From: Anaerolineae bacterium
GTDB taxonomy: Bacteria; Chloroflexota; Anaerolineae; Aggregatilineales; Aggregatilineaceae
NCBI GenBank assembly: GCA_018432315.1
Contig: JAHDLB010000025.1
Coordinates: 62,001-126,000 of the forward strand
DNA length: 64,000 bases
Reading direction: 5' to 3'
Part shown: positions 1 to 64,000 of the stretch, piece after piece
Position numbering within the stretch: the stretch's first letter is position 1
Layout: each line of letters begins with the position of its first letter
Program-made: the position numbers and the translations under genes
The notes under the pieces: generated by a model
What the model was told of the DNA's origin: nothing
The model's database searches: none
The model's input: the letters and a program-made list of their open reading frames with translations, nothing else

Positions 1-447
1 GTCGGCCAGGGCGGGCACCCGTTCCAGATCGTCAAGCTGCGCTCGATGATCGACCACGCCGAGCAGGTCACCGGCCCCACCTGGGCCAGCGACGCCGATC
101 CGCGCATCACGCGGGTGGGGCGCTTTCTGCGCAAAACCCGCCTGGACGAACTGCCGCAGCTCGCGAACGTGCTGCGCGGCGAGATGAGCCTGATCGGCCC
201 GCGCCCCGAGCGCCCGGAGTTCGTCGCTCACCTCAGCCAGCGCCTGCCGTTCTACCGGGCGCGCCACGCCGTCAAGCCGGGCATCACCGGCTGGGCCCAG
301 GTGCGCTATCCGTATGGCAACAGCGAGCAGGACGCACTGGTCAAGCTGGAGTACGACCTGTTTTACATCCGGCACCGGTCGCTGGCGCTGGACCTGCTGA
401 TCATCCTGCGCACGATCGGCAAAGTGATCGCCATGCAGGGCACCTAG
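1..447 (+). CDS. Bacterial sugar transferase, C-terminal part (undecaprenyl-phosphate sugar phosphotransferase)
   Basis: The reading frame is already open at base 1, so the start lies outside the window. The visible 148 residues are the conserved catalytic end of the WcaJ/WbaP-type family, which transfers a sugar-1-phosphate from a nucleotide sugar to undecaprenyl phosphate at the inner face of the membrane. This is the first step of polysaccharide or glycan assembly. Seen directly: VKLRSM near codons 11-16, DELPQ, the [10 protein letters not shown] signature and KPGITGWAQ. The final hydrophobic stretch before the stop fits the family's membrane-associated end. The stop codon shares a CTAG with the stop of the convergent membrane protein gene. 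The sugar specificity cannot be read from this fragment. Confidence 0.9.
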
Positions 448-1568
448 CCCGACACCAGGAACAGCAGTAGCACGATCCACAGCGTGCTGTAGACCAGCGG
501 GCGCTGGTGCTTGTGCTGCGCCGCATAGAGGACGACCATCAGCACCAGGCCGGGAATGAACCGCAGCAGGCCCAGAAACTCGCGGTAGGTGGAGAACGGC
601 ACGAACGGCATCACGGCGGCGTTGGCGAACAGCAGACAGGTGTACGGCCCCCAGTGCTCGCGGCGCAGATCGCCCACCGTGCGCCACAGCGCCCACAGAC
701 TCGGCACGACCGCCGCCGGGATCACCAGCAGGCCGAGCACGACCAGCGCCGCCAGGCTGCCCTCGGTGCCGATCTTGAGCACCCCGGCGAAGGGGATGAT
801 CTCGAACGGAGTCGCCTTCGCCCCGCCGGAACCGATCCCGGCGCCCCCCAGCCAGTCGGCCAGCGCGATCTGCCACGCTGCGAACGGGATCCCGGCGACC
901 AGCGCGACGCGCGCGGCCTCGCGCCAGCGGCGGTTGAGCGCGAAATGCAGCACGTATCCCGCCACGAACAGGGCCGTCACTTCTTTGGCGAACACGGCCA
1001 GCGCCAGCGCAATCGATGCCGCCCACGGGCGATCGCGCAAAGCGAACCACAGCCCCGCGATGACCAACCCGTAGGCCAGCGCCTCGGTCGTGCTGAGCCG
1101 CACCGCCATGAACACGCCGATATACAGCCCGTAGCTGAGCGCGAACCAGCGGCTGGCCTTGGCCGCTACCAGCAGGTCTTCGAGCAGCGCCGTCCCGCCC
1201 ACCAGCGCGACCAGGTTGACCAGGGCCAGCGCCCACGGAATCAGCGCCGCCTGCCCCAGGCTGAGCGCGCGCGCCAGGATCGGCAGCAGAATGCGCTGCA
1301 TCCGGTAGGCGGGCGCGTCCAGGCAGGGCGGCGACCCGCCCGGGTCGCGCGCGATGTAGTAGGCAAACTGGCCGTCGTAGCCCTCGGAATCGGCGGGGCA
1401 GTCCGTCCCGTCGTGCCCGGCGCACTGGCTGAAGCACTCGCCCAGCGTGACGAACGTCTTCGGGTCGCCGCCGTTCAGGGCCAGGATCACGCCCAGGTAC
1501 AGGACATTCGCGATGAGGACGATTTTCCACGGGCGGAGACTGCGTAGATGGCGCGTATAATGAGTCAT
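444..1568 (-). CDS. Polytopic membrane protein, probable cell-surface glycan formation protein
   Basis: A 374-residue protein with about nine or ten hydrophobic segments, no signal-type cleavage site and no soluble domain. After the first segment there is a Cys-containing outer loop followed by YDGQFAYYIARDP. That motif recurs in glycosyltransferase-like membrane proteins near surface polysaccharide genes, which fits the sugar transferase next door. I do not recognise an assayed function. The start at 1568 (ATG, MTHYT) is preferred over 1595 because a GCGAGG ribosome binding site sits six bases upstream. The gene diverges from the alkyltransferase-like gene, and its first codons overlap that gene's promoter. 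Confidence 0.6.
   Translation of the reverse strand: MTHYTRHLRSLRPWKIVLIANVLYLGVILALNGGDPKTFVTLGECFSQCAGHDGTDCPADSEGYDGQFAYYIARDPGGSPPCLDAPAYRMQRILLPILARALSLGQAALIPWALALVNLVALVGGTALLEDLLVAAKASRWFALSYGLYIGVFMAVRLSTTEALAYGLVIAGLWFALRDRPWAASIALALAVFAKEVTALFVAGYVLHFALNRRWREAARVALVAGIPFAAWQIALADWLGGAGIGSGGAKATPFEIIPFAGVLKIGTEGSLAALVVLGLLVIPAAVVPSLWALWRTVGDLRREHWGPYTCLLFANAAVMPFVPFSTYREFLGLLRFIPGLVLMVVLYAAQHKHQRPLVYSTLWIVLLLFLVSG
1556..1561 (+). promoter_or_regulatory. -10 element for the alkyltransferase-like gene
   Basis: A perfect TATAAT lies 34 bases upstream of the preferred ATG of the alkyltransferase-like gene, just inside the start of the divergent membrane protein gene. The -35 position carries no good match, so recognition may rely mainly on the -10 box. 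Confidence 0.4.
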
Positions 1569-1595
1569 AGAACCTCGCAGCATGGGGAGATGCAC

Positions 1596-1973
1596 ATGGA
1601 CACTTCACCGACATTCAACCAGTTGGTCTACGCGCTGGTGCGCCATATCCCGCCCGGCATGGTGCTCAACTACGGGCGCGTGGCCTATCTGCTCGGCGTG
1701 CCGCGCGGGGCGCGGGCGGTCGGGTGGGCGCTCAGCCTGCTCCGGCACGGTGACCAGGGTGTGCCGTGGCACCGGGTCGTCAACGCGCGCGGGCGCGTCA
1801 GCATCAAGGGCTCGCCCCAAAGCGCCGCCGAACAGCGCGCCCGGCTGGAGGCCGAGGGAATCGCGTTCGACGAGCAGGGCTACCTGGACATGGAGGGCCA
1901 CCTGTGGAACCCCACGCCCGACGAGGTGGAGCGCATCCTCCGCGAGGCGCGCGCCCGGCTCCAGGGCCAGTGA
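1596..1973 (+). CDS. MGMT-family alkyltransferase-like (ATL) protein
   Basis: A 125-residue protein equivalent to the DNA-binding C-terminal domain of O6-alkylguanine-DNA alkyltransferase. Conserved features are the helix-turn-helix region around NYGRVAYLLGVP, then GARAVGWAL, then PWHRVVNARG. The alkyl-acceptor cysteine of the PCHR motif is replaced by Trp (W58), the hallmark of ATL proteins. These bind O6-alkylguanine and flip the base but do not repair it; they hand the lesion to nucleotide excision repair. The start at 1596 has GGGGAG six bases upstream. An in-frame ATG at 1590 directly abuts that site, so it is less likely. Confidence 0.85.
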   Translation: MDTSPTFNQLVYALVRHIPPGMVLNYGRVAYLLGVPRGARAVGWALSLLRHGDQGVPWHRVVNARGRVSIKGSPQSAAEQRARLEAEGIAFDEQGYLDMEGHLWNPTPDEVERILREARARLQGQ

Positions 1974-2074
1974 CGCCCGCCGTCCCTGCCCTATGATAGC
2001 CCGGCCCGCCGGAGGGGGAAACCGAACGCACCCGCCGCCGGATCGGCGCGGTATGCCCCCCGCGCCCCCGATGG

Positions 2075-2080
2075 TATAAT
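2075..2080 (+). promoter_or_regulatory. -10 element for the sulfotransferase gene
   Basis: A perfect TATAAT lies 39 bases before the sulfotransferase ATG in the short gap after the alkyltransferase-like gene. The -35 region is C-rich and matches poorly. Confidence 0.4.
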
Positions 2081-2119
2081 CCGCCCTGGACCCGACACGC
2101 ACACACCCGGAAAACCACC

Positions 2120-3007
2120 ATGAGCCAATCCCCCACCAGCCCGTCTTTCCCCGGCCCCATCGTGATCGGCGGGGTGGGCGGCAGCGGCACGCGCGTCGTG
2201 GCGCAGATGCTGCTCGACCTCGGCGTTTACATGGGCGCGGACCGCAACCCGGCGCACGACAACCTGTGGTTCACCGTGCTGTTCCGCAAGCCGGCGTGGT
2301 TTGCGCGGCACAGCGATCGCGACGATCAGGCGATCGACCGGCGGCTGCGCCGCTTCGCGCACGCCATGCAGGGCCGCACGCCATCTCCCGGTGACGTGGC
2401 CCTTTTCGCCCGCGCCGCGCTGGGCATCGCCCTGCAGGACGGCAACTGGAAGAACGTTCGCTACCTGCGCTGCATCGCGACCTTTGCCCGCGCCGGACAG
2501 GTCGATCGGGCCGCGTACACCGGCTGGGGCTGGAAAGAGCCGAACGCGCACCTGTACATCGAGCCGCTCGCCGCGCTGTTTCCCGACCTGCGCTACATCC
2601 ACACGATCCGGCACGGGCTGGACATGGCCTACAGCAGCAACCAGCAGCAGGTGCTGCGCTGGGGGCCCCGCTTCGGGATCGCCCCGCCGCGCGACCCGGC
2701 AGACATGCCGCGCGCCTCGCTGGCATTCTGGGTGGCGGCGAATCAGGCCGCGATCGAGGCGGGACGCGCGCGGCTAGGCGGCCGCTTCTTGCTGCTCAAC
2801 TTTGACGCGCTGTGCCGCGATCCGGAACCACACATCGCGCAGTTGCTCACCTTCCTGGGGCGCGATCCGGCCTCGGTGGACCTGGCGCACCTCGCCAGCC
2901 TGCCGAAACTGCCGCCGTCGGTGGGGCGCTACCGGGAGCACGATCTGAGCGTGCATGATCCGGCGCTGGTCCAGGCCGTGCGCGACCTGGGCTTTGAGGT
3001 GGTGTGA
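2120..3007 (+). CDS. Sulfotransferase family protein
   Basis: A 295-residue soluble protein. Residues 17-25 (GGVGGSGTR) form the P-loop-like 5'-phosphosulfate binding motif of PAPS-dependent sulfotransferases. Around residues 158-172, TIRHGLDMAYSS matches the Arg...Ser pattern that binds the 3'-phosphate of PAPS. The family moves sulfate from PAPS to hydroxyl or amino groups of carbohydrates, lipids or proteins. The acceptor is unknown, although the nearby sugar transferase and membrane protein would suit a surface glycan. The gene ends three bases before a 46-bp repeat. Confidence 0.8.
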   Translation: MSQSPTSPSFPGPIVIGGVGGSGTRVVAQMLLDLGVYMGADRNPAHDNLWFTVLFRKPAWFARHSDRDDQAIDRRLRRFAHAMQGRTPSPGDVALFARAALGIALQDGNWKNVRYLRCIATFARAGQVDRAAYTGWGWKEPNAHLYIEPLAALFPDLRYIHTIRHGLDMAYSSNQQQVLRWGPRFGIAPPRDPADMPRASLAFWVAANQAAIEAGRARLGGRFLLLNFDALCRDPEPHIAQLLTFLGRDPASVDLAHLASLPKLPPSVGRYREHDLSVHDPALVQAVRDLGFEVV

Positions 3008-3009
3008 GC

Positions 3010-3055
3010 GCCCCGCCAGCGGGGGAAGACAAAAACACCCGCCGCTGCGGGTGTC
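3010..3055. repeat. 46-bp direct repeat, left copy
   Basis: Matches the copy at 3971-4016 at 44 of 46 positions, offset 961 bp. Each copy holds a GC-rich imperfect palindrome and then a perfect 8-bp hairpin (arms ACACCCGC and GCGGGTGT, loop CGCT; here 3035-3054) next to an A-run. The right copy is the natural terminator of tRNA-Lys. This left copy terminates no visible gene on the minus strand, so it looks like a duplicate. Confidence 0.85.
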
Positions 3056-3164
3056 AAATTGAACAAAAACCAGTGAAGTGTGCGCATCGCACGATGCTTG
3101 CTCCTCTATACATATACTGTTACAATTCGGTCAGAAATCACAATTATTCAATGAGTTAAGAAGA

Positions 3165-3920
3165 ATGAACAACACTTCCAATTCTTCTCTTTCCACGAGC
3201 ACAATTCCAAAATGGGCAAGTGTCTACAAGGACAAGCCAGTGATCCGCGCGTTGGTGGCTTTCGTCACTGGACTTGATCCTACAGGCCTTCTGAGCGGGC
3301 TTGACGCGACACTCGTCGCAGTGATAGAGGAAAAAGTACGAGAACGGCAACGAGCCTTCTTTGACGAATTAGACAATGGAACACACCTCCTCACAGAGGA
3401 AATGATCCAGCAAGAGGATTTTTTGCACGCCTTTACCATCAGTTATAGAGCGGCTATCAGAACGCGCAACAGAGAGAAAATAAGGAAATTCGCTAGACTG
3501 CTTCTTTCTGCAGTAGAGAAGGATCAGCTTCAGGGGAGTGAGATAGAGGAGTTCGTTTCTATTCTCGACACCTTGTCGGAACGCGAGCTGCAAATCCTAC
3601 TTTTGCTGAAGAAGTTTGAAGATGAAACTGAACCATCACGCGCGACAAAACCGCCAGAAGACGGACCCTGGCCAGAAAGCGTCAACGTGATGGCATCCAG
3701 AGCAGTAGACAAGGCAAGTGTATTTTGGCGTGACTTCGTGAGCGCTGTTGAACATGAGTACGGTATCGCACCAGCGCTACTTAAATCAATGCTCGCACGG
3801 GTAGAGCGTACCGGTTTATATGATGTATTTACCGGTGTGTTTTTCGGAGGAGATTCTGGCAGCACTACGCAGCTATTCGCTGAGTTTACTGAGTGGCTGC
3901 AGGAGGCAGGTGAGGATTAG
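3165..3920 (+). CDS. Orphan hypothetical protein inside the direct repeats
   Basis: A 251-residue, mostly helical protein with no recognised domain, signal peptide or membrane segment. The central part, about residues 40-165, is charged and Leu-rich with the appearance of helical bundles. It includes LSERELQILLLL, a pattern I associate only loosely with uncharacterised accessory-gene proteins. Base composition and codon use are clearly AT-richer than all neighbours, and the gene is bracketed by 46-bp direct repeats, so horizontal acquisition is likely. The start is uncertain: ATG at 3165 has a weak purine-rich site (AAGAAGA), while an in-frame ATG at 3078 lies too near the repeat. A small hairpin (GTGCG-CAT-CGCAC) lies upstream. 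Confidence 0.55.
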   Translation: MNNTSNSSLSTSTIPKWASVYKDKPVIRALVAFVTGLDPTGLLSGLDATLVAVIEEKVRERQRAFFDELDNGTHLLTEEMIQQEDFLHAFTISYRAAIRTRNREKIRKFARLLLSAVEKDQLQGSEIEEFVSILDTLSERELQILLLLKKFEDETEPSRATKPPEDGPWPESVNVMASRAVDKASVFWRDFVSAVEHEYGIAPALLKSMLARVERTGLYDVFTGVFFGGDSGSTTQLFAEFTEWLQEAGED

Positions 3921-3970
3921 GAACGTAGAAGAGGCTGTTACGTTTGCACGAGTTCCGATACTGATAGCCC

Positions 3971-4016
3971 GCCCTGCCAGCGGGGGAAAACAAAAACACC
4001 CGCCGCTGCGGGTGTC
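3971..4016. repeat. 46-bp direct repeat, right copy
   Basis: Partner of 3010-3055, with only two mismatches. It lies 7 bases beyond the encoded CCA end of tRNA-Lys and contains that gene's intrinsic terminator, so this copy is probably at the original location. Confidence 0.85.
3987..4015 (-). terminator. Rho-independent terminator of tRNA-Lys
   Basis: Read on the minus strand, a perfect 8-bp GC-rich stem with a four-base loop (3996-4015) is followed by TTTT at 3995-3992 and a further T-rich stretch, directly after the tRNA 3' end. Confidence 0.8.
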
Positions 4017-4023
4017 GTGTGCG

Positions 4024-4100
4024 TGGTGACCCTGAGAGGACTCGAACCTCTAACCAATTGATTAAGAGTCAACTGCTCTGCCAAATTGAGCTACAGGGCC
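4024..4100 (-). tRNA. tRNA-Lys(CTT)
   Basis: Read on the minus strand, 77 nt including an encoded CCA. The acceptor stem is GGCCCTG with CAGGGTC (one G-U), discriminator A. The anticodon stem is GTTGA with TCAAT around the loop CTCTTAA, giving anticodon CTT. The T-arm is GAGG-TTCGAGT-CCTC. It is charged with lysine and reads AAG. An intrinsic terminator follows within ten bases; that terminator is duplicated 961 bp away. Confidence 0.95.
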
Positions 4101-4190
4101 AGTGCACAGGGAAATTTACCACAACTCGCCGCGCTGGTCAACGGTAAAAATCGCGCGTCCGCCGGCCTGTGCCGGGGGCTTGCGGGCCGG

Positions 4191-4640
4191 TCACAGGTTG
4201 CCCGAAGCCGCGAGCGCATCGTACATGGAGCGCGCCCACGCCCGCACGCTCTCGACGTAGCGATCCGCACCCGCCACGACGACATCGCGGGCGGTCATCG
4301 TCCACCGGACCGGGCGCTCGTAGGCGCCGTGCGCGTCCTCGGTGCCCGTCACCTTCCAGGATCGCCTGCCCGAATCTACCCTGTCGCGCATCCGCCGGCG
4401 CATTTCCGAAGGCGGGGTCCCGGCCAGGAAATCCGCCAGCATCCGCTTGCCTTCCGCCAGCGTTTCCGGCGAATACAGGCTCGGGTGCTGCATGTGATAA
4501 CACAGCACCGTCAAATGGTGCACGATGCCGTATTCGGGAAACTCGGCCTCCCAGAACAGCATCTGGTGAAAATCATCCTGGCACGTTCGTCCATCCTGCC
4601 AGGCGGCGCCACATTCGGGACAGGCGCGCGGGGTGTCCAT
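4191..4640 (-). CDS. DUF5946 family protein
   Basis: A 149-residue protein that opens with a CPECGA half of a metal-binding site. It continues with CQDDFHQMLFWE and later HHLTVLCYHMQHPS, a pattern I recognise as DUF5946, whose biochemical role is unknown. The conserved Cys and His residues suggest a bound metal. The ATG at 4640 is chosen because GGAGGAAGGAA lies just upstream and the CPECGA motif starts at residue 6. Longer in-frame starts give an unconserved Arg-rich tail. The gene faces away from the rpmH operon; its start is 104 bp from the rpmH -35 box. Confidence 0.65.
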   Translation of the reverse strand: MDTPRACPECGAAWQDGRTCQDDFHQMLFWEAEFPEYGIVHHLTVLCYHMQHPSLYSPETLAEGKRMLADFLAGTPPSEMRRRMRDRVDSGRRSWKVTGTEDAHGAYERPVRWTMTARDVVVAGADRYVESVRAWARSMYDALAASGNL

Positions 4641-4743
4641 GTCGATTTCCTTCCTCCATCGGACCAGGGCGGGCGCACATCGACGATCGGATGGGTGGGC
4701 GGAGCACGGCGCGCGCCATCTGCGCGAGGCTTCCAACGCACGC

Positions 4744-4772
4744 TTGACCCACCTATAGCCATGCGTTATACT
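4744..4772 (+). promoter_or_regulatory. Strong sigma-70-type promoter of the rpmH operon
   Basis: TTGACC (4744-4749) and TATACT (4767-4772) are separated by exactly 17 bases, giving a predicted start near 4779 and a leader of about 92 nt before rpmH. Confidence 0.8.
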
Positions 4773-4833
4773 TACCGCTCGTCAAAATCGCAAGTGCCTA
4801 CACGGTCGCCAAAAGCCAGCGTATTGCACAAAC

Positions 4834-4855
4834 CGCGCCTCCGCGCGCGTTTTTT
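4834..4855 (+). promoter_or_regulatory. Hairpin plus T6 run in the rpmH leader
   Basis: A 5-bp all-GC stem (CGCGC at 4834-4838 with GCGCG at 4845-4849) is followed immediately by six T, inside the rpmH 5' leader and 15 bases before the ATG. It resembles a weak intrinsic terminator and might tune expression of the operon. The stem is short, so this is tentative. Confidence 0.3.
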
Positions 4856-4870
4856 GAAAGAGGGATAGAA

Positions 4871-5047
4871 ATGCCAAAACGTACCTACCAGCCCAAGAAG
4901 CGCCGTCGTGTTCGCGTGCACGGTTTTCGCCAGCGGATGCAGACCAAAGATGGTCGCCGCGTGTTGAAGGCGCGCCGTGCCAAGGGCCGCAGGCTCTTGT
5001 CGGTCAAGATGAACAATCACGTCAAGAAGATCAACTGGAAAAGCTAG
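4871..5047 (+). CDS. rpmH: 50S ribosomal protein L34
   Basis: A 58-residue, very basic protein beginning [13 protein letters not shown], then HGFRQRM and [12 protein letters not shown], the defining L34 pattern. L34 is usually 44-47 residues; here a lysine-rich extension of about a dozen residues follows the core. It is part of the large ribosomal subunit. The gene heads the conserved rpmH-rnpA-yidD-yidC-khpB block and ends 23 bp before rnpA. An AGAGGGA site precedes the ATG. Confidence 0.97.
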
Positions 5048-5070
5048 CCTGCCCCGGCGAGCCTGCGGCG

Positions 5071-5430
5071 ATGCAGCGTCACCTGCGACTCCGCCGGAAG
5101 GATGATTTTGCTCACCTGCGGCAGACGGGACGTGCGTGGCGCCACCCGTTTCTCATTTTGAGCGTGGCGCCCAACGACCTGACTCACAACCGCTATGGGT
5201 TCGTCACCAGCCGGCACCTGGGCAACGCCGTCACCCGGAACCGGGTCCGGCGCCGGTTGCGGGCCGTGGTGCAAGAGATTCATCCCCACGTGCTGCCTGG
5301 GCACGACATCGCCCTCATCGCGCGCGGCCCGGTCGCCGGCCAGCCCTACCAGAACATCCGCGAGGCTGTGATCACGCTCATGCAGCGAGCCGGTCTTTGG
5401 GAGTTTTCTCCGGGAGACACATCACCATGA
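5071..5430 (+). CDS. rnpA: Ribonuclease P protein component
   Basis: A 119-residue basic protein that partners the RNase P RNA in maturing tRNA 5' ends. Seen: the N-terminal [17 protein letters not shown] segment, [19 protein letters not shown] containing the RNR motif (residues 56-58), and the LIARGPVAG segment near the end, all in family order. Its stop overlaps the yidD start in an ATGA, so the two are translationally coupled. Confidence 0.95.
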
Positions 5431-5636
5431 AAGTCATCGGGTTGGCTCTGATCCGGTTGTACCAGCTCACCTTCTCGCGTATTCTGCCTCCCAGTTGCCG
5501 CTACGACCCCAGTTGCTCGCACTATACCTACCAGGCCATCGAAAAACACGGCCTCATCCGCGGCGGGTGGTTGGGAATGCAGCGCATTGCGCGCTGCCAT
5601 CCGCTGGGCCCTGGTGGACACGATCCCGTTCCATAA
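5427..5636 (+). CDS. yidD: Membrane protein insertion efficiency factor YidD
   Basis: A 69-residue protein with the YidD pattern: an N-terminal amphipathic region ([19 protein letters not shown]), [16 protein letters not shown], and [17 protein letters not shown] at the end. YidD sits at the inner face of the membrane and helps YidC and Sec insert proteins. The start overlaps the rnpA stop by four bases. The usual next gene, yidC, is displaced by an intervening lipoprotein gene. Confidence 0.95.
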
Positions 5637-5665
5637 ACGCAGTCAGAGATAGCTAAGGAGCCAAG

Positions 5666-6853
5666 TTGATTACATCTCGTCTATTCACGGCACCGCGACG
5701 CGCGGTTATCGGCCTGATGCTGGCCGGGTCGCTGTTCCTGGCAGCCTGCGGCGGTGTCGCCGGTGATAGCTGGGCGGGCATCGCGCGCGACCCCGAAGGC
5801 GACGCCGTCTACGTGGCCTACAACGAGCGGGTTGTGGCTCTCAACCCGTCCAGCGGCGCTGTCCAGTGGGAATACAAGCACGACGGCGCCAAGTTCTTCG
5901 CCGTCCCGGCCATCGACAACGGATCGCTCTACATCGGCGATTACAGCGGGCGCCTGCATTCCATCAACCTGCAGGACGGCTCGCGCAACTGGCTGTACGA
6001 GCCCGACACCGAAAACATCATCGGCCCGATCTCGCTGACCGCGGGCGACCGCGTGATCAGCGGCGTGGCGTTCAACGACGACAAAGTCTTCTTCGGCCTG
6101 GGCAGCCAGAACGTGGTAGCCGTCTCGCGCGCTACGGCGGAGGAGCTGTGGACCTTCGAAACCGGCCACGGCGTGTGGGCATCCCCGCTCTACGTGCACG
6201 CGCGCGAAGGCGACGCCGGCAGCCGCGACACCCTGTATGCCGTGTCGCTGGATCACCACCTGTACGCGCTTGACCCGGAGACCGGTGACGAGCTGTGGAA
6301 ACGGGACCTGGGTGGTGCAGCGCCCGGCAATATGGTTTATGATGAACAGTTGAACCGGATCTACATCGGCACGTTCATGTCCGAGCTGGTGGCCGTCGAT
6401 CTCGACCAGCGCGCCATCATCGACCGCTACGAAACCGAAGGTTGGCTGTGGGGCAGCCCGGCCATCGAAGTGCAGGAAGACGGTACCGAGACCCTGTATT
6501 TTGGCGATCTCGACGGTTACCTGTATGCTGTAGAGGTCACGGAGAACGGGTTCAGCCAGCGCTGGAAAATGAAGATCGCCGAAGACGCGATCCGGGCCAC
6601 GCCGCTCGTGACGAACGGGCTGGTAATCGTCGGCTCGAAAGACAAGAACGTCTACGCCGTGTCGAAAGAAGACGGATCGTCGGAATGGAGCGACCAGACG
6701 GGCGGCGAAGCATTGACCGAACTGGTGCTGGTTCCCGGCTCGGAAGGCGAGCAGGATGGCAGTATTGTCGTCCTGGGCACGTCTGAATCAGACGAACGGA
6801 TCGTTGCCTACAACGTCGAAACGGGTGAAGTGGATTGGCGCTACGCCGATTGA
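5666..6853 (+). CDS. PQQ-like beta-propeller repeat lipoprotein (BamB-like)
   Basis: A 395-residue exported lipoprotein. A twin-Arg-containing N-terminus leads into a hydrophobic stretch and the lipobox LAAC (Cys28). The rest is a run of about seven beta-propeller blades with repeats such as VYVAYNERVVALNPSSG, LYIGDYSGRLHSIN and LYALDPETGDELW, typical of PQQ/BamB-like propellers that act as protein-interaction platforms. It starts with TTG at 5666, supported by AAGGAG five bases upstream. Its position between yidD and yidC suggests, but does not prove, a link to membrane protein biogenesis. No catalytic residues are evident. Confidence 0.85.
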   Translation: MITSRLFTAPRRAVIGLMLAGSLFLAACGGVAGDSWAGIARDPEGDAVYVAYNERVVALNPSSGAVQWEYKHDGAKFFAVPAIDNGSLYIGDYSGRLHSINLQDGSRNWLYEPDTENIIGPISLTAGDRVISGVAFNDDKVFFGLGSQNVVAVSRATAEELWTFETGHGVWASPLYVHAREGDAGSRDTLYAVSLDHHLYALDPETGDELWKRDLGGAAPGNMVYDEQLNRIYIGTFMSELVAVDLDQRAIIDRYETEGWLWGSPAIEVQEDGTETLYFGDLDGYLYAVEVTENGFSQRWKMKIAEDAIRATPLVTNGLVIVGSKDKNVYAVSKEDGSSEWSDQTGGEALTELVLVPGSEGEQDGSIVVLGTSESDERIVAYNVETGEVDWRYAD

Positions 6854-6905
6854 AAGGCCGTTCGAGAAGTGCTTTTTGTCTCACTGACAGAGCACTAAAC
6901 GGGAC

Positions 6906-6982
6906 GAACCCCCGTTTTATTCCCCCTTCCCCCTCGTTGGGGAAGGGAAGCGGACCCGAAGGGTTCGCGGGGATGGGGGTTC
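6906..6982. repeat. 77-bp cruciform-like palindromic element
   Basis: Outer 8-base inverted repeats GAACCCCC (6906-6913) and GGGGGTTC (6975-6982) enclose a perfect 9-bp hairpin (CCCTTCCCC at 6924-6932 with GGGGAAGGG at 6939-6947) and a smaller ACCC-GAA-GGGT hairpin. It occupies much of the 191-bp gap before yidC. It looks like a dispersed REP or MITE-like intergenic element; copy number cannot be seen here. Confidence 0.5.
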
Positions 6983-7044
6983 TCAAACGGTCTCTGAGGC
7001 TATCCTAGCCCACTATCTAGCCGAGAAGTAAGAGGCGCTATACC

Positions 7045-8001
7045 ATGCTCGATATCATCATCAATCCTTTCATCACCATTCTGCTGTTCCTGTACGAAAT
7101 CCTGGGCGGGAACGTGGTGCTGGCGATCGTCGTCTTCACGATCCTCGTGCGGCTGGCGACCTATCCGCTCACCATGAAACAGCAGCGTTCGACCAAGGCG
7201 ATGCAGGAAATTCAGCCTGAGCTGAAGAAGATCCAGGAAAAATACAAGAACGACCGCGAGCGCGCAGCGGCGGCGCAGTGGGAACTCTACCGCGAGCACG
7301 GCGTCAACCCGCTGGCCGGGTGCCTGCCGCTGTTGATCCAGTTCCCGATCCTCATCGGCCTGTACCGCGCGATCGTCGCCACGCTGGCGGCCACCCCGCT
7401 CCAACTGCTCGACCTGTCGGGCCGCTTGTGGGTCAAGGACCTGTCCAGCGCGGTGCCGATGGACAGCCGCTTCTTGTGGCTCAACCTCGCCGTGCCCGAT
7501 CCGCTGTACGTCCTGCCGATCCTGGTCGTGCTGACGACGTGGCTCCAGCAAAAACTGCTGATGCCCGCCTCGCCGGCCAGCTCTGGCGGAGACAAGGCCA
7601 CCGATCAGGCCGCCGCGATGAGCCGCCAGATGATGATGATCATGCCGATCATGTTCGGCATTTTCGCGCTGTCGTTCGCCTCGGGACTGTCCATTTATTT
7701 CATCGTGTCGAACATCATCGGCATCGGCCAATATGCGATGATGGGCAAGATCGACTTGAAGCAGGCGCTGGGCCTCAAGAAAGCGGAAGACGAAGCCGCC
7801 GCGCCGGCCTCCAAGCGGGCAGCCAAGGCCAAGGCCCGCGCCGAAGCCGGTGAGAGCGCCTCGGAACCCTCCAGCGCGCCGGTCGTCGCCTCGGAACCGG
7901 CTCGCCCCAAACGGGGCAGGTCGTCCGAACCGGCGCCCGCCAAAGCTAAGCGTTCTGGCGTCTACGACAGCCGGGCCCAACGGGCCAAGGCTAAGCGATA
8001 A
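7045..8001 (+). CDS. yidC: Membrane protein insertase YidC/Oxa1 family
   Basis: A 318-residue integral membrane insertase of the short type without the large periplasmic domain. The first membrane segment covers about residues 8-38. The groove-lining segment LVRLATYPLTMKQQ has an Arg at 36. A cytoplasmic coiled hairpin follows (MQEIQPELKKIQEKYKNDRER), then NPLAGCLPLLIQFPILIGLY and two further segments ending near residue 240. The tail (about 255-318) is Ala/Lys/Arg-rich and likely contacts ribosomes. It inserts proteins with or without Sec. khpB follows 27 bp downstream. Confidence 0.95.
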   Translation: MLDIIINPFITILLFLYEILGGNVVLAIVVFTILVRLATYPLTMKQQRSTKAMQEIQPELKKIQEKYKNDRERAAAAQWELYREHGVNPLAGCLPLLIQFPILIGLYRAIVATLAATPLQLLDLSGRLWVKDLSSAVPMDSRFLWLNLAVPDPLYVLPILVVLTTWLQQKLLMPASPASSGGDKATDQAAAMSRQMMMIMPIMFGIFALSFASGLSIYFIVSNIIGIGQYAMMGKIDLKQALGLKKAEDEAAAPASKRAAKAKARAEAGESASEPSSAPVVASEPARPKRGRSSEPAPAKAKRSGVYDSRAQRAKAKR

Positions 8002-8028
8002 ATTTCATTACGCCAAGAGGGGATCACT

Positions 8029-8850
8029 ATGAGTGAAACACGGTCGGTCGAAACCAGCGCATCCGACATCGAAACCGCGATTGAACAGGGTCTGAAAGAA
8101 CTCGGCGTTGCGCGCGAAAGCGTCATCGTCGAGATCCTGGAGGAGCCAAGCCGGGGCCTGCTGGGCATCGGCGCGCGTCCGGCCCGCATTCGCCTGACGA
8201 CTGCCGCGCCCGCGCGCCCTGCCTCCGCGCCAGAATCCGCCCCCGCACCGGCTAAGCCGGCCCCGGCCAAACCCAAGCCCAAGCCCGCCCCCGCCCCGCC
8301 GCCCGCCGACAGCCAGCCCGCCGCCGCCGAAGACGAAGAGGACATCGACCTCCCGGCGCCGGTGAGTGAGAGCGACATGGACGAGGACGCGCGGGTTGGT
8401 CTGGCGACGCTCGAGGAGCTGCTCGCCAAGATGCAGGTCGAGGCCGAGGTGGTCGTGTATCGCGCGCCGGAGGCGGCGGACAACGACTCGCCGTGGGTGC
8501 TCCAGATTCGCGGGCGCGATCTCGGCGTGCTGATCGGGCGGCGCGGTGAAACGCTGGCCTCGCTGCAATACATCACGCGCCTGATCGCCAGCCGCGAGCT
8601 TCAGCGCCGCGCCAACATCGTGCTCGACGTCGAGGGGTACAAATCGCGCCGCGAGCAGATTCTGCGCCGCCTGGCGAAGCGCATGGCCGACCAGGCCATC
8701 CAGTTGGGCCGGACGGTGACGCTGGAACCCATGCCGCCCTACGAGCGCCGCATCGTTCACCTGGCCCTGCGCGACCATCCAGAGGTCACTACCGAGAGCG
8801 TGGGCGAGGGTGAGCATCGCAAGGTCACCATCATCCCGCGCCGCCGCTAG
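8029..8850 (+). CDS. khpB: RNA-binding protein KhpB (Jag/EloR)
   Basis: A 273-residue protein in three parts. Residues 10-60 form a Jag-N domain (AIEQGLKELGVARESV ... RGLLGIG). A long Ala/Pro/Lys linker covers about 65-110. A KH domain follows, with GVLIGRRGETL near residue 165, then a C-terminal R3H domain with ERRIVHLALRDHP near residue 238. KhpB binds RNA together with KhpA and affects cell elongation and division in Gram-positive bacteria. It is the last gene of the rpmH block; a terminator follows 24 bp after the stop. Confidence 0.92.
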   Translation: MSETRSVETSASDIETAIEQGLKELGVARESVIVEILEEPSRGLLGIGARPARIRLTTAAPARPASAPESAPAPAKPAPAKPKPKPAPAPPPADSQPAAAEDEEDIDLPAPVSESDMDEDARVGLATLEELLAKMQVEAEVVVYRAPEAADNDSPWVLQIRGRDLGVLIGRRGETLASLQYITRLIASRELQRRANIVLDVEGYKSRREQILRRLAKRMADQAIQLGRTVTLEPMPPYERRIVHLALRDHPEVTTESVGEGEHRKVTIIPRRR

Positions 8851-8874
8851 GCCACATGGGCCCGCCTAACCCGC

Positions 8875-8903
8875 ATGCCGCGCCGCCCTGGCCGCGGCAT
8901 TTT
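8875..8903 (+). terminator. Intrinsic terminator after khpB
   Basis: A perfect 8-bp stem (ATGCCGCG at 8875-8882 with CGCGGCAT at 8893-8900) and a ten-base loop run into a short T stretch. It favours the 8920 start of the next gene. Confidence 0.55.
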
Positions 8904-8919
8904 CCATTCTCGTGAGGCC

Positions 8920-9774
8920 ATGGCTGACCTGACCGACCAGATCCCTGACTATCTCTTGATCGGCCACATCACCCACGATGTGACTTCCGACGGGCCGCGC
9001 CTGGGCGGCACCGTATCGTATGCGGCCCACACCGCTGTCGCGTTCGGGCTGCGCGTCGCCATCCTGACCAGCGCCGCCCCGGGCGAGCCGCTGCTCGCCG
9101 ACCTGCCGCCCCAGGCCCAGGTGCTCAGCATTCCAGCCGAGCACACGACGATGTTCGAGAACCTGTACGACGGCTGGAAGCGCATCCAGTACATGTACCA
9201 CCGCGCCATCACGCTCCGTCCCGAACACCTGCCGCCCGCCTGGACGAAAGCCCGGCTGGTCCACCTGGGGCCGATTGCCTACGAGGTCGATCCGGCGATG
9301 ATGGGCACCTTTGGCGACAGCCCGATCTGCGTCACGCCCCAGGGCTGGATGCGCCACCGCGCGCCGGATGGCTTCATCACGTCGATCCCGTGGGAAGACG
9401 CGGACCGCGTGCTGCCCCGCGCGGCGCTGACCGTGCTCAGCAAGGAAGACATCGATCACGATCCCGGCCTGGAGCAGGTCTTCGGGCAGTTGGCGCCGCT
9501 GATGGTCATGACGCGGGCCGAGCTCGGCGGGACGCTGTACCACCGGGGCATCGTGCGTGACTTCCCGGCCCAGCCCGCCGTCCTGGTCGACCCGACCGGC
9601 GCGGGCGACATTTTTGCCACCACGCTCCACATCGCGCTCGACCGGTTGGGGGACCTCGACCGGGCGATCCTGGTCGCCACCCGCATCGCGGCCATCTCGG
9701 TCACGCGTGCCGGGTTCGCCAGCGCGCCCACCCCCGAGGAAGTCGAACAGACGTGGGCGCTGTACGCCAGCTAA
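8920..9774 (+). CDS. PfkB-family carbohydrate kinase
   Basis: A 284-residue ribokinase-like protein. Seen: LGGTVSYAAHTAVAFG, the glycine-rich substrate-binding segment near residue 25, and DPTGAGDIFATT near residue 225, the PfkB signature with the catalytic Asp. The family phosphorylates sugars or nucleosides with ATP; the substrate is not evident. The N-terminal half is closer to divergent PfkB proteins than to true ribokinases. The start at 8920 (MADLTDQ) is preferred over 8875, because the longer version would start inside the terminator. Confidence 0.8.
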   Translation: MADLTDQIPDYLLIGHITHDVTSDGPRLGGTVSYAAHTAVAFGLRVAILTSAAPGEPLLADLPPQAQVLSIPAEHTTMFENLYDGWKRIQYMYHRAITLRPEHLPPAWTKARLVHLGPIAYEVDPAMMGTFGDSPICVTPQGWMRHRAPDGFITSIPWEDADRVLPRAALTVLSKEDIDHDPGLEQVFGQLAPLMVMTRAELGGTLYHRGIVRDFPAQPAVLVDPTGAGDIFATTLHIALDRLGDLDRAILVATRIAAISVTRAGFASAPTPEEVEQTWALYAS

Positions 9775-9834
9775 TCACCCGTTTGCCGTTTGCCTGATGG
9801 TGCCGTGCCGGTAGTGGGAGGGAGAACCTTCGCG

Positions 9835-11448
9835 ATGATCGACCGGATTCTGCTCAACGCACGCATTCACACGCTCAATCCTGCCCAGCCCCAGGCCACC
9901 GCGCTGGCCCTGTGCCGCGACCGGATCGTGGCCGTGGGCGACAACGACACGATTCGCGGGCTGGTCGGGCCGTGCACCCACGCCGACGATCTCGGCGGGC
10001 GCCCGGTGATCCCCGGCCTGACCGACGCGCACATCCATTGGGAAGGCGTGGCGCGCAGCCTGAACACCATCGACGTGTTCGAGGTGCCCAGCAAGCAAGA
10101 GGCCCTGCGCCGGGTGGCGGTCCGCGCCCGCAAGGCCGGGCCGGGCGAATGGCTCGTCGGGCGGGGATGGTCCCAGGCGTACTGGCGCGATCACAGCGCC
10201 TTCCCCACCGCCGCCGACCTGGACAGCGTCGCGCCGGACAACCCGGTGTACCTGGGCGCCAAGAGCGGCCATGCCGCCTGGGTCAACAGCGCCGCGCTGC
10301 GGGCGGCGGGCATCACCGGCTCCACGCCCAACCCGCCGGGCGGCAGCATTCACCGCGACGCGGAGGGCCGCGCCACCGGCATCCTGCTCGAAGCCCCGGC
10401 GATGAATCTCGTCTACAACCTGATCCCGGAGCCAACGCCCGAGCAGGTCGCCAGTTGGATGGGCGCCGCCCAACAGCTCGCGTGGCAGGCCGGGCTGACC
10501 GCCATCCACGACTACGACGATCCGAGCTGTCTGGTGGCGCTGCAAATCCTGCGCGAGCGCGGCGAATTGGGCCTGCGCGTGGTGAAGAACGTCAACGACC
10601 CGTACATCGAGCACGCGCACGCGCTCGGCCTGCGCTGGGGATTCGGCGATCACTGGCTGCGCATCGGCGGGCTGAAGATCTTCGCAGACGGCGCGCTGGG
10701 GCCGCGCACGGCGCTGATGATCGAGCCGTACGAGAACGAGCCGGACAATACCGGCATCGCCGTCACCGACAAGGAAGAGATGGCCGAGCTGGTCAGCCGC
10801 GCCAGCGCCGCCGGGCTGCCCTCGACGATTCACGCCATCGGCGACCGGGCCGTGCACGACGTGCTGGACGTCTACGAGCAGGTGCGCCGCGAAGAGGCCG
10901 CGCGCGGCATCCCGCCGCAGGCGCTGCGCCACCGCATCGAGCACGTCCAGATCATCCACCCCGACGACGTCCACCGGCTGGCGGACCTGGGCGTCATCGC
11001 CTCGATGCAGCCGATCCACGCTACCTCGGACTACGAAATGGCCGAATGGTATTGGGGCGAACGCGCCCGGTGGAGCTACAACTGGCACGCCCAACTGGAA
11101 GCGGGCGCCGTACTAGCCTTCGGTTCGGATGCGCCGGTCGAGCCGTTCGAGCCGGTGAAGGGCCTCTACGCCGCCGTGACGCGCCGCCGCCCGGACGGAT
11201 CGCCCGGCCCGGATGGCTGGTACCCGGAGGGCCGCCTGGACATGCAGACGGCGCTGTGCGCCTTCACCCAGGGGCCGGCGTACGCCGCCGGGCTGGAGCA
11301 CGACCTGGGGATGATCGCGCCCGGCTTCCTGGCCGACCTCGTCGTGCTCGACCGCGACCTGTTCGCCATCGAGCCGGACGAAATTCTCGCGACGCGCGTC
11401 CTGGGCACGATGGTCGGCGGCGAGTGGAAACACCGCCTCTTCGATTGA
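9835..11448 (+). CDS. Amidohydrolase family protein (YtcJ-like)
   Basis: A 537-residue metal-dependent hydrolase. Seen in order: LLNARIHTLNP (first beta strand), PGLTDAHIHWEG near residue 60 with the HxH metal ligands, HAIGDRAVHDV, HRIEHVQ near residue 365 and GSDAPVEPFEP near residue 430, which carries the late catalytic Asp. A closing beta-sandwich strand includes ADLVVLDRDLF. This order matches YtcJ/N-acyl-amide hydrolases; the substrate is unknown. The start at 9835 has GGGAGG upstream. Confidence 0.88.
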   Translation: MIDRILLNARIHTLNPAQPQATALALCRDRIVAVGDNDTIRGLVGPCTHADDLGGRPVIPGLTDAHIHWEGVARSLNTIDVFEVPSKQEALRRVAVRARKAGPGEWLVGRGWSQAYWRDHSAFPTAADLDSVAPDNPVYLGAKSGHAAWVNSAALRAAGITGSTPNPPGGSIHRDAEGRATGILLEAPAMNLVYNLIPEPTPEQVASWMGAAQQLAWQAGLTAIHDYDDPSCLVALQILRERGELGLRVVKNVNDPYIEHAHALGLRWGFGDHWLRIGGLKIFADGALGPRTALMIEPYENEPDNTGIAVTDKEEMAELVSRASAAGLPSTIHAIGDRAVHDVLDVYEQVRREEAARGIPPQALRHRIEHVQIIHPDDVHRLADLGVIASMQPIHATSDYEMAEWYWGERARWSYNWHAQLEAGAVLAFGSDAPVEPFEPVKGLYAAVTRRRPDGSPGPDGWYPEGRLDMQTALCAFTQGPAYAAGLEHDLGMIAPGFLADLVVLDRDLFAIEPDEILATRVLGTMVGGEWKHRLFD

Positions 11449-11493
11449 GTCAACGGGAAAAATGGTGGGGCGCTCGTGGGGGCGCTCCGCCGT

Positions 11494-12615
11494 TCAATTC
11501 AGCCGGATGTCGATCCAGTTGGTCCGGCCCGCCTCGACGAACACCCAGTCGTCGAACCGTTTCACGCTGCCCGTCCGCACGATGACGTGATACTCGCCTT
11601 CGGGCAGGTCGCCGTAGGTGAAGTTTTCGTTGTAGTACGGATCGGGATTCACGTTGTCGTTGGCGTACGTGAAGGTGTAGCGGTCCGGCCCCGAATCCGA
11701 GAGGATGGTGACCGTCGCGTCGCGGACCGGCTGCCCGTCGCGATCCACCAGCCGCCCGGCCAGCGTGCCGAAGGTCGGCCACGGAACGAGCCACAGGTCC
11801 GGGTTAACCGTGCTGAGGTAGTCGTAGGGATCGTCCAGCCGGACCTCGAGGTGCAGGTGCGAGCCGAGGGCCACGCCGGTCGCGCCGACCTCGCCGATCT
11901 TCTCGCCCTGGTCGACGAACTGCCCGGTTTCCACGTCCACCTGGGACATGTGCCCGTAGAGGGTGTACAGCATGGCATCGTTCGGCGCGCGCATCTCGTG
12001 CTCGATCACGACCAGATTCCCATAGAAATCGTTGCGCGGGCCGAACTGCACCTCGGCATCGCTGCCCGCGTATAGCACCCACCCGCTCGCCACGGCCAGG
12101 ATATCCGTCCCCAGGTTGTTCTGGATGTCCACGCCGTGATGCACCTGGAGCCCGCCGCCGCCGGTCGTGCCGTAGGGATAGCTGCGCGAGAGGTAATCGT
12201 GCACACGGTTGGTCGGGTCGCGCGGGAAGGGCCGCTGAAGCCAGTAGTGATCGGCGATCTCGCTCGTCGCCGGGTCGTACTTGGCGATGGCCGTCGGCAG
12301 CACCGCCTGCGACACCGCCTGCGTCGAGCGCGGCGTGTTGGTCGGGAACGGCGTCGGCGTGGCCGGGGGCTCGGTAGGCGTTGGCGTCTCGCTGGGGAGC
12401 GGCGTCAGCGATGGGGTGAGGGTGATGGTCGCCGTAGGGATGGGCGTCGCCGTGGGGACGTCCGTCGCGACTTCCTGCATGGCGATCAGCGTGGACAGCT
12501 CATCGACGGTCGGGCTGGGCGGCATAGGCGTCGCCTGGGGCGACGCCTCGCTGCACGCGGCCAGGATGAAAACGACTCCTACCAATAAAAGGCTTGCCCA
12601 ACGAATCCGGTTCAA
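11494..12615 (-). CDS. M23 family metallopeptidase lipoprotein with a C-terminal carboxypeptidase-regulatory-like domain
   Basis: A 373-residue exported lipoprotein with lipobox LAAC (Cys21). A Pro/Thr-rich spacer covers about residues 25-100. The LytM/M23 domain spans about 150-270, with VHHGVDIQNN, LYGHMSQ and GSHLHLEVR supplying the zinc ligands in canonical order. Residues 280-373 form a beta-sandwich like the carboxypeptidase regulatory domain (GRLVDRDGQPVRDATV). M23 enzymes cut peptidoglycan cross-bridges, so this may remodel the wall or serve as a wall-bound regulator. It starts with TTG, since no in-frame ATG is suitable. Confidence 0.88.
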   Translation of the reverse strand: MNRIRWASLLLVGVVFILAACSEASPQATPMPPSPTVDELSTLIAMQEVATDVPTATPIPTATITLTPSLTPLPSETPTPTEPPATPTPFPTNTPRSTQAVSQAVLPTAIAKYDPATSEIADHYWLQRPFPRDPTNRVHDYLSRSYPYGTTGGGGLQVHHGVDIQNNLGTDILAVASGWVLYAGSDAEVQFGPRNDFYGNLVVIEHEMRAPNDAMLYTLYGHMSQVDVETGQFVDQGEKIGEVGATGVALGSHLHLEVRLDDPYDYLSTVNPDLWLVPWPTFGTLAGRLVDRDGQPVRDATVTILSDSGPDRYTFTYANDNVNPDPYYNENFTYGDLPEGEYHVIVRTGSVKRFDDWVFVEAGRTNWIDIRLN

Positions 12616-12650
12616 TCCGCCATCCTCGAAGACTCAACTCGTGCGTTCGG

Positions 12651-14249
12651 CTACGATGCAATACCCGCGCGGTCTTCCGCGGCGGCGATCACGGCGTCGC
12701 GCACCTGCCGCGCCTGCTCGACCAGCGCCTCGGCATCGTGCCGGTAGCGGGCGGCGAGGTCCGGATCGGACAGGCTGACCGCGTTCACGCGGACGTTGAG
12801 CGCCGCCCCTTCGACGGCAGCCAGGCCCATCAGCGCGCCGACCGCCCCATCGCTGGCCGCGTTCACGTTGCCCTGCCGCGCGACCTGCTCGGCCAGCCGC
12901 ATGGCTTCCAGCGCCAGCCGCGCCACGTTCAGCGGCACGTCCGCGGCGTGGATCAGGCTGTTCTGGATCGCGTCGTCGCGCTCGGAGCTGTCCTTGGGCA
13001 GCCGGTACGCCTCCATGACCTCCTCGAACGCCTGGACATCCTCCTCGATAGCCTCCAACAGCCGGCGCCGCAGGTCCGCCGCCGCCGCCACGACCGCACC
13101 CATCGTCTCCTCGACGTCGGCGTATTTCTTCTTCCCGACGGTCAGCCGGGCGACCATCTCGGCCAGCGCGGCGCTCAGGCCACCGGCCAGCGCGGCCACC
13201 GCGCCGCCGCCCGGCGTGGGCGAGCCGTCGGCCACCGCCGCCGCAAACTGGGCCGGTGTCGGCAGCGGGTGATCGACCGTCGGGACCTGCCGGGTGGCCT
13301 CTTCCGGCACGGGCGGCTCCTCTTCGGCCAGCGCCGAGCGCTCGGCCTCGGCCCGTTGAATCCGGTATTCGAGGATCTGGTCCGGCTGGAATTTGTCGAG
13401 CTGCAAATACCACCGCGCCGCCTCGACGAAGAAATCCTGCGGCGCCAGCCCGATCAGCTCGCTGTGCGTGATACCGATGCCGTAACGGTCGGCCTCGCGC
13501 CGGATCATCTCGACCACGCGATGCACCGGCGTCTTCTGGTAATTCGTCAGGTTCATCGACACCTGGGCCTGTCCCTCGACCATGAACCCGGCCCCTTTGA
13601 CGTAGCGCAGGCCGCCGCTCGAATGGCGCACGGCGCGCGCGATCTTCTGCGCGAGGGACTGGTTGTTCGTGCTCAGGTACACGTTGAACGCCACCAGCGG
13701 CGGGCGCGCGCCGATCACGGTCGCGCCGGCGGTGCCGATCTCCGCCGGGCCAAAGTCGGGCATGCGGGCGGGATCGGTCGCGATCACCTCGGCGAGCTGC
13801 TCGTACTGGAATTTCGAGCTGCGCAGGTCCGCCAGGTTTTCACGGTCCGGGCTGGCCGCCGCCGCTTCGTACAGGTAGACCGGGATCCCCAGCTCGTGGC
13901 CCACGCGCTGGCCCAGCCGCCGGGCGAGGTCCACGCATTCTTCCATCGTGACGTCGCGGATCGGGACGAACGGCACCACGTCTGACGCGCCCAGGCGCGG
14001 GTGCTCGCCGCTGTGCTGCGTCATGTCGATGTGCTCGGCGGCGGTCTTGATCGCCGCGAAGGCGGCCTGCTCGACGGCCTCGGGCGTGCCGGCGAACGTG
14101 ACGACCGTCCGGTTGTGATCGGGATCGCTGCTCGTGTCCAGAATGTGCACCGCCGCCGCCTGCTGCATGGCGTTCACGATGGCGTCGATGACTTCAGGCC
14201 GGCGGCCTTCACTAAAGTTGGGAATGCATTCCACCAAAGGTCGTTTCAT
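12651..14249 (-). CDS. ftcD: Bifunctional glutamate formimidoyltransferase / formimidoyl-THF cyclodeaminase
   Basis: A 532-residue fusion. Residues 1-300 are glutamate formimidoyltransferase: VECIPNFSEGRR at the start, HNRTVVTFAG, and HSGEHPRLGASDVVPFVP. Residues about 345-525 are the all-helical cyclodeaminase, with DGSPTPGGGAVAALAGGLSAAL. Together they move the formimino group from N-formimidoylglutamate to tetrahydrofolate and convert it to 5,10-methenyl-THF with ammonia release, the last steps of histidine breakdown. No other hut genes lie in the window. The gene diverges from dnaG-rpoD. It may feed the folate pool used by the methyltransferase at 57.4 kb, but that is inference. Confidence 0.93.
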   Translation of the reverse strand: MKRPLVECIPNFSEGRRPEVIDAIVNAMQQAAAVHILDTSSDPDHNRTVVTFAGTPEAVEQAAFAAIKTAAEHIDMTQHSGEHPRLGASDVVPFVPIRDVTMEECVDLARRLGQRVGHELGIPVYLYEAAAASPDRENLADLRSSKFQYEQLAEVIATDPARMPDFGPAEIGTAGATVIGARPPLVAFNVYLSTNNQSLAQKIARAVRHSSGGLRYVKGAGFMVEGQAQVSMNLTNYQKTPVHRVVEMIRREADRYGIGITHSELIGLAPQDFFVEAARWYLQLDKFQPDQILEYRIQRAEAERSALAEEEPPVPEEATRQVPTVDHPLPTPAQFAAAVADGSPTPGGGAVAALAGGLSAALAEMVARLTVGKKKYADVEETMGAVVAAAADLRRRLLEAIEEDVQAFEEVMEAYRLPKDSSERDDAIQNSLIHAADVPLNVARLALEAMRLAEQVARQGNVNAASDGAVGALMGLAAVEGAALNVRVNAVSLSDPDLAARYRHDAEALVEQARQVRDAVIAAAEDRAGIAS

Positions 14250-14395
14250 GGCTACAGAGGCATAACGCCGGCGCTATGCCGCCCTCCTTTCCATGTGTGC
14301 CATAAGTTCATTTGGGACCGGGCAAGGACGTAGTATTGCTACCGCACCGCCGGGGGTTTGTCAAATTGGCAGCGCCGCAAAAAACCGCCGGTCGG

Positions 14396-14424
14396 TTGCG
14401 CAACCCCGGCGGGCTGCATATAAT
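14396..14424 (+). promoter_or_regulatory. Promoter of the dnaG-rpoD operon
   Basis: TTGCGC (14396-14401) and a perfect TATAAT (14419-14424) are 17 bases apart. The predicted start near 14431 rules out start codons upstream for dnaG. Confidence 0.75.
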
Positions 14425-14466
14425 TTCGTTACGATTGTGGCGGAGTACGGTGGGGTCAATTCAAGC

Positions 14467-16503
14467 GTGTCTGTCGTCGATGACGTAAAAGCCCGCCTCG
14501 ATATCGTCGATGTCGTATCCGGATATGTCAATCTGCAAAAGGCAGGGCGCAACTACAAGGCGTTGTGCCCTTTTCATCACGAAAAGACGCCCTCTTTTGT
14601 AGTCTTCCCGGATACGCAAACCTGGCGCTGTTTTGGGGCGTGCGGCGAAGGCGGTGACGTCTTCAGCTTCGTGATGAAATCCGAAGGCTGGGATTTCGCC
14701 GAAACGCTGCGCGAGCTTGCCAAGCGCGCCGGGGTTCAGCTCGCGCCGCCCGATCCCGCCCAGGAGGAGCGGCAGGTCGAATCCGACCGCCTGCTCGGCC
14801 TGCTGGACGAAACGGCGCGCTTTTTCCACGACCAGCTTCGCACCGCGCCCGCCGCGCAGGCGGCCCGCGCCTACGTCGAGCGCCGCCACCTGGGCGGCGA
14901 AACCGTCACCGCGTTCGCGCTCGGCTACGCGCCGAACGACTGGCGGCAGGCGCTCCACCACCTGCAAATGCTCGGCTATTCCCAGGACGAGATCGTCGAG
15001 GCCGGCGTCGCCATCCGCAACGAAAAGGGCAACGTCTACGACCGGTTTCGCAACCGGCTGGTGATCCCGATCCGCGACGGGCGCGGGCGCACGGTCGGCT
15101 TCGGGGCGCGCGCGCTGAACCCGGACGACGTGCCCAAGTACCTGAACTCGCCCCAAAGCCCGCTGTTCGACAAAAGCCGCCTGCTGTTCGGGCTGGACGC
15201 GGCCCGGCGCGCCATCCGCGAGACGGAGACGGCGGTCATCGTCGAGGGGTACATGGACGTCATGCAGGCCCACCAGGCCGGGTTTCAAAACGTGGTCGCC
15301 CAGATGGGCACCGCCCTCACCGAAGACCAGCTTCGGCTGCTGAGCCGCTACGCCAACCGCCTGATCCTGGCGCTGGATCCCGACGCCGCCGGGATGAACG
15401 CGACCATGCGTGGCCTGAACGTCGCCCGCCAGACTCTCGACGGCGAAGGCTCGGTCTCTTTTGATCCGCGCGGCATGATGCGTTACACTGGCTTACTGGA
15501 TATCGACATTCGCGTGATCAGCCTGCCGGAGGGGCAGGACCCCGACGACCTGATCCGCGAGACACCCGATGCCTGGACCAGCCTGATCGACCGCGCCATG
15601 CCGGTCGCGGATTACGTGATTGCCCAGGGCACCGCGCACCTTTCCAACGAATCGTCGTATCACGAGCGCGAGCGGGCCGCGCGCGAGCTGCTGCCGATTC
15701 TGACCGCCACAGAGAACGATCTGCAGCGCAACGTCAACATCCAGACGCTGGCCCGCCGGGTCCGGATCGACGCGCCGATGCTGATCCAGTGGTCGCAGTA
15801 CCGGCAGGCCGCCCAGACGCGCGCGCTGCCGTCGATCCGCCAGCAGCAGCGGCTGGCCGAACGAACGGCCAGGCCGGACGCGCCCGGCGGGCCGCCGGGC
15901 CATTCGGCCATCCGCGAGGGGTTCTGCCTGCGACTGCTGATGGAGGAGCCAGAGCGGTTGTACGCGGCCAATCGCAAGCTGCGCGAATTGCAGGGGGGCG
16001 ATCCCAGCCTGGAAACCGTCTTGGCCGCGATGAACGTCAACGACTTCAGCCGGCCCGACTACCAGGCGATCTTTGCCGCGCTGGCGCGCTCGTTGCAGCA
16101 GGACGACGCCGACGTGTTCGGCTTTCTCTCCCGCCAGCTTTCGCCCGAGCTGGTCGTGGTTGTCGAAGAGTTGCGGAGACCAACGCTCGAATCGTTTCAG
16201 CGGCGACTTTCAGGGCCGCTCATGACCGAACTGAAGTCGATTCAGCGCGAGCAGGCGCGGATCAACACGCTGCCCGAGCCTGACACGAGCCTGTTTGTCG
16301 AGGAAGCGCTCGGCCTGCGGCACAGCCGCTTGGAGCGCGAACTGCAAGAGTTGTACTTCTTGCAGGAGGACGCCCAGGAAGGCGCCCAGGGGGACGACTT
16401 GACAGACCGGCTGTATCAGGCCAAAGTTAAGGCTTACACACGGGCTCGCCAGTTGCTCGCCAAGGCTCTCCACCAGATTAGAGATCTTTCCCGAGAAATG
16501 TAG
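14467..16503 (+). CDS. dnaG: DNA primase
   Basis: A 678-residue primase that makes RNA primers at the replication fork. The CHC2-type zinc module has [11 protein letters not shown] (Cys34, His37) and [10 protein letters not shown] (Cys55, Cys59). The RNA-polymerase core and Toprim domain include [14 protein letters not shown] near residue 258 and LALDPDAAG near 300, holding the catalytic acidic residues. A helicase-binding C-terminal region follows. The start is taken as GTG 14467 ([12 protein letters not shown]) because longer in-frame starts lie at or before the predicted transcription start; GTG 14437 would leave a leader of only about six bases. rpoD follows at once, as in the classical operon. 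Confidence 0.93.
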
Positions 16504-16543
16504 CGTCGTTCAATCAGCGCGTATGACGAGACGCGGGGATACC

Positions 16544-18247
<1,704 letters not shown>

Positions 18248-18271
18248 CCGGCGCCACGAAGGATCATCGCC

Positions 18272-19234
18272 GTGACAACCCGCCCGACTTACTGCCCCGC
18301 CTGTGGGGAGAGGCTCGTCCACCGCGAGGTTGGTGGACGAGCGCGTTTATCGTGCCCGGCGTGCGGCTACGTTCACTATCACAACCCCGTGCCCGGTGTC
18401 GGCGTGATCATCGAGATGGATGATGGCGTGGTGCTCGTCAAGCGCGGGGGGAAAGTCAAGCAGGGCCATTGGGCGCTGCCGTCCGGGTACATCGAGGCCG
18501 ACGAGAGCGTCGAAGAGGCGGCCATCCGCGAGAGCCGCGAGGAAACCGGCCTGGACGTCGAGCTGATCGACCTGCTGGGGATCTATTCCTTTCCCGAAGG
18601 GCCACCGTCGAGCGGCATCATCGTGTTCTACCGGGCGCGCCCGGTCGGCGGCGGGCTGCGCGCCGGGGACGACGCGCAGGAGGTGCGCGTTTTCCAGCCC
18701 GAAGACGCCCCGCCGATGCCCTTCCGCACCCACCGCGAAGCCTTCCAGCGCTGGCAGGCGCTGACCCGCTCCGCCGCGGCCACCCTGCCCCAGGAGCCAG
18801 GGTTCCACATCCGGCAGGCCGAGCTGTCCGACAGCCAGGCCGTGCTGGACCTGATGCGCCTGATCGACGCGAACCTCGCCCTCTCGCCGGGGGACTGGCA
18901 GGCGGTCGTACAGCGCTTCGCCGAGCGGCAGACGATCAGCGTCTACGTGGCCGAGACCAACGCCTCGCCCGCGCAGGTGATCGGCTTCGTGGCGATGTCG
19001 CTCGTCCAGGCGCTGACCGGCGGGCGCGGCTGGATCGAAGACATGGCCGTCGCCCTCGACTACCGGGGCGAAGGCGTGGGCGCGGCGCTGTTGGAGGAGG
19101 CGCTCCGCCACGCCAACCGGCTCAACCTGACGCACCTCTATGTGAACATCGAGCGAGGCAGCCCGGCAGCGCGCGCGTTCTACCAGGCGTCGGGTTTTCA
19201 GGAAAGCTCGATCTCGTATCTGCGCATTCGCTGA
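18272..19234 (+). CDS. Zinc-ribbon NUDIX hydrolase fused to a GNAT acetyltransferase
   Basis: A 320-residue fusion. Residues 8-33 hold two CPAC pairs forming a NudC-like zinc ribbon. Residues about 42-150 form a NUDIX domain with the full box GYIEADESVEEAA ... REETGLDVEL, which hydrolyses nucleoside-diphosphate-linked compounds. Residues about 170-320 form a GNAT acetyltransferase with VALDYRGEGVGAALLEEAL, the acetyl-CoA loop, and ARAFYQASGF. Start is GTG, with AAGGAT upstream. The two activities on one chain suggest a shared metabolite, but neither substrate is known. It follows rpoD with a 24-bp gap. Confidence 0.88.
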   Translation: MTTRPTYCPACGERLVHREVGGRARLSCPACGYVHYHNPVPGVGVIIEMDDGVVLVKRGGKVKQGHWALPSGYIEADESVEEAAIRESREETGLDVELIDLLGIYSFPEGPPSSGIIVFYRARPVGGGLRAGDDAQEVRVFQPEDAPPMPFRTHREAFQRWQALTRSAAATLPQEPGFHIRQAELSDSQAVLDLMRLIDANLALSPGDWQAVVQRFAERQTISVYVAETNASPAQVIGFVAMSLVQALTGGRGWIEDMAVALDYRGEGVGAALLEEALRHANRLNLTHLYVNIERGSPAARAFYQASGFQESSISYLRIR

Positions 19235-19296
19235 CCGGGCGGCACGTGTCGCGGCGTATAACCGGTAAACGGGCACGGGAATGGAGAGATAACGTG

Positions 19297-20541
19297 ATGC
19301 GCTTTCGACGTTCCTTTGCGCTGGTCCTCGCCGCGCTGGTGATCGCCCTCGCCGCCTGCCAGAAGGCCGAAGAGGCGCCGACTCCCACGCCGGACCAGGC
19401 CAGTTTCGAGGCCGCGAGCACGCTCTTCGCCCGCCCCCCGCGCGAGGTACCGCCCACACCGACCGTCACGCCCGTCAGCGCCGTCGAGCTGGAGCTCAAC
19501 CGGTCGATCGCGCGCATGGAGCAGGCCGTCCTGGCGCAGGACAAGGACGGATACATGGCCTACGTCTCGGAGCGCGATCCCCTGTTCTGGGCCGAGCATT
19601 CGCGCTGGGCGCAGGACTGGGTCGATTCGCCCCTCGAACGCTTCGACATCGAGCTGTACGGCATCCGGTCCGATACGCCGGATACGGCCACGGCGCGCAT
19701 GACGATCCTCTGGACGCAGCAGGGCCGCGTGTATGCCGGGTCGGCGGGCGGCGCGACGATCTCGGCCATTTTCTACTTCGAGGACGACCGCTGGCGGTTT
19801 GGCGGCGAGGACTGGCGCACGCTCGAAACGGACGGCATCCGGCTGACCTATTTCTCCGATCCCATCGTCGATCACAGCGAGCAGGCCAACGCCGTGGCCG
19901 AGTTCCTGCCTGGCATCTACCGGACGATCACCGGCGCGCTCGATTTCACGCCGGACGCCGTCGCGCCGATCCGGATCTACGACAACACCGCCACGATCCA
20001 GACGATGACCCGCCTCTCGATGCCGCGCATCACGACCTGGAACGAGCCGGGCGAGGGCATCAAGATCGCGCTCGGCCCCAACGAGCTGCCCCCCACCGAG
20101 CCGCAGATCAGCCGCGCGTTCACGCGCTTCGTCCTGTACGAGATGGCCGGCGGGACGCATGGCGGCTTCCCATGGTGGCTGGAGGAGGGGATCGCCGAGT
20201 TCGGCGGCAACCTGCTGAACACGCTCAGCCACCGCAACCGGGTCGTGCAGCGGGTCGCGGCGCGGTCCCTGGCCCCGGAGGGCGCCGACGAGCGCCTGAT
20301 CGCCTGGGACAGCATCGAAACCCGGCCCGACTGGCCGCCCGACGAGCTGCAGGTGGCCGCCGACCAGGGCTTCTCGTTCGTGCAGTTCGTGACGGAGACG
20401 TTCGGCGAGGAAGCGCGCAACGCGTGGATCGGCGCGATCGCGGCTGACGATCCGCTCGACGACGCGTGCACGGCGCACCTGGGCGCCGGCTTCGCCGAGT
20501 TGGACGAGCAGTGGCGCGCGTGGCTGGCCGAACAGCTATGA
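19297..20541 (+). CDS. Lipoprotein with a degenerate MA-type (gluzincin) peptidase fold
   Basis: A 414-residue lipoprotein with lipobox LAAC in the first 25 residues and a short Pro/Thr-rich linker. Residues about 65-190 form an NTF2-like region (AVLAQDKDGYMAYVSERDP). A C-terminal peptidase-MA-like part follows, with WWLEEGIAEFGG and the usual late QGFSFVQFVTETFG and LDEQWRAWL. The zinc-binding HExxH should stand in FVLYEMAGGTHGG, but both His are replaced (Tyr and Gly), so catalysis is unlikely. Start at 19297 (or GTG 19294) has GGAGAG upstream. It ends 37 bp before the leader promoter of the ABC exporter. Confidence 0.7.
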   Translation: MRFRRSFALVLAALVIALAACQKAEEAPTPTPDQASFEAASTLFARPPREVPPTPTVTPVSAVELELNRSIARMEQAVLAQDKDGYMAYVSERDPLFWAEHSRWAQDWVDSPLERFDIELYGIRSDTPDTATARMTILWTQQGRVYAGSAGGATISAIFYFEDDRWRFGGEDWRTLETDGIRLTYFSDPIVDHSEQANAVAEFLPGIYRTITGALDFTPDAVAPIRIYDNTATIQTMTRLSMPRITTWNEPGEGIKIALGPNELPPTEPQISRAFTRFVLYEMAGGTHGGFPWWLEEGIAEFGGNLLNTLSHRNRVVQRVAARSLAPEGADERLIAWDSIETRPDWPPDELQVAADQGFSFVQFVTETFGEEARNAWIGAIAADDPLDDACTAHLGAGFAELDEQWRAWLAEQL

Positions 20542-20578
20542 GGCAGCATCGCATCTTAACGTTTGTGGCAAGAAGTGC

Positions 20579-20607
20579 TTGACTCCGCTTTGATGCCATG
20601 CTATACT
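20579..20607 (+). promoter_or_regulatory. Strong promoter of the ABC-exporter leader
   Basis: TTGACT (20579-20584) and TATACT (20602-20607) with an exact 17-base spacer; predicted start near 20614, giving a leader of about 318 nt before the exporter ATG. Confidence 0.8.
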
Positions 20608-20640
20608 GCCGTCATCTTAAGAAAGGAGTAGGGCGCAAGA

Positions 20641-20733
20641 ATGGTCAATAACCTGTTTTTCACCCGTATGCGTGGGCAAGCCGTCAATGCGTTTGGCATT
20701 GATCCTTGCCGTATTGCGCCTGCTCGCCATTAG
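20641..20733 (+). CDS. 30-codon leader peptide of the ABC exporter
   Basis: A short frame encoding MVNNLFFTRMRGQ ... CRIAPARH, with AAAGGAG upstream and a strong promoter before it. There is no run of one amino acid, so general ribosome stalling (for example by an antibiotic) is a likelier signal than a single amino acid. Within the coding region lies a hairpin (GGCAAG 20675-20680 with CTTGCC 20705-20710, and TCAATGC 20684-20690 with GCATTGA 20696-20702), comparable to a pause hairpin. The stop is 25 bases before terminator 1. Existence of the peptide is inferred from context. Confidence 0.65.
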   Translation: MVNNLFFTRMRGQAVNAFGIDPCRIAPARH

Positions 20734-20836
20734 ACAGCTTCCTGTGTAGAACAATGGCCGCGGGCGCGATGCCCGCGGTTTTATTTTGCAGCGGTTCTCC
20801 GTACCCGGAGTCCGCCGACCAGCAAAAGCCGTGGGC
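20711..20836 (+). promoter_or_regulatory. Antiterminator relay in the ABC-exporter leader
   Basis: Bases 20711-20723, inside the end of the leader ORF, can pair with 20760-20772 over 13 consecutive positions (10 Watson-Crick, 3 G-U), consuming the 5' arm of terminator 1. The freed 3' arm of terminator 1 plus its T-run (20771-20782) can pair with 20825-20836 over 12 positions (10 Watson-Crick, 2 G-U), consuming the 5' arm of terminator 2. Competing with both, GGCGCAA (20632-20638), just before the leader ATG, pairs perfectly with TTGCGCC (20714-20720), so an untranslated leader would favour termination. Confidence 0.65.
20758..20787 (+). terminator. Leader terminator 1
   Basis: A perfect 8-bp GC stem (CCGCGGGC 20758-20765, GCCCGCGG 20771-20778) with a five-base loop, followed by TTTTATTTT. 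Confidence 0.88.
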
Positions 20837-20858
20837 CACCGACCCGCGGCTTTTTTTT
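20824..20858 (+). terminator. Leader terminator 2
   Basis: A 12-bp stem with one G-U (AAAAGCCGTGGG 20824-20835 with CCCGCGGCTTTT 20843-20854), a seven-base loop and a run of eight T. It stands 73 bases before the exporter ATG, so transcription must pass two terminators. Confidence 0.88.
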
Positions 20859-20931
20859 GTCGCGGCGAACAGGCACCAACCGGGTAACACGACGTTTCAG
20901 GCAGGCAGCACAACCAAGGAGTTCACAACCC

Positions 20932-21855
20932 ATGAACACACCACGCTTTGCAGACCAGGACGCGCTCGTCGTCCAGGACGTCGTCAAGCGTTTCAACGTG
21001 GCTTCACAACCCTGGTGGCGGCAGTGGTTCGGCCATACCACCAACGGCCAGGAGCCTGCCAACGGAGAGCCGAAACCGCTCAAGGCGCGCCGAGGCAAAG
21101 AATTGATCACCGCGGTGGACCACGTCTCGTTCACCGTCCGGCGCCGCGAGATCTTCGGCGTCCTCGGGCCGAATGGCTCGGGCAAATCCACCCTGATCCG
21201 GCTGCTGTCGACGCTGCTGCTGCCGGATGAAGGCACGGTACACGTCTTTGGCCTGGACGTGGCAAAACACGAGATGCAGGTCAAGCGGCTGATCAACCGC
21301 GTATCAGTCGAGGCGGCCTTCTTCAAGAAGCTGAGCCCGAAGGAGAACCTGCTCTATGGGGCGCGGCTGTACGGCGTCTCCGGGGCGGAAGCCGACCGCA
21401 AGGCGCGCGAGATTCTCAAGCGGCTGGGGCTGCGCGAGAGCAGCTACACCAGCCCGATGGAAGACATGAGCCGCGGCATGCAGCAGAAGGTCGCCATCGC
21501 GCGCGCGTTTCTCACCCAGCCGATCCTACTGCTGCTGGACGAGCCGACGACCGGCCTCGACCCGCGCTCGAAGCTCGAAGTGCAGTCGTTCGTCAACGAG
21601 CTGCGTGACGTCCACGACGCCACCATCCTGATCACGACGCACGACATGAACGAAGCCGACGCCTTGTGCGACCGCATCGCCATCCTCGACGATGGCAAGA
21701 TCGTGGCGATGGACACGCCCGAGGGGCTCAAGCAGTTGATCAACCGGAACGGGCACGCGCCCACGCTCGAGGACGTTTTCATGGAGCTGACCGGCAAGGA
21801 ACTGATCGAGAAAGACGACCTGGAAGACTTCGAGCCGGAAAAGGTCCTCACCTAA
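20932..21855 (+). CDS. ABC-2 type exporter ATP-binding protein (DrrA/NatA-like)
   Basis: A 307-residue cytoplasmic ATPase. Walker A is GPNGSGKST near residue 80. The signature motif is the variant MSRGMQQKVAIARA in place of LSGGQ. Walker B is LLLLDEPTTGLDP, and a switch His is present (ITTHDMNEADALCD). A C-terminal regulatory tail extends past residue 270, and an insertion of about 40 residues precedes the Walker A strand. Such proteins pair with an ABC-2 permease to export drugs, lipids or glycans. The partner permease starts 15 bp downstream. Expression is likely controlled by the two-terminator leader upstream. Confidence 0.9.
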   Translation: MNTPRFADQDALVVQDVVKRFNVASQPWWRQWFGHTTNGQEPANGEPKPLKARRGKELITAVDHVSFTVRRREIFGVLGPNGSGKSTLIRLLSTLLLPDEGTVHVFGLDVAKHEMQVKRLINRVSVEAAFFKKLSPKENLLYGARLYGVSGAEADRKAREILKRLGLRESSYTSPMEDMSRGMQQKVAIARAFLTQPILLLLDEPTTGLDPRSKLEVQSFVNELRDVHDATILITTHDMNEADALCDRIAILDDGKIVAMDTPEGLKQLINRNGHAPTLEDVFMELTGKELIEKDDLEDFEPEKVLT

Positions 21856-21870
21856 AGGAGACACACAGCG

Positions 21871-22701
21871 ATGATCCAGGGACTACGCTTGGAGATGCGC
21901 CAGTCGTACGCCTTCGTAGCGCGAAACTTCAATCTCGTGAAACGCTACTGGGGCTGGGAAGTTGTCTGGCTGGCCTACTCGATTGCCAACTCGCTATCCG
22001 TGACGTTCATCGGGGCCGGTGCGGGCGAGATCACCGGCGAAACCCAGATCAACACCAACTTCCTGATCACCTACCTGCTGATAGGGACCCTGGTGTGGCG
22101 GTTCCTCGCCAGCATCTTCAACAACATCAGCGAGATGATCGCCTGGGAACGGTGGGAAGGCACCATCGAATACACCTTCATGGCGCCGGTGCACCGCTTC
22201 AACCAGATGATCGGACAGACGATCTTCGCCATCCTCTACAGCCTGATCTTCACCGTGATCATCGGCGTAGTCGTGGCGGCGTTCTTCGATCTCGACTTCG
22301 GCAACGCGGACTTCACCAGCGCGACGATCATCCTGCTGGTGGGCAGCCTGTCGTTCGTGGGCATCGGCGTGGTGGCTTCCATCCTGCCCCTGCTCTACCC
22401 CGAGCGCGGCGCGCAGATGACCAACATCGTGCAGGCGTTCTTCCTGCTGGTGTCCGGCATCTACTACCCGATCAGCGTGCTGCCCGAATGGCTGCAAGTG
22501 CTGGCGCGCATCTCCCCGGCCACCTACGTGCTCGAAGGGATGCGGTCGGCGCTGCTGCCGGGCACTGTCGAGGCGAGTCCGATGAGTTTCGTCCCGCCCC
22601 TCCTGTTGATGGGCGTCGTCATGCTCCCGCTGGGCATCTACCTGTTCCAGCGCGCGGAGCGGTATACCAAACGCACGGGCAAGCTCAAGCGCAACGGATA
22701 A
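21871..22701 (+). CDS. ABC-2 type exporter permease
   Basis: A 276-residue membrane protein with six hydrophobic segments. Seen: an N-terminal cytoplasmic part, MAPVHRFNQMIGQTIF between segments 2 and 3, the typical ABC-2 segment SGIYYPISVLPEWLQVLARISPATY before the last helix, and a basic tail. It forms the channel for the ATPase encoded just upstream; AAAGGAG precedes the start. The substrate is unknown. Similar gene pairs confer drug resistance or export surface polymers. Confidence 0.9.
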   Translation: MIQGLRLEMRQSYAFVARNFNLVKRYWGWEVVWLAYSIANSLSVTFIGAGAGEITGETQINTNFLITYLLIGTLVWRFLASIFNNISEMIAWERWEGTIEYTFMAPVHRFNQMIGQTIFAILYSLIFTVIIGVVVAAFFDLDFGNADFTSATIILLVGSLSFVGIGVVASILPLLYPERGAQMTNIVQAFFLLVSGIYYPISVLPEWLQVLARISPATYVLEGMRSALLPGTVEASPMSFVPPLLLMGVVMLPLGIYLFQRAERYTKRTGKLKRNG

Positions 22702-22738
22702 AGCCGCGCGCCTGCCCGTGTAGAAAGGACGTCTAACC

Positions 22739-23518
22739 GTGCGCTCTCACACGATAGACAACAACGCCTGGTATCGCCAGATCGCGGCGGGATGGGCTCG
22801 CCGCATGATCACCGGAGACTCGCCGGGCGCATGGGCACACAATACCGAAACTGACGTGCTGTTCGCCATCACGCAGCTCGACCTCCGCCCCGGCGACCGG
22901 GTGCTGGACCTGGGATGCGGTTGGGGCCGCCACAGCCTGGCCCTGGCCGGCTATGGCCTGAACGTGACCGGGCTGGACCTCTCGCGCGACCTGCTGACGC
23001 TGGCGACCTACAACGCCCGGCGGCACGGCGCCGCGATCGACTGGGTGGAAGCCGACGTCGCGCGCATGCCGCTCAAAGGCACCTTCGACGCCATCGCGCA
23101 GTTCCACGGCAACTTCCTGACGTGGTTCACCACGCCGCAGCAGGCGCTCGAAGCCCTGTGGAACGTGGCGAATCTGCTCCGGCCCGGTGGCCGCCTGTTG
23201 TTCGGCGCGGACGACTGGCAGCCCGATCTGCCGTTCCGCGCGCAGGACTGGGACGAGTGGCGCGGCGGCGCGGCCATCTACCGGCACACGTATGACGGCG
23301 ACCGCCGCATCGCCGAAAACCAGGCCGTGATCTTCGGGCCGGGCCACGAGCGCCAGGAATACTACCGCCGAACGTGGTGGCCCGCGCCGTCGGAGATGGA
23401 GATGCTGTGCGCCCAGGTCGGGCTGGCCGTGCGCGAGCAGTTCAACGCCTTCGCCCACACGCCGTATACCCCGGACCAGCCGGGCCTGGTGTACGTCTGC
23501 GAACGCGAGGGGGATTGA
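22739..23518 (+). CDS. Class I SAM-dependent methyltransferase
   Basis: A 259-residue Rossmann-fold methyltransferase. Motif I is VLDLGCGWGRHSLALA near residue 57, with the acidic residue at the end of strand 2 in VTGLDLSRDLL. WVEADVARMP and LRPGGRLLFGADD are motifs II-III. It transfers a methyl group from S-adenosylmethionine; the acceptor is not evident. Start is GTG, with AAAGGA upstream. It follows the exporter permease by 37 bp and may be co-transcribed, which would fit self-resistance or envelope modification, but this is speculation. Confidence 0.85.
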   Translation: MRSHTIDNNAWYRQIAAGWARRMITGDSPGAWAHNTETDVLFAITQLDLRPGDRVLDLGCGWGRHSLALAGYGLNVTGLDLSRDLLTLATYNARRHGAAIDWVEADVARMPLKGTFDAIAQFHGNFLTWFTTPQQALEALWNVANLLRPGGRLLFGADDWQPDLPFRAQDWDEWRGGAAIYRHTYDGDRRIAENQAVIFGPGHERQEYYRRTWWPAPSEMEMLCAQVGLAVREQFNAFAHTPYTPDQPGLVYVCEREGD

Positions 23519-23546
23519 TGATGGGGTGACGATCGGAACGGGGACG

Positions 23547-24494
23547 CTAACCCGCTTCGTCCAGGGAGTCGGTGTAGGGAACGGTCAGATCCTGCACCGA
23601 CTTCCGTCCCATCCAGTCGTCGATGGAGACGCAGATTTCGCCCGCCAGCAGGATGATGATCGCGGTCAGGTAGGCCCACAGCATGAGCACGATCATCGTC
23701 GCGACCGAGCCGTAGACCAGGCTGTACGAGGCCAGGTTATCGAGATACCACGCAAACAGCCGCTTGGCGAGCTCCCACAGGGCGCCGCCGAAGAACGCCG
23801 CCACCCAGATGGCATCCCACCGCACCCGCCGGCGCGGGATGAAACGGTACAGGAACGCGAAGATCGCCACGCTGAGGCTCAGCGGCACGATCAGCGCTCC
23901 CATCTGGAACCACGACGTTGATTCGTAGAACACGAACAGGTCGATCAGGCTGAAGACGACCGACGTCGCCAGCGACGCGGTGAGCAGCACGGCCAGCGCG
24001 ACCATGATCCCCAGGCCGACCAGCCGCTTGTGCCACGTGTTGCGATCCTTCTCGTCGCGGAAGGTGCGGCTGAGCGCCGACGACAGATTCGAGAACAGCC
24101 CCAACGACGACCACAACAGCGTGATGCCCGCCACCGTCCCGAACGATCCGCGCTGCTTGAGCGCCTGCTCGATGTTGTCCTGCAGAAAGCCCGACGTTGA
24201 TTCGGGCAGGAACAGGCGCAGCACCCCGTCGATCTGGTCTTTGGCGGCTGCCGGCCCCAGGATGGTGCCGATAACGACGATCAACAGCAGGAGCAGCGGG
24301 AACAGCGAAAAAATGGCGTAGTACGACAGGGCCGCTGCTTCGCGCATCCCGTGCTTCGAGAATCGGTCGATGGCCTTCACCAGGTGGTACAATAAGCCAT
24401 CGGTCATGGCGTTGCCCAGAATCCACCACCGCTCGTAAAAGCGCAGCGTGTGACGGTCCTGGTGACGTTCCTGCGGCTGTTCGACAGTTGTCAC
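23547..24494 (-). CDS. YihY/virulence factor BrkB family membrane protein
   Basis: About 315 residues with six transmembrane segments. The family signature is visible in AAALSYYAIFSLFPLLLLLI near the first membrane helix, SLGLFSNLSSALSRTF, and the late LYRFIPRRRVRWDAIWVAAFFGG. The function of the family is uncertain; it was once proposed to be RNase BN, which is no longer accepted. The start is uncertain: GTG 24494 (VTTVEQPQ) is taken here, while ATG 24407 (MTDGLLY) would still retain the conserved core. It diverges from the HAD gene over an 81-bp gap. Confidence 0.85.
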   Translation of the reverse strand: MTTVEQPQERHQDRHTLRFYERWWILGNAMTDGLLYHLVKAIDRFSKHGMREAAALSYYAIFSLFPLLLLLIVVIGTILGPAAAKDQIDGVLRLFLPESTSGFLQDNIEQALKQRGSFGTVAGITLLWSSLGLFSNLSSALSRTFRDEKDRNTWHKRLVGLGIMVALAVLLTASLATSVVFSLIDLFVFYESTSWFQMGALIVPLSLSVAIFAFLYRFIPRRRVRWDAIWVAAFFGGALWELAKRLFAWYLDNLASYSLVYGSVATMIVLMLWAYLTAIIILLAGEICVSIDDWMGRKSVQDLTVPYTDSLDEAG

Positions 24495-24575
24495 GTCAAA
24501 ATGCGTCCACTTCTCCAGCGTTGTGGTATGATTGTGTGCCAATCGATACACTGAGAATTTAACACAAAACCCCAA

Positions 24576-25187
24576 ATGATTAAAGCGTTCATCTTCGACT
24601 TCGATGAGGTGCTGGTCCGCACGGAAGACGCCAGCCCGCACCACGCATGGGACCAACGGCTGGGGCTGGCCCCCGGCAGCGTCGAGCGCGCGATCCGTCA
24701 CAGCGACCTGTGGATTCAGGCCCAGCTCGGGCGCGTCACGCCCAAGGCGTTTTGGACCGGCGTGGCCGAAATGCTGTACATGCGGCGCGAAGATGTCGCC
24801 GAGCTGCGTCGTGATTTCTACGGCGGCGACCGGCTCAACTACCGGCTGGTCGAGCTGCTGCGCGACCTGCGCGAGCGCGGCTGCACGCTGGCCCTGCTCG
24901 CCAACGACTCGATCGAGCTGGAAACCCGGCTGGCCGAGTTGGGACTCGACGCGCTGTTCGACCACGTCCTGATCTCGGCTCAGATCGGCGTGATGAAGCC
25001 GGACGTCACGGCTTTTCGCGTCGCCCTGCAAACCGTCGGGGCGGCGCCCTGCGAAGCCCTGCTGATCGACGACTCGCTGACCCACGTGCGCGCGGCCCAA
25101 TCCCTGGGCATGCCTACCATCCTGGTCCGGCACGGCACGGACGTGCGCGCCGAGCTTCAGCCCTACCTCGACAATCCCGCCCCCTAG
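24576..25187 (+). CDS. HAD-superfamily hydrolase, subfamily IA
   Basis: A 203-residue protein with the four HAD motifs: FDFDEVLV (nucleophile Asp and general acid), LLANDSIE (motif II position), KPDVTAFRVAL (Lys of motif III), and LLIDDSLTHVRAA (acidic pair of motif IV). The cap is the helical C1 type, between residues 15 and 90. These enzymes are mostly phosphatases or phosphoglucomutases; the substrate is unknown. Confidence 0.85.
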   Translation: MIKAFIFDFDEVLVRTEDASPHHAWDQRLGLAPGSVERAIRHSDLWIQAQLGRVTPKAFWTGVAEMLYMRREDVAELRRDFYGGDRLNYRLVELLRDLRERGCTLALLANDSIELETRLAELGLDALFDHVLISAQIGVMKPDVTAFRVALQTVGAAPCEALLIDDSLTHVRAAQSLGMPTILVRHGTDVRAELQPYLDNPAP

Positions 25188-25258
25188 CCGGGCGCAGATT
25201 TGCACAGACCGGCCCCGACCGGCATACTCTCCGGGCGCGGACCGGTCAGGAGGTTGGT

Positions 25259-26005
25259 ATGCCGCAGCTTGAGGTAAACGGCGCGACGATCGATTACGGC
25301 GACACGGGCGGCGACGACAGGCCCGTGATCGTCCTGATTCACGGCTGGCTGGGGACCGGGGACCACGAATTCGGCCCGGAGATCGCGTGGCTGCGCCCGC
25401 ATTTCCGCGTGCTGGCGCCCACCCGGCGCGGGTATGGCCGGTCCGGCCCCAAGCCGCGCACGTACCCCCGCGATTTCTACCGGCGCGACGCGGAAGACAT
25501 CGCCGCGTGGCTCGACGCGCTGGGCGTGCAGCGGGCGCACATCGCCGGGTACAGCGACGGCGGCGAGGTCGCCGTCCTGCTGCCGATCATCCGCCCGGAC
25601 CTGATCGCGTCGGTGGCGGCGTGGGGCGCGGTGGGCTTCTTCCCCCCGGAACTGCGCCCGCGCGTCATGCGCAACTACCCCCCAACCTGGGTCGATGACG
25701 CGACGCGCACCCTGCACGGCGCGGAACACATCGACGGCATAGTGCTCGGCTGGGTCAACGCCATGAAGCAGATCATCGACAGCGGCGGGGACGTCAGCCT
25801 CGCCGAAGCGCACCGGATCGCGTGCCCGTTCCTGCTGATGCTGGGCCGCGAGGACGAGCTCAACCCGGAATACCTGGGGCGCAGGCTGGTCGAGCGTGTG
25901 CCCGGCGGGCGGCTGGTGATGTTCGACGGCGGGCATCCCGTCCACCGCGTGCAAACCGACGCCTTCCGCCGCGCCCTGTGGGATCACCTCCAGGCCGCGC
26001 TGTGA
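25259..26005 (+). CDS. Alpha/beta hydrolase
   Basis: A 248-residue protein with the alpha/beta-hydrolase fold. LIHGWLGTGDHEF carries the oxyanion-hole HG. AGYSDGGEVAVLL is the nucleophile elbow with Ser. GREDELNPEYLG holds the acidic residue, and DGGHPVHRVQ the catalytic His. It is an esterase or lyase-type hydrolase of unknown substrate. A GGAGG site stands upstream of the ATG. It ends 19 bp before the next gene, probably in one transcript. Confidence 0.85.
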   Translation: MPQLEVNGATIDYGDTGGDDRPVIVLIHGWLGTGDHEFGPEIAWLRPHFRVLAPTRRGYGRSGPKPRTYPRDFYRRDAEDIAAWLDALGVQRAHIAGYSDGGEVAVLLPIIRPDLIASVAAWGAVGFFPPELRPRVMRNYPPTWVDDATRTLHGAEHIDGIVLGWVNAMKQIIDSGGDVSLAEAHRIACPFLLMLGREDELNPEYLGRRLVERVPGGRLVMFDGGHPVHRVQTDAFRRALWDHLQAAL

Positions 26006-26024
26006 GCGCGCCCGGCGGTTTGCG

Positions 26025-26834
26025 ATGACCGGCCACGCCCCGTCCCCGCGCCGTATCGCCGACACTTTCGCGGCGGAGTCCCTGGGCGCGCCGTGGCATC
26101 CCTGGCAGATCGGGACGGGTGCGCTCGATCTCGGCGAGGGCACGCTGCGCTGCCGCCTGGATGCGGCCTCCGAGCGCCAGTACAGCGACGCGCAGATCAC
26201 CGACTACGCGCCCCGCGAGCGCCGCTTTGCGTGGCGCGCGCCCGTCCGGCTGACGGTCACCGCGTGGGCGTCGCACCGCGTCCGCGACCTGAGAGGCACC
26301 GCCGGGTTCGGCTTCTGGAACGAGCCGTTCGTGCCGGTCGGGATGCGCCTGCCGCGCCTGCCACGCGCCGCGTGGTTCTTCTTCGGAGCGCCGCCGCACG
26401 ATATGGCGCTTGCGCAGGGTGTGCCCGGCTGGGGCTGGAAGGCCGCCACGCTCGACGCGGCGCGCTGGAGCTTCCTGGCGCTCGCGCCGCTGGCGCCGGT
26501 CGGCTTCGCGCTGATGCGCCTCCCGGCCCTGTACCGCCGCCTGTGGCCGGTCGGGCAGCGGGCGATCGGCGTTTCGGAAGCCGTCCTGCCGGCGGACCTC
26601 GCCGACCGGCACACCTACACCCTGGAATGGCTGCCGGATAGCGTCCGGTTCGCGGTGGACGGCCAGCGGGTCCACACCGCGCCCACCTCGCCCGGCGGGC
26701 CGATGGGCTTCATCGCCTGGATGGATAACCAGTACGCCGTCGTCACGCCGCAAGGGCGCTTCCGGTTCGGGCTGGTCGCCACGGATGCGCCGCAGTGGCT
26801 GGCCCTCGACCAGATCACCATCGAATCGCTGTAG
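26025..26834 (+). CDS. Hypothetical protein with a concanavalin-A/GH16-like beta-sandwich
   Basis: A 269-residue protein without a signal peptide. The pattern of beta strands, with TAGFGFWNEPFVP in the middle and HTYTLEWLPDSVRFAVDGQRV followed by PMGFIAWMDNQYAVV near the end, resembles the jellyroll of family-16 glycosidases and related lectins. The GH16 catalytic ExDxxE is not visible, so binding rather than hydrolysis is likelier. A Leu/Pro-rich hydrophobic stretch near residues 145-165 is unusual for that fold. Function unknown. Confidence 0.55.
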   Translation: MTGHAPSPRRIADTFAAESLGAPWHPWQIGTGALDLGEGTLRCRLDAASERQYSDAQITDYAPRERRFAWRAPVRLTVTAWASHRVRDLRGTAGFGFWNEPFVPVGMRLPRLPRAAWFFFGAPPHDMALAQGVPGWGWKAATLDAARWSFLALAPLAPVGFALMRLPALYRRLWPVGQRAIGVSEAVLPADLADRHTYTLEWLPDSVRFAVDGQRVHTAPTSPGGPMGFIAWMDNQYAVVTPQGRFRFGLVATDAPQWLALDQITIESL

Positions 26835-26863
26835 ACCCATCCGACATGTGAGAGGATATCGCC

Positions 26864-27643
26864 ATGCACCACTCTGATCGCTTCCGCGGGAAAATCGCCC
26901 TGGTGACCGGCAGCGGGCGCGGCATCGGGAAATCGATCGCGCTGCGGCTGGCCGCCGAAGGGGCCGACGTCGCCGTCAACTACTTCCGCAACCGCCAGCC
27001 CGCCGAAGACACCGCCGCCGCGATTCAGGACCTGGGGCGGCGGGCGGTCGTCGTTCGCGCCGACGTGGGCAAGCCCGGCGATCTGGAGACGCTGATCGCG
27101 TCGACCGTCGAGGCGCTGGGCGGGCTGGATATCCTGGTTCACAACGCGGCTTCGGGCTACAACCGGCCCGTGATGGAGCAGCGCGTCAAAGGCTGGGACT
27201 GGACGCTGAACATCAACGCGCGCGCCGCGCTGTTCCTGGCCCAATATGCCGCCCCACACCTGGCGGCGCGCGGCGGGGGCGCCATCGTCAACATCTCCAG
27301 CATTGGCTCGCAGCGCGTGCTGCCGGAGTACGTCGTCGTCGGCGCGTCGAAAGCCGCCCTCGAAGCGGTGACGCGCTACCTGGCCGTGGAGCTCGCCCCG
27401 CAGAATATCGCCGTCAACGCGGTGTCGGCGGGCATGGTCCGCACCGATGCCCTCCAGCACTTCCCCGGCATGCGCGAGCAGTTCGAGGAGCGGTTCGCCT
27501 ACGCGCTGGAACGCACGCCCGCCGGGCGCATCATCGCGCCCGAAGACGTCGCGGCGGCGGTTGCCTTCCTATGCTCGCCGGATGCCGTCATGATCCGCGG
27601 TCAGACGATTCTCATCGATGGGGGCGCTTCGTTGGGGTTCTAA
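26864..27643 (+). CDS. SDR-family reductase of the FabL type (probable enoyl-ACP reductase)
   Basis: A 259-residue Rossmann-fold oxidoreductase. The cofactor loop is VTGSGRGIGKSIA, NAA(S) follows strand 4, and ISSIGSQR contains the catalytic-region Ser. The active site reads Y-VVVGAS-K, that is Tyr(x6)Lys rather than the Tyr(x3)Lys of ordinary SDRs. This spacing is typical of enoyl-ACP reductases FabI and FabL, and the following ALEAVTRYLAVELAPQNIAVNAVS is close to FabL. FabL reduces trans-2-enoyl-ACP with NADPH in fatty acid synthesis. No other fab gene is nearby. The stop shares CTA(A) with the convergent kinase gene. Confidence 0.75.
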   Translation: MHHSDRFRGKIALVTGSGRGIGKSIALRLAAEGADVAVNYFRNRQPAEDTAAAIQDLGRRAVVVRADVGKPGDLETLIASTVEALGGLDILVHNAASGYNRPVMEQRVKGWDWTLNINARAALFLAQYAAPHLAARGGGAIVNISSIGSQRVLPEYVVVGASKAALEAVTRYLAVELAPQNIAVNAVSAGMVRTDALQHFPGMREQFEERFAYALERTPAGRIIAPEDVAAAVAFLCSPDAVMIRGQTILIDGGASLGF

Positions 27644-28761
27644 TTCGCGGCGAGCGGCAGCCGGAAGGTGACCTCGGTGCCCTCGCCGGGCACGCTGAAC
27701 AAGATCACGTCGCCACCGTGCGCCGTGACGATGCCTTTCGCGATCGGCAGGCCCATCCCGATGCCCTGCTGCTCGGTGCGCTCGCGGCCCGACTGGAACA
27801 GCACATCCCAGATGCGGTGCTGGTCCTCGGGCCGCACGCCAAGTCCCCGGTCGATCACCGCCAGCACGCCCTGGTCGTCCTCGCGCGTGGCGACCAGCCT
27901 CACCTTCCCCGACTTGGGCGAGTACTGGATCGCGTTGCGAATCACCTCGCTGATGGCCGTGATCAGCAGCCCGCGCACGCCCCACACCACCACCGGCTCG
28001 GCCTCCGACAGCGACTTCGCGATCTCAGGCGTGTGCTCGCGGCACAGGTCGTGCAGCAGGTCGAGCGCATCGTGGACCAGCTCGTGCAGGGGCACCGGCT
28101 CGGACGCGCTGCGCACCTGGTTCGCCACCATGCCGCTGACGATCTCCGAATAGAGCACCATCTGCTCGGCCAGGCGGTTGAGGCGCTGCGTGCCGCTCTG
28201 GATCAGATCGAGACTGACGCGAATGTCCTCGGTGCGGCTGGACGCCGGCTGCGCCTCCAGCTCCTCGGCCAGCAGCGCGAACCCGCCGGTGACGTAGGTC
28301 AGCGGCGTGCGCAGCTCGTGCGATAGCAGTTGGACGAGCAAGCGCCGCGCGTCGTTGAGATTCTCGGCGGCGTGGGCGCCGATCTCGGCAGCGCGTTGGA
28401 GCTTGTTCTGGATTGCGATCAGGAACTCTTCGGGATCGAACGGCTTGACCAGGTAGTCGTCCGCGCCCAGCATCCGCCCCATCGAAATATCCTGGCGCGA
28501 GCCGCGCGCCGTGAGGAAGATGAACGGCACCGCTTTCAGATTCTCCTGCTCGCGGACCGCCGCGAAAAACTCGAAGCCATCCATGCGCGGCATCATGATG
28601 TCGCTGACGATCAGATTTGGGACAAATCCCTGCTCCAAAACATCCAGCGCCTCGCGCCCGTCGCGCGCCACCCGCACCTCGTACCCCTCCAGTTCGAGGA
28701 CCAGCGCCGCGTTTTCTCGCAAATCGTCGTTATCTTCCACAAATAAAATGTTCGCCGGCAT
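27640..28761 (-). CDS. Hybrid response regulator-histidine kinase
   Basis: A 373-residue cytoplasmic protein. Residues 1-120 form a receiver domain with acidic pocket VEDNDD, phospho-acceptor Asp54 in IVSDIMMP, and the conserved Lys in YLVKPF. Residues about 140-215 form the dimerisation domain with the H-box LLSHELRTPLTYV. The rest is an ATPase domain with EVIRNAIQYSPKSG (N-box), DRGLGV and GIGMGLPIAKGIVTAHGG (G-boxes). There is no membrane segment, so the signal probably arrives by phosphotransfer to the receiver from another kinase. TATAAT (28846-28841) and TATAAA (28832-28827) on the minus strand mark likely promoters. Confidence 0.92.
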   Translation of the reverse strand: MPANILFVEDNDDLRENAALVLELEGYEVRVARDGREALDVLEQGFVPNLIVSDIMMPRMDGFEFFAAVREQENLKAVPFIFLTARGSRQDISMGRMLGADDYLVKPFDPEEFLIAIQNKLQRAAEIGAHAAENLNDARRLLVQLLSHELRTPLTYVTGGFALLAEELEAQPASSRTEDIRVSLDLIQSGTQRLNRLAEQMVLYSEIVSGMVANQVRSASEPVPLHELVHDALDLLHDLCREHTPEIAKSLSEAEPVVVWGVRGLLITAISEVIRNAIQYSPKSGKVRLVATREDDQGVLAVIDRGLGVRPEDQHRIWDVLFQSGRERTEQQGIGMGLPIAKGIVTAHGGDVILFSVPGEGTEVTFRLPLAAN

Positions 28762-28945
28762 GGACTGCTGCCTCTATCCCATCCAAATCAAAACGTTGCC
28801 CTCGTGAATCCCACCACGAAGCCTGTTTTATACTAGGGCCATTATAACTTAAACTGGGAAAATAGTGCGGTATATTACTGCCCGGCCACGATCAACCGGC
28901 ATCTCTCCCCCCCAGTAACGTGCCCTCCCTCACAGGAGGGGCCCC

Positions 28946-29815
28946 TCAGCGTTCGGACGACTCGTTGTTTTTGTCGTTCGACTTGAACTCCTCGTAAATG
29001 CGGTCGAGGCCGGATTTGATCCGCCGCTGCACGCGCTCCAGGTCGCCATCGTCACACGGGAACACGTCGAGCAGCTCGGGCACCAGTGCCGACGTATCCG
29101 CCCGCGGGCGCCCGGCGCGGTACAGCCCCTGGACCCGGCGGCGGGCCAGCCGCAGGTAATTGGAGATCGGCTCGGTAGCGCTTTTGTCCACCACGGGGCC
29201 GCGGCCCGGCACGATCGTGTCGGCGGCGAAGCGGCTGCGTCGCAGGACGGTGAGGCTTTCGAGCCAGTCTTTGGTAGTAGCGCTGGAGATGTACGGGTGC
29301 TGGCCGACGATGATGCTGTCCCCGGTGAACAGGATTCGCTCCTCCGGCAGGTGGACCCACAGGCTGCCCGCCGTCGGCCCCGGCATGGCGAGCAGCGGGA
29401 CGATGCGCTCGCCGAAACGGAGCTGCATCCGGTGCGAAAAGCCCACCGTCGGCAGCGGGATGTGCACGCCCGAAAACGTGCTGCGTTCCGGCAGATCGCC
29501 GGTCAGCGCATCGACCGACGTCTCCAGAAAGGCCGCGGGCAGGTTGCGCATGTAAGCGACTGTCTCGTCGTGCGCGACGATCACCGGCGCCTCGAACCAA
29601 CTGTTGCCCAGCAGCCGGTCGCGGTGGCAGTCGGTCAGGATGATCGCCCGCACCGGCACATCGGCGACCGCGGCCAGCATGTCGTGCCAGCAGCGCGCGT
29701 CTGCGGGATAGGGCGGCGTGTCGATCAGGACGAACCCGTCCCCGGTCAAAATCGCGCCGACGGTGATGCGCCGGAAACCCGTCTCGACAAAGATGCCTGG
29801 AGCTAGTTCTTGCAC
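28946..29815 (-). CDS. Metallo-beta-lactamase-fold protein with a degenerate active site
   Basis: A 289-residue protein with the MBL fold order (LTGDGFVLIDTPPYPADA, MPGPTAGSLWV, ILFTGDSII, TIVPGRGPVV). The metal site is largely lost: the HxHxDH motif reads D-C-H-R-D-R, so the first and last His are gone. The later His positions are Pro (in PGPTAG) and Arg (in PGRGP). The middle His, its Asp and the TGD Asp remain. Normal two-metal hydrolysis is unlikely. It lies 11 bp downstream of the AlaX-like gene on the same strand, so the two are probably co-transcribed. Confidence 0.75.
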   Translation of the reverse strand: MQELAPGIFVETGFRRITVGAILTGDGFVLIDTPPYPADARCWHDMLAAVADVPVRAIILTDCHRDRLLGNSWFEAPVIVAHDETVAYMRNLPAAFLETSVDALTGDLPERSTFSGVHIPLPTVGFSHRMQLRFGERIVPLLAMPGPTAGSLWVHLPEERILFTGDSIIVGQHPYISSATTKDWLESLTVLRRSRFAADTIVPGRGPVVDKSATEPISNYLRLARRRVQGLYRAGRPRADTSALVPELLDVFPCDDGDLERVQRRIKSGLDRIYEEFKSNDKNNESSER

Positions 29816-29826
29816 GGACTCATCCT

Positions 29827-31041
29827 TTACTCAGCACCCGGTCGAATCGTCTCGGCGGCGGCGCGCAGGGCGGACGCCACGGCATCCGGCCCGGCGGCCA
29901 CGCCCCCGCCCTGGGCGAACGAGGGCCGCCCGCCGCCGCGATCCATGCCTAGCACGGCCAGCGCCCGCTTGAGCGCCGCGACCATGTCGAACGGCAGATC
30001 GTCGGACCGGGCCAGGATCAACTGGGCTTTCTCGCCCGACACGCCGCACAGCGCGATCGTCGCCGGATGCGCGACCAGCGCCTGGACCAACTGGCGCACG
30101 TCGGCCACGTCACGGTCGGCGAACTGCCGGACGATCAGCGCGTGCCCGTCCGAGCGGTCGGCGTCCTGCCACAATCGCCCGGCCTCGTGATCGAGCATAG
30201 CGCCGCGCAGCGTCTTGATCTCGCGCCGCAGCGCTTTGTTTTCCTCGCGCAGCTTGTCCAGCGCCGCCGGGACTTCCCAATAGCCGGTCGTCAGCTCGGC
30301 GGACAGGCGGCTCAGCAGCGCGTGTTTTTCGCGGTAATCGCGCAGGGCGCGCGCCCCACAGCGGAACTCAACCCGGGCGCTCTCGCCGCGCCGGTCGACG
30401 CGCAGCACCTTGATCAGCCCGATCTCGCCCGTGTGGCTGACGTGCGTGCCGCCGCACGCGTTCGCGTCGAAGTCTTCCACCAGCACGACGCGGAACTTCC
30501 CGTCCACGTCCGGCACCTTGCGCAGGTCCAGCCGCGCCAGTTCGTCGTCGGACGGGAACCACGCGCGCACCGGGCGATTCTCGGTCACGATCCGGTTGGC
30601 GAGATCTTCGACCTCGTCGACCAGGGCGGGATCGATGGCCGGCTTGTCCAGGTCGATGGTCACGCTGTCCGGGCTGAGGTGAAAGCCGATCGTCGCGGCA
30701 CCGGCCACGCGAACGAATGCCTGCGAGAGGATGTGCTGGCCGGTGTGGTGCTGCATGTGGTCGAAGCGGCGCGGCCAGTCAATCGCCCCGGCCACGCGCC
30801 CGCCGTCGAGCGGGTGTGCCAACACGTGCAGCACGGCGCCGTCGGCCTCACGGATGCTCACGTCCACCACGCGAATCCCGCCGAGCGTCCCGCCGTCGTG
30901 GGGCTGGCCGCCGCTGGTGGGGTAGAAATACGTGCGGTCGAGCACCACCGTGGGCTGGTCCTGGAGAGAAGTCTGTTCGACGATCTGGGCTTCGAACGAA
31001 GTGGTGTAGGAATCCGTGTAATATAAACGCTCGGTAATCAT
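29827..31041 (-). CDS. Alanyl-tRNA editing protein AlaX, long form with DHHA1 domain
   Basis: A 404-residue protein equivalent to the editing and C-terminal parts of AlaRS without the synthetase core. The N-terminal beta-barrel has LDRTYFYPTSGGQPHD. The zinc-dependent editing domain has HMQHHTGQHILSQAF and CGGTHVSHTGEIG, giving the His-His-Cys-His ligand set. A coiled linker (LDKLREENKALRREIK) leads into a DHHA1 domain with FAQGGGVAAG. It deacylates tRNA-Ala mischarged with Ser or Gly in trans. The start at 31041 (MITERLYY) has AGGA upstream. Confidence 0.9.
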   Translation of the reverse strand: MITERLYYTDSYTTSFEAQIVEQTSLQDQPTVVLDRTYFYPTSGGQPHDGGTLGGIRVVDVSIREADGAVLHVLAHPLDGGRVAGAIDWPRRFDHMQHHTGQHILSQAFVRVAGAATIGFHLSPDSVTIDLDKPAIDPALVDEVEDLANRIVTENRPVRAWFPSDDELARLDLRKVPDVDGKFRVVLVEDFDANACGGTHVSHTGEIGLIKVLRVDRRGESARVEFRCGARALRDYREKHALLSRLSAELTTGYWEVPAALDKLREENKALRREIKTLRGAMLDHEAGRLWQDADRSDGHALIVRQFADRDVADVRQLVQALVAHPATIALCGVSGEKAQLILARSDDLPFDMVAALKRALAVLGMDRGGGRPSFAQGGGVAAGPDAVASALRAAAETIRPGAE

Positions 31042-31171
31042 AAACGTCCTGCGCGCTGAAACGGCAACGTGGCTGTATTGTAGCATCTCGCCGGATAAAA
31101 TGGGAGGGGTTTTTGAACTGCGCTACAATGCAGGGCTGCGCTGACCCGTTCGCACCCGGCTGGATAACCCG

Positions 31172-33943
31172 ATGCGTCACCGCCTGCACCCATTCGCCAC
31201 CCGCGCCCGCCTGCTGACCGGCCTGCTGGCCGGGCTGGCCTGCGCCCGCCTCGGTCTCGATTATGGCGGCGGGCTCCCGGCGACCCTCGTCGCGCTGGCG
31301 ATCGGCGTCGCGCTCGGCGCCGCGTGGCCCGCGCCGCGCTGGCCGCTGTTCGGGCTGTTCGCTGTGCTCGCCAGCCCGGTCCCGCTGCCGCGCCTCACCG
31401 TCTGGGCGATCGCGCTGGTCGCAGCGGGGCGGCTGGTGGCCCGCCGCGGGTCGCCGCGTTGGGCGGCGCTGGCGGGCGCTGCCGCGCTGGGGCTGTTCGC
31501 GCTGGCGGCTGCGCCGGGCGCGCTGCCCGGCGACGCGGGCGAGTTTCAGGTCGTGGTCGCCCGGTGGGGCGTCGCCCACCCGCCCGGCTACCCGCTCTAC
31601 ACGCTGCTGGCGGGCGCGCTGGGGCGGCTGGTCCCGGTGGGGCTATGGGCCTGGCGGGTGAACGTGTTCTCGGCAATCGTGGGCGCGCTGGCGGTCGCCG
31701 CCGTGGGAGTCGCCGTCGCCGGCGAAACGCGCCGCGCCTGGGCCGGTTGGATCGCCGGGCTGGCGCTGGCAGCCTCGGCCACGTTCTGGATGGTCGCCAC
31801 CCAGGCCAGCATCCGCCCGCTGAGCGTGCTGCTGGTGGCCGCCATGCTCGAGGCGATGCTCGCCTACCGCCGCGCCGCGCGCGCCAATCGCGCCACGCGC
31901 CCGGCCCTGATCCGCTTCGGGCTGGCGGCGGGCTTCGGCGTCACCCACCACGGATCGCTGGTCTTCCTGGGCGCGGTGCTGGCCGGGGCCATCGCCGCCG
32001 CCGATTGGCGCGCGTGGCGACGCTGGCCGGTCGCGGTCCTCGCGGCGCTGCCGGGCGCGCTGCCGTGGCTGTATTTCCTCGTCCGCGCCGACGGGTTCCT
32101 GGCCCCTGCCGGGCTGGACACCTGGGGCGGTTTCTGGGATCACGTCCTGGCGCGGGGCTTCGCCGGGGACGCGCTCGGGAGCCTGGGGCCGGACACGTGG
32201 CCGGAGCACTGGCAGGTCGCGCGCGAGATGGTCGCGCTGCAGTGGCCGCTCGCGCTGATCGCGCTGGCGCTGGCCGGGCTGGCCGCCGCGCTGATCCGCG
32301 ATCGCTGGCTCGGCCTGACGCTGGCCGCCGGGCTGCTGGTCCACACGGCGGTGAGCATCACCTACCCCGCCTCGCCCATGTCGGAATACATGCTGCCGGT
32401 TTACGTCCTGCTGGCGGTGGCGGCGGGCTGGCTGGTCGGGACGGTGCCCCGGCCCTGGTCCACGCTGCTGAGCGCGGCGGCGCTGGCCGGGATCGCGCTG
32501 GGGCTGGCGGCGAACTGGCGCACCACGGAACGCCTGTACGACCACGAAGCCGAGCGCCGCGCCGTCCTGCTCGAAACGCTGATCGGCGCGCCGGAGGGGG
32601 CGCTGGCTCTGGCCCCGTGGCATTCGGCCACCGCGCTGTGGTACGCGCAGCAGGTGGACGGCATCCGGCCCGACGTCGAGGTGCGCTACGTCGCGCCGCA
32701 GGGCGCCGAAACGCCGATGGAAACCTGGGCAGGCGCCATCGAGGCGGGGATGGCCGCCGGGCGCGACGTGATCGCGCTGCAGCAGTTCCCCGAAACGTAC
32801 CGCAGCCTGCCCTACACGCTCGCCGGGACGCGCGTGCTGGACGCGCCGCCAGCCACGCCTGCCCCGCCAGACGCGATCCGGTTCGGCCCGCACGCGCTGT
32901 GGCCGGACTGGCGCTGGCTGTCCGGCGATTCGCAGAGCCTGCGCGCGGGCGAAATGGCGCGGCTCCAGCTCACCTGGACGCTCGGCGAGCCGGTCCCCTA
33001 TGGCGCGCTGACCGTCTTCGTGCACGTCGGCCAGCCGGACGCGCCGCCGGTCGCGCAGGTCGATCTCCCGGTCCAGGCCCCGTCGCTGGACGGCGACGCC
33101 GGGACGCTGTCGCTGGCGGTCGATCTGCTCATCCCGCCGGCGGTCCCGCCCGGCGAGTGGACGTTGTTCGCCGGGGCGTATACGCCCGGCGGCCCGCTGA
33201 CCGCGCCCGGCGGCCAACCCCGCGTCGCGCTGGGCACCGTCCGCGTGAATCCCGGCCCGTATCCCATGCCGACGCAGCACTGGCTGGCCCACGACATGGA
33301 CGCCGCCCGCCTGATCGGCTGGGACGTCGACGGCACGCTGCCCGGCGAGCGCGTGTTATACCTGCACTGGAAGCTGGGCGAGCCTGACCGCGCGTACACC
33401 GTCACCCTCGAGGACACGGCGGGCGGGCGCTGGGCGCCGGTCACCGCCCAGGTGGGCGACGTCACCGGCTACTGGACCAGCGTTCACAGCCTGCCGCCGG
33501 CCATCGCGAGCGAGCCGGTGCGCGTGCACCTGGACGGGGAGAGCGTGCTGCTCCCCGGCACGGACGGCGACGCGCATTACATCCCGTTCGGGAACGTGGC
33601 CGCGCTGGTAGACTGGCGGATCGCCATCGAGGGCGGGGAAGCGACGGTCGGCCTGACGTGGCTGCCGTTCGGCGCGGCGGCGACCAACGTCAAGATCGCG
33701 ATCGGGCTCCAGGGCGAGGGGTGGCAGCAGCCGGCGGACTTCGAGCCGGTGCGCGGCCAGCTTCCGGCCTACCGCTGGCTGTTCGGGCGGACGGTCCGCA
33801 CCGAGCAGGTCATCGCGCTGGAAGGCGACAGCCCGCCGGACGCGATCACCGTGCAGCTTTACGACGGCTACACCGCGCAGGTCGCGCCGGTCGATGATCG
33901 CTACCAGACAGCGAACAGTCCCGGCGCGGTTATTGGTCCCTAG
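31172..33943 (+). CDS. DUF2723 membrane protein (probable protein/lipid glycosyltransferase)
   Basis: A 923-residue protein. The first 450 residues hold about a dozen hydrophobic segments. GDAGEFQVVVARWGVAHPPGYPLY near residue 118 carries the acidic Asp-x-x-Glu pair typical of DUF2723, a GT-C-like family related to the protein O-mannosyltransferase TMEM260. The long soluble C-terminal half has several beta-rich modules with no recognised catalytic motif, perhaps substrate-binding. It probably uses a polyprenyl-phosphate sugar on the outer face of the membrane. It ends 14 bp inside the convergent glycosyltransferase gene. Confidence 0.8.
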   Translation: MRHRLHPFATRARLLTGLLAGLACARLGLDYGGGLPATLVALAIGVALGAAWPAPRWPLFGLFAVLASPVPLPRLTVWAIALVAAGRLVARRGSPRWAALAGAAALGLFALAAAPGALPGDAGEFQVVVARWGVAHPPGYPLYTLLAGALGRLVPVGLWAWRVNVFSAIVGALAVAAVGVAVAGETRRAWAGWIAGLALAASATFWMVATQASIRPLSVLLVAAMLEAMLAYRRAARANRATRPALIRFGLAAGFGVTHHGSLVFLGAVLAGAIAAADWRAWRRWPVAVLAALPGALPWLYFLVRADGFLAPAGLDTWGGFWDHVLARGFAGDALGSLGPDTWPEHWQVAREMVALQWPLALIALALAGLAAALIRDRWLGLTLAAGLLVHTAVSITYPASPMSEYMLPVYVLLAVAAGWLVGTVPRPWSTLLSAAALAGIALGLAANWRTTERLYDHEAERRAVLLETLIGAPEGALALAPWHSATALWYAQQVDGIRPDVEVRYVAPQGAETPMETWAGAIEAGMAAGRDVIALQQFPETYRSLPYTLAGTRVLDAPPATPAPPDAIRFGPHALWPDWRWLSGDSQSLRAGEMARLQLTWTLGEPVPYGALTVFVHVGQPDAPPVAQVDLPVQAPSLDGDAGTLSLAVDLLIPPAVPPGEWTLFAGAYTPGGPLTAPGGQPRVALGTVRVNPGPYPMPTQHWLAHDMDAARLIGWDVDGTLPGERVLYLHWKLGEPDRAYTVTLEDTAGGRWAPVTAQVGDVTGYWTSVHSLPPAIASEPVRVHLDGESVLLPGTDGDAHYIPFGNVAALVDWRIAIEGGEATVGLTWLPFGAAATNVKIAIGLQGEGWQQPADFEPVRGQLPAYRWLFGRTVRTEQVIALEGDSPPDAITVQLYDGYTAQVAPVDDRYQTANSPGAVIGP

Positions 33944-35870
33944 CCGCCCCGTCCGCCTCACGAACGCGCAACAGCCGCACGAACACGGTATCCACCCGCC
34001 ACTCGCGGACCGGCTCGTACTGCGCCGGGTCGGAGAGCGCCGTCCGTTCGCCGTCGCTCAGGCCCGCCCACCAGTTGTGATCGATCAGCAGGTAGGCCGC
34101 GCCCGCCGCGCGCAGATCGTCCGCCCGCCGCGAGCGCTCCCAGGCGGCCAGCGCTTCCGCCGCCGCGCCGGAGAACGCATCCGGCCCCACGGCGGGGACG
34201 TTCAAACCGAGCGTGTTGGCGGGCATGAAGACGGTCCCCGCGTCGTCCGGCCACCCCGCGAAATAGGCGTCCACGTTCCAGCCCATCCACGGGAACAGGC
34301 CGCGCTGGAGCGCCGCCGCCCAGTTCACCGCCGGGTCGCCGGTCTTGAAGAACAGCACCAGGTCGCGGTTCTGGCTGTGGACCAGCGCGGTGTAGTGCTC
34401 GCGGCCCCAGGCGCGGATGTCGCTGCTGCCGATGGCGAATTCCTCGCTATAGGTTGGCTGGAGCGTCTGGATCGAGTAGGCGAGGTCGCGCTTGTTGTGG
34501 CCGGGCCAGCCGCGCATCGGGTCGTCCGGGTCGGGCGCCAGTGCCGCGATGACCGGGTCGGACTTGCCCAGGTAATCGATCGCGGTCCGTTCGGGGTTGT
34601 AGTAGGGGACGGTGCCGCCCCAGAACACGCCCAGCGTGGCGTCCGGCGCGGTCACGGCGTCGATCAGCAGCGCCTTGTCGACGTTGATCGCGTTGAGCGG
34701 CGCCTGGTAGGGCGGGACGTCGAACGCCATCTCCGGCCAGAAGCGATCCAGCGCAGCGCCGAGCGCGATCCCCCCGGCGAGCACCCCCGCCGCCGCCCAG
34801 CGCGCGGGCCGGGCGCGCGCCACGGTCACCAGCGCGGCAATCGCCAGGGCGAAGACCAGCGGCATGGCCGGGGCGGTCATGCGCCAGTAGGTCCAGGCCG
34901 GGACGTCGCCGCCCACGAAAACCTGGTAGGCGATCAGGGCGGCGATCATCGCGCCGAGCAGCGCCGTCTCGATCCGCCGCCGCAGGGCGACGCCCGCCGC
35001 CAGCGCCAGCAGGAGCGCGTGCTCGCGCAGGAAGGGCGCGGTGTAGTCCCACCCGTAGCCGACGCGCTCGTCGAGCGGCAGCCCCTCGGCTTTGAGCGTG
35101 TAGGTGTTGGCGAACAGCGCGCCGTCGTAATACCACCAGCGGAAAGCGTGCTGCGCCAGCGGCAGCGCCGCGAACAGCGCGCCCACGGCGATCACCTGCC
35201 GCCACGCCACCGGCACGGGCGCCGTGCGGGCCATCACGAGGAAGGCCAGCAGCGCCAGCCCGGCCAGCAGCAGCGACTCCGGGCGCGTCAGGTAGCACAG
35301 TCCCAGCAGGACGGCCATGCCCCGCGCCCAGCGCAGATCGCCGCTCCGCCGGTAGGCCAGCAGGGCCGCCACCGCCGCCAGCAGCAGCAGCGTCAGCAGG
35401 CCGGTTTCCATGCCCAGCAGCGACCAGTACGCCAGCGGGTAGTACGCCAGGGGGGCGGCATATCCCGCCAGCCGGGCGGCGGCGCGCGCCCGCGGCGAGG
35501 CGTCCGGCACCAGCAGGACGGCGATCTGCCCGGTCAGCGCGGCGATGCCGATCATCGTGGCGACGCCGAACACCTGCACGCTGAGCACGGCCAGCCGCTG
35601 CTCGGCCAGCGCGTTGGGGATCGCCATCACCAGCACCATCAGCAGGTTGGTGTAGCCCTCGACGTGCTCGCCGGGATTCCACACCAGCCCGTGCCCGTGA
35701 GCGAAGTTCCACGCGTAGCGCATCGAGATCATCGCGTCGTCGAACAGGGCGAAATAGCGCTGCCCATCCAGCGCGACGAGCGAGGTCGCGTCAATAAAAC
35801 GCGCCGCCCAGGCCACGAAACCGGCAGTGACCACCAGCAGCGCCGCGACTGTCCAGGTGCGAAGGGTCAT
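33930..35870 (-). CDS. Family-39-like membrane glycosyltransferase
   Basis: A 646-residue protein with around ten to twelve transmembrane segments and a soluble C-terminal part. The first outer loop has FDDAMISMRYAWN, followed by GLVWNPGEHVEGYTN. The acidic pair and the GEHVEGYTN pattern are common to GT39/ArnT-like enzymes that transfer sugars from polyprenyl phosphate. Substrate unknown. Together with the convergent DUF2723 gene it forms a small surface-glycosylation locus. Confidence 0.75.
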   Translation of the reverse strand: MTLRTWTVAALLVVTAGFVAWAARFIDATSLVALDGQRYFALFDDAMISMRYAWNFAHGHGLVWNPGEHVEGYTNLLMVLVMAIPNALAEQRLAVLSVQVFGVATMIGIAALTGQIAVLLVPDASPRARAAARLAGYAAPLAYYPLAYWSLLGMETGLLTLLLLAAVAALLAYRRSGDLRWARGMAVLLGLCYLTRPESLLLAGLALLAFLVMARTAPVPVAWRQVIAVGALFAALPLAQHAFRWWYYDGALFANTYTLKAEGLPLDERVGYGWDYTAPFLREHALLLALAAGVALRRRIETALLGAMIAALIAYQVFVGGDVPAWTYWRMTAPAMPLVFALAIAALVTVARARPARWAAAGVLAGGIALGAALDRFWPEMAFDVPPYQAPLNAINVDKALLIDAVTAPDATLGVFWGGTVPYYNPERTAIDYLGKSDPVIAALAPDPDDPMRGWPGHNKRDLAYSIQTLQPTYSEEFAIGSSDIRAWGREHYTALVHSQNRDLVLFFKTGDPAVNWAAALQRGLFPWMGWNVDAYFAGWPDDAGTVFMPANTLGLNVPAVGPDAFSGAAAEALAAWERSRRADDLRAAGAAYLLIDHNWWAGLSDGERTALSDPAQYEPVREWRVDTVFVRLLRVREADGAARDQ

Positions 35871-35986
35871 TCCGCGATCACAATCCGTTCCGGCATCGAA
35901 AAGCGCATTATACCCCCCTCCGGCAGGACGATGCTATACTGTTGCGCCGAGGGGCATTCCGATCCGTTGACTGAGGAGTTTCGTGT

Positions 35987-36988
35987 ATGCTGCTATCGAT
36001 CCGATCCCGTTGGCTGATTCCCGTCCTGGCGATCCTGGTCGCGCTCGGCGCAGCGCCCGGCGTCCCGGCGATGGCCCAGGGCGGCCCAAACCTGCTGAAC
36101 AATCCCGGCTTCGAGGGCCAGTACGTGCCGTATACCTACCCCGATGGCACGCGCATCGGGGAGTTTCACATCGCCGCCGGGTGGAACCCGTGGTTCAACG
36201 ATGGCCTGCGCCGACCGGAATACAAGCCGGGCAACTATTCGTACAACGGCACCGCGTCGCAGCAGTATTTCACGTCCTACAGCACCCACCAGGCCGGCCT
36301 GTGGCAGCGCGTCGAGAACGCCACGCCGGGCCGGACCTACCGCTTCAGCGTCGCGCTGTACGTGTGGTCGAGCAGCGAAGGCGACATCTCTACCAGCGTC
36401 CAGCCTGGCAACATCAACGTGCGCGTCGGCATCGATCCGACCGGCGGCATCAACCCGTATGCCAACACGGTCGTCTGGTCGCCGTTCGCCATGTTCTACG
36501 ACGAGTGGCGCGTCCTGTCGGTGGACGCTGTGGCCCAGTCCAACGCGCTGACCGTCTTTGTGTGGAGCCAGCCGGAGTTCCCGGTGCTGCACAACGACGT
36601 GGCGCTCGACGAAGCCTACCTGGGCGAAGTGGCCCCGCCGCCCGCGCCCACCCAGCCCGCCGCCCCGGCAGTCGAGCAGGGCCAGCCGGCCCAACAGCCG
36701 CCCGCCGCCGCCACCCAGCCACCCGCGCCGGTGACGGTCCCCGCCGCGCCGACCGCTGCGCCGGGCGCGGTCACGATGCGCCCGCTCGACGACCTGCGGC
36801 TGCGCGCGTCGATCTACGGCGAGACGCTGAACGTGATCCCCGCCGGGGTCGCGGTGCCGGTGCTGGGCCGCACGGCGGATCGCAACTGGGCGCTGGTCGA
36901 ATACGGGGACCAGCAAGGTTGGGTCGCGTCGTGGCTGGGGCGCTATTCGGCGGCCTTCGACACGATCCCGGTCGTCGAAGCGCCCTGA
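35987..36988 (+). CDS. Secreted protein: carbohydrate-binding-like domain plus bacterial SH3 domain
   Basis: A 333-residue exported protein with a signal peptide ending near AMAQ (residue 31). Residues 32-215 form a beta-sandwich module that begins NLLNNPGFEG and contains GLWQRVENATPGRTYRFSV, like CBM4/9-type or PEP-CTERM-associated jellyrolls. A Pro/Ala/Gln-rich linker follows (220-260), and then a C-terminal bacterial SH3 domain (DLRLRASIYGETLNVIPAG ... GWVASWLG) that usually binds cell wall. TATACT at 35935-35940 is a possible -10 element. No catalytic residues are evident; an adhesive or wall-anchoring role is likely. Confidence 0.75.
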   Translation: MLLSIRSRWLIPVLAILVALGAAPGVPAMAQGGPNLLNNPGFEGQYVPYTYPDGTRIGEFHIAAGWNPWFNDGLRRPEYKPGNYSYNGTASQQYFTSYSTHQAGLWQRVENATPGRTYRFSVALYVWSSSEGDISTSVQPGNINVRVGIDPTGGINPYANTVVWSPFAMFYDEWRVLSVDAVAQSNALTVFVWSQPEFPVLHNDVALDEAYLGEVAPPPAPTQPAAPAVEQGQPAQQPPAAATQPPAPVTVPAAPTAAPGAVTMRPLDDLRLRASIYGETLNVIPAGVAVPVLGRTADRNWALVEYGDQQGWVASWLGRYSAAFDTIPVVEAP

Positions 36989-37025
36989 TCGCCCGACATC
37001 ATTTGTACTTTCTAACCAAAATGGG

Positions 37026-37054
37026 TTGTTCGACCGCCCAATCTGTGCTATCGT
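37026..37054 (+). promoter_or_regulatory. Probable promoter of the arg leader
   Basis: TTGTTC (37026-37031) and TATCGT (37049-37054) are separated by 17 bases. Both boxes match consensus only partly. Predicted start near 37061 would include the whole leader ORF. Confidence 0.45.
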
Positions 37055-37096
37055 TTGAGCGTCAGTCAAAAACACAGTGAGAGATCGTACCGAATC

Positions 37097-37168
37097 ATGC
37101 TTAGCCTGACCTTCGTCCCGCGTTTCCCGCGTCGCCGCCCGGCTCTCCATAGGAGGGGTCCGGCTTAG
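37097..37168 (+). CDS. Arginine leader peptide (ArgC-operon attenuator)
   Basis: A 23-residue frame, MLSLTFVPRFPRRRP ... HRRGPA, with six Arg codons: one CGT at codon 9, CGT-CGC-CGC at 12-14 and AGG-AGG at 19-20. The frame is followed by competing RNA hairpins and an intrinsic terminator before argC. Arg starvation should stall the ribosome on codons 12-14, exactly where the stalled ribosome would cover the 5' arm of the protector hairpin. The ribosome binding site is weak (AGTGAGAG, 12 bases from ATG). Existence is inferred from codon content and RNA architecture. Confidence 0.8.
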   Translation: MLSLTFVPRFPRRRPALHRRGPA

Positions 37169-37227
37169 TGGTGTTTGTGGCGCGATAGGTCAGCGTATAC
37201 CAGCCAACACAACCGCTCCCGGACCCC
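37139..37227 (+). promoter_or_regulatory. Protector hairpin (1:2) and antiterminator (2:3) of the arg attenuator
   Basis: Strand 1 (37139-37148) pairs with strand 2 (37152-37163) through CTCTCC/GGAGGG and CCGG/CCGG, with an ATA loop and a two-base bulge. Strand 2 also contains GGGGTCCGG (37155-37163), a perfect 9-base complement of CCGGACCCC (37219-37227). That second pairing uses the 5' arm and loop of the terminator, so the two states exclude each other. Confidence 0.78.
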
Positions 37228-37241
37228 GGGGGCGGTTTTTT
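37211..37241 (+). terminator. Attenuator terminator (3:4) before argC
   Basis: A 10-bp GC stem with one G-U (CCGCTCCCGG 37213-37222 with CCGGGGGCGG 37226-37235), extended by two A-T pairs, has a three-base loop and six T. It lies 22 bases before the argC ATG. Confidence 0.9.
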
Positions 37242-37263
37242 GTGGGCGTGTGAGGAGCATTGC

Positions 37264-38274
37264 ATGAGCATCGACGTTGGGATTTACGGCGCGACGGGCT
37301 ACACCGGCCTGGAGCTGATCCGGCTGCTGGCGGGACACCCTCACGCGAGCATCCGCTTCGCCACCTCGGAAGCCTCCGCCGGGCAGAGCCTGCGCCAGAG
37401 CTGGCCGCTGGCCCCGGACCTGACTCTCGTGCCATCCGCCGACGCGCCGCTGGACGAGGTACAGGCCGTGTTTTTGTGCCTGCCCCACACGCGCTCGGCC
37501 CCACTGGCCGCCCAGGCGCTGGGGCGCGGTGTCCGCGTGGTCGATCTCTCCGCCGACCTGCGGCTCGACGATCCCGCCGTCTACGCGCAGTGGTACAAGG
37601 TGGACCATCCCCACCCCGAGCTGCTGCCGCGCCCCTATGGCCTGCCCGAACTGGGCCGCGACAACCTGATCGGCGCGGAGTGCATCGCCAACCCCGGCTG
37701 TTACGCGACGTCGGTCCTGCTGGCGACGGTGCCCCTCGCCCGCCACGATCTGCTTATCCCCGGCGCGCCCCTGATCGTGGATGCCAAGTCCGGCGTGTCG
37801 GGCGCGGGCCGGACGCCCAAACAGAACATCCTGTTCGCCGAGGTGCACGGCAATTTCTCGCCGTACAACATCGGGCGGGGCCACCGCCATTTAGCCGAGA
37901 TCGAGCAGGTGCTGGCCGCCGAGGGCAGCCAGGCCGGGCCGCTGATCTTCTCGCCGCACCTGCTGCCCACCGACCGGGGCATCCTCTCGACCGTGTACGC
38001 CCAGGTGACGGACGCCGGCGCCGCGCGCGCCGCCTTCACCACCGCCTACGCGGGCGAGCCGCTGGTGCGCGTGCTGCCCGACGGCGAGCTGGCGACCCTG
38101 CGCCACGTGGTCAACACGCCCGCCGCCGCCCTGTCATTGACGCCCGCCGGAGACAACCTGCTGATCGTCGTGTCGGTGATCGACAACCTGCTGAAGGGCG
38201 CGGCCTCGCAGGCCGTGCAGAACTTCAACCTGATGTGGAATCTGCCCGAAACAACCGGGCTAGCGGCGTGCTGA
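37264..38274 (+). CDS. argC: N-acetyl-gamma-glutamyl-phosphate reductase
   Basis: A 336-residue NADPH-dependent enzyme of arginine synthesis that reduces N-acetylglutamyl phosphate to the semialdehyde. Seen: GIYGATGYTGLELIRLL, the cofactor-binding start; FLCLPHTRSA; the catalytic Cys in NPGCYATS near residue 146; VDAKSGVSGAGR; and the His region RGHRHLAEIEQ. ATG 37264 has TGAGGAG six bases upstream. It opens the argC-argB-argD-NAGS-argJ operon and lies directly behind the Arg-leader attenuator. Confidence 0.95.
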   Translation: MSIDVGIYGATGYTGLELIRLLAGHPHASIRFATSEASAGQSLRQSWPLAPDLTLVPSADAPLDEVQAVFLCLPHTRSAPLAAQALGRGVRVVDLSADLRLDDPAVYAQWYKVDHPHPELLPRPYGLPELGRDNLIGAECIANPGCYATSVLLATVPLARHDLLIPGAPLIVDAKSGVSGAGRTPKQNILFAEVHGNFSPYNIGRGHRHLAEIEQVLAAEGSQAGPLIFSPHLLPTDRGILSTVYAQVTDAGAARAAFTTAYAGEPLVRVLPDGELATLRHVVNTPAAALSLTPAGDNLLIVVSVIDNLLKGAASQAVQNFNLMWNLPETTGLAAC

Positions 38275-38293
38275 TCCGCCAGAGGAAACCATC

Positions 38294-39043
38294 ATGCTCG
38301 ACACCATGCCTATCGTCGTCAAAATCGGCGGCAACGATCTCGAACGACCCGGCTTCATCGACGAGCTGGCCCTGTCGGTGGCGGCGCTGCACCAGCAGAC
38401 GCCTTGCATCCTCGTGCACGGCGGCGGCCAGGCCATCAACCGGATGCAAAAGCAGTTGGGCCTGGAGCCGGTCTACGTCAACGGGCAGCGCGTGACCGAC
38501 AGCGCTTCGCTGGCCGTGGCCGAGATGATGCTCTCCGGCGCGGTCAACAAGGAGCTGACCATGGCGCTGCTGCGCGCCGGCGTGGACGCGCTCGGCCTCA
38601 GCGGCGTCGATCGCGGGCTGCTCCGGGTGGAGCCGTGGGGCGAGAACATGGGCCGCGTGGGGCGCATCGTGAACGTGCGCGCGGACGTGCTGCTGGGCCT
38701 GTGCGAGCAGGGCGTGGTGCCCGTCGTCTCCCCGATTTCGCTGGGGCCGGAAGGGCGCTACAACGTCAACGCCGATCACGCGGCGGGGGCCATCGCCGCC
38801 GCGCTGCACGCCGCTCACGCCACCTTCCTCACCAACGTGCCCGGCGTGAAGATCGGCGCGGAAGTCGCCCCGTATCTCACCGTGGCCCAGGCCCAGGAGC
38901 TGATCGCACAGGGCGTGATCACGGGCGGGATGATTCCCAAGGTCCAGGCCGCGCTGGCCGCCATCGCCAGCGGCGTGCAGAAAGCGATCATCACCGACCT
39001 GCCCGGCCTCAGCGCCGGCACCGGGACGGTGTTCGCCGTTTAG
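38294..39043 (+). CDS. argB: Acetylglutamate kinase
   Basis: A 249-residue amino-acid kinase that phosphorylates N-acetylglutamate with ATP. Seen: VVKIGGNDL at the start, ILVHGGGQAINRMQKQLGL (glycine-rich substrate loop), VNGQRVTD, YNVNADHAAGAIA, and GGMIPKVQAALAAIASGVQKA near the end. It lacks the N-terminal helix that marks Arg-inhibited hexameric kinases, so feedback inhibition may be weak; that reading is inference. It follows argC by 19 bp. Confidence 0.95.
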   Translation: MLDTMPIVVKIGGNDLERPGFIDELALSVAALHQQTPCILVHGGGQAINRMQKQLGLEPVYVNGQRVTDSASLAVAEMMLSGAVNKELTMALLRAGVDALGLSGVDRGLLRVEPWGENMGRVGRIVNVRADVLLGLCEQGVVPVVSPISLGPEGRYNVNADHAAGAIAAALHAAHATFLTNVPGVKIGAEVAPYLTVAQAQELIAQGVITGGMIPKVQAALAAIASGVQKAIITDLPGLSAGTGTVFAV

Positions 39044-39078
39044 CGTATTCTCGCGCAGCCACTCACCAGGAAGGCATT

Positions 39079-40266
39079 ATGTCCAACCAGACTCCCGACA
39101 AGACCGCCCGCTACGTCCTCAACACCTACGCCCGCGCCCCGTTCGTGCTGGCGCGCGGCGAGGGGATGTATTTGTACGACGAGGACGGCAAAGCCTATCT
39201 CGATTTCACCGCCGGCATCAGCGTCAACGCCCTGGGCCACGCCGACCCTGAGATCGCGGCGGCGGTCAGCCAGCAGATCGCGCAGCTTTCGCACGTCTGC
39301 AACCTGTACCACAGCGCGCCCCACGCCGACCTCGCCGAGGCGCTGTGCGCGCGCAGCTTCGCCGGCAAAGTGTACTTTTGCAATTCCGGGACCGAAGCCG
39401 TCGAGGCGGCGATCAAATTTGCGCGCAAATACGCCCGCACGATTCACGGTCCCGGCAAAACCGGGATCGTGGCTTTTAGCGGCAGTTTCCACGGGCGGAC
39501 CGTCGGGGCGCTGGCCCTCACCGCCCGCGAGAAGTACCAGGCGCCGTTCCGCCCGCTGATGCCCGGCGCCAGCTTCGCGCCGTTCGACGATCTCGCCGCC
39601 GCCGAGAAGCTCATCGGCCCGGACACGTGCGCGGTCTTCGTGGAGCCGGTGCAGGGCGAAGGCGGCATTCACCCGGCTTCCGCGGAATTTCTGGCCGGGC
39701 TGCGCGCAGCCTGCGATCGCTACGGCGCGCTGCTGGTCTTCGACGAGATTCAGTGCGGGATGGGCCGCACCGGAAAGCTGTGGGGCTACGAGCACAGCGG
39801 CGTGACGCCGGACATGATGACGCTCGCCAAGGCGCTCGGCGGGGGCCTGCCCATCGGCGCAACGCTGCTCACCGACCGCGTCGCGGACGTGCTGGCGCCC
39901 GGCGACCACGGCAGCACCTTCGCGGGCGGCCCGGTGATCTGCCGGGCGGCGGAGGTCGTCCTGCGGCGGGTGAGCGATCCCGCCATGCTGGCGCACGTCC
40001 GGGCGATGGGCGCGCGGCTGGTGGAGGGCCTGCGCGGGCTGAACCACCCGGGCATCGTCGAGATTCGCGGCCTGGGCCTGATGATCGGCGTCGAGTTCGA
40101 CCGCGAGGTCGCGCCCCTGATCGCGGCGGGGCACGCCCGCGGCCTGCTGATGATCAACGCCGGGCCGAACGTGCTGCGTCTGATGCCGCCGCTGATCGTG
40201 GACGCGAGCCACGTCGCGCAGTTCCTGGACACGTTCGCCGCCATCCTCGCGGAGCAGAGCGCCTGA
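39079..40266 (+). CDS. argD: Acetylornithine aminotransferase
   Basis: A 395-residue class-III aminotransferase using PLP. It converts N-acetylglutamate semialdehyde to N-acetylornithine. Seen: FTAGISVNALGHADPE, FCNSGTEAVEAAIKFARK, FSGSFHGRTVGALALT, VFDEIQCGMGRTGKLW, and the PLP Lys in MTLAKALGGGLPIGA near residue 252. The start ATG 39079 has AGGAAGG upstream. Its stop overlaps the following GNAT start (TGATG), indicating coupling. Confidence 0.95.
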   Translation: MSNQTPDKTARYVLNTYARAPFVLARGEGMYLYDEDGKAYLDFTAGISVNALGHADPEIAAAVSQQIAQLSHVCNLYHSAPHADLAEALCARSFAGKVYFCNSGTEAVEAAIKFARKYARTIHGPGKTGIVAFSGSFHGRTVGALALTAREKYQAPFRPLMPGASFAPFDDLAAAEKLIGPDTCAVFVEPVQGEGGIHPASAEFLAGLRAACDRYGALLVFDEIQCGMGRTGKLWGYEHSGVTPDMMTLAKALGGGLPIGATLLTDRVADVLAPGDHGSTFAGGPVICRAAEVVLRRVSDPAMLAHVRAMGARLVEGLRGLNHPGIVEIRGLGLMIGVEFDREVAPLIAAGHARGLLMINAGPNVLRLMPPLIVDASHVAQFLDTFAAILAEQSA

Positions 40267-40730
40267 TGATCCGCCACGCCACCCTGGACGAAATCGCGCA
40301 GATTCGCGCGCTGTTCGAGGACGAGGTTCGCGACGGGCGGATGCTGCCGCGCAGCGAGGAAGACATCCGCGCCACCCTCGGCGATTGGCTGGTCGCCGAG
40401 AAGGTCGGGCAGATCGTGGGCTGCGTCTCGCTGGTCCACTTCAACGCGGACCTGTGCGAGGTGCGCTCGCTGGCGGTCCACCCCACCTATCGCGGCAACG
40501 GCATCGCCGGGAACCTGATCGAGGCCGCGCTGGAATTGGCCCGCGCCCAGGGCCGGAACCGCGTGCTGACGCTCACCCGCGCCGCGCGCGTATTCGAGCA
40601 GAAAGGCTTCCGGCGCGACAACGTCGGCCACTTCCCCGAAAAGGTCTGGCGCGACTGCGCGCCCTGCCCGTTCCGCGACGCGTGTGACGAGGTTGCCCTT
40701 GTCTACCACCTGCGCCAGGAGACATCATGA
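40266..40730 (+). CDS. Short GNAT-type N-acetylglutamate synthase
   Basis: A 154-residue GNAT acetyltransferase. VRSLAVHPTYRGNGIAGNLIEAAL is the acetyl-CoA loop region. The C-terminal part, FEQKGFRRDNVGHFPEKVW followed by CAPCPFRDACDEVAL, matches short stand-alone N-acetylglutamate synthases, whose conserved Cys cluster sits at the end. It makes N-acetylglutamate from glutamate and acetyl-CoA, the first step of the pathway. It overlaps argD upstream and argJ downstream by a few bases, so it is tightly coupled within the operon. Confidence 0.82.
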   Translation: MIRHATLDEIAQIRALFEDEVRDGRMLPRSEEDIRATLGDWLVAEKVGQIVGCVSLVHFNADLCEVRSLAVHPTYRGNGIAGNLIEAALELARAQGRNRVLTLTRAARVFEQKGFRRDNVGHFPEKVWRDCAPCPFRDACDEVALVYHLRQETS

Positions 40731-41911
40731 CCATCCACCCCGTTACCGGCTTCACCCTCGCCGGGACGCACTGCGGGCTGAAGCCCAACGGACACGACGA
40801 CATCGCGCTGCTGGTCAGCGAGCGCCCGTGCCAGGCGGCGGGCGTCTTCACCACCAACCGGGTGAAGGCCGCGCCCGTGCTCTACGACCAGGCGATCCTC
40901 GCCCGGCCCGACGCGGCCATCCGCGCCGTGATCGCCAACACCGGCAGCGCCAACGCCTGCACCGGCGCGCAAGGGTTGGAGAACGCCCGCGCCACCGCCG
41001 CCCAGGTCGCGGATATAGTCGGGTGCGCGCCCGACGACGTGCTGACCCTCTCGACCGGGGTGATCGGCATGCCCCTGCCAATGGACGCCATCCGGCGCGG
41101 CGTGGCGACCCTGGGCGGGATGCTCCGCGCCGATGGCTGGGCGAGCGCCGCCGCCGCGGTCATGACCACCGACACGCGGCCCAAGCTGGCGAGCGTCCAG
41201 GTGGGCGGCTATACGATCACCGGCATCGCCAAAGGCGCGGGCATGATCGCGCCCAACATGGCGACCATGCTCGCCGTCATCGCGACCGATGCCGCCGCTC
41301 CGCGCGACCTGCTGGAGCGGGCGCTCGCCGCCGCCACCGAGAACAGCTTCAACCGGATCGTGGTCGATGGCGACATGAGCACCAACGACACGGTGCTCGT
41401 CCTGGCGAATGGCGCGTCGGGCGTGGCCGTGGCCGACGAGGCGGCGTTCACTGCCGCGCTGGCGGACGTCTGCGCGCAGCTCGCGCAGGCCATCGTGCGC
41501 GACGGCGAAGGCGCGACCAAGTTCGTCACCGTCCACGTGACCGGGGCGGCGGACGAAGCGGGGGCCGTTGCCATCGCCCGCTCGATCGCGACCTCGGCGC
41601 TGGTCAAAACAGCGTTCTATGGCGCCGATCCGAACTGGGGGCGCATCCTGTGCGCGGCGGGGTATGCCGGTGTCGATCTCGATCCGGGCCGGCTGGCGCT
41701 GTGGCTGCTGGACGCGTCCGGCGCCCCGGCGATCCAGCTCGTGGCGGGCGGCCAGCCGCTGGACTACGACGAACCGGCGGCCATCGCGCTCATGCAGACG
41801 CCGGAATGGGGCGCGCGGCTGGACCTGGGCGCGGGCGCGGCGTCCACCTGGGTGTGGACGTGCGATCTCAGCCACGATTACGTGACCATCAACGGGCACT
41901 ACCGGACCTGA
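40727..41911 (+). CDS. argJ: Ornithine acetyltransferase / bifunctional ArgJ
   Basis: A 394-residue precursor that cuts itself into two chains at the Ala-Thr bond in KGAGMIAPNMATML (Thr near residue 180). It transfers acetyl from N-acetylornithine to glutamate; some forms also use acetyl-CoA. Seen: VFTTNRVKAAPV, NTGSANACTG, LTLSTGVIG, MSTNDTVLVLANG, GEGATKFVTV and GADPNWGRILCAAGYAG. The canonical Ser of KGSGMIAP is Ala here, which some family members share. The four-base overlap with the GNAT gene shows coupling. Confidence 0.95.
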   Translation: MTIHPVTGFTLAGTHCGLKPNGHDDIALLVSERPCQAAGVFTTNRVKAAPVLYDQAILARPDAAIRAVIANTGSANACTGAQGLENARATAAQVADIVGCAPDDVLTLSTGVIGMPLPMDAIRRGVATLGGMLRADGWASAAAAVMTTDTRPKLASVQVGGYTITGIAKGAGMIAPNMATMLAVIATDAAAPRDLLERALAAATENSFNRIVVDGDMSTNDTVLVLANGASGVAVADEAAFTAALADVCAQLAQAIVRDGEGATKFVTVHVTGAADEAGAVAIARSIATSALVKTAFYGADPNWGRILCAAGYAGVDLDPGRLALWLLDASGAPAIQLVAGGQPLDYDEPAAIALMQTPEWGARLDLGAGAASTWVWTCDLSHDYVTINGHYRT

Positions 41912-41920
41912 CCGGAATCG

Positions 41921-41948
41921 AAAAGCGGCCTGGAACGTTCCGGGCCGC
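41921..41948 (-). terminator. Terminator after argH, possibly bidirectional
   Basis: A 10-bp stem (GCGGCCTGGA 41925-41934, TCCGGGCCGC 41939-41948) with loop ACGT lies between the convergent argJ and argH. On the minus strand it is followed by TTTT (41924-41921). On the plus strand the T-run is poor. Confidence 0.6.
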
Positions 41949-41973
41949 CTTGGCTGTTCGTTCTGCAAAACGC

Positions 41974-43395
41974 CTATCGCGCCGCCAGCCACGCCTGCGC
42001 GCGCGCGAGCTGATCGTCCACATCGCCCGCGCCGCCGGTCACCGCGCCGCGCCGCCGCACCGCCGCGTCGAAGTCGAACACGTCCAGCACGTCCGCCTCG
42101 AACACCTCGCTGATCGCCCGGTAATCGTCCAGCGCCAGCGCCGAGGGCGCCGCGCCCTTCGACTCGGCCAGCCGCACTACCTGCCCGGCCAGTCCGTGCG
42201 CCCGGCGGAAGGGCACACCCTTGCTCACCAGGTAATCGGCCAGGTCGGTCGCCAGCATCCCCTCGTCCAGCGCGGCCCGCATCCGGTCCGGATCGATCGC
42301 CAGCGTGCGGACCAATCCCGCCAGCGGGGGCAGCAGCTCCAGCAGTGTATCGACCGCGTCGAATAGCGGCTCTTTGTCCTCTTGCAGGTCCTTGTTATAG
42401 CCGCTGGGCAGCCCCTTGAGCGTCGCCAGGAACCCGCCCAGGTGCCCGATCAGCCGCCCGGCCTTGCCCCGCGCCAGCTCCAGCGGGTCGGGGTTGCGTT
42501 TCTGGGGCATCAGGCTGCTGCCGGTGCTGTATCGCTCGTCCAGCCGGACGAAGCCCAGCGCCGGGTTGGCGTAAACGATCAGGTCTTCGGCCAGCCGGCT
42601 GAGGTGCGTGCCCAGCAGCGCCAGCGCGAACAGGCATTCCGCCACGTGATCGCGGTCCGCGACGGCGTCCAGGCTGTTGGGAGTGGGGCGCGTGAAACCC
42701 AGCCGCGCCGCGAGGCGCGCGCGGTCGACCGGGTAGGGCGTCCCGGCCAGCGCGCCGGAGCCGAGCGGGCACTTGTCGCGCCACGCCGCGGCGAGAGTGT
42801 CCAGGCGCTCGACGTCGCGGACCAGCGCCCAGAAGTGGCCCAGCCACCAGTGCGGCACGGCCAGCGGTTGGGCCGGCTGGAAATGGGTATATCCCGGCAT
42901 GACCGCCCCGCGCGCGGACTCCGCCTGCTCGACCAGCGCCCCGGCCAGGTCCAGCAGCGCGGCCTGCACCGACTCGCGCACGCGCAGCAGCCACAGCAGC
43001 ACGTCGGTCGCCACCTGGTCGTTGCGGCTGCGCCCGGTGTGCAGCTTGCCCGCCACGTCGCCCACCAACTCGCCCAGGCGGCGCTCGACGGCGGTGTGAA
43101 TGTCCTCGTCGCCCGGCGCGGGCGCGAACGTCCCCGCCGCGAACTCGGCGCGCACGCGCTCCAGCCCGTCGGCGAGAGCCGCGCGCTCGGACTCCGCCAG
43201 CACGCCTGCCCCGGCCAGCGCTTCGGCCCAGGCGATGCTGCCGGTGATGTCCTCGTCGTACAGGCGCCAGTCGAAGCGCAGGCTGTCGTTCAGCCGGCGC
43301 ACGGCGTCATCGGTGGACCTCGAAAATGCCCCGCCCCACAGCGTACCGATCCGGGCCTGTGGGGTTTGTTCACTTGGATTACCCTGGTTGCTCAT
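41974..43395 (-). CDS. argH: Argininosuccinate lyase
   Basis: A 473-residue enzyme of the fumarase/aspartase superfamily. It splits argininosuccinate into arginine and fumarate. Seen: LWGGAFSRSTDDAVRRLNDS at the start, EDIHTAVERRL, KLHTGRSRNDQVATD, PGYTHFQPAQP with the catalytic His, and the signature GSSLMPQKRNPDP near residue 290. The ATG at 43395 is used; an in-frame GTG stands three codons earlier. argG lies upstream on the same strand, separated by a DUF4386 gene. Confidence 0.95.
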   Translation of the reverse strand: MSNQGNPSEQTPQARIGTLWGGAFSRSTDDAVRRLNDSLRFDWRLYDEDITGSIAWAEALAGAGVLAESERAALADGLERVRAEFAAGTFAPAPGDEDIHTAVERRLGELVGDVAGKLHTGRSRNDQVATDVLLWLLRVRESVQAALLDLAGALVEQAESARGAVMPGYTHFQPAQPLAVPHWWLGHFWALVRDVERLDTLAAAWRDKCPLGSGALAGTPYPVDRARLAARLGFTRPTPNSLDAVADRDHVAECLFALALLGTHLSRLAEDLIVYANPALGFVRLDERYSTGSSLMPQKRNPDPLELARGKAGRLIGHLGGFLATLKGLPSGYNKDLQEDKEPLFDAVDTLLELLPPLAGLVRTLAIDPDRMRAALDEGMLATDLADYLVSKGVPFRRAHGLAGQVVRLAESKGAAPSALALDDYRAISEVFEADVLDVFDFDAAVRRRGAVTGGAGDVDDQLARAQAWLAAR

Positions 43396-43514
43396 GTGTT
43401 TCACTTATCCGGCCAACTGGTCATCGGTTGAGACGCTTTGTTATGCTGCTTGACTGGACAAAGCCGGGCTCAGAGGCTATTCGAAAGTTCTTTACCTCAC
43501 CCGTACCGCATAAT

Positions 43515-43530
43515 GGCGGAGATCTCCGCC
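43515..43530. repeat. Perfect 16-bp palindrome upstream of argH
   Basis: GGCGGAGATCTCCGCC is fully self-complementary. It lies between the end of the DUF4386 gene and argH. It could be an operator or a short hairpin; there is no T-run to make it a terminator. Confidence 0.4.
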
Positions 43531-43558
43531 GCTCGTATGTATCTGGTATCACATCGTA

Positions 43559-44275
43559 TCACACGTCTAAAACACCGTTGCGGGCTGTCGCAGGGGCAGG
43601 GCCAGATACGGCGGCATTGAAGCCTTTCACGATCAACCAGACGGCCATCACCATTTCCTGCAGGGCCATCGGCATATTCAAAAGGATATACGTCGTCGAG
43701 TCTGCCTCCACGACATCGAACAGATCCAACAAGGCTGCGGCTACATAAAAGAATACCGCGATGATACCCCAGGCGGATAGCCAACGAGGAATGAGTTTTG
43801 ACCGGTACAACAGATAGTAGAACATCAACGCGCCCAGGGGAAAAATGAGTGACACGATGGTACCCGCGTTGTCCCCTGTTTCTACTAACGCAGTGCCCAA
43901 CATCTCAAAACTGGAGACATCCGAGGCTTGAACATATTCCTGGCTTATCGGCACCAGCAGCAACCAACTGATAACCACGATGATATAGGTACCGGCTTCC
44001 AGAGCCCCCCGGAAAACGATATATCCGAGGGCTAAGGCTTCATTCTGTCTTTTCAACACGGGGAAGGCTACAATGGGAACCATTGCCAGGGATAAGCCCA
44101 TAATCAACACACAAAGCGCTGCGGTGATCATCTGGGGTTCGTGTGCAGAGATTTCAGCAAGATAATCCGAAGCATCAAGCAGGGGACTTGAAACAACAAC
44201 GCTCAGCACGCCTGCGACCGTCCCGATGATGTAGAACAGTCCCACAGCTAAAGCGATTTTTCGATCGGTAGCCAT
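43559..44275 (-). CDS. DUF4386 family membrane protein
   Basis: A 238-residue protein with six hydrophobic segments. It begins KIALAVGLFYIIGTVAGVLS and contains ALALGYIVFRGALEAGTYIIVVISW, both typical of DUF4386, whose role is unknown. AAGGAG lies upstream of the ATG. The gene and its flanks are visibly AT-richer than argG and argH on either side, suggesting later insertion between them. A long inverted repeat stands just upstream. Confidence 0.8.
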   Translation of the reverse strand: MATDRKIALAVGLFYIIGTVAGVLSVVVSSPLLDASDYLAEISAHEPQMITAALCVLIMGLSLAMVPIVAFPVLKRQNEALALGYIVFRGALEAGTYIIVVISWLLLVPISQEYVQASDVSSFEMLGTALVETGDNAGTIVSLIFPLGALMFYYLLYRSKLIPRWLSAWGIIAVFFYVAAALLDLFDVVEADSTTYILLNMPMALQEMVMAVWLIVKGFNAAVSGPAPATARNGVLDV

Positions 44276-44311
44276 GTTTTCTCCTTACTCGACTTTCGCC
44301 TTAGTATACCC

Positions 44312-44358
44312 GCTGGAGTTTCGCCTTTTCCATGCTAATTTTCTGGCGAAACTCCAGC
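44312..44358. repeat. 14-bp perfect inverted repeat between argG and DUF4386
   Basis: GCTGGAGTTTCGCC (44312-44325) and GGCGAAACTCCAGC (44345-44358) are separated by 19 AT-rich bases. On the minus strand a TATACT follows shortly after. It could terminate argG, act as an operator for the DUF4386 gene, or mark an insertion boundary. Confidence 0.6.
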
Positions 44359-44399
44359 CCTCAATTCGGATTGTCCTGCAACCCTGTTCAAATGACCTC

Positions 44400-45656
44400 T
44401 CAGTCCCGCTTGAAGCGGGTGTAATCCGGCTGGCGATAGCGGCTGGCGCCGGTGCCGTCGATGCTGAGCATGGCGTCGACCTTCATCGGCAGGCCGATCA
44501 TGTTGATGAAGCCCTTGGCGTCGTTCTGGTCGTAGATGTCCATGTGACCGAACGAGGCGTAATCCTCGCGGTAGAGGCTGTAGGGGCTCTTGCGCCCGGC
44601 GATGATCACGTTGCCCTTGTACAGCCGGAGGCGCACCGTGCCGGTCACGGTCTGCTGCGTCTCCTGCACAAAAGCGTCCAGCGCCTCGCGCAGGCGGGTA
44701 TACCACATGCCGTTGTAGACCAGCTCGGCGTATTTGACCGCGATGAAATCCTTGTAGTGCATCACCTGCTTGTCCAGGCACAGGCTCTCCAGCGCCTGGT
44801 GCGCCACGTGCAGGATCGTGCCGCCGGGGGTCTCGTACACGCCGCGGCTCTTCATGCCCACCAGCCGGTTCTCGACCATGTCCACCCGGCCAATGCCGTT
44901 CTCCGCGGCGAGCCTGTTCAGGCGATCGAACAGCGGCACGGGGTCCATCGCCGCCCCGTCCAGCGCCACCGGGATTCCCTTCTCGAACCCGATCTCGACC
45001 AGCGTCGACTCGTCGGGCGCGTCCATCGGGCTGCGGGTCAGCACGTACATATCCTCTTCCGGCTCGTTCCACGGGTCTTCGAGCGGGCCGCCCTCGTGGC
45101 TCATGTGGAACATGTTGCGGTCGCGGCTGTAGATGCTCTTGAGCGTGGACGTGATCGGGACGTTGTACTCCTCGGCATACGCGATCGCGTCTTCCCGGCT
45201 GCGGATGTCCCACTCGCGCCAGGGGGCGATCACCTGGAGCTTGGGATTGAGCGCCATCGCCGTCAGCTCGAACCGCACCTGGTCGTTGCCCTTGCCAGTG
45301 CAGCCATGCGCGATGGCTTCCGCGCCTTCCGCCTCGGCGATCTCGATCAGGTGCTTGGCGATCAGCGGGCGGGCGAACGACGTGCCGAGCAGGTAGACGC
45401 GCTCGTAAACGGCCCCGGCCTGCACGGTCGGGAAGACGAAATCGGTCAGGAACTCCTCGCGCAGGTCGCGGATGTAGAGCTTGCTGGCGCCGGTCCTGAG
45501 CGCTTTCTCCTCAAGCCCGTCGAGTTCTTCCTCTTGCCCGAGGTCGGCGGTGAAACAGATCACCTCGCAGCGATAGTTTTCGCGCAGCCACGTCACAATG
45601 ATGGATGTATCGAGGCCGCCACTATAGGCGAGAACTACCTTGTTAACCGGTTGCAT
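44400..45656 (-). CDS. argG: Argininosuccinate synthase
   Basis: A 418-residue enzyme that joins citrulline and aspartate using ATP. The N-type ATP pyrophosphatase loop [15 protein letters not shown] is at residues 10-24. Seen also: [59 protein letters not shown], and [18 protein letters not shown]. The start at 45656 has AAAGGA upstream and removes an unconserved extension. It lacks a visible terminator-type attenuator, but an 11-codon ORF with tandem Arg codons lies upstream (45762-45727 on the minus strand). Confidence 0.95.
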
Positions 45657-45872
45657 GGTCGTTGTGTCCTTTCGTGACTGGCGTTGTGCAGACTGTCCGG
45701 CGAGTTTAGCTCCATTACAGGGCGCGTTATTTGGTGTTTTTGCCCAAACGACGGGACGGCATTCTCGGATAAACTCACAAATCCAAATTGAAGTATTGTC
45801 GCTATGCTTAACGCACGCTTGCCGGCCAGGATACCCCCACCGCTGCCCCGCTGCGCTCTCCCTGGCTGAGAT

Positions 45873-45901
45873 TTGCATTTCGTGCGGAATCTGATTAATA
45901 T
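45873..45901 (+). promoter_or_regulatory. Promoter of the amino-acid ABC transporter operon
   Basis: TTGCAT (45873-45878) and TAATAT (45896-45901) with a 17-base spacer; predicted start near 45908. Confidence 0.55.
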
Positions 45902-46076
45902 AGTGCCTCACTCTCCACGATAATACAAGCAGCATCATTACAAATCCCGTCGAAAGGAGGTCCGCCACCGGCCAACACCCGAATGCACTCCCAACCACAA
46001 CTCAGATCTGTCACACACATCCTTACCATCCACGCGGATTAGCTGTTTAGTTTAAACAGACATAGAGGAGAACATC
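45902..46076 (+). promoter_or_regulatory. Long 5' leader of the transporter operon
   Basis: About 170 bases of untranslated leader within the 420-bp gap between argG and the transporter. It holds a near-perfect Shine-Dalgarno sequence (AAAGGAGGT, 45953-45961) with no start codon in range, a possible 19-codon frame (45983-46042), and directly after that frame's stop a 7-bp hairpin (CTGTTTA 46043-46049, TAAACAG 46053-46059) just before the real ribosome binding site. Roles are unproven. The remaining gap toward argG shows a further small frame only. Confidence 0.3.
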
Positions 46077-47153
46077 ATGCAGAGAATCGCTCGCTCATTG
46101 GTTTTCACCGGCCTGGCGCTCGCCCTGGTGGCGACGCTGGCCCTGCCGGTGGCTGGCCGCGCCCTGGCGCAAGACGATGCCAGCCTGCTGGACACCGTCA
46201 TCAGCCGTGGCCGCCTGATCTGCGGCGTCAACGGACAGGTTCCCGGCTTCTCGTTCCTGGACCCGGATACCGGCGAAATGAACGGCTTCGACGCCGACTT
46301 CTGCCGCGCACTGGCCGCCGCGATTTTTGGCGAAGTGACGGCGGACAACCTGGAATTCGTGCCGACCACTGCGCAGGAACGCTTCACTGCCCTGCAGACC
46401 GGGCAGATCGACGTCCTCATCCGTAACACCACCTGGACGCTGTCGCGCGATGCGGAGCTGGGCATCGACTTTGGCCCCACCACCTACTACGACGGCCAGG
46501 GCGTCATGGTCCATGCCGACATGGGCGTCGCCTCGCTCGACGAGCTGGACGGCGCATCGATCTGCACGCTGACCGGCACGACCACCGAGCTGAACATCAC
46601 CGAGGCGATGGAAGCCCGCGGGCTGAGCTACGAGCTGGTGCCGTTCGAGCAGTCGAGCGAGACGCTGGCTGCGTTCGAAGAGCGCCGCTGCGACGCGCTG
46701 ACGTCCGACCAGAGCCAGTTAGCCGGCCTGCGCTCCAGCTCGGCGGATCCCGGCTCGATCGTCGTGCTGCCGGAAGTGATCTCCAAAGAACCGCTCGGCC
46801 CGGCCTACATCCAGGGCGATTCGCGTTGGGCGGACGTGGTGAACTGGGTCGTTTACGCGACCTTCACCGCCGAGGAGTTCGGCATCACGCAGGCGAACGT
46901 CGATGACTTCCTGTCCTCGACCGACGAGCGCGTGCAGCGCTTCCTCGGCCAGGGCGATGTGGCGTCCGGCTCGTTGATCGGCCTGGACAACGACTTCACG
47001 GTCAACGTGATCCGCGCCGTCGGCAACTACGGCGAGATCTACGAGCGCACCGTGGGCATCGACACGCCGCTGGGCCTGGATCGTTCCGGCGGCCTGGGCC
47101 TCAACCAACTGTGGACCGACGGCGGTCTGCTCTACGCGCCGGCCTGGCGTTAA
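46077..47153 (+). CDS. aapJ: Amino-acid ABC transporter substrate-binding protein (AapJ/BztA family)
   Basis: A 358-residue exported binding protein with a signal peptide ending near RALAQ (residue 31). The mature part begins LDTVISRGRLICGVNGQVPGFS and contains GFDADFCRALAAAIFG and RFTALQTGQIDVLIRNTTWT, characteristic of the AapJ/BztA class that captures general L-amino acids such as glutamate, glutamine and aspartate. AGAGGAG precedes the ATG. A strong hairpin after the gene should keep binding-protein mRNA more abundant than that of the permeases. Confidence 0.93.
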   Translation: MQRIARSLVFTGLALALVATLALPVAGRALAQDDASLLDTVISRGRLICGVNGQVPGFSFLDPDTGEMNGFDADFCRALAAAIFGEVTADNLEFVPTTAQERFTALQTGQIDVLIRNTTWTLSRDAELGIDFGPTTYYDGQGVMVHADMGVASLDELDGASICTLTGTTTELNITEAMEARGLSYELVPFEQSSETLAAFEERRCDALTSDQSQLAGLRSSSADPGSIVVLPEVISKEPLGPAYIQGDSRWADVVNWVVYATFTAEEFGITQANVDDFLSSTDERVQRFLGQGDVASGSLIGLDNDFTVNVIRAVGNYGEIYERTVGIDTPLGLDRSGGLGLNQLWTDGGLLYAPAWR

Positions 47154-47176
47154 CCCGTCACACCGGTTTTACCCGC

Positions 47177-47206
47177 TCTCCCTGGGGACTCAGCGCCCCA
47201 GGGAGA
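47177..47206 (+). terminator. Intercistronic stem-loop between aapJ and aapQ
   Basis: An 11-bp perfect stem (47177-47187 with 47196-47206, core CTCCCTGGGG) has an eight-base loop and no T-run. Such hairpins commonly protect binding-protein transcripts from 3' decay or limit read-through, so this is not a full terminator. Confidence 0.6.
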
Positions 47207-47282
47207 CGCTCACCGGCGGGCGCCGTGACCGGGCCGCGTCTTTCCTTTCTGCCGTCGCCGTGCACCACCAGGGGTCCTCACC

Positions 47283-48485
47283 ATGACCGAACATAGACCC
47301 TCGACATTCGACAAATCGCTTCATGCGCCCGTCCCCCTGTGGCGCGACATCCGCGTGATCCAGATCGTCGCGCAGGTCGCCTTCCTAGTCGCCGTTGTCG
47401 CCGCCGGTTTCCTGCTGATCAACAACCTGATCAACAACCTGGAAGCGAGCAAGATCTCGATCGATTTTGGCGTGCTGGAGCGCCCGTTCGGGACCAAGAT
47501 CTCCGAGGGGCAGCTCGACTTCAATCCCGGCGAGTCGTCCAACTGGAAGGCTCTGCGGGCCGGGCTGCAAAACACGCTGCGCGTGGTCGTCGTCGGCCTC
47601 GCCGGGGCGACCATCCTCGGCGTGCTGGTCGGCATCGGGCGGCTGTCCACGAACTTCCTGGTGCGCAGCGTGGCCGTGACGTATATCGAGATTTTCCGCA
47701 ACACGCCGCTGCTGGTCCAGCTTTATTTCATTTACCGCGGCCTGCGGCTCACCCTGCCCGAGAGCCTGGCCGATTCGTACCGGCTGCCCGGCCCGGTCTT
47801 CATCAACCGCCGCGCGATCAATTTCCCGCTGGTGCAGGGGACGGACACCGCCTGGCTGCTGTATGCCGGACTCGCCGCCGGGGTGACGGTCGGGATCGGG
47901 CTGTGGATCTGGCGGCTGCGCGTTCAGGACCGCACCGGCCAACCCGCCCACACCGTTCGCTGGTTCGTGCCCGCCGTACTAATCGGCGCCGCCGCCGGGT
48001 GGCTGGCCTCCGGCGACCCGTTCACGGTGGATTATCCCCGGCTGGAGACGTTCAACTTCGCCGGCGGCGACCGCCTCTCGGCGGAATATACGGCGCTCAC
48101 CCTGGGCCTGATCCTGTACACCGCCGCGTTCATCGCCGACATCGTGCGGGCGGGCATCCAGGCCGTGCCTTACGGGCAGATCGAGGCCGCTCGCGCCCAG
48201 GGATTCAGCGGCGGCCAGACGCTGCGGCTGATCGTGCTGCCCCAGGCGCTGCGCCTGATCATCCCGCCGCTGGGCAACCAGTACCTGAACCTGGCGAAGA
48301 ACTCCAGCCTGGGCATCGCCATCGGCTTCTTCGACGTCTACAACGTCGCCAACGTGATCTCCAACCAGACGGGGCAGTCGGTCGCGCTGTTCGCCGTGAT
48401 GATGCTGATCTACCTGGGCATCAGCCTGACGATCTCGGCGATCATGAACGCGGTCAATTACAGCATGCGGTTGAGGAGTCGGTAA
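47283..48485 (+). CDS. aapQ: Amino-acid ABC transporter permease (AapQ/BztB family)
   Basis: A 400-residue membrane protein. An N-terminal helix near residue 40 is followed by a short outer loop, then the His/Glu/Gln-type permease core from LRAGLQNTLRVVVVGLAGATILG. The EAA-type contact loop with the ATPase is IEAARAQGFSGGQTLRLIVLPQALRLI, with the PQA signature. An extra hydrophobic insert covers about residues 195-250, as is normal in AapQ. It pairs with AapM to form the channel. Confidence 0.92.
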   Translation: MTEHRPSTFDKSLHAPVPLWRDIRVIQIVAQVAFLVAVVAAGFLLINNLINNLEASKISIDFGVLERPFGTKISEGQLDFNPGESSNWKALRAGLQNTLRVVVVGLAGATILGVLVGIGRLSTNFLVRSVAVTYIEIFRNTPLLVQLYFIYRGLRLTLPESLADSYRLPGPVFINRRAINFPLVQGTDTAWLLYAGLAAGVTVGIGLWIWRLRVQDRTGQPAHTVRWFVPAVLIGAAAGWLASGDPFTVDYPRLETFNFAGGDRLSAEYTALTLGLILYTAAFIADIVRAGIQAVPYGQIEAARAQGFSGGQTLRLIVLPQALRLIIPPLGNQYLNLAKNSSLGIAIGFFDVYNVANVISNQTGQSVALFAVMMLIYLGISLTISAIMNAVNYSMRLRSR

Positions 48486-48486
48486 C

Positions 48487-50343
48487 ATGAGCGGACGGAC
48501 ACCGGAATTTTACGTCGCGCCCACCGAGGCCCCGCCCAGCCGCCGCCCGCCCGTCACCAGCATCGGCCCGCTGGGCTGGGTGCGCGCCAACCTGTTCAGC
48601 AGCCCGGCCAACTCCGTCGCCACGGTGATCACGCTGGCGCTGGTCATCTGGTTCATCGTGAGCTTCCTGTCGTGGTCGATTCGCAGCGCGCAGTGGGGCG
48701 TGGTCTACAACAACCTGCGCCTGATCGGCAGCGGCCTGTACGACCGGCGCGAAATCTGGCGCGTCGAGCTGAGCACCGGCATTCTCGTGCTGCTGACCGG
48801 GCTGAGCCTGGGCATCTGGGCGCGGGTGGCGCGGGCCGCTTTCGTCGCCGTGCTGGTCACGCTGGGGATCATCCTGCTCGTGCCGATCCTCGCGGCGCGC
48901 ATCCCCCAGCCGACGATCCACACGCTGATCGAGCCGCGCAAGTCGCCGTCCGATTTCGTGTTCGTCGGCTACAAAGGGGAGACCGTTTCCTTTACCCTCG
49001 CCCCGCAAATCGATCTGGCCGATTTGGACAAGCCGATGATCGGGTTCATCGAGATGCAGTCCCGCGCCGAGTGGTCCACCCAGGCGCGGCAGGCGCGCGC
49101 AGGCGAGCTCGACCTGGCGGCTTACAACCTGGTCGTCAGCCTGCGGCTGGTCGACAAGACGGGGCGCACCGTCTCCACGCCGGACGGCCCCGCCGAGGTC
49201 CGGTTCGGCCCGGACGCGCCGGGCGGCGAGCTGGAAGCCACCCTGCCCGCCGATGGGTGGTACGTGCTCAAGGTGACGCGCGATGACGAGGCCAACGGCG
49301 AGCGCGACGATAACCAGGGCTACGCGTGGCTGCGGATCGATGGCATCGAGCTGTTCTCCAGCCAGGAGGGCCGGACCGCCACGCGCGAGGCGGAATTCGG
49401 CGCGCCGCCGCAGGTCGAGCGCCCGCTGTACGCCGAGGAGAAAGCCTACCGTTTCGAGGGCACGCGCACCTTCGGCGAGTTCATCAACCTCCAGATCGCG
49501 CCCTTCTTCGAGCGCATCGCCATGCCGCTGGCCCTGGGCGCGGCGCTGTTCGCCAACGGCTGGGTGATCGGCGTGCTCGGCAAGCGCGAGCGCGTGGTCC
49601 GGCGCTGGACGCTGATCAGTTGGCTGGTCGCCGCCCCGGTGATCCTGATCATCCTGCGCGGTTTCGGCGGATCGCGAGCGCTGCCGCTGGTGTCGACATC
49701 GGTATGGGGCGGCCTGCTGCTGACCATGCTGCTGACTATCGTGGGCATCACGGCCTCGTTTCCGCTGGGCGTGGCGCTGGCGCTCGGTCGGCGCAGCGAC
49801 CTGCCCGTAATCAAGTGGACCTGCACGCTGTTCATCGAGACTATTCGCGGCGTCCCGCTGATCACGATCCTGTTCATGGCGAAGCTCATCGTGCCGTTCT
49901 TCTGGTCCGGCCTGTCGAACATCGACCTGACGATCCGCATGATGATCGGCCTGACGTTGTTCAGCGCGGCCTACCTGGCCGAAAACGTGCGCGGCGGCCT
50001 GCAGATCATCCCCCACGGGCAGATCGAGGCAGCGCGCGCGCTGGGGCTCAACCCGTTCCTGACGACCACGTTCATCGTGCTGCCCCAGGCGCTGCGCGCA
50101 GTCATCCCGGCCATCGTGGGCCAGTTCATCAGCCTGTTCAAAGACACGTCGCTGGTCGCCGTGGTGGGATTGTTTGAATTGGTGGGCATTGTGGATACTA
50201 TTGTAAGCGGGCAGCCGATCTACCGGCCCTACCAGCGCGAGGCCTATTTCTTCATCGCCATCGTGTACTTCGTCATCAGCTATGCCATGTCGGACGTGAG
50301 CCGGCGGCTGGAGACGTCCGGGGCTGGCAGTCTGCGCCAGTAG
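48487..50343 (+). CDS. aapM: Amino-acid ABC transporter permease (AapM/BztC family) with an inserted extracytoplasmic domain
   Basis: A 618-residue permease, about 230 residues longer than usual AapM proteins. Three early hydrophobic segments (about 35-140) are followed by a soluble block of about 170 residues (145-330), rich in beta strands and containing FVGYKGETVSFTLAP and GWYVLKVTRDDEANGERDDN. Two more segments lead to the conserved permease core, with GVALALGRRSDLPVIK, ETIRGVPLITILFM and the ATPase-contact loop IEAARALGLNPFLTTTFIVLPQALR. It starts two bases after the aapQ stop. Confidence 0.9.
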   Translation: MSGRTPEFYVAPTEAPPSRRPPVTSIGPLGWVRANLFSSPANSVATVITLALVIWFIVSFLSWSIRSAQWGVVYNNLRLIGSGLYDRREIWRVELSTGILVLLTGLSLGIWARVARAAFVAVLVTLGIILLVPILAARIPQPTIHTLIEPRKSPSDFVFVGYKGETVSFTLAPQIDLADLDKPMIGFIEMQSRAEWSTQARQARAGELDLAAYNLVVSLRLVDKTGRTVSTPDGPAEVRFGPDAPGGELEATLPADGWYVLKVTRDDEANGERDDNQGYAWLRIDGIELFSSQEGRTATREAEFGAPPQVERPLYAEEKAYRFEGTRTFGEFINLQIAPFFERIAMPLALGAALFANGWVIGVLGKRERVVRRWTLISWLVAAPVILIILRGFGGSRALPLVSTSVWGGLLLTMLLTIVGITASFPLGVALALGRRSDLPVIKWTCTLFIETIRGVPLITILFMAKLIVPFFWSGLSNIDLTIRMMIGLTLFSAAYLAENVRGGLQIIPHGQIEAARALGLNPFLTTTFIVLPQALRAVIPAIVGQFISLFKDTSLVAVVGLFELVGIVDTIVSGQPIYRPYQREAYFFIAIVYFVISYAMSDVSRRLETSGAGSLRQ

Positions 50344-50364
50344 GCCCGCATCGAAGGGAAGCGC

Positions 50365-51117
50365 TTGATGGGTAACGACAACTCCAACGAACCGATCATC
50401 ATCTGCCGCGACGTCAACAAGTGGTTCGGCAATTTCCACGTGCTCAAGGACGTCAACCTGGAAGTGCAGCCCCAGGAAGTCGTGGTGATCATCGGCCCGT
50501 CGGGATCGGGCAAATCGACGTTCATCCGGTGCATCAACCGCCTGGAAGAACACCAGGAGGGCCAGATCATCGTGGACGGCATCGAGCTAAGCCACGACGT
50601 CCGCAACATCGCCGCCATCCGCAGCGAGATCGGCATGGTCTTCCAGCAGTTCAACCTGTTCCCTCACCTGACCGTCATGCAGAATGTCTCGCTGGCGCCG
50701 CGCTACGTGCGCCGCCAGCCGCGCCGCAACGCCGAAGAGAGCGCGCTCCAGCTTCTGGCCCGCGTGGGGATTCCCGAGCAGGCGCACAAGTATCCCGGCC
50801 AGCTTTCAGGCGGCCAGCAGCAGCGCGTCGCCATCGCGCGCGCTCTGGCGATGCAGCCCAAGATCATGCTGTTCGACGAGCCGACCTCGGCCCTGGACCC
50901 CGAGATGATCAAAGAAGTGCTGGACGTGATGAAAGAGCTGGCGCAGAGCGGCATGACCATGCTCGTGGTAACGCACGAAATGGGCTTCGCGCGCGAGGTG
51001 GCCGACCGCATCGTGCTGTTCGACGAAGGGCGCATTATCGAGATGGGCACGCCCGAACACTTCTTCACCAACCCGCAGCACGAGCGCACCAAACTCTTCC
51101 TGTCGCAGATTCTCTAG
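50365..51117 (+). CDS. aapP: Amino-acid ABC transporter ATP-binding protein (AapP/BztD family)
   Basis: A 250-residue ATPase. Walker A is GPSGSGKST near residue 46, the Q-loop is [13 protein letters not shown], the signature is [15 protein letters not shown], Walker B is [14 protein letters not shown], and the switch His is in [12 protein letters not shown]. All match polar amino-acid importers. It powers the AapQM channel. It starts 21 bp after aapM; the stress protein follows 11 bp after its stop. Confidence 0.95.
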
Positions 51118-51128
51118 GGAGCAGGAGC

Positions 51129-52007
51129 ATGCCTGTCGCCGTCCCAACCTACCGGCGCATCCTCGTGCCGCTCGACGGCTCCGACGCGGCGGAGCACGCC
51201 ATCGGGCCCGCCGCCGGCCTGGCGCGCCAGCACAACGCCGAGATCGTGCTGCTCTACGTCGAGCACCTGCCCGCCGAGTCGGCAGGGCTGGAACAAAGCG
51301 GCCATACGCGCGAGCACATGCAGGATTACCTCGCCCGCCTGCGGGACCGGCTGCGCGAGGATGGCCTGCGCGCCGGGGAACGGGTGATCACCGGCTATGC
51401 GCTGCCCGACTCGCTGATCAAGTTCGTCGAAACCGAGCACGTCGACCTGATCGTCACCTCCACCCAGGGCCGGACGAGCATGCTCCGCTGGCTGCTGGGG
51501 AATCACGTCGAGGCGGCGCTGAACGTCCTGCCGGTGCCGGTGCTGCTGGTGCGGCCCGTGCTGCAAAAGATCGTCGTGCCGCTCGACGGGTCGAAGTGGT
51601 CGGAGAGCGCGCTCCCCAAGGCGGTCGAGATCGCGCGGCAGCACAACGCCGAGCTGGTGCTGCTGCACGTGTACCAGTCGCCGGTGCGCAACTATGCCGA
51701 CCAGCTCGCCGTGGCGGGCCAACAGCAGTTGGCCGACCAGCCCTTCGAGCAGATGCGCGACCAGCTCACCGCGCTGCGCAACCGGCTGCGCCAGGAAGGC
51801 ATCCGCGCCCAGGTGCAAATCGTGCACAGCAACAACCCGGCCCAGGCCATCTGCGAATTCGCCGAATCGGAAGAGGGCATCAGCATGGTGGTCATGTCCA
51901 CGCACGGGCGCACCGGGCTGTCGCGCTGGCTGTTGGGCAGCGTGGCCCAGCGCGTGATCAAGGACCTGCGCTGCCCGGTGACGCTGGTGCATCCGGGCAA
52001 CGACTGA
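51129..52007 (+). CDS. Tandem-domain universal stress protein
   Basis: A 292-residue protein made of two USP domains. Each starts with ILVPLDGS or IVVPLDGS (residues 11 and about 145), carries ARQHNAE...LL(Y/H)V, and ends with the nucleotide-binding loop: STQGRTSMLRWLLGN in the first and STHGRTGLSRWLLGS in the second. The second loop fits the ATP-binding G-x2-G-x9-G(S/T) pattern better. USPs modulate stress survival. It is the last gene of the transporter operon, so its level may follow amino-acid uptake. Confidence 0.9.
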   Translation: MPVAVPTYRRILVPLDGSDAAEHAIGPAAGLARQHNAEIVLLYVEHLPAESAGLEQSGHTREHMQDYLARLRDRLREDGLRAGERVITGYALPDSLIKFVETEHVDLIVTSTQGRTSMLRWLLGNHVEAALNVLPVPVLLVRPVLQKIVVPLDGSKWSESALPKAVEIARQHNAELVLLHVYQSPVRNYADQLAVAGQQQLADQPFEQMRDQLTALRNRLRQEGIRAQVQIVHSNNPAQAICEFAESEEGISMVVMSTHGRTGLSRWLLGSVAQRVIKDLRCPVTLVHPGND

Positions 52008-52208
52008 TCGCGCGCCTGCGGCACTCCCCGGCGAGCTTTTCCCACGCTCATCCCCTTCACACCGTACTGGTGCGGAATCCCCCGTTTGGTATACTCGTGG
52101 AATGCTGCCAGCCCGAAGCGTGCAGCATACGACGACTCTCTCCACCGGCGCCTCTCAGATCGCGGTAATCGTGTACCCGGCACCCTGCACAACCGGAGGA
52201 CTCACCCC

Positions 52209-53519
52209 ATGTCTCATCCGACCCCCACGCACGATACGCTTGATGACTGGATCGCACGCGAGGCGATTCCCTTCGCTATCGATTCGCCCGCCACATTCGA
52301 CACCGCCATCGACCGGGTGATCGCTGCCCTGGGCGACGCGGTGACCCTGCTCGGCTTCGGAGAAGCGCTGCACGGCGGCGAGGACCTGCTCATGCTCCGC
52401 AACCGGCTGTTTCAGCGGCTGGCCGAGGCGCACGGCTACAGCGCCATCGCCATCGAGAGCAGCTTCACGCGGGCGCCCGCCATCGACGACTACGTCGCCG
52501 GACGCGGCACGGCCTCGTACGACGCCGTGCGGGATGCCGGCTTCAGCCACGACTTCGGGAAGCTCGGCGCGAATCGGGACCTCGTCGAGTGGATGCGGCA
52601 GGCCAATGCCGACCCGGCCCGCGAGGTCAGGCTCCGCTTTTACGGCTTCGACACCCCGACCGAGATGATGTTCACCGACAGCCCGCGCCGGGCGCTGTAT
52701 GCCGCGCTGGACGTCCTCGCCCTGGTCGACGGCGACCGCAGCCGGGCGATCCGCGAGCGGATCGATTCGCTGCTCGGCCAGGACGCCGCCTGGGAAACCA
52801 CCGAGGCCGCGATGGACCCGTCGAAGTCGATCGGGCTGTCGCCGGACGCCACGGCGCTGCGCATCGAAACCGAGGAGCTGATCGCGGACCTGAGCGCGCG
52901 CCGCCCCGACCTGATAGCGGAAACAGGCCGGGATCGCTACCTGGAAGCCGTGCACTTCGCCTCGGTAGCGCGGCAGTTGCTGACCTATCACGCCCAGGCC
53001 GCGCGCGATTCGAGCGACCGGATCGTCAGGATGCTCAGCCTCCGCGACGCGTGGATGGCGGACAACCTGGCGTACATCGCCGCCCGCGAGCGCGGGCGCG
53101 GGAACGTGTTCGTCTTCGCGCACAACAGCCACCTGAAATACGGCCAGACCGAGTGGCAGTTGGGCCCTCACGCGCTGGCATGGTGGCCGGCGGGCGCGCA
53201 CCTGCGCGCGATGTTCGGCGCGGGCTACGCCGTCATCGGCTCGGCGCTCGGCGTTTCGGACGCCAACGGCATCGGCCAGCCCGAACCGGGCACGCTCGAA
53301 GCGCGGCTGACCGCCGCGCCGGGACCGGCGCGGTTCGTCCCGACGCACCGGGGCCAGGGGCTGCCCGCCGCGGAGGTCGCCGCCCTTCCGACCCGGTCCG
53401 GCAGCGCGAAAAACGCGACCTACTTCCCGCTGACGCCCCACAGCCTGGCCGATTTCGACTGGTTGGTCGCCCTGGATTCGACGGCCTACGCGCGCGGCGG
53501 CCCGCCGCTGCCACCGTAA
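52209..53519 (+). CDS. Erythromycin esterase family protein
   Basis: A 436-residue protein. Seen: LLGFGEALHGGEDLLMLRNRLF near residue 50 with the catalytic-region Glu and His, IAIESSFTRAPAIDDYV, FYGFDTPTEMM and the late FAHNSHLKYG. These are the landmarks of the EreA/Bcr136-like family. True EreA opens the macrolide ring, but most relatives do not act on macrolides. The start ATG 52209 has GGAGG upstream, and TATACT (52090-52095) is a possible -10 element. Confidence 0.82.
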   Translation: MSHPTPTHDTLDDWIAREAIPFAIDSPATFDTAIDRVIAALGDAVTLLGFGEALHGGEDLLMLRNRLFQRLAEAHGYSAIAIESSFTRAPAIDDYVAGRGTASYDAVRDAGFSHDFGKLGANRDLVEWMRQANADPAREVRLRFYGFDTPTEMMFTDSPRRALYAALDVLALVDGDRSRAIRERIDSLLGQDAAWETTEAAMDPSKSIGLSPDATALRIETEELIADLSARRPDLIAETGRDRYLEAVHFASVARQLLTYHAQAARDSSDRIVRMLSLRDAWMADNLAYIAARERGRGNVFVFAHNSHLKYGQTEWQLGPHALAWWPAGAHLRAMFGAGYAVIGSALGVSDANGIGQPEPGTLEARLTAAPGPARFVPTHRGQGLPAAEVAALPTRSGSAKNATYFPLTPHSLADFDWLVALDSTAYARGGPPLPP

Positions 53520-53670
53520 CGTAGCGAACCTCGCGCCCGCCTTCGTGCAGAATGCCGTGTATTCGATCCGGCAGACTTGTTATCATGTGTGCCAGGGCAG
53601 CGGGCCGGCTAACGACCTGGCTGCCGGTTTGTCGCGCTCGATTATGGAATTGAAAAGGTTTTGGATCATC

Positions 53671-54696
53671 ATGAATGACACACCCTGGGAGAATTTTTTG
53701 ATCGCCGCGCGGGGCGGCATGCCGTCCCGGCCCCCGGTCGCGCTCATCGTGGACAGCCCCTGGATGCCCGGCCACGCCAACATGCACACGCTCGACTTCT
53801 TCCTGTACCCCGACCGCTGGCTGGCGGCCCACCTGGCGCTGACCGAGCGCTTTCCAGACGCCGTGTTCCTGCCCGGTTTCTGGGTGGAATACGGCATGGC
53901 GAACGAGCCGACCGCCTTCGGTGCGCCCGTGATGTGGCGCGCGGATGCCCCGCCGGCCATGCGTCACGTGAACCTGCCGCCGGAAGCCTGGGCCGACCTG
54001 CCCCGCCCCGATCCGCACACCGACGGCATGATGCCGCTGGTCCTGCGGCGGCTGGCGAACCTGGAAGGCGGCGAACTGCCCGAACCGCACCGCATCCGCA
54101 TCGTGGCGGCGCGCGGGCCGCTGGCCCTGGCGACTCACGTGCTGGGTACCACGCCGTTCCTCGAAGCGACCGCCACCGAGCCGGACGCCGTCGAGGCCGC
54201 GCTGGACATCTTCACCGACACGGTCATCGCGTTCCTGCGCGCCCAGCTCGACTGCCTGCGCGAGCCGGTGGGCGTGCTGGTACTGGACGACATCCCCGGC
54301 ATGCTCTCGCCGCGCGCCTTCAACCGGGTCGCGCTGCCGTTCCTCAACCGCATTTTCGGCGCGTTCGACGGCCTGCTGCGCATCTACCACAACGACACGC
54401 CCTGCGCCCACCTGCTGCCCCACCTGTCCGCGCTGGAGATGGACGTTTTCAACTTCAGCCACGAGATGCCGCTGGCCGAGGTGAAAGACGCGCTGGGGCC
54501 GGAGATCGCGCTGCTGGGCAACGTCGCCCCGCTCGATCTGCTGGTGCGCGGCACGCCGGAGCAGGTCGAGGCGGCGGCGCGGGACTGCATCGCCCAGGCG
54601 GGCGACGGGCGCGGGTTCATCCTGTCGGCGGGCGGCGGCGTCTCGCCCGGCACCCCTGCCGAGAATATCGATGCCCTGATCCGGGCCACGACATGA
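53671..54696 (+). CDS. Uroporphyrinogen decarboxylase-family (MtaA/CmuA-like) protein
   Basis: A 341-residue TIM-barrel protein of the URO-D superfamily. FLIAARGGMPSRPPVALIVD opens the barrel. VLVLDDIPGMLSPRAFNRVALPF and IYHNDTPCAHLLPHL (His and Cys near residues 240-245) resemble the zinc-thiol region of corrinoid-linked methyltransferases MtaA/CmuA. FSHEMPLAEVKDALG and SAGGGVSPGTPAENI complete the pattern. Its neighbours all concern corrinoid methyl transfer, so a methyltransferase role is more likely than heme synthesis. The start is uncertain; ATG 53644 is an alternative. Confidence 0.75.
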   Translation: MNDTPWENFLIAARGGMPSRPPVALIVDSPWMPGHANMHTLDFFLYPDRWLAAHLALTERFPDAVFLPGFWVEYGMANEPTAFGAPVMWRADAPPAMRHVNLPPEAWADLPRPDPHTDGMMPLVLRRLANLEGGELPEPHRIRIVAARGPLALATHVLGTTPFLEATATEPDAVEAALDIFTDTVIAFLRAQLDCLREPVGVLVLDDIPGMLSPRAFNRVALPFLNRIFGAFDGLLRIYHNDTPCAHLLPHLSALEMDVFNFSHEMPLAEVKDALGPEIALLGNVAPLDLLVRGTPEQVEAAARDCIAQAGDGRGFILSAGGGVSPGTPAENIDALIRATT

Positions 54697-54772
54697 CACA
54701 GATCATGTCCCGCCCGGCTTCTTTCGCGTTACACTAGGGCTGTTTGCCGTCCAACACGCGAGGAATGCCACC

Positions 54773-55531
54773 ATGCAACGGTTGATCGCCCTCACCTGCG
54801 AAGCCCTGGCGCGCAGCATGTACGCGCTGGCGGCCCAGTCGCCGCACACGGTCTCGATCCGGCTGTATCGCCAGGGGCTGCACAACACCCCCAAGCGGCT
54901 GCGCGAGACGCTCCAGGAGCAGATCGACGCCATCGAGCCGGACGAGTGCGACGCGATCCTGCTCGTGTACGGCATGTGCGGCATGGCGACGGTGGGGCTG
55001 GCCGCGCGCCATACGCCGCTGGTCATCCCGCGCACGCACGACTGCATCGCCTTATACCTCGGCTCGCTCCAGCGCTACCAGGCCGAGTTCGACGCGCATC
55101 CCGGCACGTACTGGTACAGCCTCGATTACATGGAGCGCAACGAAGCGGGATCGAACGTGGGGCTGGGCGCGGCCAACCTGGGCGCCATGGACGAGATCTA
55201 CGCGGAATACGTCGAGAAATACGGCCAGGACAACGCTGATTACCTGATGGAAGTCATGGGCGAGTGGGGCAAGCACTACGAGCGGGCGGCCTTCATCGAC
55301 ATGGGCACGGGCGACGGCCAGGAATTCGAGCAGCGGGCCCGCGACGAAGCCCAGCGCCGGGGCTGGATCTTCGAGCGCAAAGAGGGCAGCAAGCGCCTGT
55401 TGAAGATGCTGGCCGATGGTACGTGGAACGAGGACGAATTTCTGATCGTGCCGCCGGGGCACGTCATCCAGCAGACGGGCCTGGACGGTTTGATCACGGC
55501 AGCGAAAGCGAACGGTACCGGCAATGACTGA
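54773..55531 (+). CDS. DUF1638 family protein
   Basis: A 252-residue protein that begins LIALTCEALARSMY and contains YGMCGMATVGLAARHTP, PRTHDCIALYLGS and a late PPGHVIQQTGL. These conserved Cys and His residues define DUF1638, a family of unknown chemistry found beside corrinoid proteins and their activators. A metal or cobalamin role has been suspected on that basis. Its stop overlaps the activator start by eight bases, so the two are translationally coupled. Confidence 0.85.
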   Translation: MQRLIALTCEALARSMYALAAQSPHTVSIRLYRQGLHNTPKRLRETLQEQIDAIEPDECDAILLVYGMCGMATVGLAARHTPLVIPRTHDCIALYLGSLQRYQAEFDAHPGTYWYSLDYMERNEAGSNVGLGAANLGAMDEIYAEYVEKYGQDNADYLMEVMGEWGKHYERAAFIDMGTGDGQEFEQRARDEAQRRGWIFERKEGSKRLLKMLADGTWNEDEFLIVPPGHVIQQTGLDGLITAAKANGTGND

Positions 55532-57335
55532 AGTCATTTTCCAGCCGATTGGGCGGCGCATTGACGCGCGGCCCGGCGACACGCTGTTGGAGGTCGCGCA
55601 GGAAGCGGGCGTCGCCCTGTCGGCGGTGTGCGGCGGGGTGGGCGTGTGTGGCGACTGCCGCGTGCGCGTGCTGCGCGGCGCCGTCTCCGGCGTGAATTCG
55701 ACCGAGCGCGAAATGCTCTCCGGCGCCGACCTGGAGAGCGGGCTGCGGCTGGCCTGCCAGGTGGCGATCGAGGGCGACAGCGAGATCGTGGTCGATGTCC
55801 CGCCAGATTCGCTCAGCGCGCCGCAGCGCAGCCAGGTCGAGGGCGAGGAGATCGCGCTCGACGTCGCGCCGGTGGTCCAGCTTCACCACCTCGCGGCCCT
55901 GCCGCCATCGGTCGAAGACCTGCGCGGCGACTGGGAACGCGTGCAGGGCATCACGCCGTCCGACTGGATGGTGCCCGCCGCCGCCCTGGCCGACCTGCCC
56001 GGCATCCTGCGCCAGCACGACTGGCGCGTGCGCATGGTCACCCACGGGCGCGACGTGGTGCGCTTCCTGCCCCCGGCGCGCGTCCCGCTGGGCTTCGCGG
56101 TGGACGTGGGCACGACCGGGCTGGCCGCCTACCTGGTCGACCTGACGAACGGCCAGACGCTCGGCATCGCCGGGGCCACCAACCCGCAGATCGCCTATGG
56201 CGAGGACGTGATGGCCCGCCTGACGCTCGTCGTGCGCGACGCGGCGGGGGCCGGGCGGCTCCAGAAGACCATCGTCGAGGGCCTCAACGGGCTGCTGCGC
56301 GAGGTGTGCGCCCAGGCGAGCGTCACGACGCGCGACGTGGTGGACGTGGTGACGGTCGGCAACACGGCCATGCACCACCTGCTGCTGAGCCTGCCGGTCG
56401 AGCAGCTTGGCTCCGCGCCGTACGTGCCGGCCATCTCGTCGCCGATGGTCACGCCCGCTGCCCCGCTCGGCCTGGACGTCGCGCCGGATGCGCGTGTCTA
56501 CCTGCCGCCCAACCTGGCCGGGTTCGTCGGTGGCGATCACATGGCGATGCTGCTGGCGACAGCCACCGCCAACCAGCCCGGCGTCACGCTGAGCCTGGAC
56601 ATCGGCACCAACACCGAGGTCACGCTCAACGCGCACGGCCAGATGTGGAGCTGCTCGACGGCGTCCGGCCCGGCCTTCGAAGGCGCCCACATCCGCGACG
56701 GGATGCGCGCCGCCGACGGGGCTATCGAGCGCCTGATCTGGCGCGACGGCGAGCTGCAGTGGCTGACGATCAACCACGCGCGCCCGGTCGGCCTGTGCGG
56801 GTCCGGCATTCTGGACGCGGTGGCCGCGCTGCGCACCGCCGAGATCATCTCGCTGACCGGGGCGATGGACCGCTCGCACCCCAACGTGCAGCCGGAGAAG
56901 GTCAACCCCTGGTTCGAGATCGCGCCCGCCTCACAGACCGGCCACGGGCGACCGGTCGCCATCAGCCGGTCGGACGTGAACGAGGTCCAGCTCGCCAAAG
57001 CCGCCATCCGCGCCGGAATCAAGCTGCTGACGGAGCGCGCCGGGGTGAGCGAAATGGACATCGACCGGGTGATCGTCGCCGGGGCGTTCGGCAATTACAT
57101 CGACCTGGAGAATGCGATCGTGATCGGCATGTTCCCCGCGCTGCCGCTCGAACGCTTCCACCAGGTCGGCAACGCCGCCGGGATCGGCGCCAAGCGCCTG
57201 CTGATCAACGCGGAGGAACGCGCGCGCGCCGCGGCGCTGGTCCGGCAGTTGACCTACATCGAGCTGACCAACCATCCCGATTTTTCCGACCGGTTCAGCC
57301 AGGCCGTGATGCTCACCCCCGATCCGTGGGATTGA
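55524..57335 (+). CDS. RACo-type corrinoid activation protein (ferredoxin plus ASKHA domain)
   Basis: A 603-residue protein. Residues 1-95 form a 2Fe-2S ferredoxin with CGGVGVCGDC (Cys36, 42, 45) and a fourth Cys near 77. A linker follows (about 100-190). The actin-like ATPase part begins GFAVDVGTTGLAAYLVDL near residue 193, with GNTAMHHLLLSLP, LSLDIGTNTEVTLN, CSTASGPAFEGAHI and VIVAGAFGNYIDLENAI. This is the RACo/RamQ family (DUF4445), which reduces inactive Co(II) corrinoid protein to Co(I) with ATP. The methyltransferase gene follows 28 bp later. Confidence 0.92.
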   Translation: MTEVIFQPIGRRIDARPGDTLLEVAQEAGVALSAVCGGVGVCGDCRVRVLRGAVSGVNSTEREMLSGADLESGLRLACQVAIEGDSEIVVDVPPDSLSAPQRSQVEGEEIALDVAPVVQLHHLAALPPSVEDLRGDWERVQGITPSDWMVPAAALADLPGILRQHDWRVRMVTHGRDVVRFLPPARVPLGFAVDVGTTGLAAYLVDLTNGQTLGIAGATNPQIAYGEDVMARLTLVVRDAAGAGRLQKTIVEGLNGLLREVCAQASVTTRDVVDVVTVGNTAMHHLLLSLPVEQLGSAPYVPAISSPMVTPAAPLGLDVAPDARVYLPPNLAGFVGGDHMAMLLATATANQPGVTLSLDIGTNTEVTLNAHGQMWSCSTASGPAFEGAHIRDGMRAADGAIERLIWRDGELQWLTINHARPVGLCGSGILDAVAALRTAEIISLTGAMDRSHPNVQPEKVNPWFEIAPASQTGHGRPVAISRSDVNEVQLAKAAIRAGIKLLTERAGVSEMDIDRVIVAGAFGNYIDLENAIVIGMFPALPLERFHQVGNAAGIGAKRLLINAEERARAAALVRQLTYIELTNHPDFSDRFSQAVMLTPDPWD

Positions 57336-57363
57336 ACTTTCGCCAAGAGGAGAGAGACACGCT

Positions 57364-58224
57364 ATGCAGACCGTTCTCAAGGGGCCATCGACCGAGGTGG
57401 TCATCGGCCCGGACGAGCCGATCGTGATGATCGGCGAGCGCATCAACCCGACCGGGCGCAAGGCGTTCAGCGCGGAGCTTCAGGCGGGCGATCTGAGCCG
57501 CATCCCGCGTGACGCGGTCGCCCAGGCCGAAGCGGGCGCGACCGTGCTGGATGTGAACGTGGGCGCCGCCAGCGTGGACGAAGTCGCCCTGCTGCCGCGC
57601 GCCGTCCAGATGGTGCAGGACGCGGTCGATCTGCCCGTCTGCCTGGATTCGCCCAATCCCGCGGCGCTGGCCGCCGCGCTCAAGGTCGTCCGGGGGCGCG
57701 CGCTGATCAACTCGGTGAACGGCGAGAGCGACAAGCTGGCCGCCGTGCTGCCGTTGGTAGCGGAATACGGCGCCGCCGTGATCGCGCTGTGCATGGACGA
57801 CAGCGGAATCCCGGCCACGCCGGAAGCGCGGCTGGCCGTCGCCGAAGCCATCCTCGAACAGGCCCAGGCGCTGGGCATTCCGCCGGAAGACGTCGTGTTC
57901 GACCCGCTGGTGATGGCCGTCGGCGCCGATCACACCGCGGGCGCGACCACGCTCGCCACCGCCCACCTGATCCGCGAGCGGCTGGGCAGCAACATGACCG
58001 CCGGGGCCAGCAACGCGTCGCACGGCATGCCGGAGCGCGAAGTGCTCAACACGGTGTTCCTGGCGCTGCTGGCACAGGCCGGGGTCAACGCGCCGATCTG
58101 CAACCCGCTCAAGAACGGGCTCGCCGTGCGCGCCATCGACCTGATGATGGGTCACGACGAATGGGGCGGCGCGTACATCAAAGCCTACCGGACCCTGCAA
58201 AAGCGCGAGGCTCAATCCTCGTAG
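57364..58224 (+). CDS. Methyltetrahydrofolate:corrinoid methyltransferase-like protein (pterin-binding)
   Basis: A 286-residue TIM-barrel protein related to dihydropteroate synthase, AcsE and MtgA. MIGERINPTGRKAFS opens the pterin-binding barrel. AGATVLDVNVGAA, VCLDSPNPAALAAAL, ALINSVNGE, DPLVMAVGADH and NMTAGASNASHGMPER carry the usual pterin-contact Asp and Asn residues. It would move a methyl group between a corrinoid protein and tetrahydrofolate. It completes a four-gene set whose corrinoid protein and substrate-specific methyltransferase are not in the window. Confidence 0.88.
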   Translation: MQTVLKGPSTEVVIGPDEPIVMIGERINPTGRKAFSAELQAGDLSRIPRDAVAQAEAGATVLDVNVGAASVDEVALLPRAVQMVQDAVDLPVCLDSPNPAALAAALKVVRGRALINSVNGESDKLAAVLPLVAEYGAAVIALCMDDSGIPATPEARLAVAEAILEQAQALGIPPEDVVFDPLVMAVGADHTAGATTLATAHLIRERLGSNMTAGASNASHGMPEREVLNTVFLALLAQAGVNAPICNPLKNGLAVRAIDLMMGHDEWGGAYIKAYRTLQKREAQSS

Positions 58225-59180
58225 AACGCCACGATCCGTCGGGCTGTGTCGATCACGCTCTCGCGCAGCTCCGGCGGGTCGAGCACCTCCGCCAGCGCGC
58301 CAAACCCGAGGACGTGCGTCCGCGCGATGGACAGCGTCTCGAAGGTGAGCGACAGCGTCAGCCAGCCGTCGCCGTCCGGCGGGCCGGCCCCGGCGATGGT
58401 CGCGTGGATGCCCTCGCCGAAGATGTGCGGCAGCACGGGCAGCAGCGCCGGGGCCAGCCGCAGCCGTACCGGGAAGCTCGCCCGGCTGGCCTCGAACTGC
58501 GCGCTCCACGACGCCCAGTACATCGCCAGGTCGAAGTCCGGAGGGCGCTCGAACCGTTCGTCGAGCACGGTCGCGTCCTGCACGCGCGAGACGCGATAGA
58601 CGCGCACGCGGTCTTCCTCCACGCCCACCAGGTACCAGATGCTTGCCTTGGCAACAAGCCCGTAGGCATCGACACGCCGCTCGACCTGCTGGCCGTCGCT
58701 CCGCCGGTAGACCAGGTCGATTTTGCGATCGTCCCACACCGCCTGCTGCAGGGCGGGCAAAAACGGCACCGGCTCCTCGGGCCGGAACCACCCCGCCGCG
58801 TCGAGCAGAATCCGCTGGCGGACCCGCTGGGCCTCATCGCGCCGGACGGAGGGCAGCGCGGCCAGCAGCTTGAGCATGGCGTCCTCGACCGCCTGCCCCA
58901 GCCCCAGGTCGGCCAGCGGGCGCGACACGCTGGCGACGAACAGCGTCCGGACCTCCGCTTCGGTCAGGCCGGTCAGGCTGGTGCGGTAGCCCTCCACCAG
59001 CGCGCAGCCGCCGTTCGGCCCGCGCTCGGTGTAGACCGGCACGCCCGCCGCGTTGAGCGCGTCCAGGTCGCGGTAGATCGTTCGCTCCGAGACGCCGAGC
59101 GTCTCGGCCAGTTGGGCGGCGGTGAGGCGTCCTTTGGATTGCAGCAGCAGCAAAATCGAGAGCAGCCGGTCGGCGCGCAC
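58212..59180 (-). CDS. WYL-domain transcriptional regulator (YafY family)
   Basis: A 322-residue regulator. The first 60 residues are a helix-turn-helix (LLSILLLLQSKGRLTAAQLAETLGVSERTIYRDLDAL). A WYL domain follows with the Trp-Tyr-Leu core seen as SIWYLVGVEEDRVRVYRVSRV, then a C-terminal WCX extension (VRLRLAPALLPVL). WYL domains sense ligands or nucleic acids. The start is GTG 59180, with a perfect AGGAGG six bases upstream. It faces away from the transglutaminase gene, and a candidate operator lies in the shared gap. Confidence 0.9.
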   Translation of the reverse strand: MRADRLLSILLLLQSKGRLTAAQLAETLGVSERTIYRDLDALNAAGVPVYTERGPNGGCALVEGYRTSLTGLTEAEVRTLFVASVSRPLADLGLGQAVEDAMLKLLAALPSVRRDEAQRVRQRILLDAAGWFRPEEPVPFLPALQQAVWDDRKIDLVYRRSDGQQVERRVDAYGLVAKASIWYLVGVEEDRVRVYRVSRVQDATVLDERFERPPDFDLAMYWASWSAQFEASRASFPVRLRLAPALLPVLPHIFGEGIHATIAGAGPPDGDGWLTLSLTFETLSIARTHVLGFGALAEVLDPPELRESVIDTARRIVAFYED

Positions 59181-59226
59181 GGGGTCACCTCCTGAGACTG
59201 ATACTCGTTCGAGCATACCACGAAAA

Positions 59227-59245
59227 CCTGACAAAAGGTGTCAGG
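59227..59245. promoter_or_regulatory. Candidate operator in the WYL / transglutaminase intergenic gap
   Basis: Inverted repeat CCTGACA (59227-59233) and TGTCAGG (59239-59245) with a five-base spacer. It sits ten bases before a TATGAT -10-like box (59255-59260) for the transglutaminase gene. Location suggests a site for the divergent WYL regulator. Confidence 0.45.
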
Positions 59246-59302
59246 AATACCTGGTATGATGGATCAGAATATCCGTCCCCGTTCGATCAAGGAGTCCTTT
59301 GA

Positions 59303-60214
59303 ATGGCTGAAACCACCGCCAACCCGCTCACCTATTACGCCTATCCCGGCCTGATGACGACCCCCGGCGAGCACGCCGTGCTGCTGCAAGGGCTGCCGGA
59401 AGCCATCCCGGCGTTGTGCGCGATCGTGCAGCACAACCTGCTGCACGTCCATTGGGCCGAGCGCTATGGTTCTCCCCTGCCGCCCGAACGCAGGGCCGAG
59501 GTCAACATCCGCCGCGCCTCGACCATGCTGGCGGGCATCGCCGCCCGCGACGACCGCCTGCTGACCCTGCCGCGCCCGGTGGACAGGCGGCAGGTGGGCA
59601 ACTGCCGCCACTTCGCGGTGATGCTCAGCACGCTGCTGCGCCACCAGGGCATCCCGGCCCGCGCCCGCTGCGGTTTCGGGGCGTATTTCACGCCCGGCCA
59701 GTTCGAGGATCACTGGGCGTGCGAAGTCTGGAACGAGGCCGAGCGCCGTTGGGTGATGGTCGATCCCCAGCTCGACGCGCTCCAGATCGAGGCGCTGGGC
59801 GTGACGTTTGACCCGCACGACGTGCCCGCCGGCCAGTTCATCGTCGCCGGGCGCGCGTGGCAGATGTGCCGCCGCGGCGAGGCCGACCCGGAGACGTTCG
59901 GCATCTTCGACATGCGCGGGCTGTGGTTCGTGTGGGGCAACCTGCTGCGCGACCTGGCCGCGCTCAACAAGATGGAACTGCTGCCCTGGGACTGCTGGGG
60001 GCTGATGGAAACCGACGATCCGGGCAGCGATGAGGCCCTGGCCGTCTATGACCGCGTCGCCGAGCTGACGCTGGGCATCGACGACGACTTCGGCGCGGTG
60101 CGCAGCCTCTACGACAGCGATCCGGACCTGCGCGTGCCGCCGGAGATCATCAGCTACGTCGACGGCAAGCCGGAGATCGTCAACATCCTCGCAGGGGAGG
60201 AGTTCCCCGCCTGA
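59303..60214 (+). CDS. Transglutaminase-like superfamily protein
   Basis: A 303-residue cytoplasmic protein with the Cys-His-Asp triad of transglutaminase/cysteine-protease folds: VGNCRHFAVMLSTLLRHQGIPARAR (Cys near residue 98), FEDHWACEVWNEAERRWVMVDPQ (His near 136, Asp near 151). There is no signal peptide. Activity may be peptide hydrolysis or amide transfer; substrate unknown. It is probably controlled by the divergent WYL regulator. An intrinsic terminator follows. Confidence 0.85.
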   Translation: MAETTANPLTYYAYPGLMTTPGEHAVLLQGLPEAIPALCAIVQHNLLHVHWAERYGSPLPPERRAEVNIRRASTMLAGIAARDDRLLTLPRPVDRRQVGNCRHFAVMLSTLLRHQGIPARARCGFGAYFTPGQFEDHWACEVWNEAERRWVMVDPQLDALQIEALGVTFDPHDVPAGQFIVAGRAWQMCRRGEADPETFGIFDMRGLWFVWGNLLRDLAALNKMELLPWDCWGLMETDDPGSDEALAVYDRVAELTLGIDDDFGAVRSLYDSDPDLRVPPEIISYVDGKPEIVNILAGEEFPA

Positions 60215-60242
60215 AGATCGGCATAATTCGCGCAAATCCGGT

Positions 60243-60277
60243 ATAGTGGCTGCGTTCTACCGGCAGCCACTATTTTT
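60243..60277 (+). terminator. Intrinsic terminator after the transglutaminase-like gene
   Basis: A perfect 11-bp stem (ATAGTGGCTGC 60243-60253, GCAGCCACTAT 60263-60273) with a nine-base loop and a run of five T. Confidence 0.85.
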
Positions 60278-60297
60278 GTGATTCGCCCGCGACCAGA

Positions 60298-61059
60298 ATG
60301 AGGAGCAGCCGCGTGGTTCGCCGTTTGACATTCAGCAGCCTGTTCATGGCCGCCCTGCTGGCCCTGGCGCTGTGGGGGCTCCGCGCGACGCCGCGCGCCG
60401 CGGACGCGTGGCAGCCAACCGCCTCGCCGGTCCCGTCGCCCACGCCGTTCGTCGAGCCGGTGGGCTGTTGGGAGCCACCCGACGACTATTCGCGCCTGTG
60501 GGTCAACGGGGGCTTATTCAACGCCCGCACCATCGCCATGCTCGATCACGCCCAGGCGCTGTACGATGCCCAGGGCGGGACGCTCGACCTGCGGCTGGCG
60601 ATCACCCAGGGCAGCTACACCGGCGGCGCGCTGGCGGCCAGCTTCGGCACGCACGACGGCGGCGGCGCGGTCGACCTGTCGGTGCGCAGCCCGGTCGATT
60701 GGTCCGTGCAGGCGGATGAGATCGAGCCGATGCTGCGCGCGCTGCGCGCAGCCGGGTTCGCGGCGTGGCTGCGCGCCGAGGACGAGTTGTATCCCGGCTC
60801 GGTGATCCACATCCACGCCATCGCGGTCGGCGACGCGGAACTGTCGGAAGCCGCCCGCGCCCAGATCGACGGCACCTTCGGCTACCTGCGCGGCTACGAT
60901 GGCCTGCCGCAGATCAACGGCGTGCCCATCCCCGACCGCTACGGCGGCCCGGTGATCTGCCGCTGGATGATCGCGCGCGGGTTCCAGGACATGCGCGGCT
61001 GGCCGAACCCCCTGCCCACGCCGGGCGGCACCGCCCAGGCCGTGACCGCGCTGCCATGA
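60298..61059 (+). CDS. Exported M15-like zinc peptidase (D-Ala-D-Ala carboxypeptidase fold)
   Basis: A 253-residue protein with an N-terminal signal or anchor (residues 8-30) and a Pro/Ser/Thr linker. The catalytic part shows SFGTHDGGGAVDLSV, matching the HxxGxAxD motif of hedgehog/M15 peptidases, and a later HIHAIAVGD with the HxH ligand. These features suggest cleavage of peptidoglycan peptides outside the cell. It overlaps the next gene by four bases (ATGA), though the two functions look unrelated. Confidence 0.7.
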   Translation: MRSSRVVRRLTFSSLFMAALLALALWGLRATPRAADAWQPTASPVPSPTPFVEPVGCWEPPDDYSRLWVNGGLFNARTIAMLDHAQALYDAQGGTLDLRLAITQGSYTGGALAASFGTHDGGGAVDLSVRSPVDWSVQADEIEPMLRALRAAGFAAWLRAEDELYPGSVIHIHAIAVGDAELSEAARAQIDGTFGYLRGYDGLPQINGVPIPDRYGGPVICRWMIARGFQDMRGWPNPLPTPGGTAQAVTALP

Positions 61060-61592
61060 GCGCCGCGCTGCTGCTCACCGGCGATCCCGGCTGCGGGAAG
61101 ACCACGCTCCTCCGACGCGCGGTGGCGCGGGTGGCGGGTCCCACCGGCGGCTTCTACACTGAGGAGATCCGCGCGAGCGGCGTCCGGCAGGGATTCGCCA
61201 TGGTCACGTTCGACGGCGCGCGCGGCATCCTGGCCCACCGATCGATCCCCGGCCCGCCGCGCGTCGGCGCGTATGGCGTGGACCGGGCCGCGCTGGACGC
61301 CATCGGCACGGCCAGCATTCGCCGGGCGCTGGAGGGTGCCAGCCTGATCGTGATCGACGAGATCGGCCCGATGGAGATGACCTCGCCCGCGTTCTGCCAG
61401 GTCGTGCTCGACGCGCTGGAAGGCGACATCCCGATCCTGGGCACCATCGTCAAGCGCAGCAGGCCGTTCTCGGACCAGATCAAAGCCCGGCCCGGCGTCG
61501 AGTTGATCACCGTGACACGGGCCAACCGCGAGTGGCTCGTGGCGCCGATCCTCGACCGGCTGCGCGCCGCTGGCCTGACCCTGACCCAGTGA
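61056..61592 (+). CDS. NTPase of the THEP1 family
   Basis: A 178-residue P-loop NTPase. LLTGDPGCGKTTLLRRAV is the Walker A at residues 6-23, GGFYTEEIRASGVRQGF follows, and LIVIDEIGPMEM is Walker B. This order is diagnostic of THEP1-type nucleoside triphosphatases, which hydrolyse NTPs broadly; their cellular role is unclear. It is translationally coupled to the upstream peptidase gene by the ATGA overlap. Confidence 0.9.
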   Translation: MSAALLLTGDPGCGKTTLLRRAVARVAGPTGGFYTEEIRASGVRQGFAMVTFDGARGILAHRSIPGPPRVGAYGVDRAALDAIGTASIRRALEGASLIVIDEIGPMEMTSPAFCQVVLDALEGDIPILGTIVKRSRPFSDQIKARPGVELITVTRANREWLVAPILDRLRAAGLTLTQ

Positions 61593-61602
61593 AGAGAGCC
61601 CC

Positions 61603-62784
61603 GTGAGAACCCTTTCCGCCAACCACGTTCGCCTGTCGCCGCTGCGCATCCAGATCATCGGGCTGGCCGTCGCGCGATTGGTGCTCAACGCCGGGCACCG
61701 CATGGTGTACCCCTTCCTGCCGACCTTCGCCCGCGGCCTGGGCGTGGACCTGGAAGCCATCGCGCTGGCGGTGACGGCGCGCTCCGGCCTGGGGGTGATC
61801 AGCCCGGTTTTCGGCGCGTTTGCCGACGCGCGCGGGCGCAAGAACGCCATGCTCGCCGCGCTGCTGCTGTTCGCCGCCAGCATGGCGCTGGTCAGCCTGT
61901 GGCCGACCTACCCGGCGCTGTTCGTCGCGCTGCTGCTCGGCAGCGTCGCCAAACTCGTGTACGACCCGTCGATGCAGGCGTACATCGGCGACCGGGTGAC
62001 GTACACGCGGCGCGGGCTGGCGATCGCCATCACCGAGCTGAGCTGGTCCGGCGCGTTTCTGCTGGGCATCCCGCTGCTCGGCTGGCTGATCGCGCGGGCG
62101 GACACATGGCGAGCGCCGTTCCCGCTTCTAACGCTGGCCGGGCTGGGCGCGTCGATCCTGGTGTGGCGCGTGCTGCCCGCCGACGAGCCGCTCGCCGTCC
62201 GGCGCCCGTCGCTGGCCGAGGGCGCGCGGATCGTGCTGGCGCACCCGACCGCGCTGGCCGGGCTGTTCGTCAGCATGTTGATCAACCTGAGCAACGAGAC
62301 GATCGGGATCGTCTACGGCGCGTGGATGGAGGACGCCTTCGGGCTGCAAGTGGCGGCGCTGGGCGCGGCCTCCGCCGTGATCGGGCTGGCGGAGCTGGGC
62401 GGCGAGAGCCTGGTCGCCGGGGTGGTGGATCGCGTGGGCAAGCGCCGCGCCGTGGCCGCCGGGCTCGCGCTCAACGCGGGGGCGTGCCTGCTGCTGCCCG
62501 CGCTGGCCTTCCGCGTGGAGGGCGCGCTGGTTGGCCTGTTCGTGTTCTACATCACCTTCGAGTTCGCCATCGTCAGCCTGATCCCGATCATGACCGAGCT
62601 GCTGCCCGGCGCGCGGGCGACGCTCATGGCCGGGAACGTGGCCTTCTTCGCGCTGGGGCGCATGGTCGGCGCGCTGATCGGCCCGCCGCTGTTCGCGTCC
62701 GGGCTGCTCGCCAACGGGATCGTCGCGGCTGCTGGCAATCTGCTGGCGCTGGCGCTGCTGGTGGGCTTCGTCAAGCAGGAGTGA
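61603..62784 (+). CDS. Major facilitator superfamily transporter
   Basis: A 393-residue membrane protein with about twelve hydrophobic segments. The MFS loop 2-3 motif is recognisable in FGAFADARGRKNAML, with its repeat in VAGVVDRVGKRRAVAAG in the second half. Substrate unknown; drug or sugar efflux is possible. The start is GTG 61603. It ends five bp before the oxidoreductase gene, suggesting one transcript. Confidence 0.88.
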   Translation: MRTLSANHVRLSPLRIQIIGLAVARLVLNAGHRMVYPFLPTFARGLGVDLEAIALAVTARSGLGVISPVFGAFADARGRKNAMLAALLLFAASMALVSLWPTYPALFVALLLGSVAKLVYDPSMQAYIGDRVTYTRRGLAIAITELSWSGAFLLGIPLLGWLIARADTWRAPFPLLTLAGLGASILVWRVLPADEPLAVRRPSLAEGARIVLAHPTALAGLFVSMLINLSNETIGIVYGAWMEDAFGLQVAALGAASAVIGLAELGGESLVAGVVDRVGKRRAVAAGLALNAGACLLLPALAFRVEGALVGLFVFYITFEFAIVSLIPIMTELLPGARATLMAGNVAFFALGRMVGALIGPPLFASGLLANGIVAAAGNLLALALLVGFVKQE

Positions 62785-62789
62785 GCGAC

Positions 62790-63824
62790 ATGACTTCCGA
62801 CACCGTGGGATTCGCCATTCTCGGTCCTGGCATCGTGGCCGATCTCCACCAGCGGGCCATCGAGGCCAACGCCGACGTCGGCGCGCGGCTGGTCGCGGTC
62901 GGCTACCACAACGCAGCCCGTTTCGCGGAGATCGAAGGGCGGTTTGGCGCGCCCTGCCTCAGCGAAGCCGACCTGCTCGCCCACCCAGGCGTGGACGTGA
63001 TCTGCATCTGCACGCCGAGCCACCAGCACGCCGCCCAGACCATCGCCGCAGCGCGGACAGGCAAGCACGTGTTGGTCGAAAAGCCGATGGCGATCGCGCT
63101 GGCCGACGCCGACGCGATGATCGCCGCCTGCCAGCAGGCCGGGGTGAAGCTGGCCGTCACCGTGCAGCGCCGGGCGGAACCGCTGTTCCAGCGCGTGGCG
63201 CGCGCCATCCGGGCCGGCGACCTGGGCACCCTGACGCACGCCGTCGTCACCGTCCCCTACACGCGAAACGACGCTTATTTCGCCCAGGCGGACTGGCGCG
63301 GCACCTGGGCCGGGGATGGCGGCGGCGTTTTGATGAATCAGGGAATTCACCTGATCGACCTGCTGGTGTGGTACATGGGCGATCCGGTGAGCATCCAGGC
63401 CCAGGCGGCCACGCTCAGCCGGCCCATCGAGGTCGAGGACACCCTTGTAGCCACCCTGCGCTTTGCGAACGGCGCGCTGGCGACCGTCGCCGCGACGACC
63501 ACCGCCGAGCCGGGCTTCCCACACCGGATCGAGATTTACGGCACCGGGGGCGGCATCCAGATCGAGGGCGAGGCGGTCGTGCGCTGGAGCCTGCTCGACC
63601 CGGCGCGCGCGAAGGTCGAGCCGCCGCAGATGGGCGCGCCCGCCGCCACGGGCGCGGGCAGCGATCCGCGCGGCATCGCGGCCACCGGCCACGCGGCCAT
63701 GTTCCGCGACTTCATCGCCGCCGTGCGCGAGGATCGCGCGCCGCTGGTCGACGGCGCCGAAGGGCGGCGCAGCCTGGCCGCGGTGCTCGCCATATACCGG
63801 GCGGCGGGACTGAACGCGTGCTAG
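62790..63824 (+). CDS. Gfo/Idh/MocA family oxidoreductase
   Basis: A 344-residue NAD(P)-dependent sugar dehydrogenase-like protein. [17 protein letters not shown] is the N-terminal nucleotide-binding start. [35 protein letters not shown] contains the EKP motif. The substrate domain includes [21 protein letters not shown] with the catalytic-region His. Family members oxidise or isomerise sugars and inositols. Its stop shares CTAG with the stop of the convergent kinase gene. Confidence 0.9.
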
Positions 63825-64000
63825 ACCGGTAGCTCAAACAGGAACGTCGTCAGCCCCGGCGCGCTCTCGACCCAGATGCGCCCGCCATGCAGCGCGACCA
63901 ACTGCTGCGCGATCGCCAGCCCCAGGCCGCTGCCGCCCGTGTCGCGGGCGCGGGCGTCTTGGGCGCGCCAGAACGGCCTGAACACCTGGGCCGCCTGCTC
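63821..64000 (-). CDS. Histidine kinase, C-terminal fragment
   Basis: Fifty-nine residues are visible; the start lies beyond the window. [36 protein letters not shown] contains the F-box-like PFWRA and the G2 box [14 protein letters not shown] of an HATPase domain. [18 protein letters not shown] closes the domain. Signal and partner are not visible. Confidence 0.9.

Follow-up and report, generated by a model that had tools for sequence, protein, structure and literature searches.

We concluded that the leader of an ABC-2 exporter operon in the window, the whole 64,000-nucleotide stretch of DNA analyzed here, is probably (at a rough probability of 0.7) a transcription attenuator under ribosome control whose two serial terminators would be opened by a drug-stalled ribosome through the hand-over of an RNA strand from one terminator to the next. 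A leader-controlled relay of two terminators was the core of the original prediction. It was supported by the comparison of related leaders, in which the relay pairing beat a mirror control.

The window belongs to a genome of 66 contigs and 5.69 Mb. All features of the locus lie on the plus strand. A promoter scan placed a sigma-70-type promoter at 20579-20607, TTGACT-N17-TATACT with TG ahead of the -10 box (20602-20607), in agreement with the near-consensus promoter that had been predicted. The predicted leader ORF of 30 codons (MVNNLFFTRMRGQAVNAFGIDPCRIAPARH) was present in the ORF list at 20641-20733, and its good ribosome binding site was found as the Shine-Dalgarno sequence AAAGGAG at 20622-20628. 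Between the two lies segment 1 (GGCGCAA, 20632-20638). Codons 9-11 of the ORF (20665-20673) encode Arg-Met-Arg, the predicted site of drug-dependent stalling, based on the excess of R-x-R in related leaders. The expected hairpin within the ORF was located at 20685-20701 (-7.4 kcal/mol) and may serve as a pause hairpin; its signal in relatives was weak (mean z -0.60, 115 loci). Segment 2 (20711-20723) follows, and then the two intrinsic terminators, both where they had been expected: terminator 1 at 20756-20787 (-20.0 kcal/mol; 3′ arm 20771-20779, T tract ending at 20787) and terminator 2 at 20824-20858 (-19.0 kcal/mol), separated by a spacer hairpin at 20797-20810 (-6.3 kcal/mol). The exporter genes come next. 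Their domains confirmed the ABC-2 type: an ATPase at 20932-21855 (PF00005) and a permease at 21871-22701 (PF01061, E 3.7e-19). The ATPase is DrrA-like but stays under the cut-off of that family (TIGR01188: E 8.3e-75, 251.9 bits, cut-off 312.45). Further upstream of the leader on the same strand, the window carries a gene for a NUDIX+GNAT fusion protein (18272-19234).

Since an ORF on the same strand ends at 20541, we considered whether the tandem hairpins are plain terminators of an upstream transcript, with the exporter promoter behind them. In 20000-21400, however, one promoter-like site was found against 0.2 expected from shuffles, and this sole site precedes the leader. Conservation moreover extends beyond the hairpins to the leader ORF, to segment 2 and to the two alternative helices, as described below. 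We regard this explanation as highly improbable. Similar promoter boxes, judged by eye, lie upstream of the leaders of relatives.

The three alternative helices of the original prediction were all found base for base. The antiterminator helix between segment 2 and the 5′ half of terminator 1 (20711-20723 with 20760-20772) pairs at 13 of 13 positions, 3 of them G-U. The relay helix between the 3′ arm of terminator 1 and the 5′ side of terminator 2 (20771-20782 with 20825-20836) pairs at 12 of 12, 2 of them G-U. The proposed hold-off helix, in which part of segment 2 pairs with segment 1 instead (20632-20638 with 20714-20720), has 7 of 7 Watson-Crick pairs. Among 2000 shuffles of the neighbouring sequences, 0.2% produced a 13-pair helix and 0.25% a 12-pair one.

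From these parts, their conservation, the helices, the R-x-R motif and the kinds of genes downstream, we infer the stalling, its drug, the kinetic order and the read-through as follows. If no drug is present, the ribosome would reach the leader stop codon and cover segment 2, and both terminators would form. If a ribosome-targeting drug, most likely a macrolide- or ketolide-like one, is present, it would stall the ribosome at Arg-Met-Arg. Segment 2, now free, would pair with the 5′ half of terminator 1 while the 3′ arm of that terminator is still to be made. Left unpaired, the 3′ arm would take the 5′ arm of terminator 2 before terminator 2 is complete, and the polymerase would continue into the exporter genes. 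Whether the helix of segments 1 and 2 would keep the switch closed on an untranslated leader is doubtful.

A search of 61 genomes (the window's own and 60 others) gave 27 loci with a clear orthologue of the ATPase, L002-L028, the window included. A leader was recognizable upstream in 20 of the 27, including four loci (L016, L017, L019 and L021) in which another ORF lies between leader and ATPase. In L016, L017 and L021 this is a small ORF beginning MTDLRTYQTLAYLT or MLELRADQTLAYLT; in L019 it is a different ORF of about 135 codons, placed between terminator 2 and the ATPase. L008, L009, L025 and L027 were left out because of contig ends. For L012 and L028, the longer same-contig loci L151 and L172 show a leader located further upstream. 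L151, from the contig of L012, has its leader about 1.2 kb from the ATPase, with a gene between them that by eye resembles a RIO-type kinase. No leader was found in the 900 nt searched in L022, whose genome (G050) was also without a match to the covariance model described below. Thus the leader was kept in 22 of 23 judgeable orthologous operons; L023 kept terminator 1 and had no clear terminator 2. Eighteen orthologous leaders were aligned from the Shine-Dalgarno sequence to terminator 2. Segment 2 lies in a different reading frame in L016 and L017 from that of the other orthologues, which indicates that it was kept there as RNA and not as peptide. Titled records with close relatives of the ATPase belong to Chloroflexota, mostly Anaerolineae MAGs; Anaerolinea thermolimosa IMO-1 is among the cultured organisms with such relatives.

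A covariance model was built from segment 2 to terminator 2 with 16 sequences, including the window, and with the two terminator stems as its only structure. At E <= 0.01 it had matches in 124 of the 298 class genomes, and in 68 of the 190 class genomes of good quality. In a sample of the phylum, 14 of 301 genomes matched at E <= 1e-6, 2 of them outside the class. The window's own genome gave one match on the sense strand, and the model found no second leader there. A match on the wrong strand of the window was rejected as a palindrome read backwards. As a control we searched 21 genomes behind loci with relatives of the ATPase, 18 titled as other phyla and 3 as Chloroflexota. One of the 18 had a match (E 0.0019). 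Among the three, A. thermolimosa had three matches (E 1.7e-11, 9.2e-5 and 1.9e-4), the first two before an ABC-2 ATPase and an ABC-F-like ORF and the third before another ORF; one of the other two had a single match (7.7e-4) and one had none.

For the comparative analysis we examined 107 class loci with E values down to 8.9e-6, excluding weaker matches: 27 from the first set, not counting the own locus and two known orthologues, and 80 more. Together with the 20 orthologues this made 127 loci, and two terminators at a fitting distance were recognized in 100 of them. At the weak end (E 8.9e-6), L142 lies before a leucyl-tRNA synthetase-like ORF and may belong to an unrelated attenuator whose tandem terminators are merely alike. 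Rfam 15 gave no family at gathering thresholds for the leader region or 19 related loci, and for the window only a tRNA elsewhere in it (a tRNA gene lies at 4027-4100 on the minus strand); MicX, suggested for the leader region, was discarded at 19.2 bits against the 75 needed, far under the cut-off. Judged from these sequence matches, the leader is a conserved family in one class of Chloroflexota, and its named relatives are mostly Anaerolineae.

The original prediction could fail if relatives had terminators and no alternative helices. The opposite was found: the two helices persist in relatives, although bases have changed in both of their strands. For the antiterminator, the best duplex between the upstream stretch and the 5′ half of terminator 1 had a mean of -21.4 kcal/mol over 124 loci. 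Swapping partners between loci gave -18.6 (z -12.3), and shuffling the upstream stretches gave -16.7. In a few loci, such as L003 and L004, the best duplex lay outside segment 2. We then used alignment A3, with 98 leaders and one wrong-strand row, made from 100 hand-chosen loci of the 127; L024 and L026 fell under the limit, and the alignment was fitted to the terminators and not to the antiterminator. The wrong-strand row was left out of the main tallies and kept among the 99 rows of the raw covariation counts. In A3, 90.3% of the antiterminator cells paired, 6 of 10 pairs showed changes on both sides, and there were 44 cells with double changes against 9.6 in shuffled alignments. In L073 and L102, GTGTGTCTG replaces GTGCGCC, and terminator 1 has CAGAC.

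The relay helix demands a stricter comparison, because similar terminators would be complementary to each other in any case. We therefore set the relay (3′ arm of terminator 1 with 5′ arm of terminator 2) against a mirror control (5′ arm of terminator 1 with 3′ arm of terminator 2). In the 100 two-terminator loci, the relay had a mean of -18.8 against -15.0 for permuted partners (z -13.8), and the mirror -16.1 against -13.8 (z -8.6). The raw covariation counts were alike: the relay had 93.0% standard pairs, double changes in 8 of 10 pairs and 74 such cells against 19.4 in shuffles, and the mirror 93.1%, 7 of 9 and 61 against 25.5. This is because each arm is tied to two others, and with four arms linked, the excess specific to the relay must be smaller than its raw figures. 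Raw covariation of the relay was set aside as sole evidence since the mirror was similar, and conditional tests and the energy asymmetry were added.

These figures bear on the possibility that the attenuator is real and terminator 2 is a mere backup that arose by duplication of terminator 1, so that the relay complementarity has no function. Many loci indeed share arms of the GGCCGTGGG type, the mirror too beats permutation and covaries, and terminator 2 outcompetes the relay at equilibrium in most loci. Duplication followed by drift, however, would favour neither diagonal, and the relay outranked the mirror in 72 of the 100 loci and, in the nonredundant set, in 53 of 74 (p 2.6e-4). Loci with unlike stems kept the relay and not the mirror: -12.4 against -2.3 in L044, -15.1 against -5.0 in L068, -15.4 against -3.8 in L089 and -16.9 against -5.8 in L026. 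By eye, the loop bases of terminator 2 in L026 also complement the 3′ arm of terminator 1.

In the wobble-conditional test, we took positions where a partner U or G tolerates two bases and asked which of the two was chosen, stratified by column and base. The odds ratios were 31 and 33 for the relay and 9 and 8 for the mirror in 79 nonredundant rows. Over all 98 rows, the relay gave 20 and 36 and the mirror 5 and 6. The relay values, 3 to 4 times higher, speak against functionless complementarity. A pooled version of the test was dropped because it mixes base classes, and an earlier unstratified run included position 144. Position 137 gives an example of a joint change: L013, L015, L040 and L051 have U in the 3′ arm of terminator 1 and A in the 5′ arm of terminator 2, where most leaders have C and G. 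Induction would also be blocked if terminator 2 were a backup that stays closed under the signal. We consider the duplication account unlikely and hold to the relay. The spacer between the terminators is folded in relatives as well (mean z -1.45, 47 of 82 below -1), which could bring the relay strands together; the relay outdoes the pairing of terminator 2's own arms in 37 of 100 loci.

The geometry of the leaders fits control by ribosome position. The median distance from segment 2 to the stop codon behind it is 9 nt, with values between -6 and 20 nt in 98 of 115 loci, and a terminating ribosome would therefore cover segment 2. In 36 of 37 leaders, R-x-R precedes segment 2 by 17 nt or more.

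The original prediction had the antiterminator compete with terminator 1 and the relay with terminator 2. Equilibrium folding did not bear this out. Once terminator 1 was complete, its mean probability was 0.90 with a stalled ribosome, 0.94 with a terminating one and 0.94 without a ribosome; in the window it also won, at 0.98 stalled and 0.89 without a ribosome. Equilibrium folding was discarded as a test of the switch, being uninformative when terminator 1 wins in most loci under any ribosome mask. Since finished terminators win at equilibrium, the switch must be kinetic. Nascent lengths were folded as well. Before the 3′ arm of terminator 1 was made, a stalled ribosome let the antiterminator exceed 0.5 in 66 of 94 loci; the number was again 66 of 94 without a ribosome, and 24 of 94 with a terminating one. 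When all RNA 5′ of the stalled ribosome was covered as well, the number rose to 87 of 94. In the window, the nascent antiterminator reached 0.998 without a ribosome and 0.997 with a stalled one. In these 94 loci, nascent-length folding thus set the terminating ribosome apart, and not the stalled ribosome from none.

For the second step, the relay exceeded 0.5 before the 3′ arm of terminator 2 was made in 93 of 94 loci when arm 1 was blocked, against 28 of 94 when it was free. With terminator 2 complete and arm 1 blocked, terminator 2 exceeded 0.5 in 67 of 94 loci and the relay in 25 of 94. In the window, with terminator 2 complete, the relay reached 0.69 with arm 1 blocked and 0.60 with arm 1 free, in the latter case still ahead of terminator 2 (0.60 vs 0.31). 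Sequence, covariation, geometry and nascent-length folding together support a mutually exclusive antiterminator open to control by ribosome position.

A third helix had been proposed to keep the system off in the absence of leader translation; this claim fared less well. The pairing of segments 1 and 2 is conserved, with a mean of -18.0 in orthologues and -12.0 elsewhere (permutation z -8.2, 115 loci) and at least 6 consecutive Watson-Crick pairs in 60 of 115 loci. The nascent antiterminator, however, formed equally often without a ribosome and with a stalled one, which speaks against the hold-off helix, and a ribosome stalled at R-x-R leaves segment 1 uncovered. On this modelling its role appears doubtful.

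Leader ORFs were picked by a heuristic in 124 of the 127 loci, and some picks are doubtful. Many of the peptides close with PCRSAP or PCRIAP followed by a few residues, a stretch that corresponds to segment 2 in translation. In L045, L051, L062, L072, L074 and L080 the picked ORF has LS or LP as its last residues, and its TAG falls where segment 2 begins; in this other frame, a terminating ribosome would still sit on segment 2. R-x-R was found in 38 of the 124 leaders, against 13.1 when residues were shuffled within each peptide, and none of 2000 shuffles reached 38. In the class leaders alone (104), the numbers were 26 and 10.0. This excess at the level of residues argues for translation of the leader. 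The motif, which was absent from the original prediction, also gives the likely signal. Arg/Lys-X-Arg/Lys is an arrest motif for ketolides and, among other motifs, for macrolides, with X in the P site (excerpts of PMC8298421 and PMC6851288).

We weighed whether the leader senses the supply of arginine or generally slow translation, through scarce charged tRNA-Arg, in place of a drug. Arg is indeed common, at 8.5% of the core residues of the leaders, and in the excerpts of PMC4191407 several inhibitors act on the bmrB leader and codon choice affects its termination. Among the Arg spacings tried, however, R-x-R alone was in excess; RR, R..R and R...R stayed at chance (14, 10 and 13 against 13.6, 12.4 and 11.9). 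R-x-R also goes with exporters: by a rough motif-based sorting, which put some exporters under other, it occurred before 29 of 58 exporters, 10 of 66 non-exporters as a whole and 0 of 9 ABC-F-type genes. The downstream families, among the best 25 of 37, are exporters, ABC-F type, GNAT and MFS. Sensing of arginine therefore seems quite unlikely, and stalling by a drug is the reading we retain.

The remaining 86 of 124 leaders are without R-x-R. Since they have motifs of their own, other drugs are likely. L057 and L090 share KSFR-I/L-EKGG, and L083, L089 and L110 share T-S/G-I/V-V/A-G-A/V-DSRSAP, in both cases before ORFs that by eye resemble acetyltransferases; these motifs suggest other inducing drugs. 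Arrest by erythromycin without the +x+ motif is possible in ErmDL (excerpts of PMC8298421).

As the downstream protein we took the longest ORF behind each leader (103 class proteins), a mechanical choice that gave a few wrong frames. An ABC ATPase domain was present in 49 of the 103, the membrane domain of ABC-B exporters in 13 and the ABC-F-type extension in 8. Matches to GNAT acetyltransferases were found in at least 25, and MFS, ABC-2 permease and HAD families in 3 each. No rRNA methylase family was among the best 25 of the 37 Pfam families of these proteins. The window has a HAD-like ORF at 24576-25187 which by eye resembles the HAD-like ORFs directly behind the leader in L044 and L138. 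Drug-sensing leaders elsewhere control genes of the same kinds: the exporter BmrCD (excerpts of PMC4191407), and the ABC-F factors MsrD (excerpts of PMC10314930) and VmlR. We lean slightly towards reading the whole as a class-wide RNA family of Chloroflexota that relays a single ribosome event by strand hand-over and into which modular leader peptides plug different drugs, with R-x-R mostly before exporters and other leader peptides before GNAT, ABC-F-type and MFS genes.

Control of resistance genes through leader peptides is known mainly from Firmicutes and Actinobacteria. The ermK leader has two mutually exclusive folds, one of which holds both terminators, and bmrCD encodes an exporter of the ABC-B type. 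Some members of the window's leader family also precede ABC-B exporters, as bmrB does. The window leader would work like a trp-type attenuator, but driven by drug stalling. Several of the nearest likenesses are leaders of resistance genes, as described in excerpts of the papers cited. In ermK of Bacillus licheniformis (ermD family), two terminators likewise lie behind one macrolide leader peptide (PMC4335068), so the tandem arrangement under a single leader has a precedent; ermK differs in controlling an rRNA methylase, and it is likened here by description and not by sequence. ErmDL, related to the ermK leader, contains Arg-Leu-Arg (PMC10314930, PMC8298421). The bmrB-bmrCD leader of Bacillus subtilis is also induced by ribosome-targeting drugs, but has a single terminator, within the bmrB coding region (PMC4191407). 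The mefA/msrD element Mega shares a leader with +x+ (MTASMRLR), a terminator-breaking anti-attenuator and macrolide efflux, but has one terminator per leader and a separate MsrDL leader for the second gene (PMC4335068, PMC10314930). A +x+ stall also occurs in yxjB (tlrB) of B. subtilis, at RYR when Tyr occupies the P site and Arg the A site; there, no overlapping antiterminator was identified, and polymerase pausing and translation attenuation act as well (PMC6851288).

Outside resistance genes, the rimP-leader of some Gammaproteobacteria also has a second tandem terminator and a potential anti-terminator, but before another gene, and the excerpts of PMC2965389 name no leader peptide or drug. 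The mgtCBR leader of Salmonella likewise holds two attenuators, but with two ORFs and different signals that act independently and additively (PMC3641672).

The original prediction knew of no description of the chained rearrangement. Tandem terminators are already present in ermK; for the hand-over between two terminators, no account was found among the open-licence PubMed Central matches listed, in their titles, abstract starts and passages. Among the matches listed there, likewise, no title dealt with such leaders in Chloroflexi, Chloroflexota or Anaerolineae. What is new is the family, its host group, its range of genes and the comparative support for strand hand-over between terminators.

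The relay would explain how one stalled ribosome opens two serial stops, giving a low off state while keeping inducibility, and it is open to testing in a cultured species, Anaerolinea thermolimosa. The family may serve as a marker for finding unknown resistance genes in these bacteria, and the leader peptides would help to guess their drugs.
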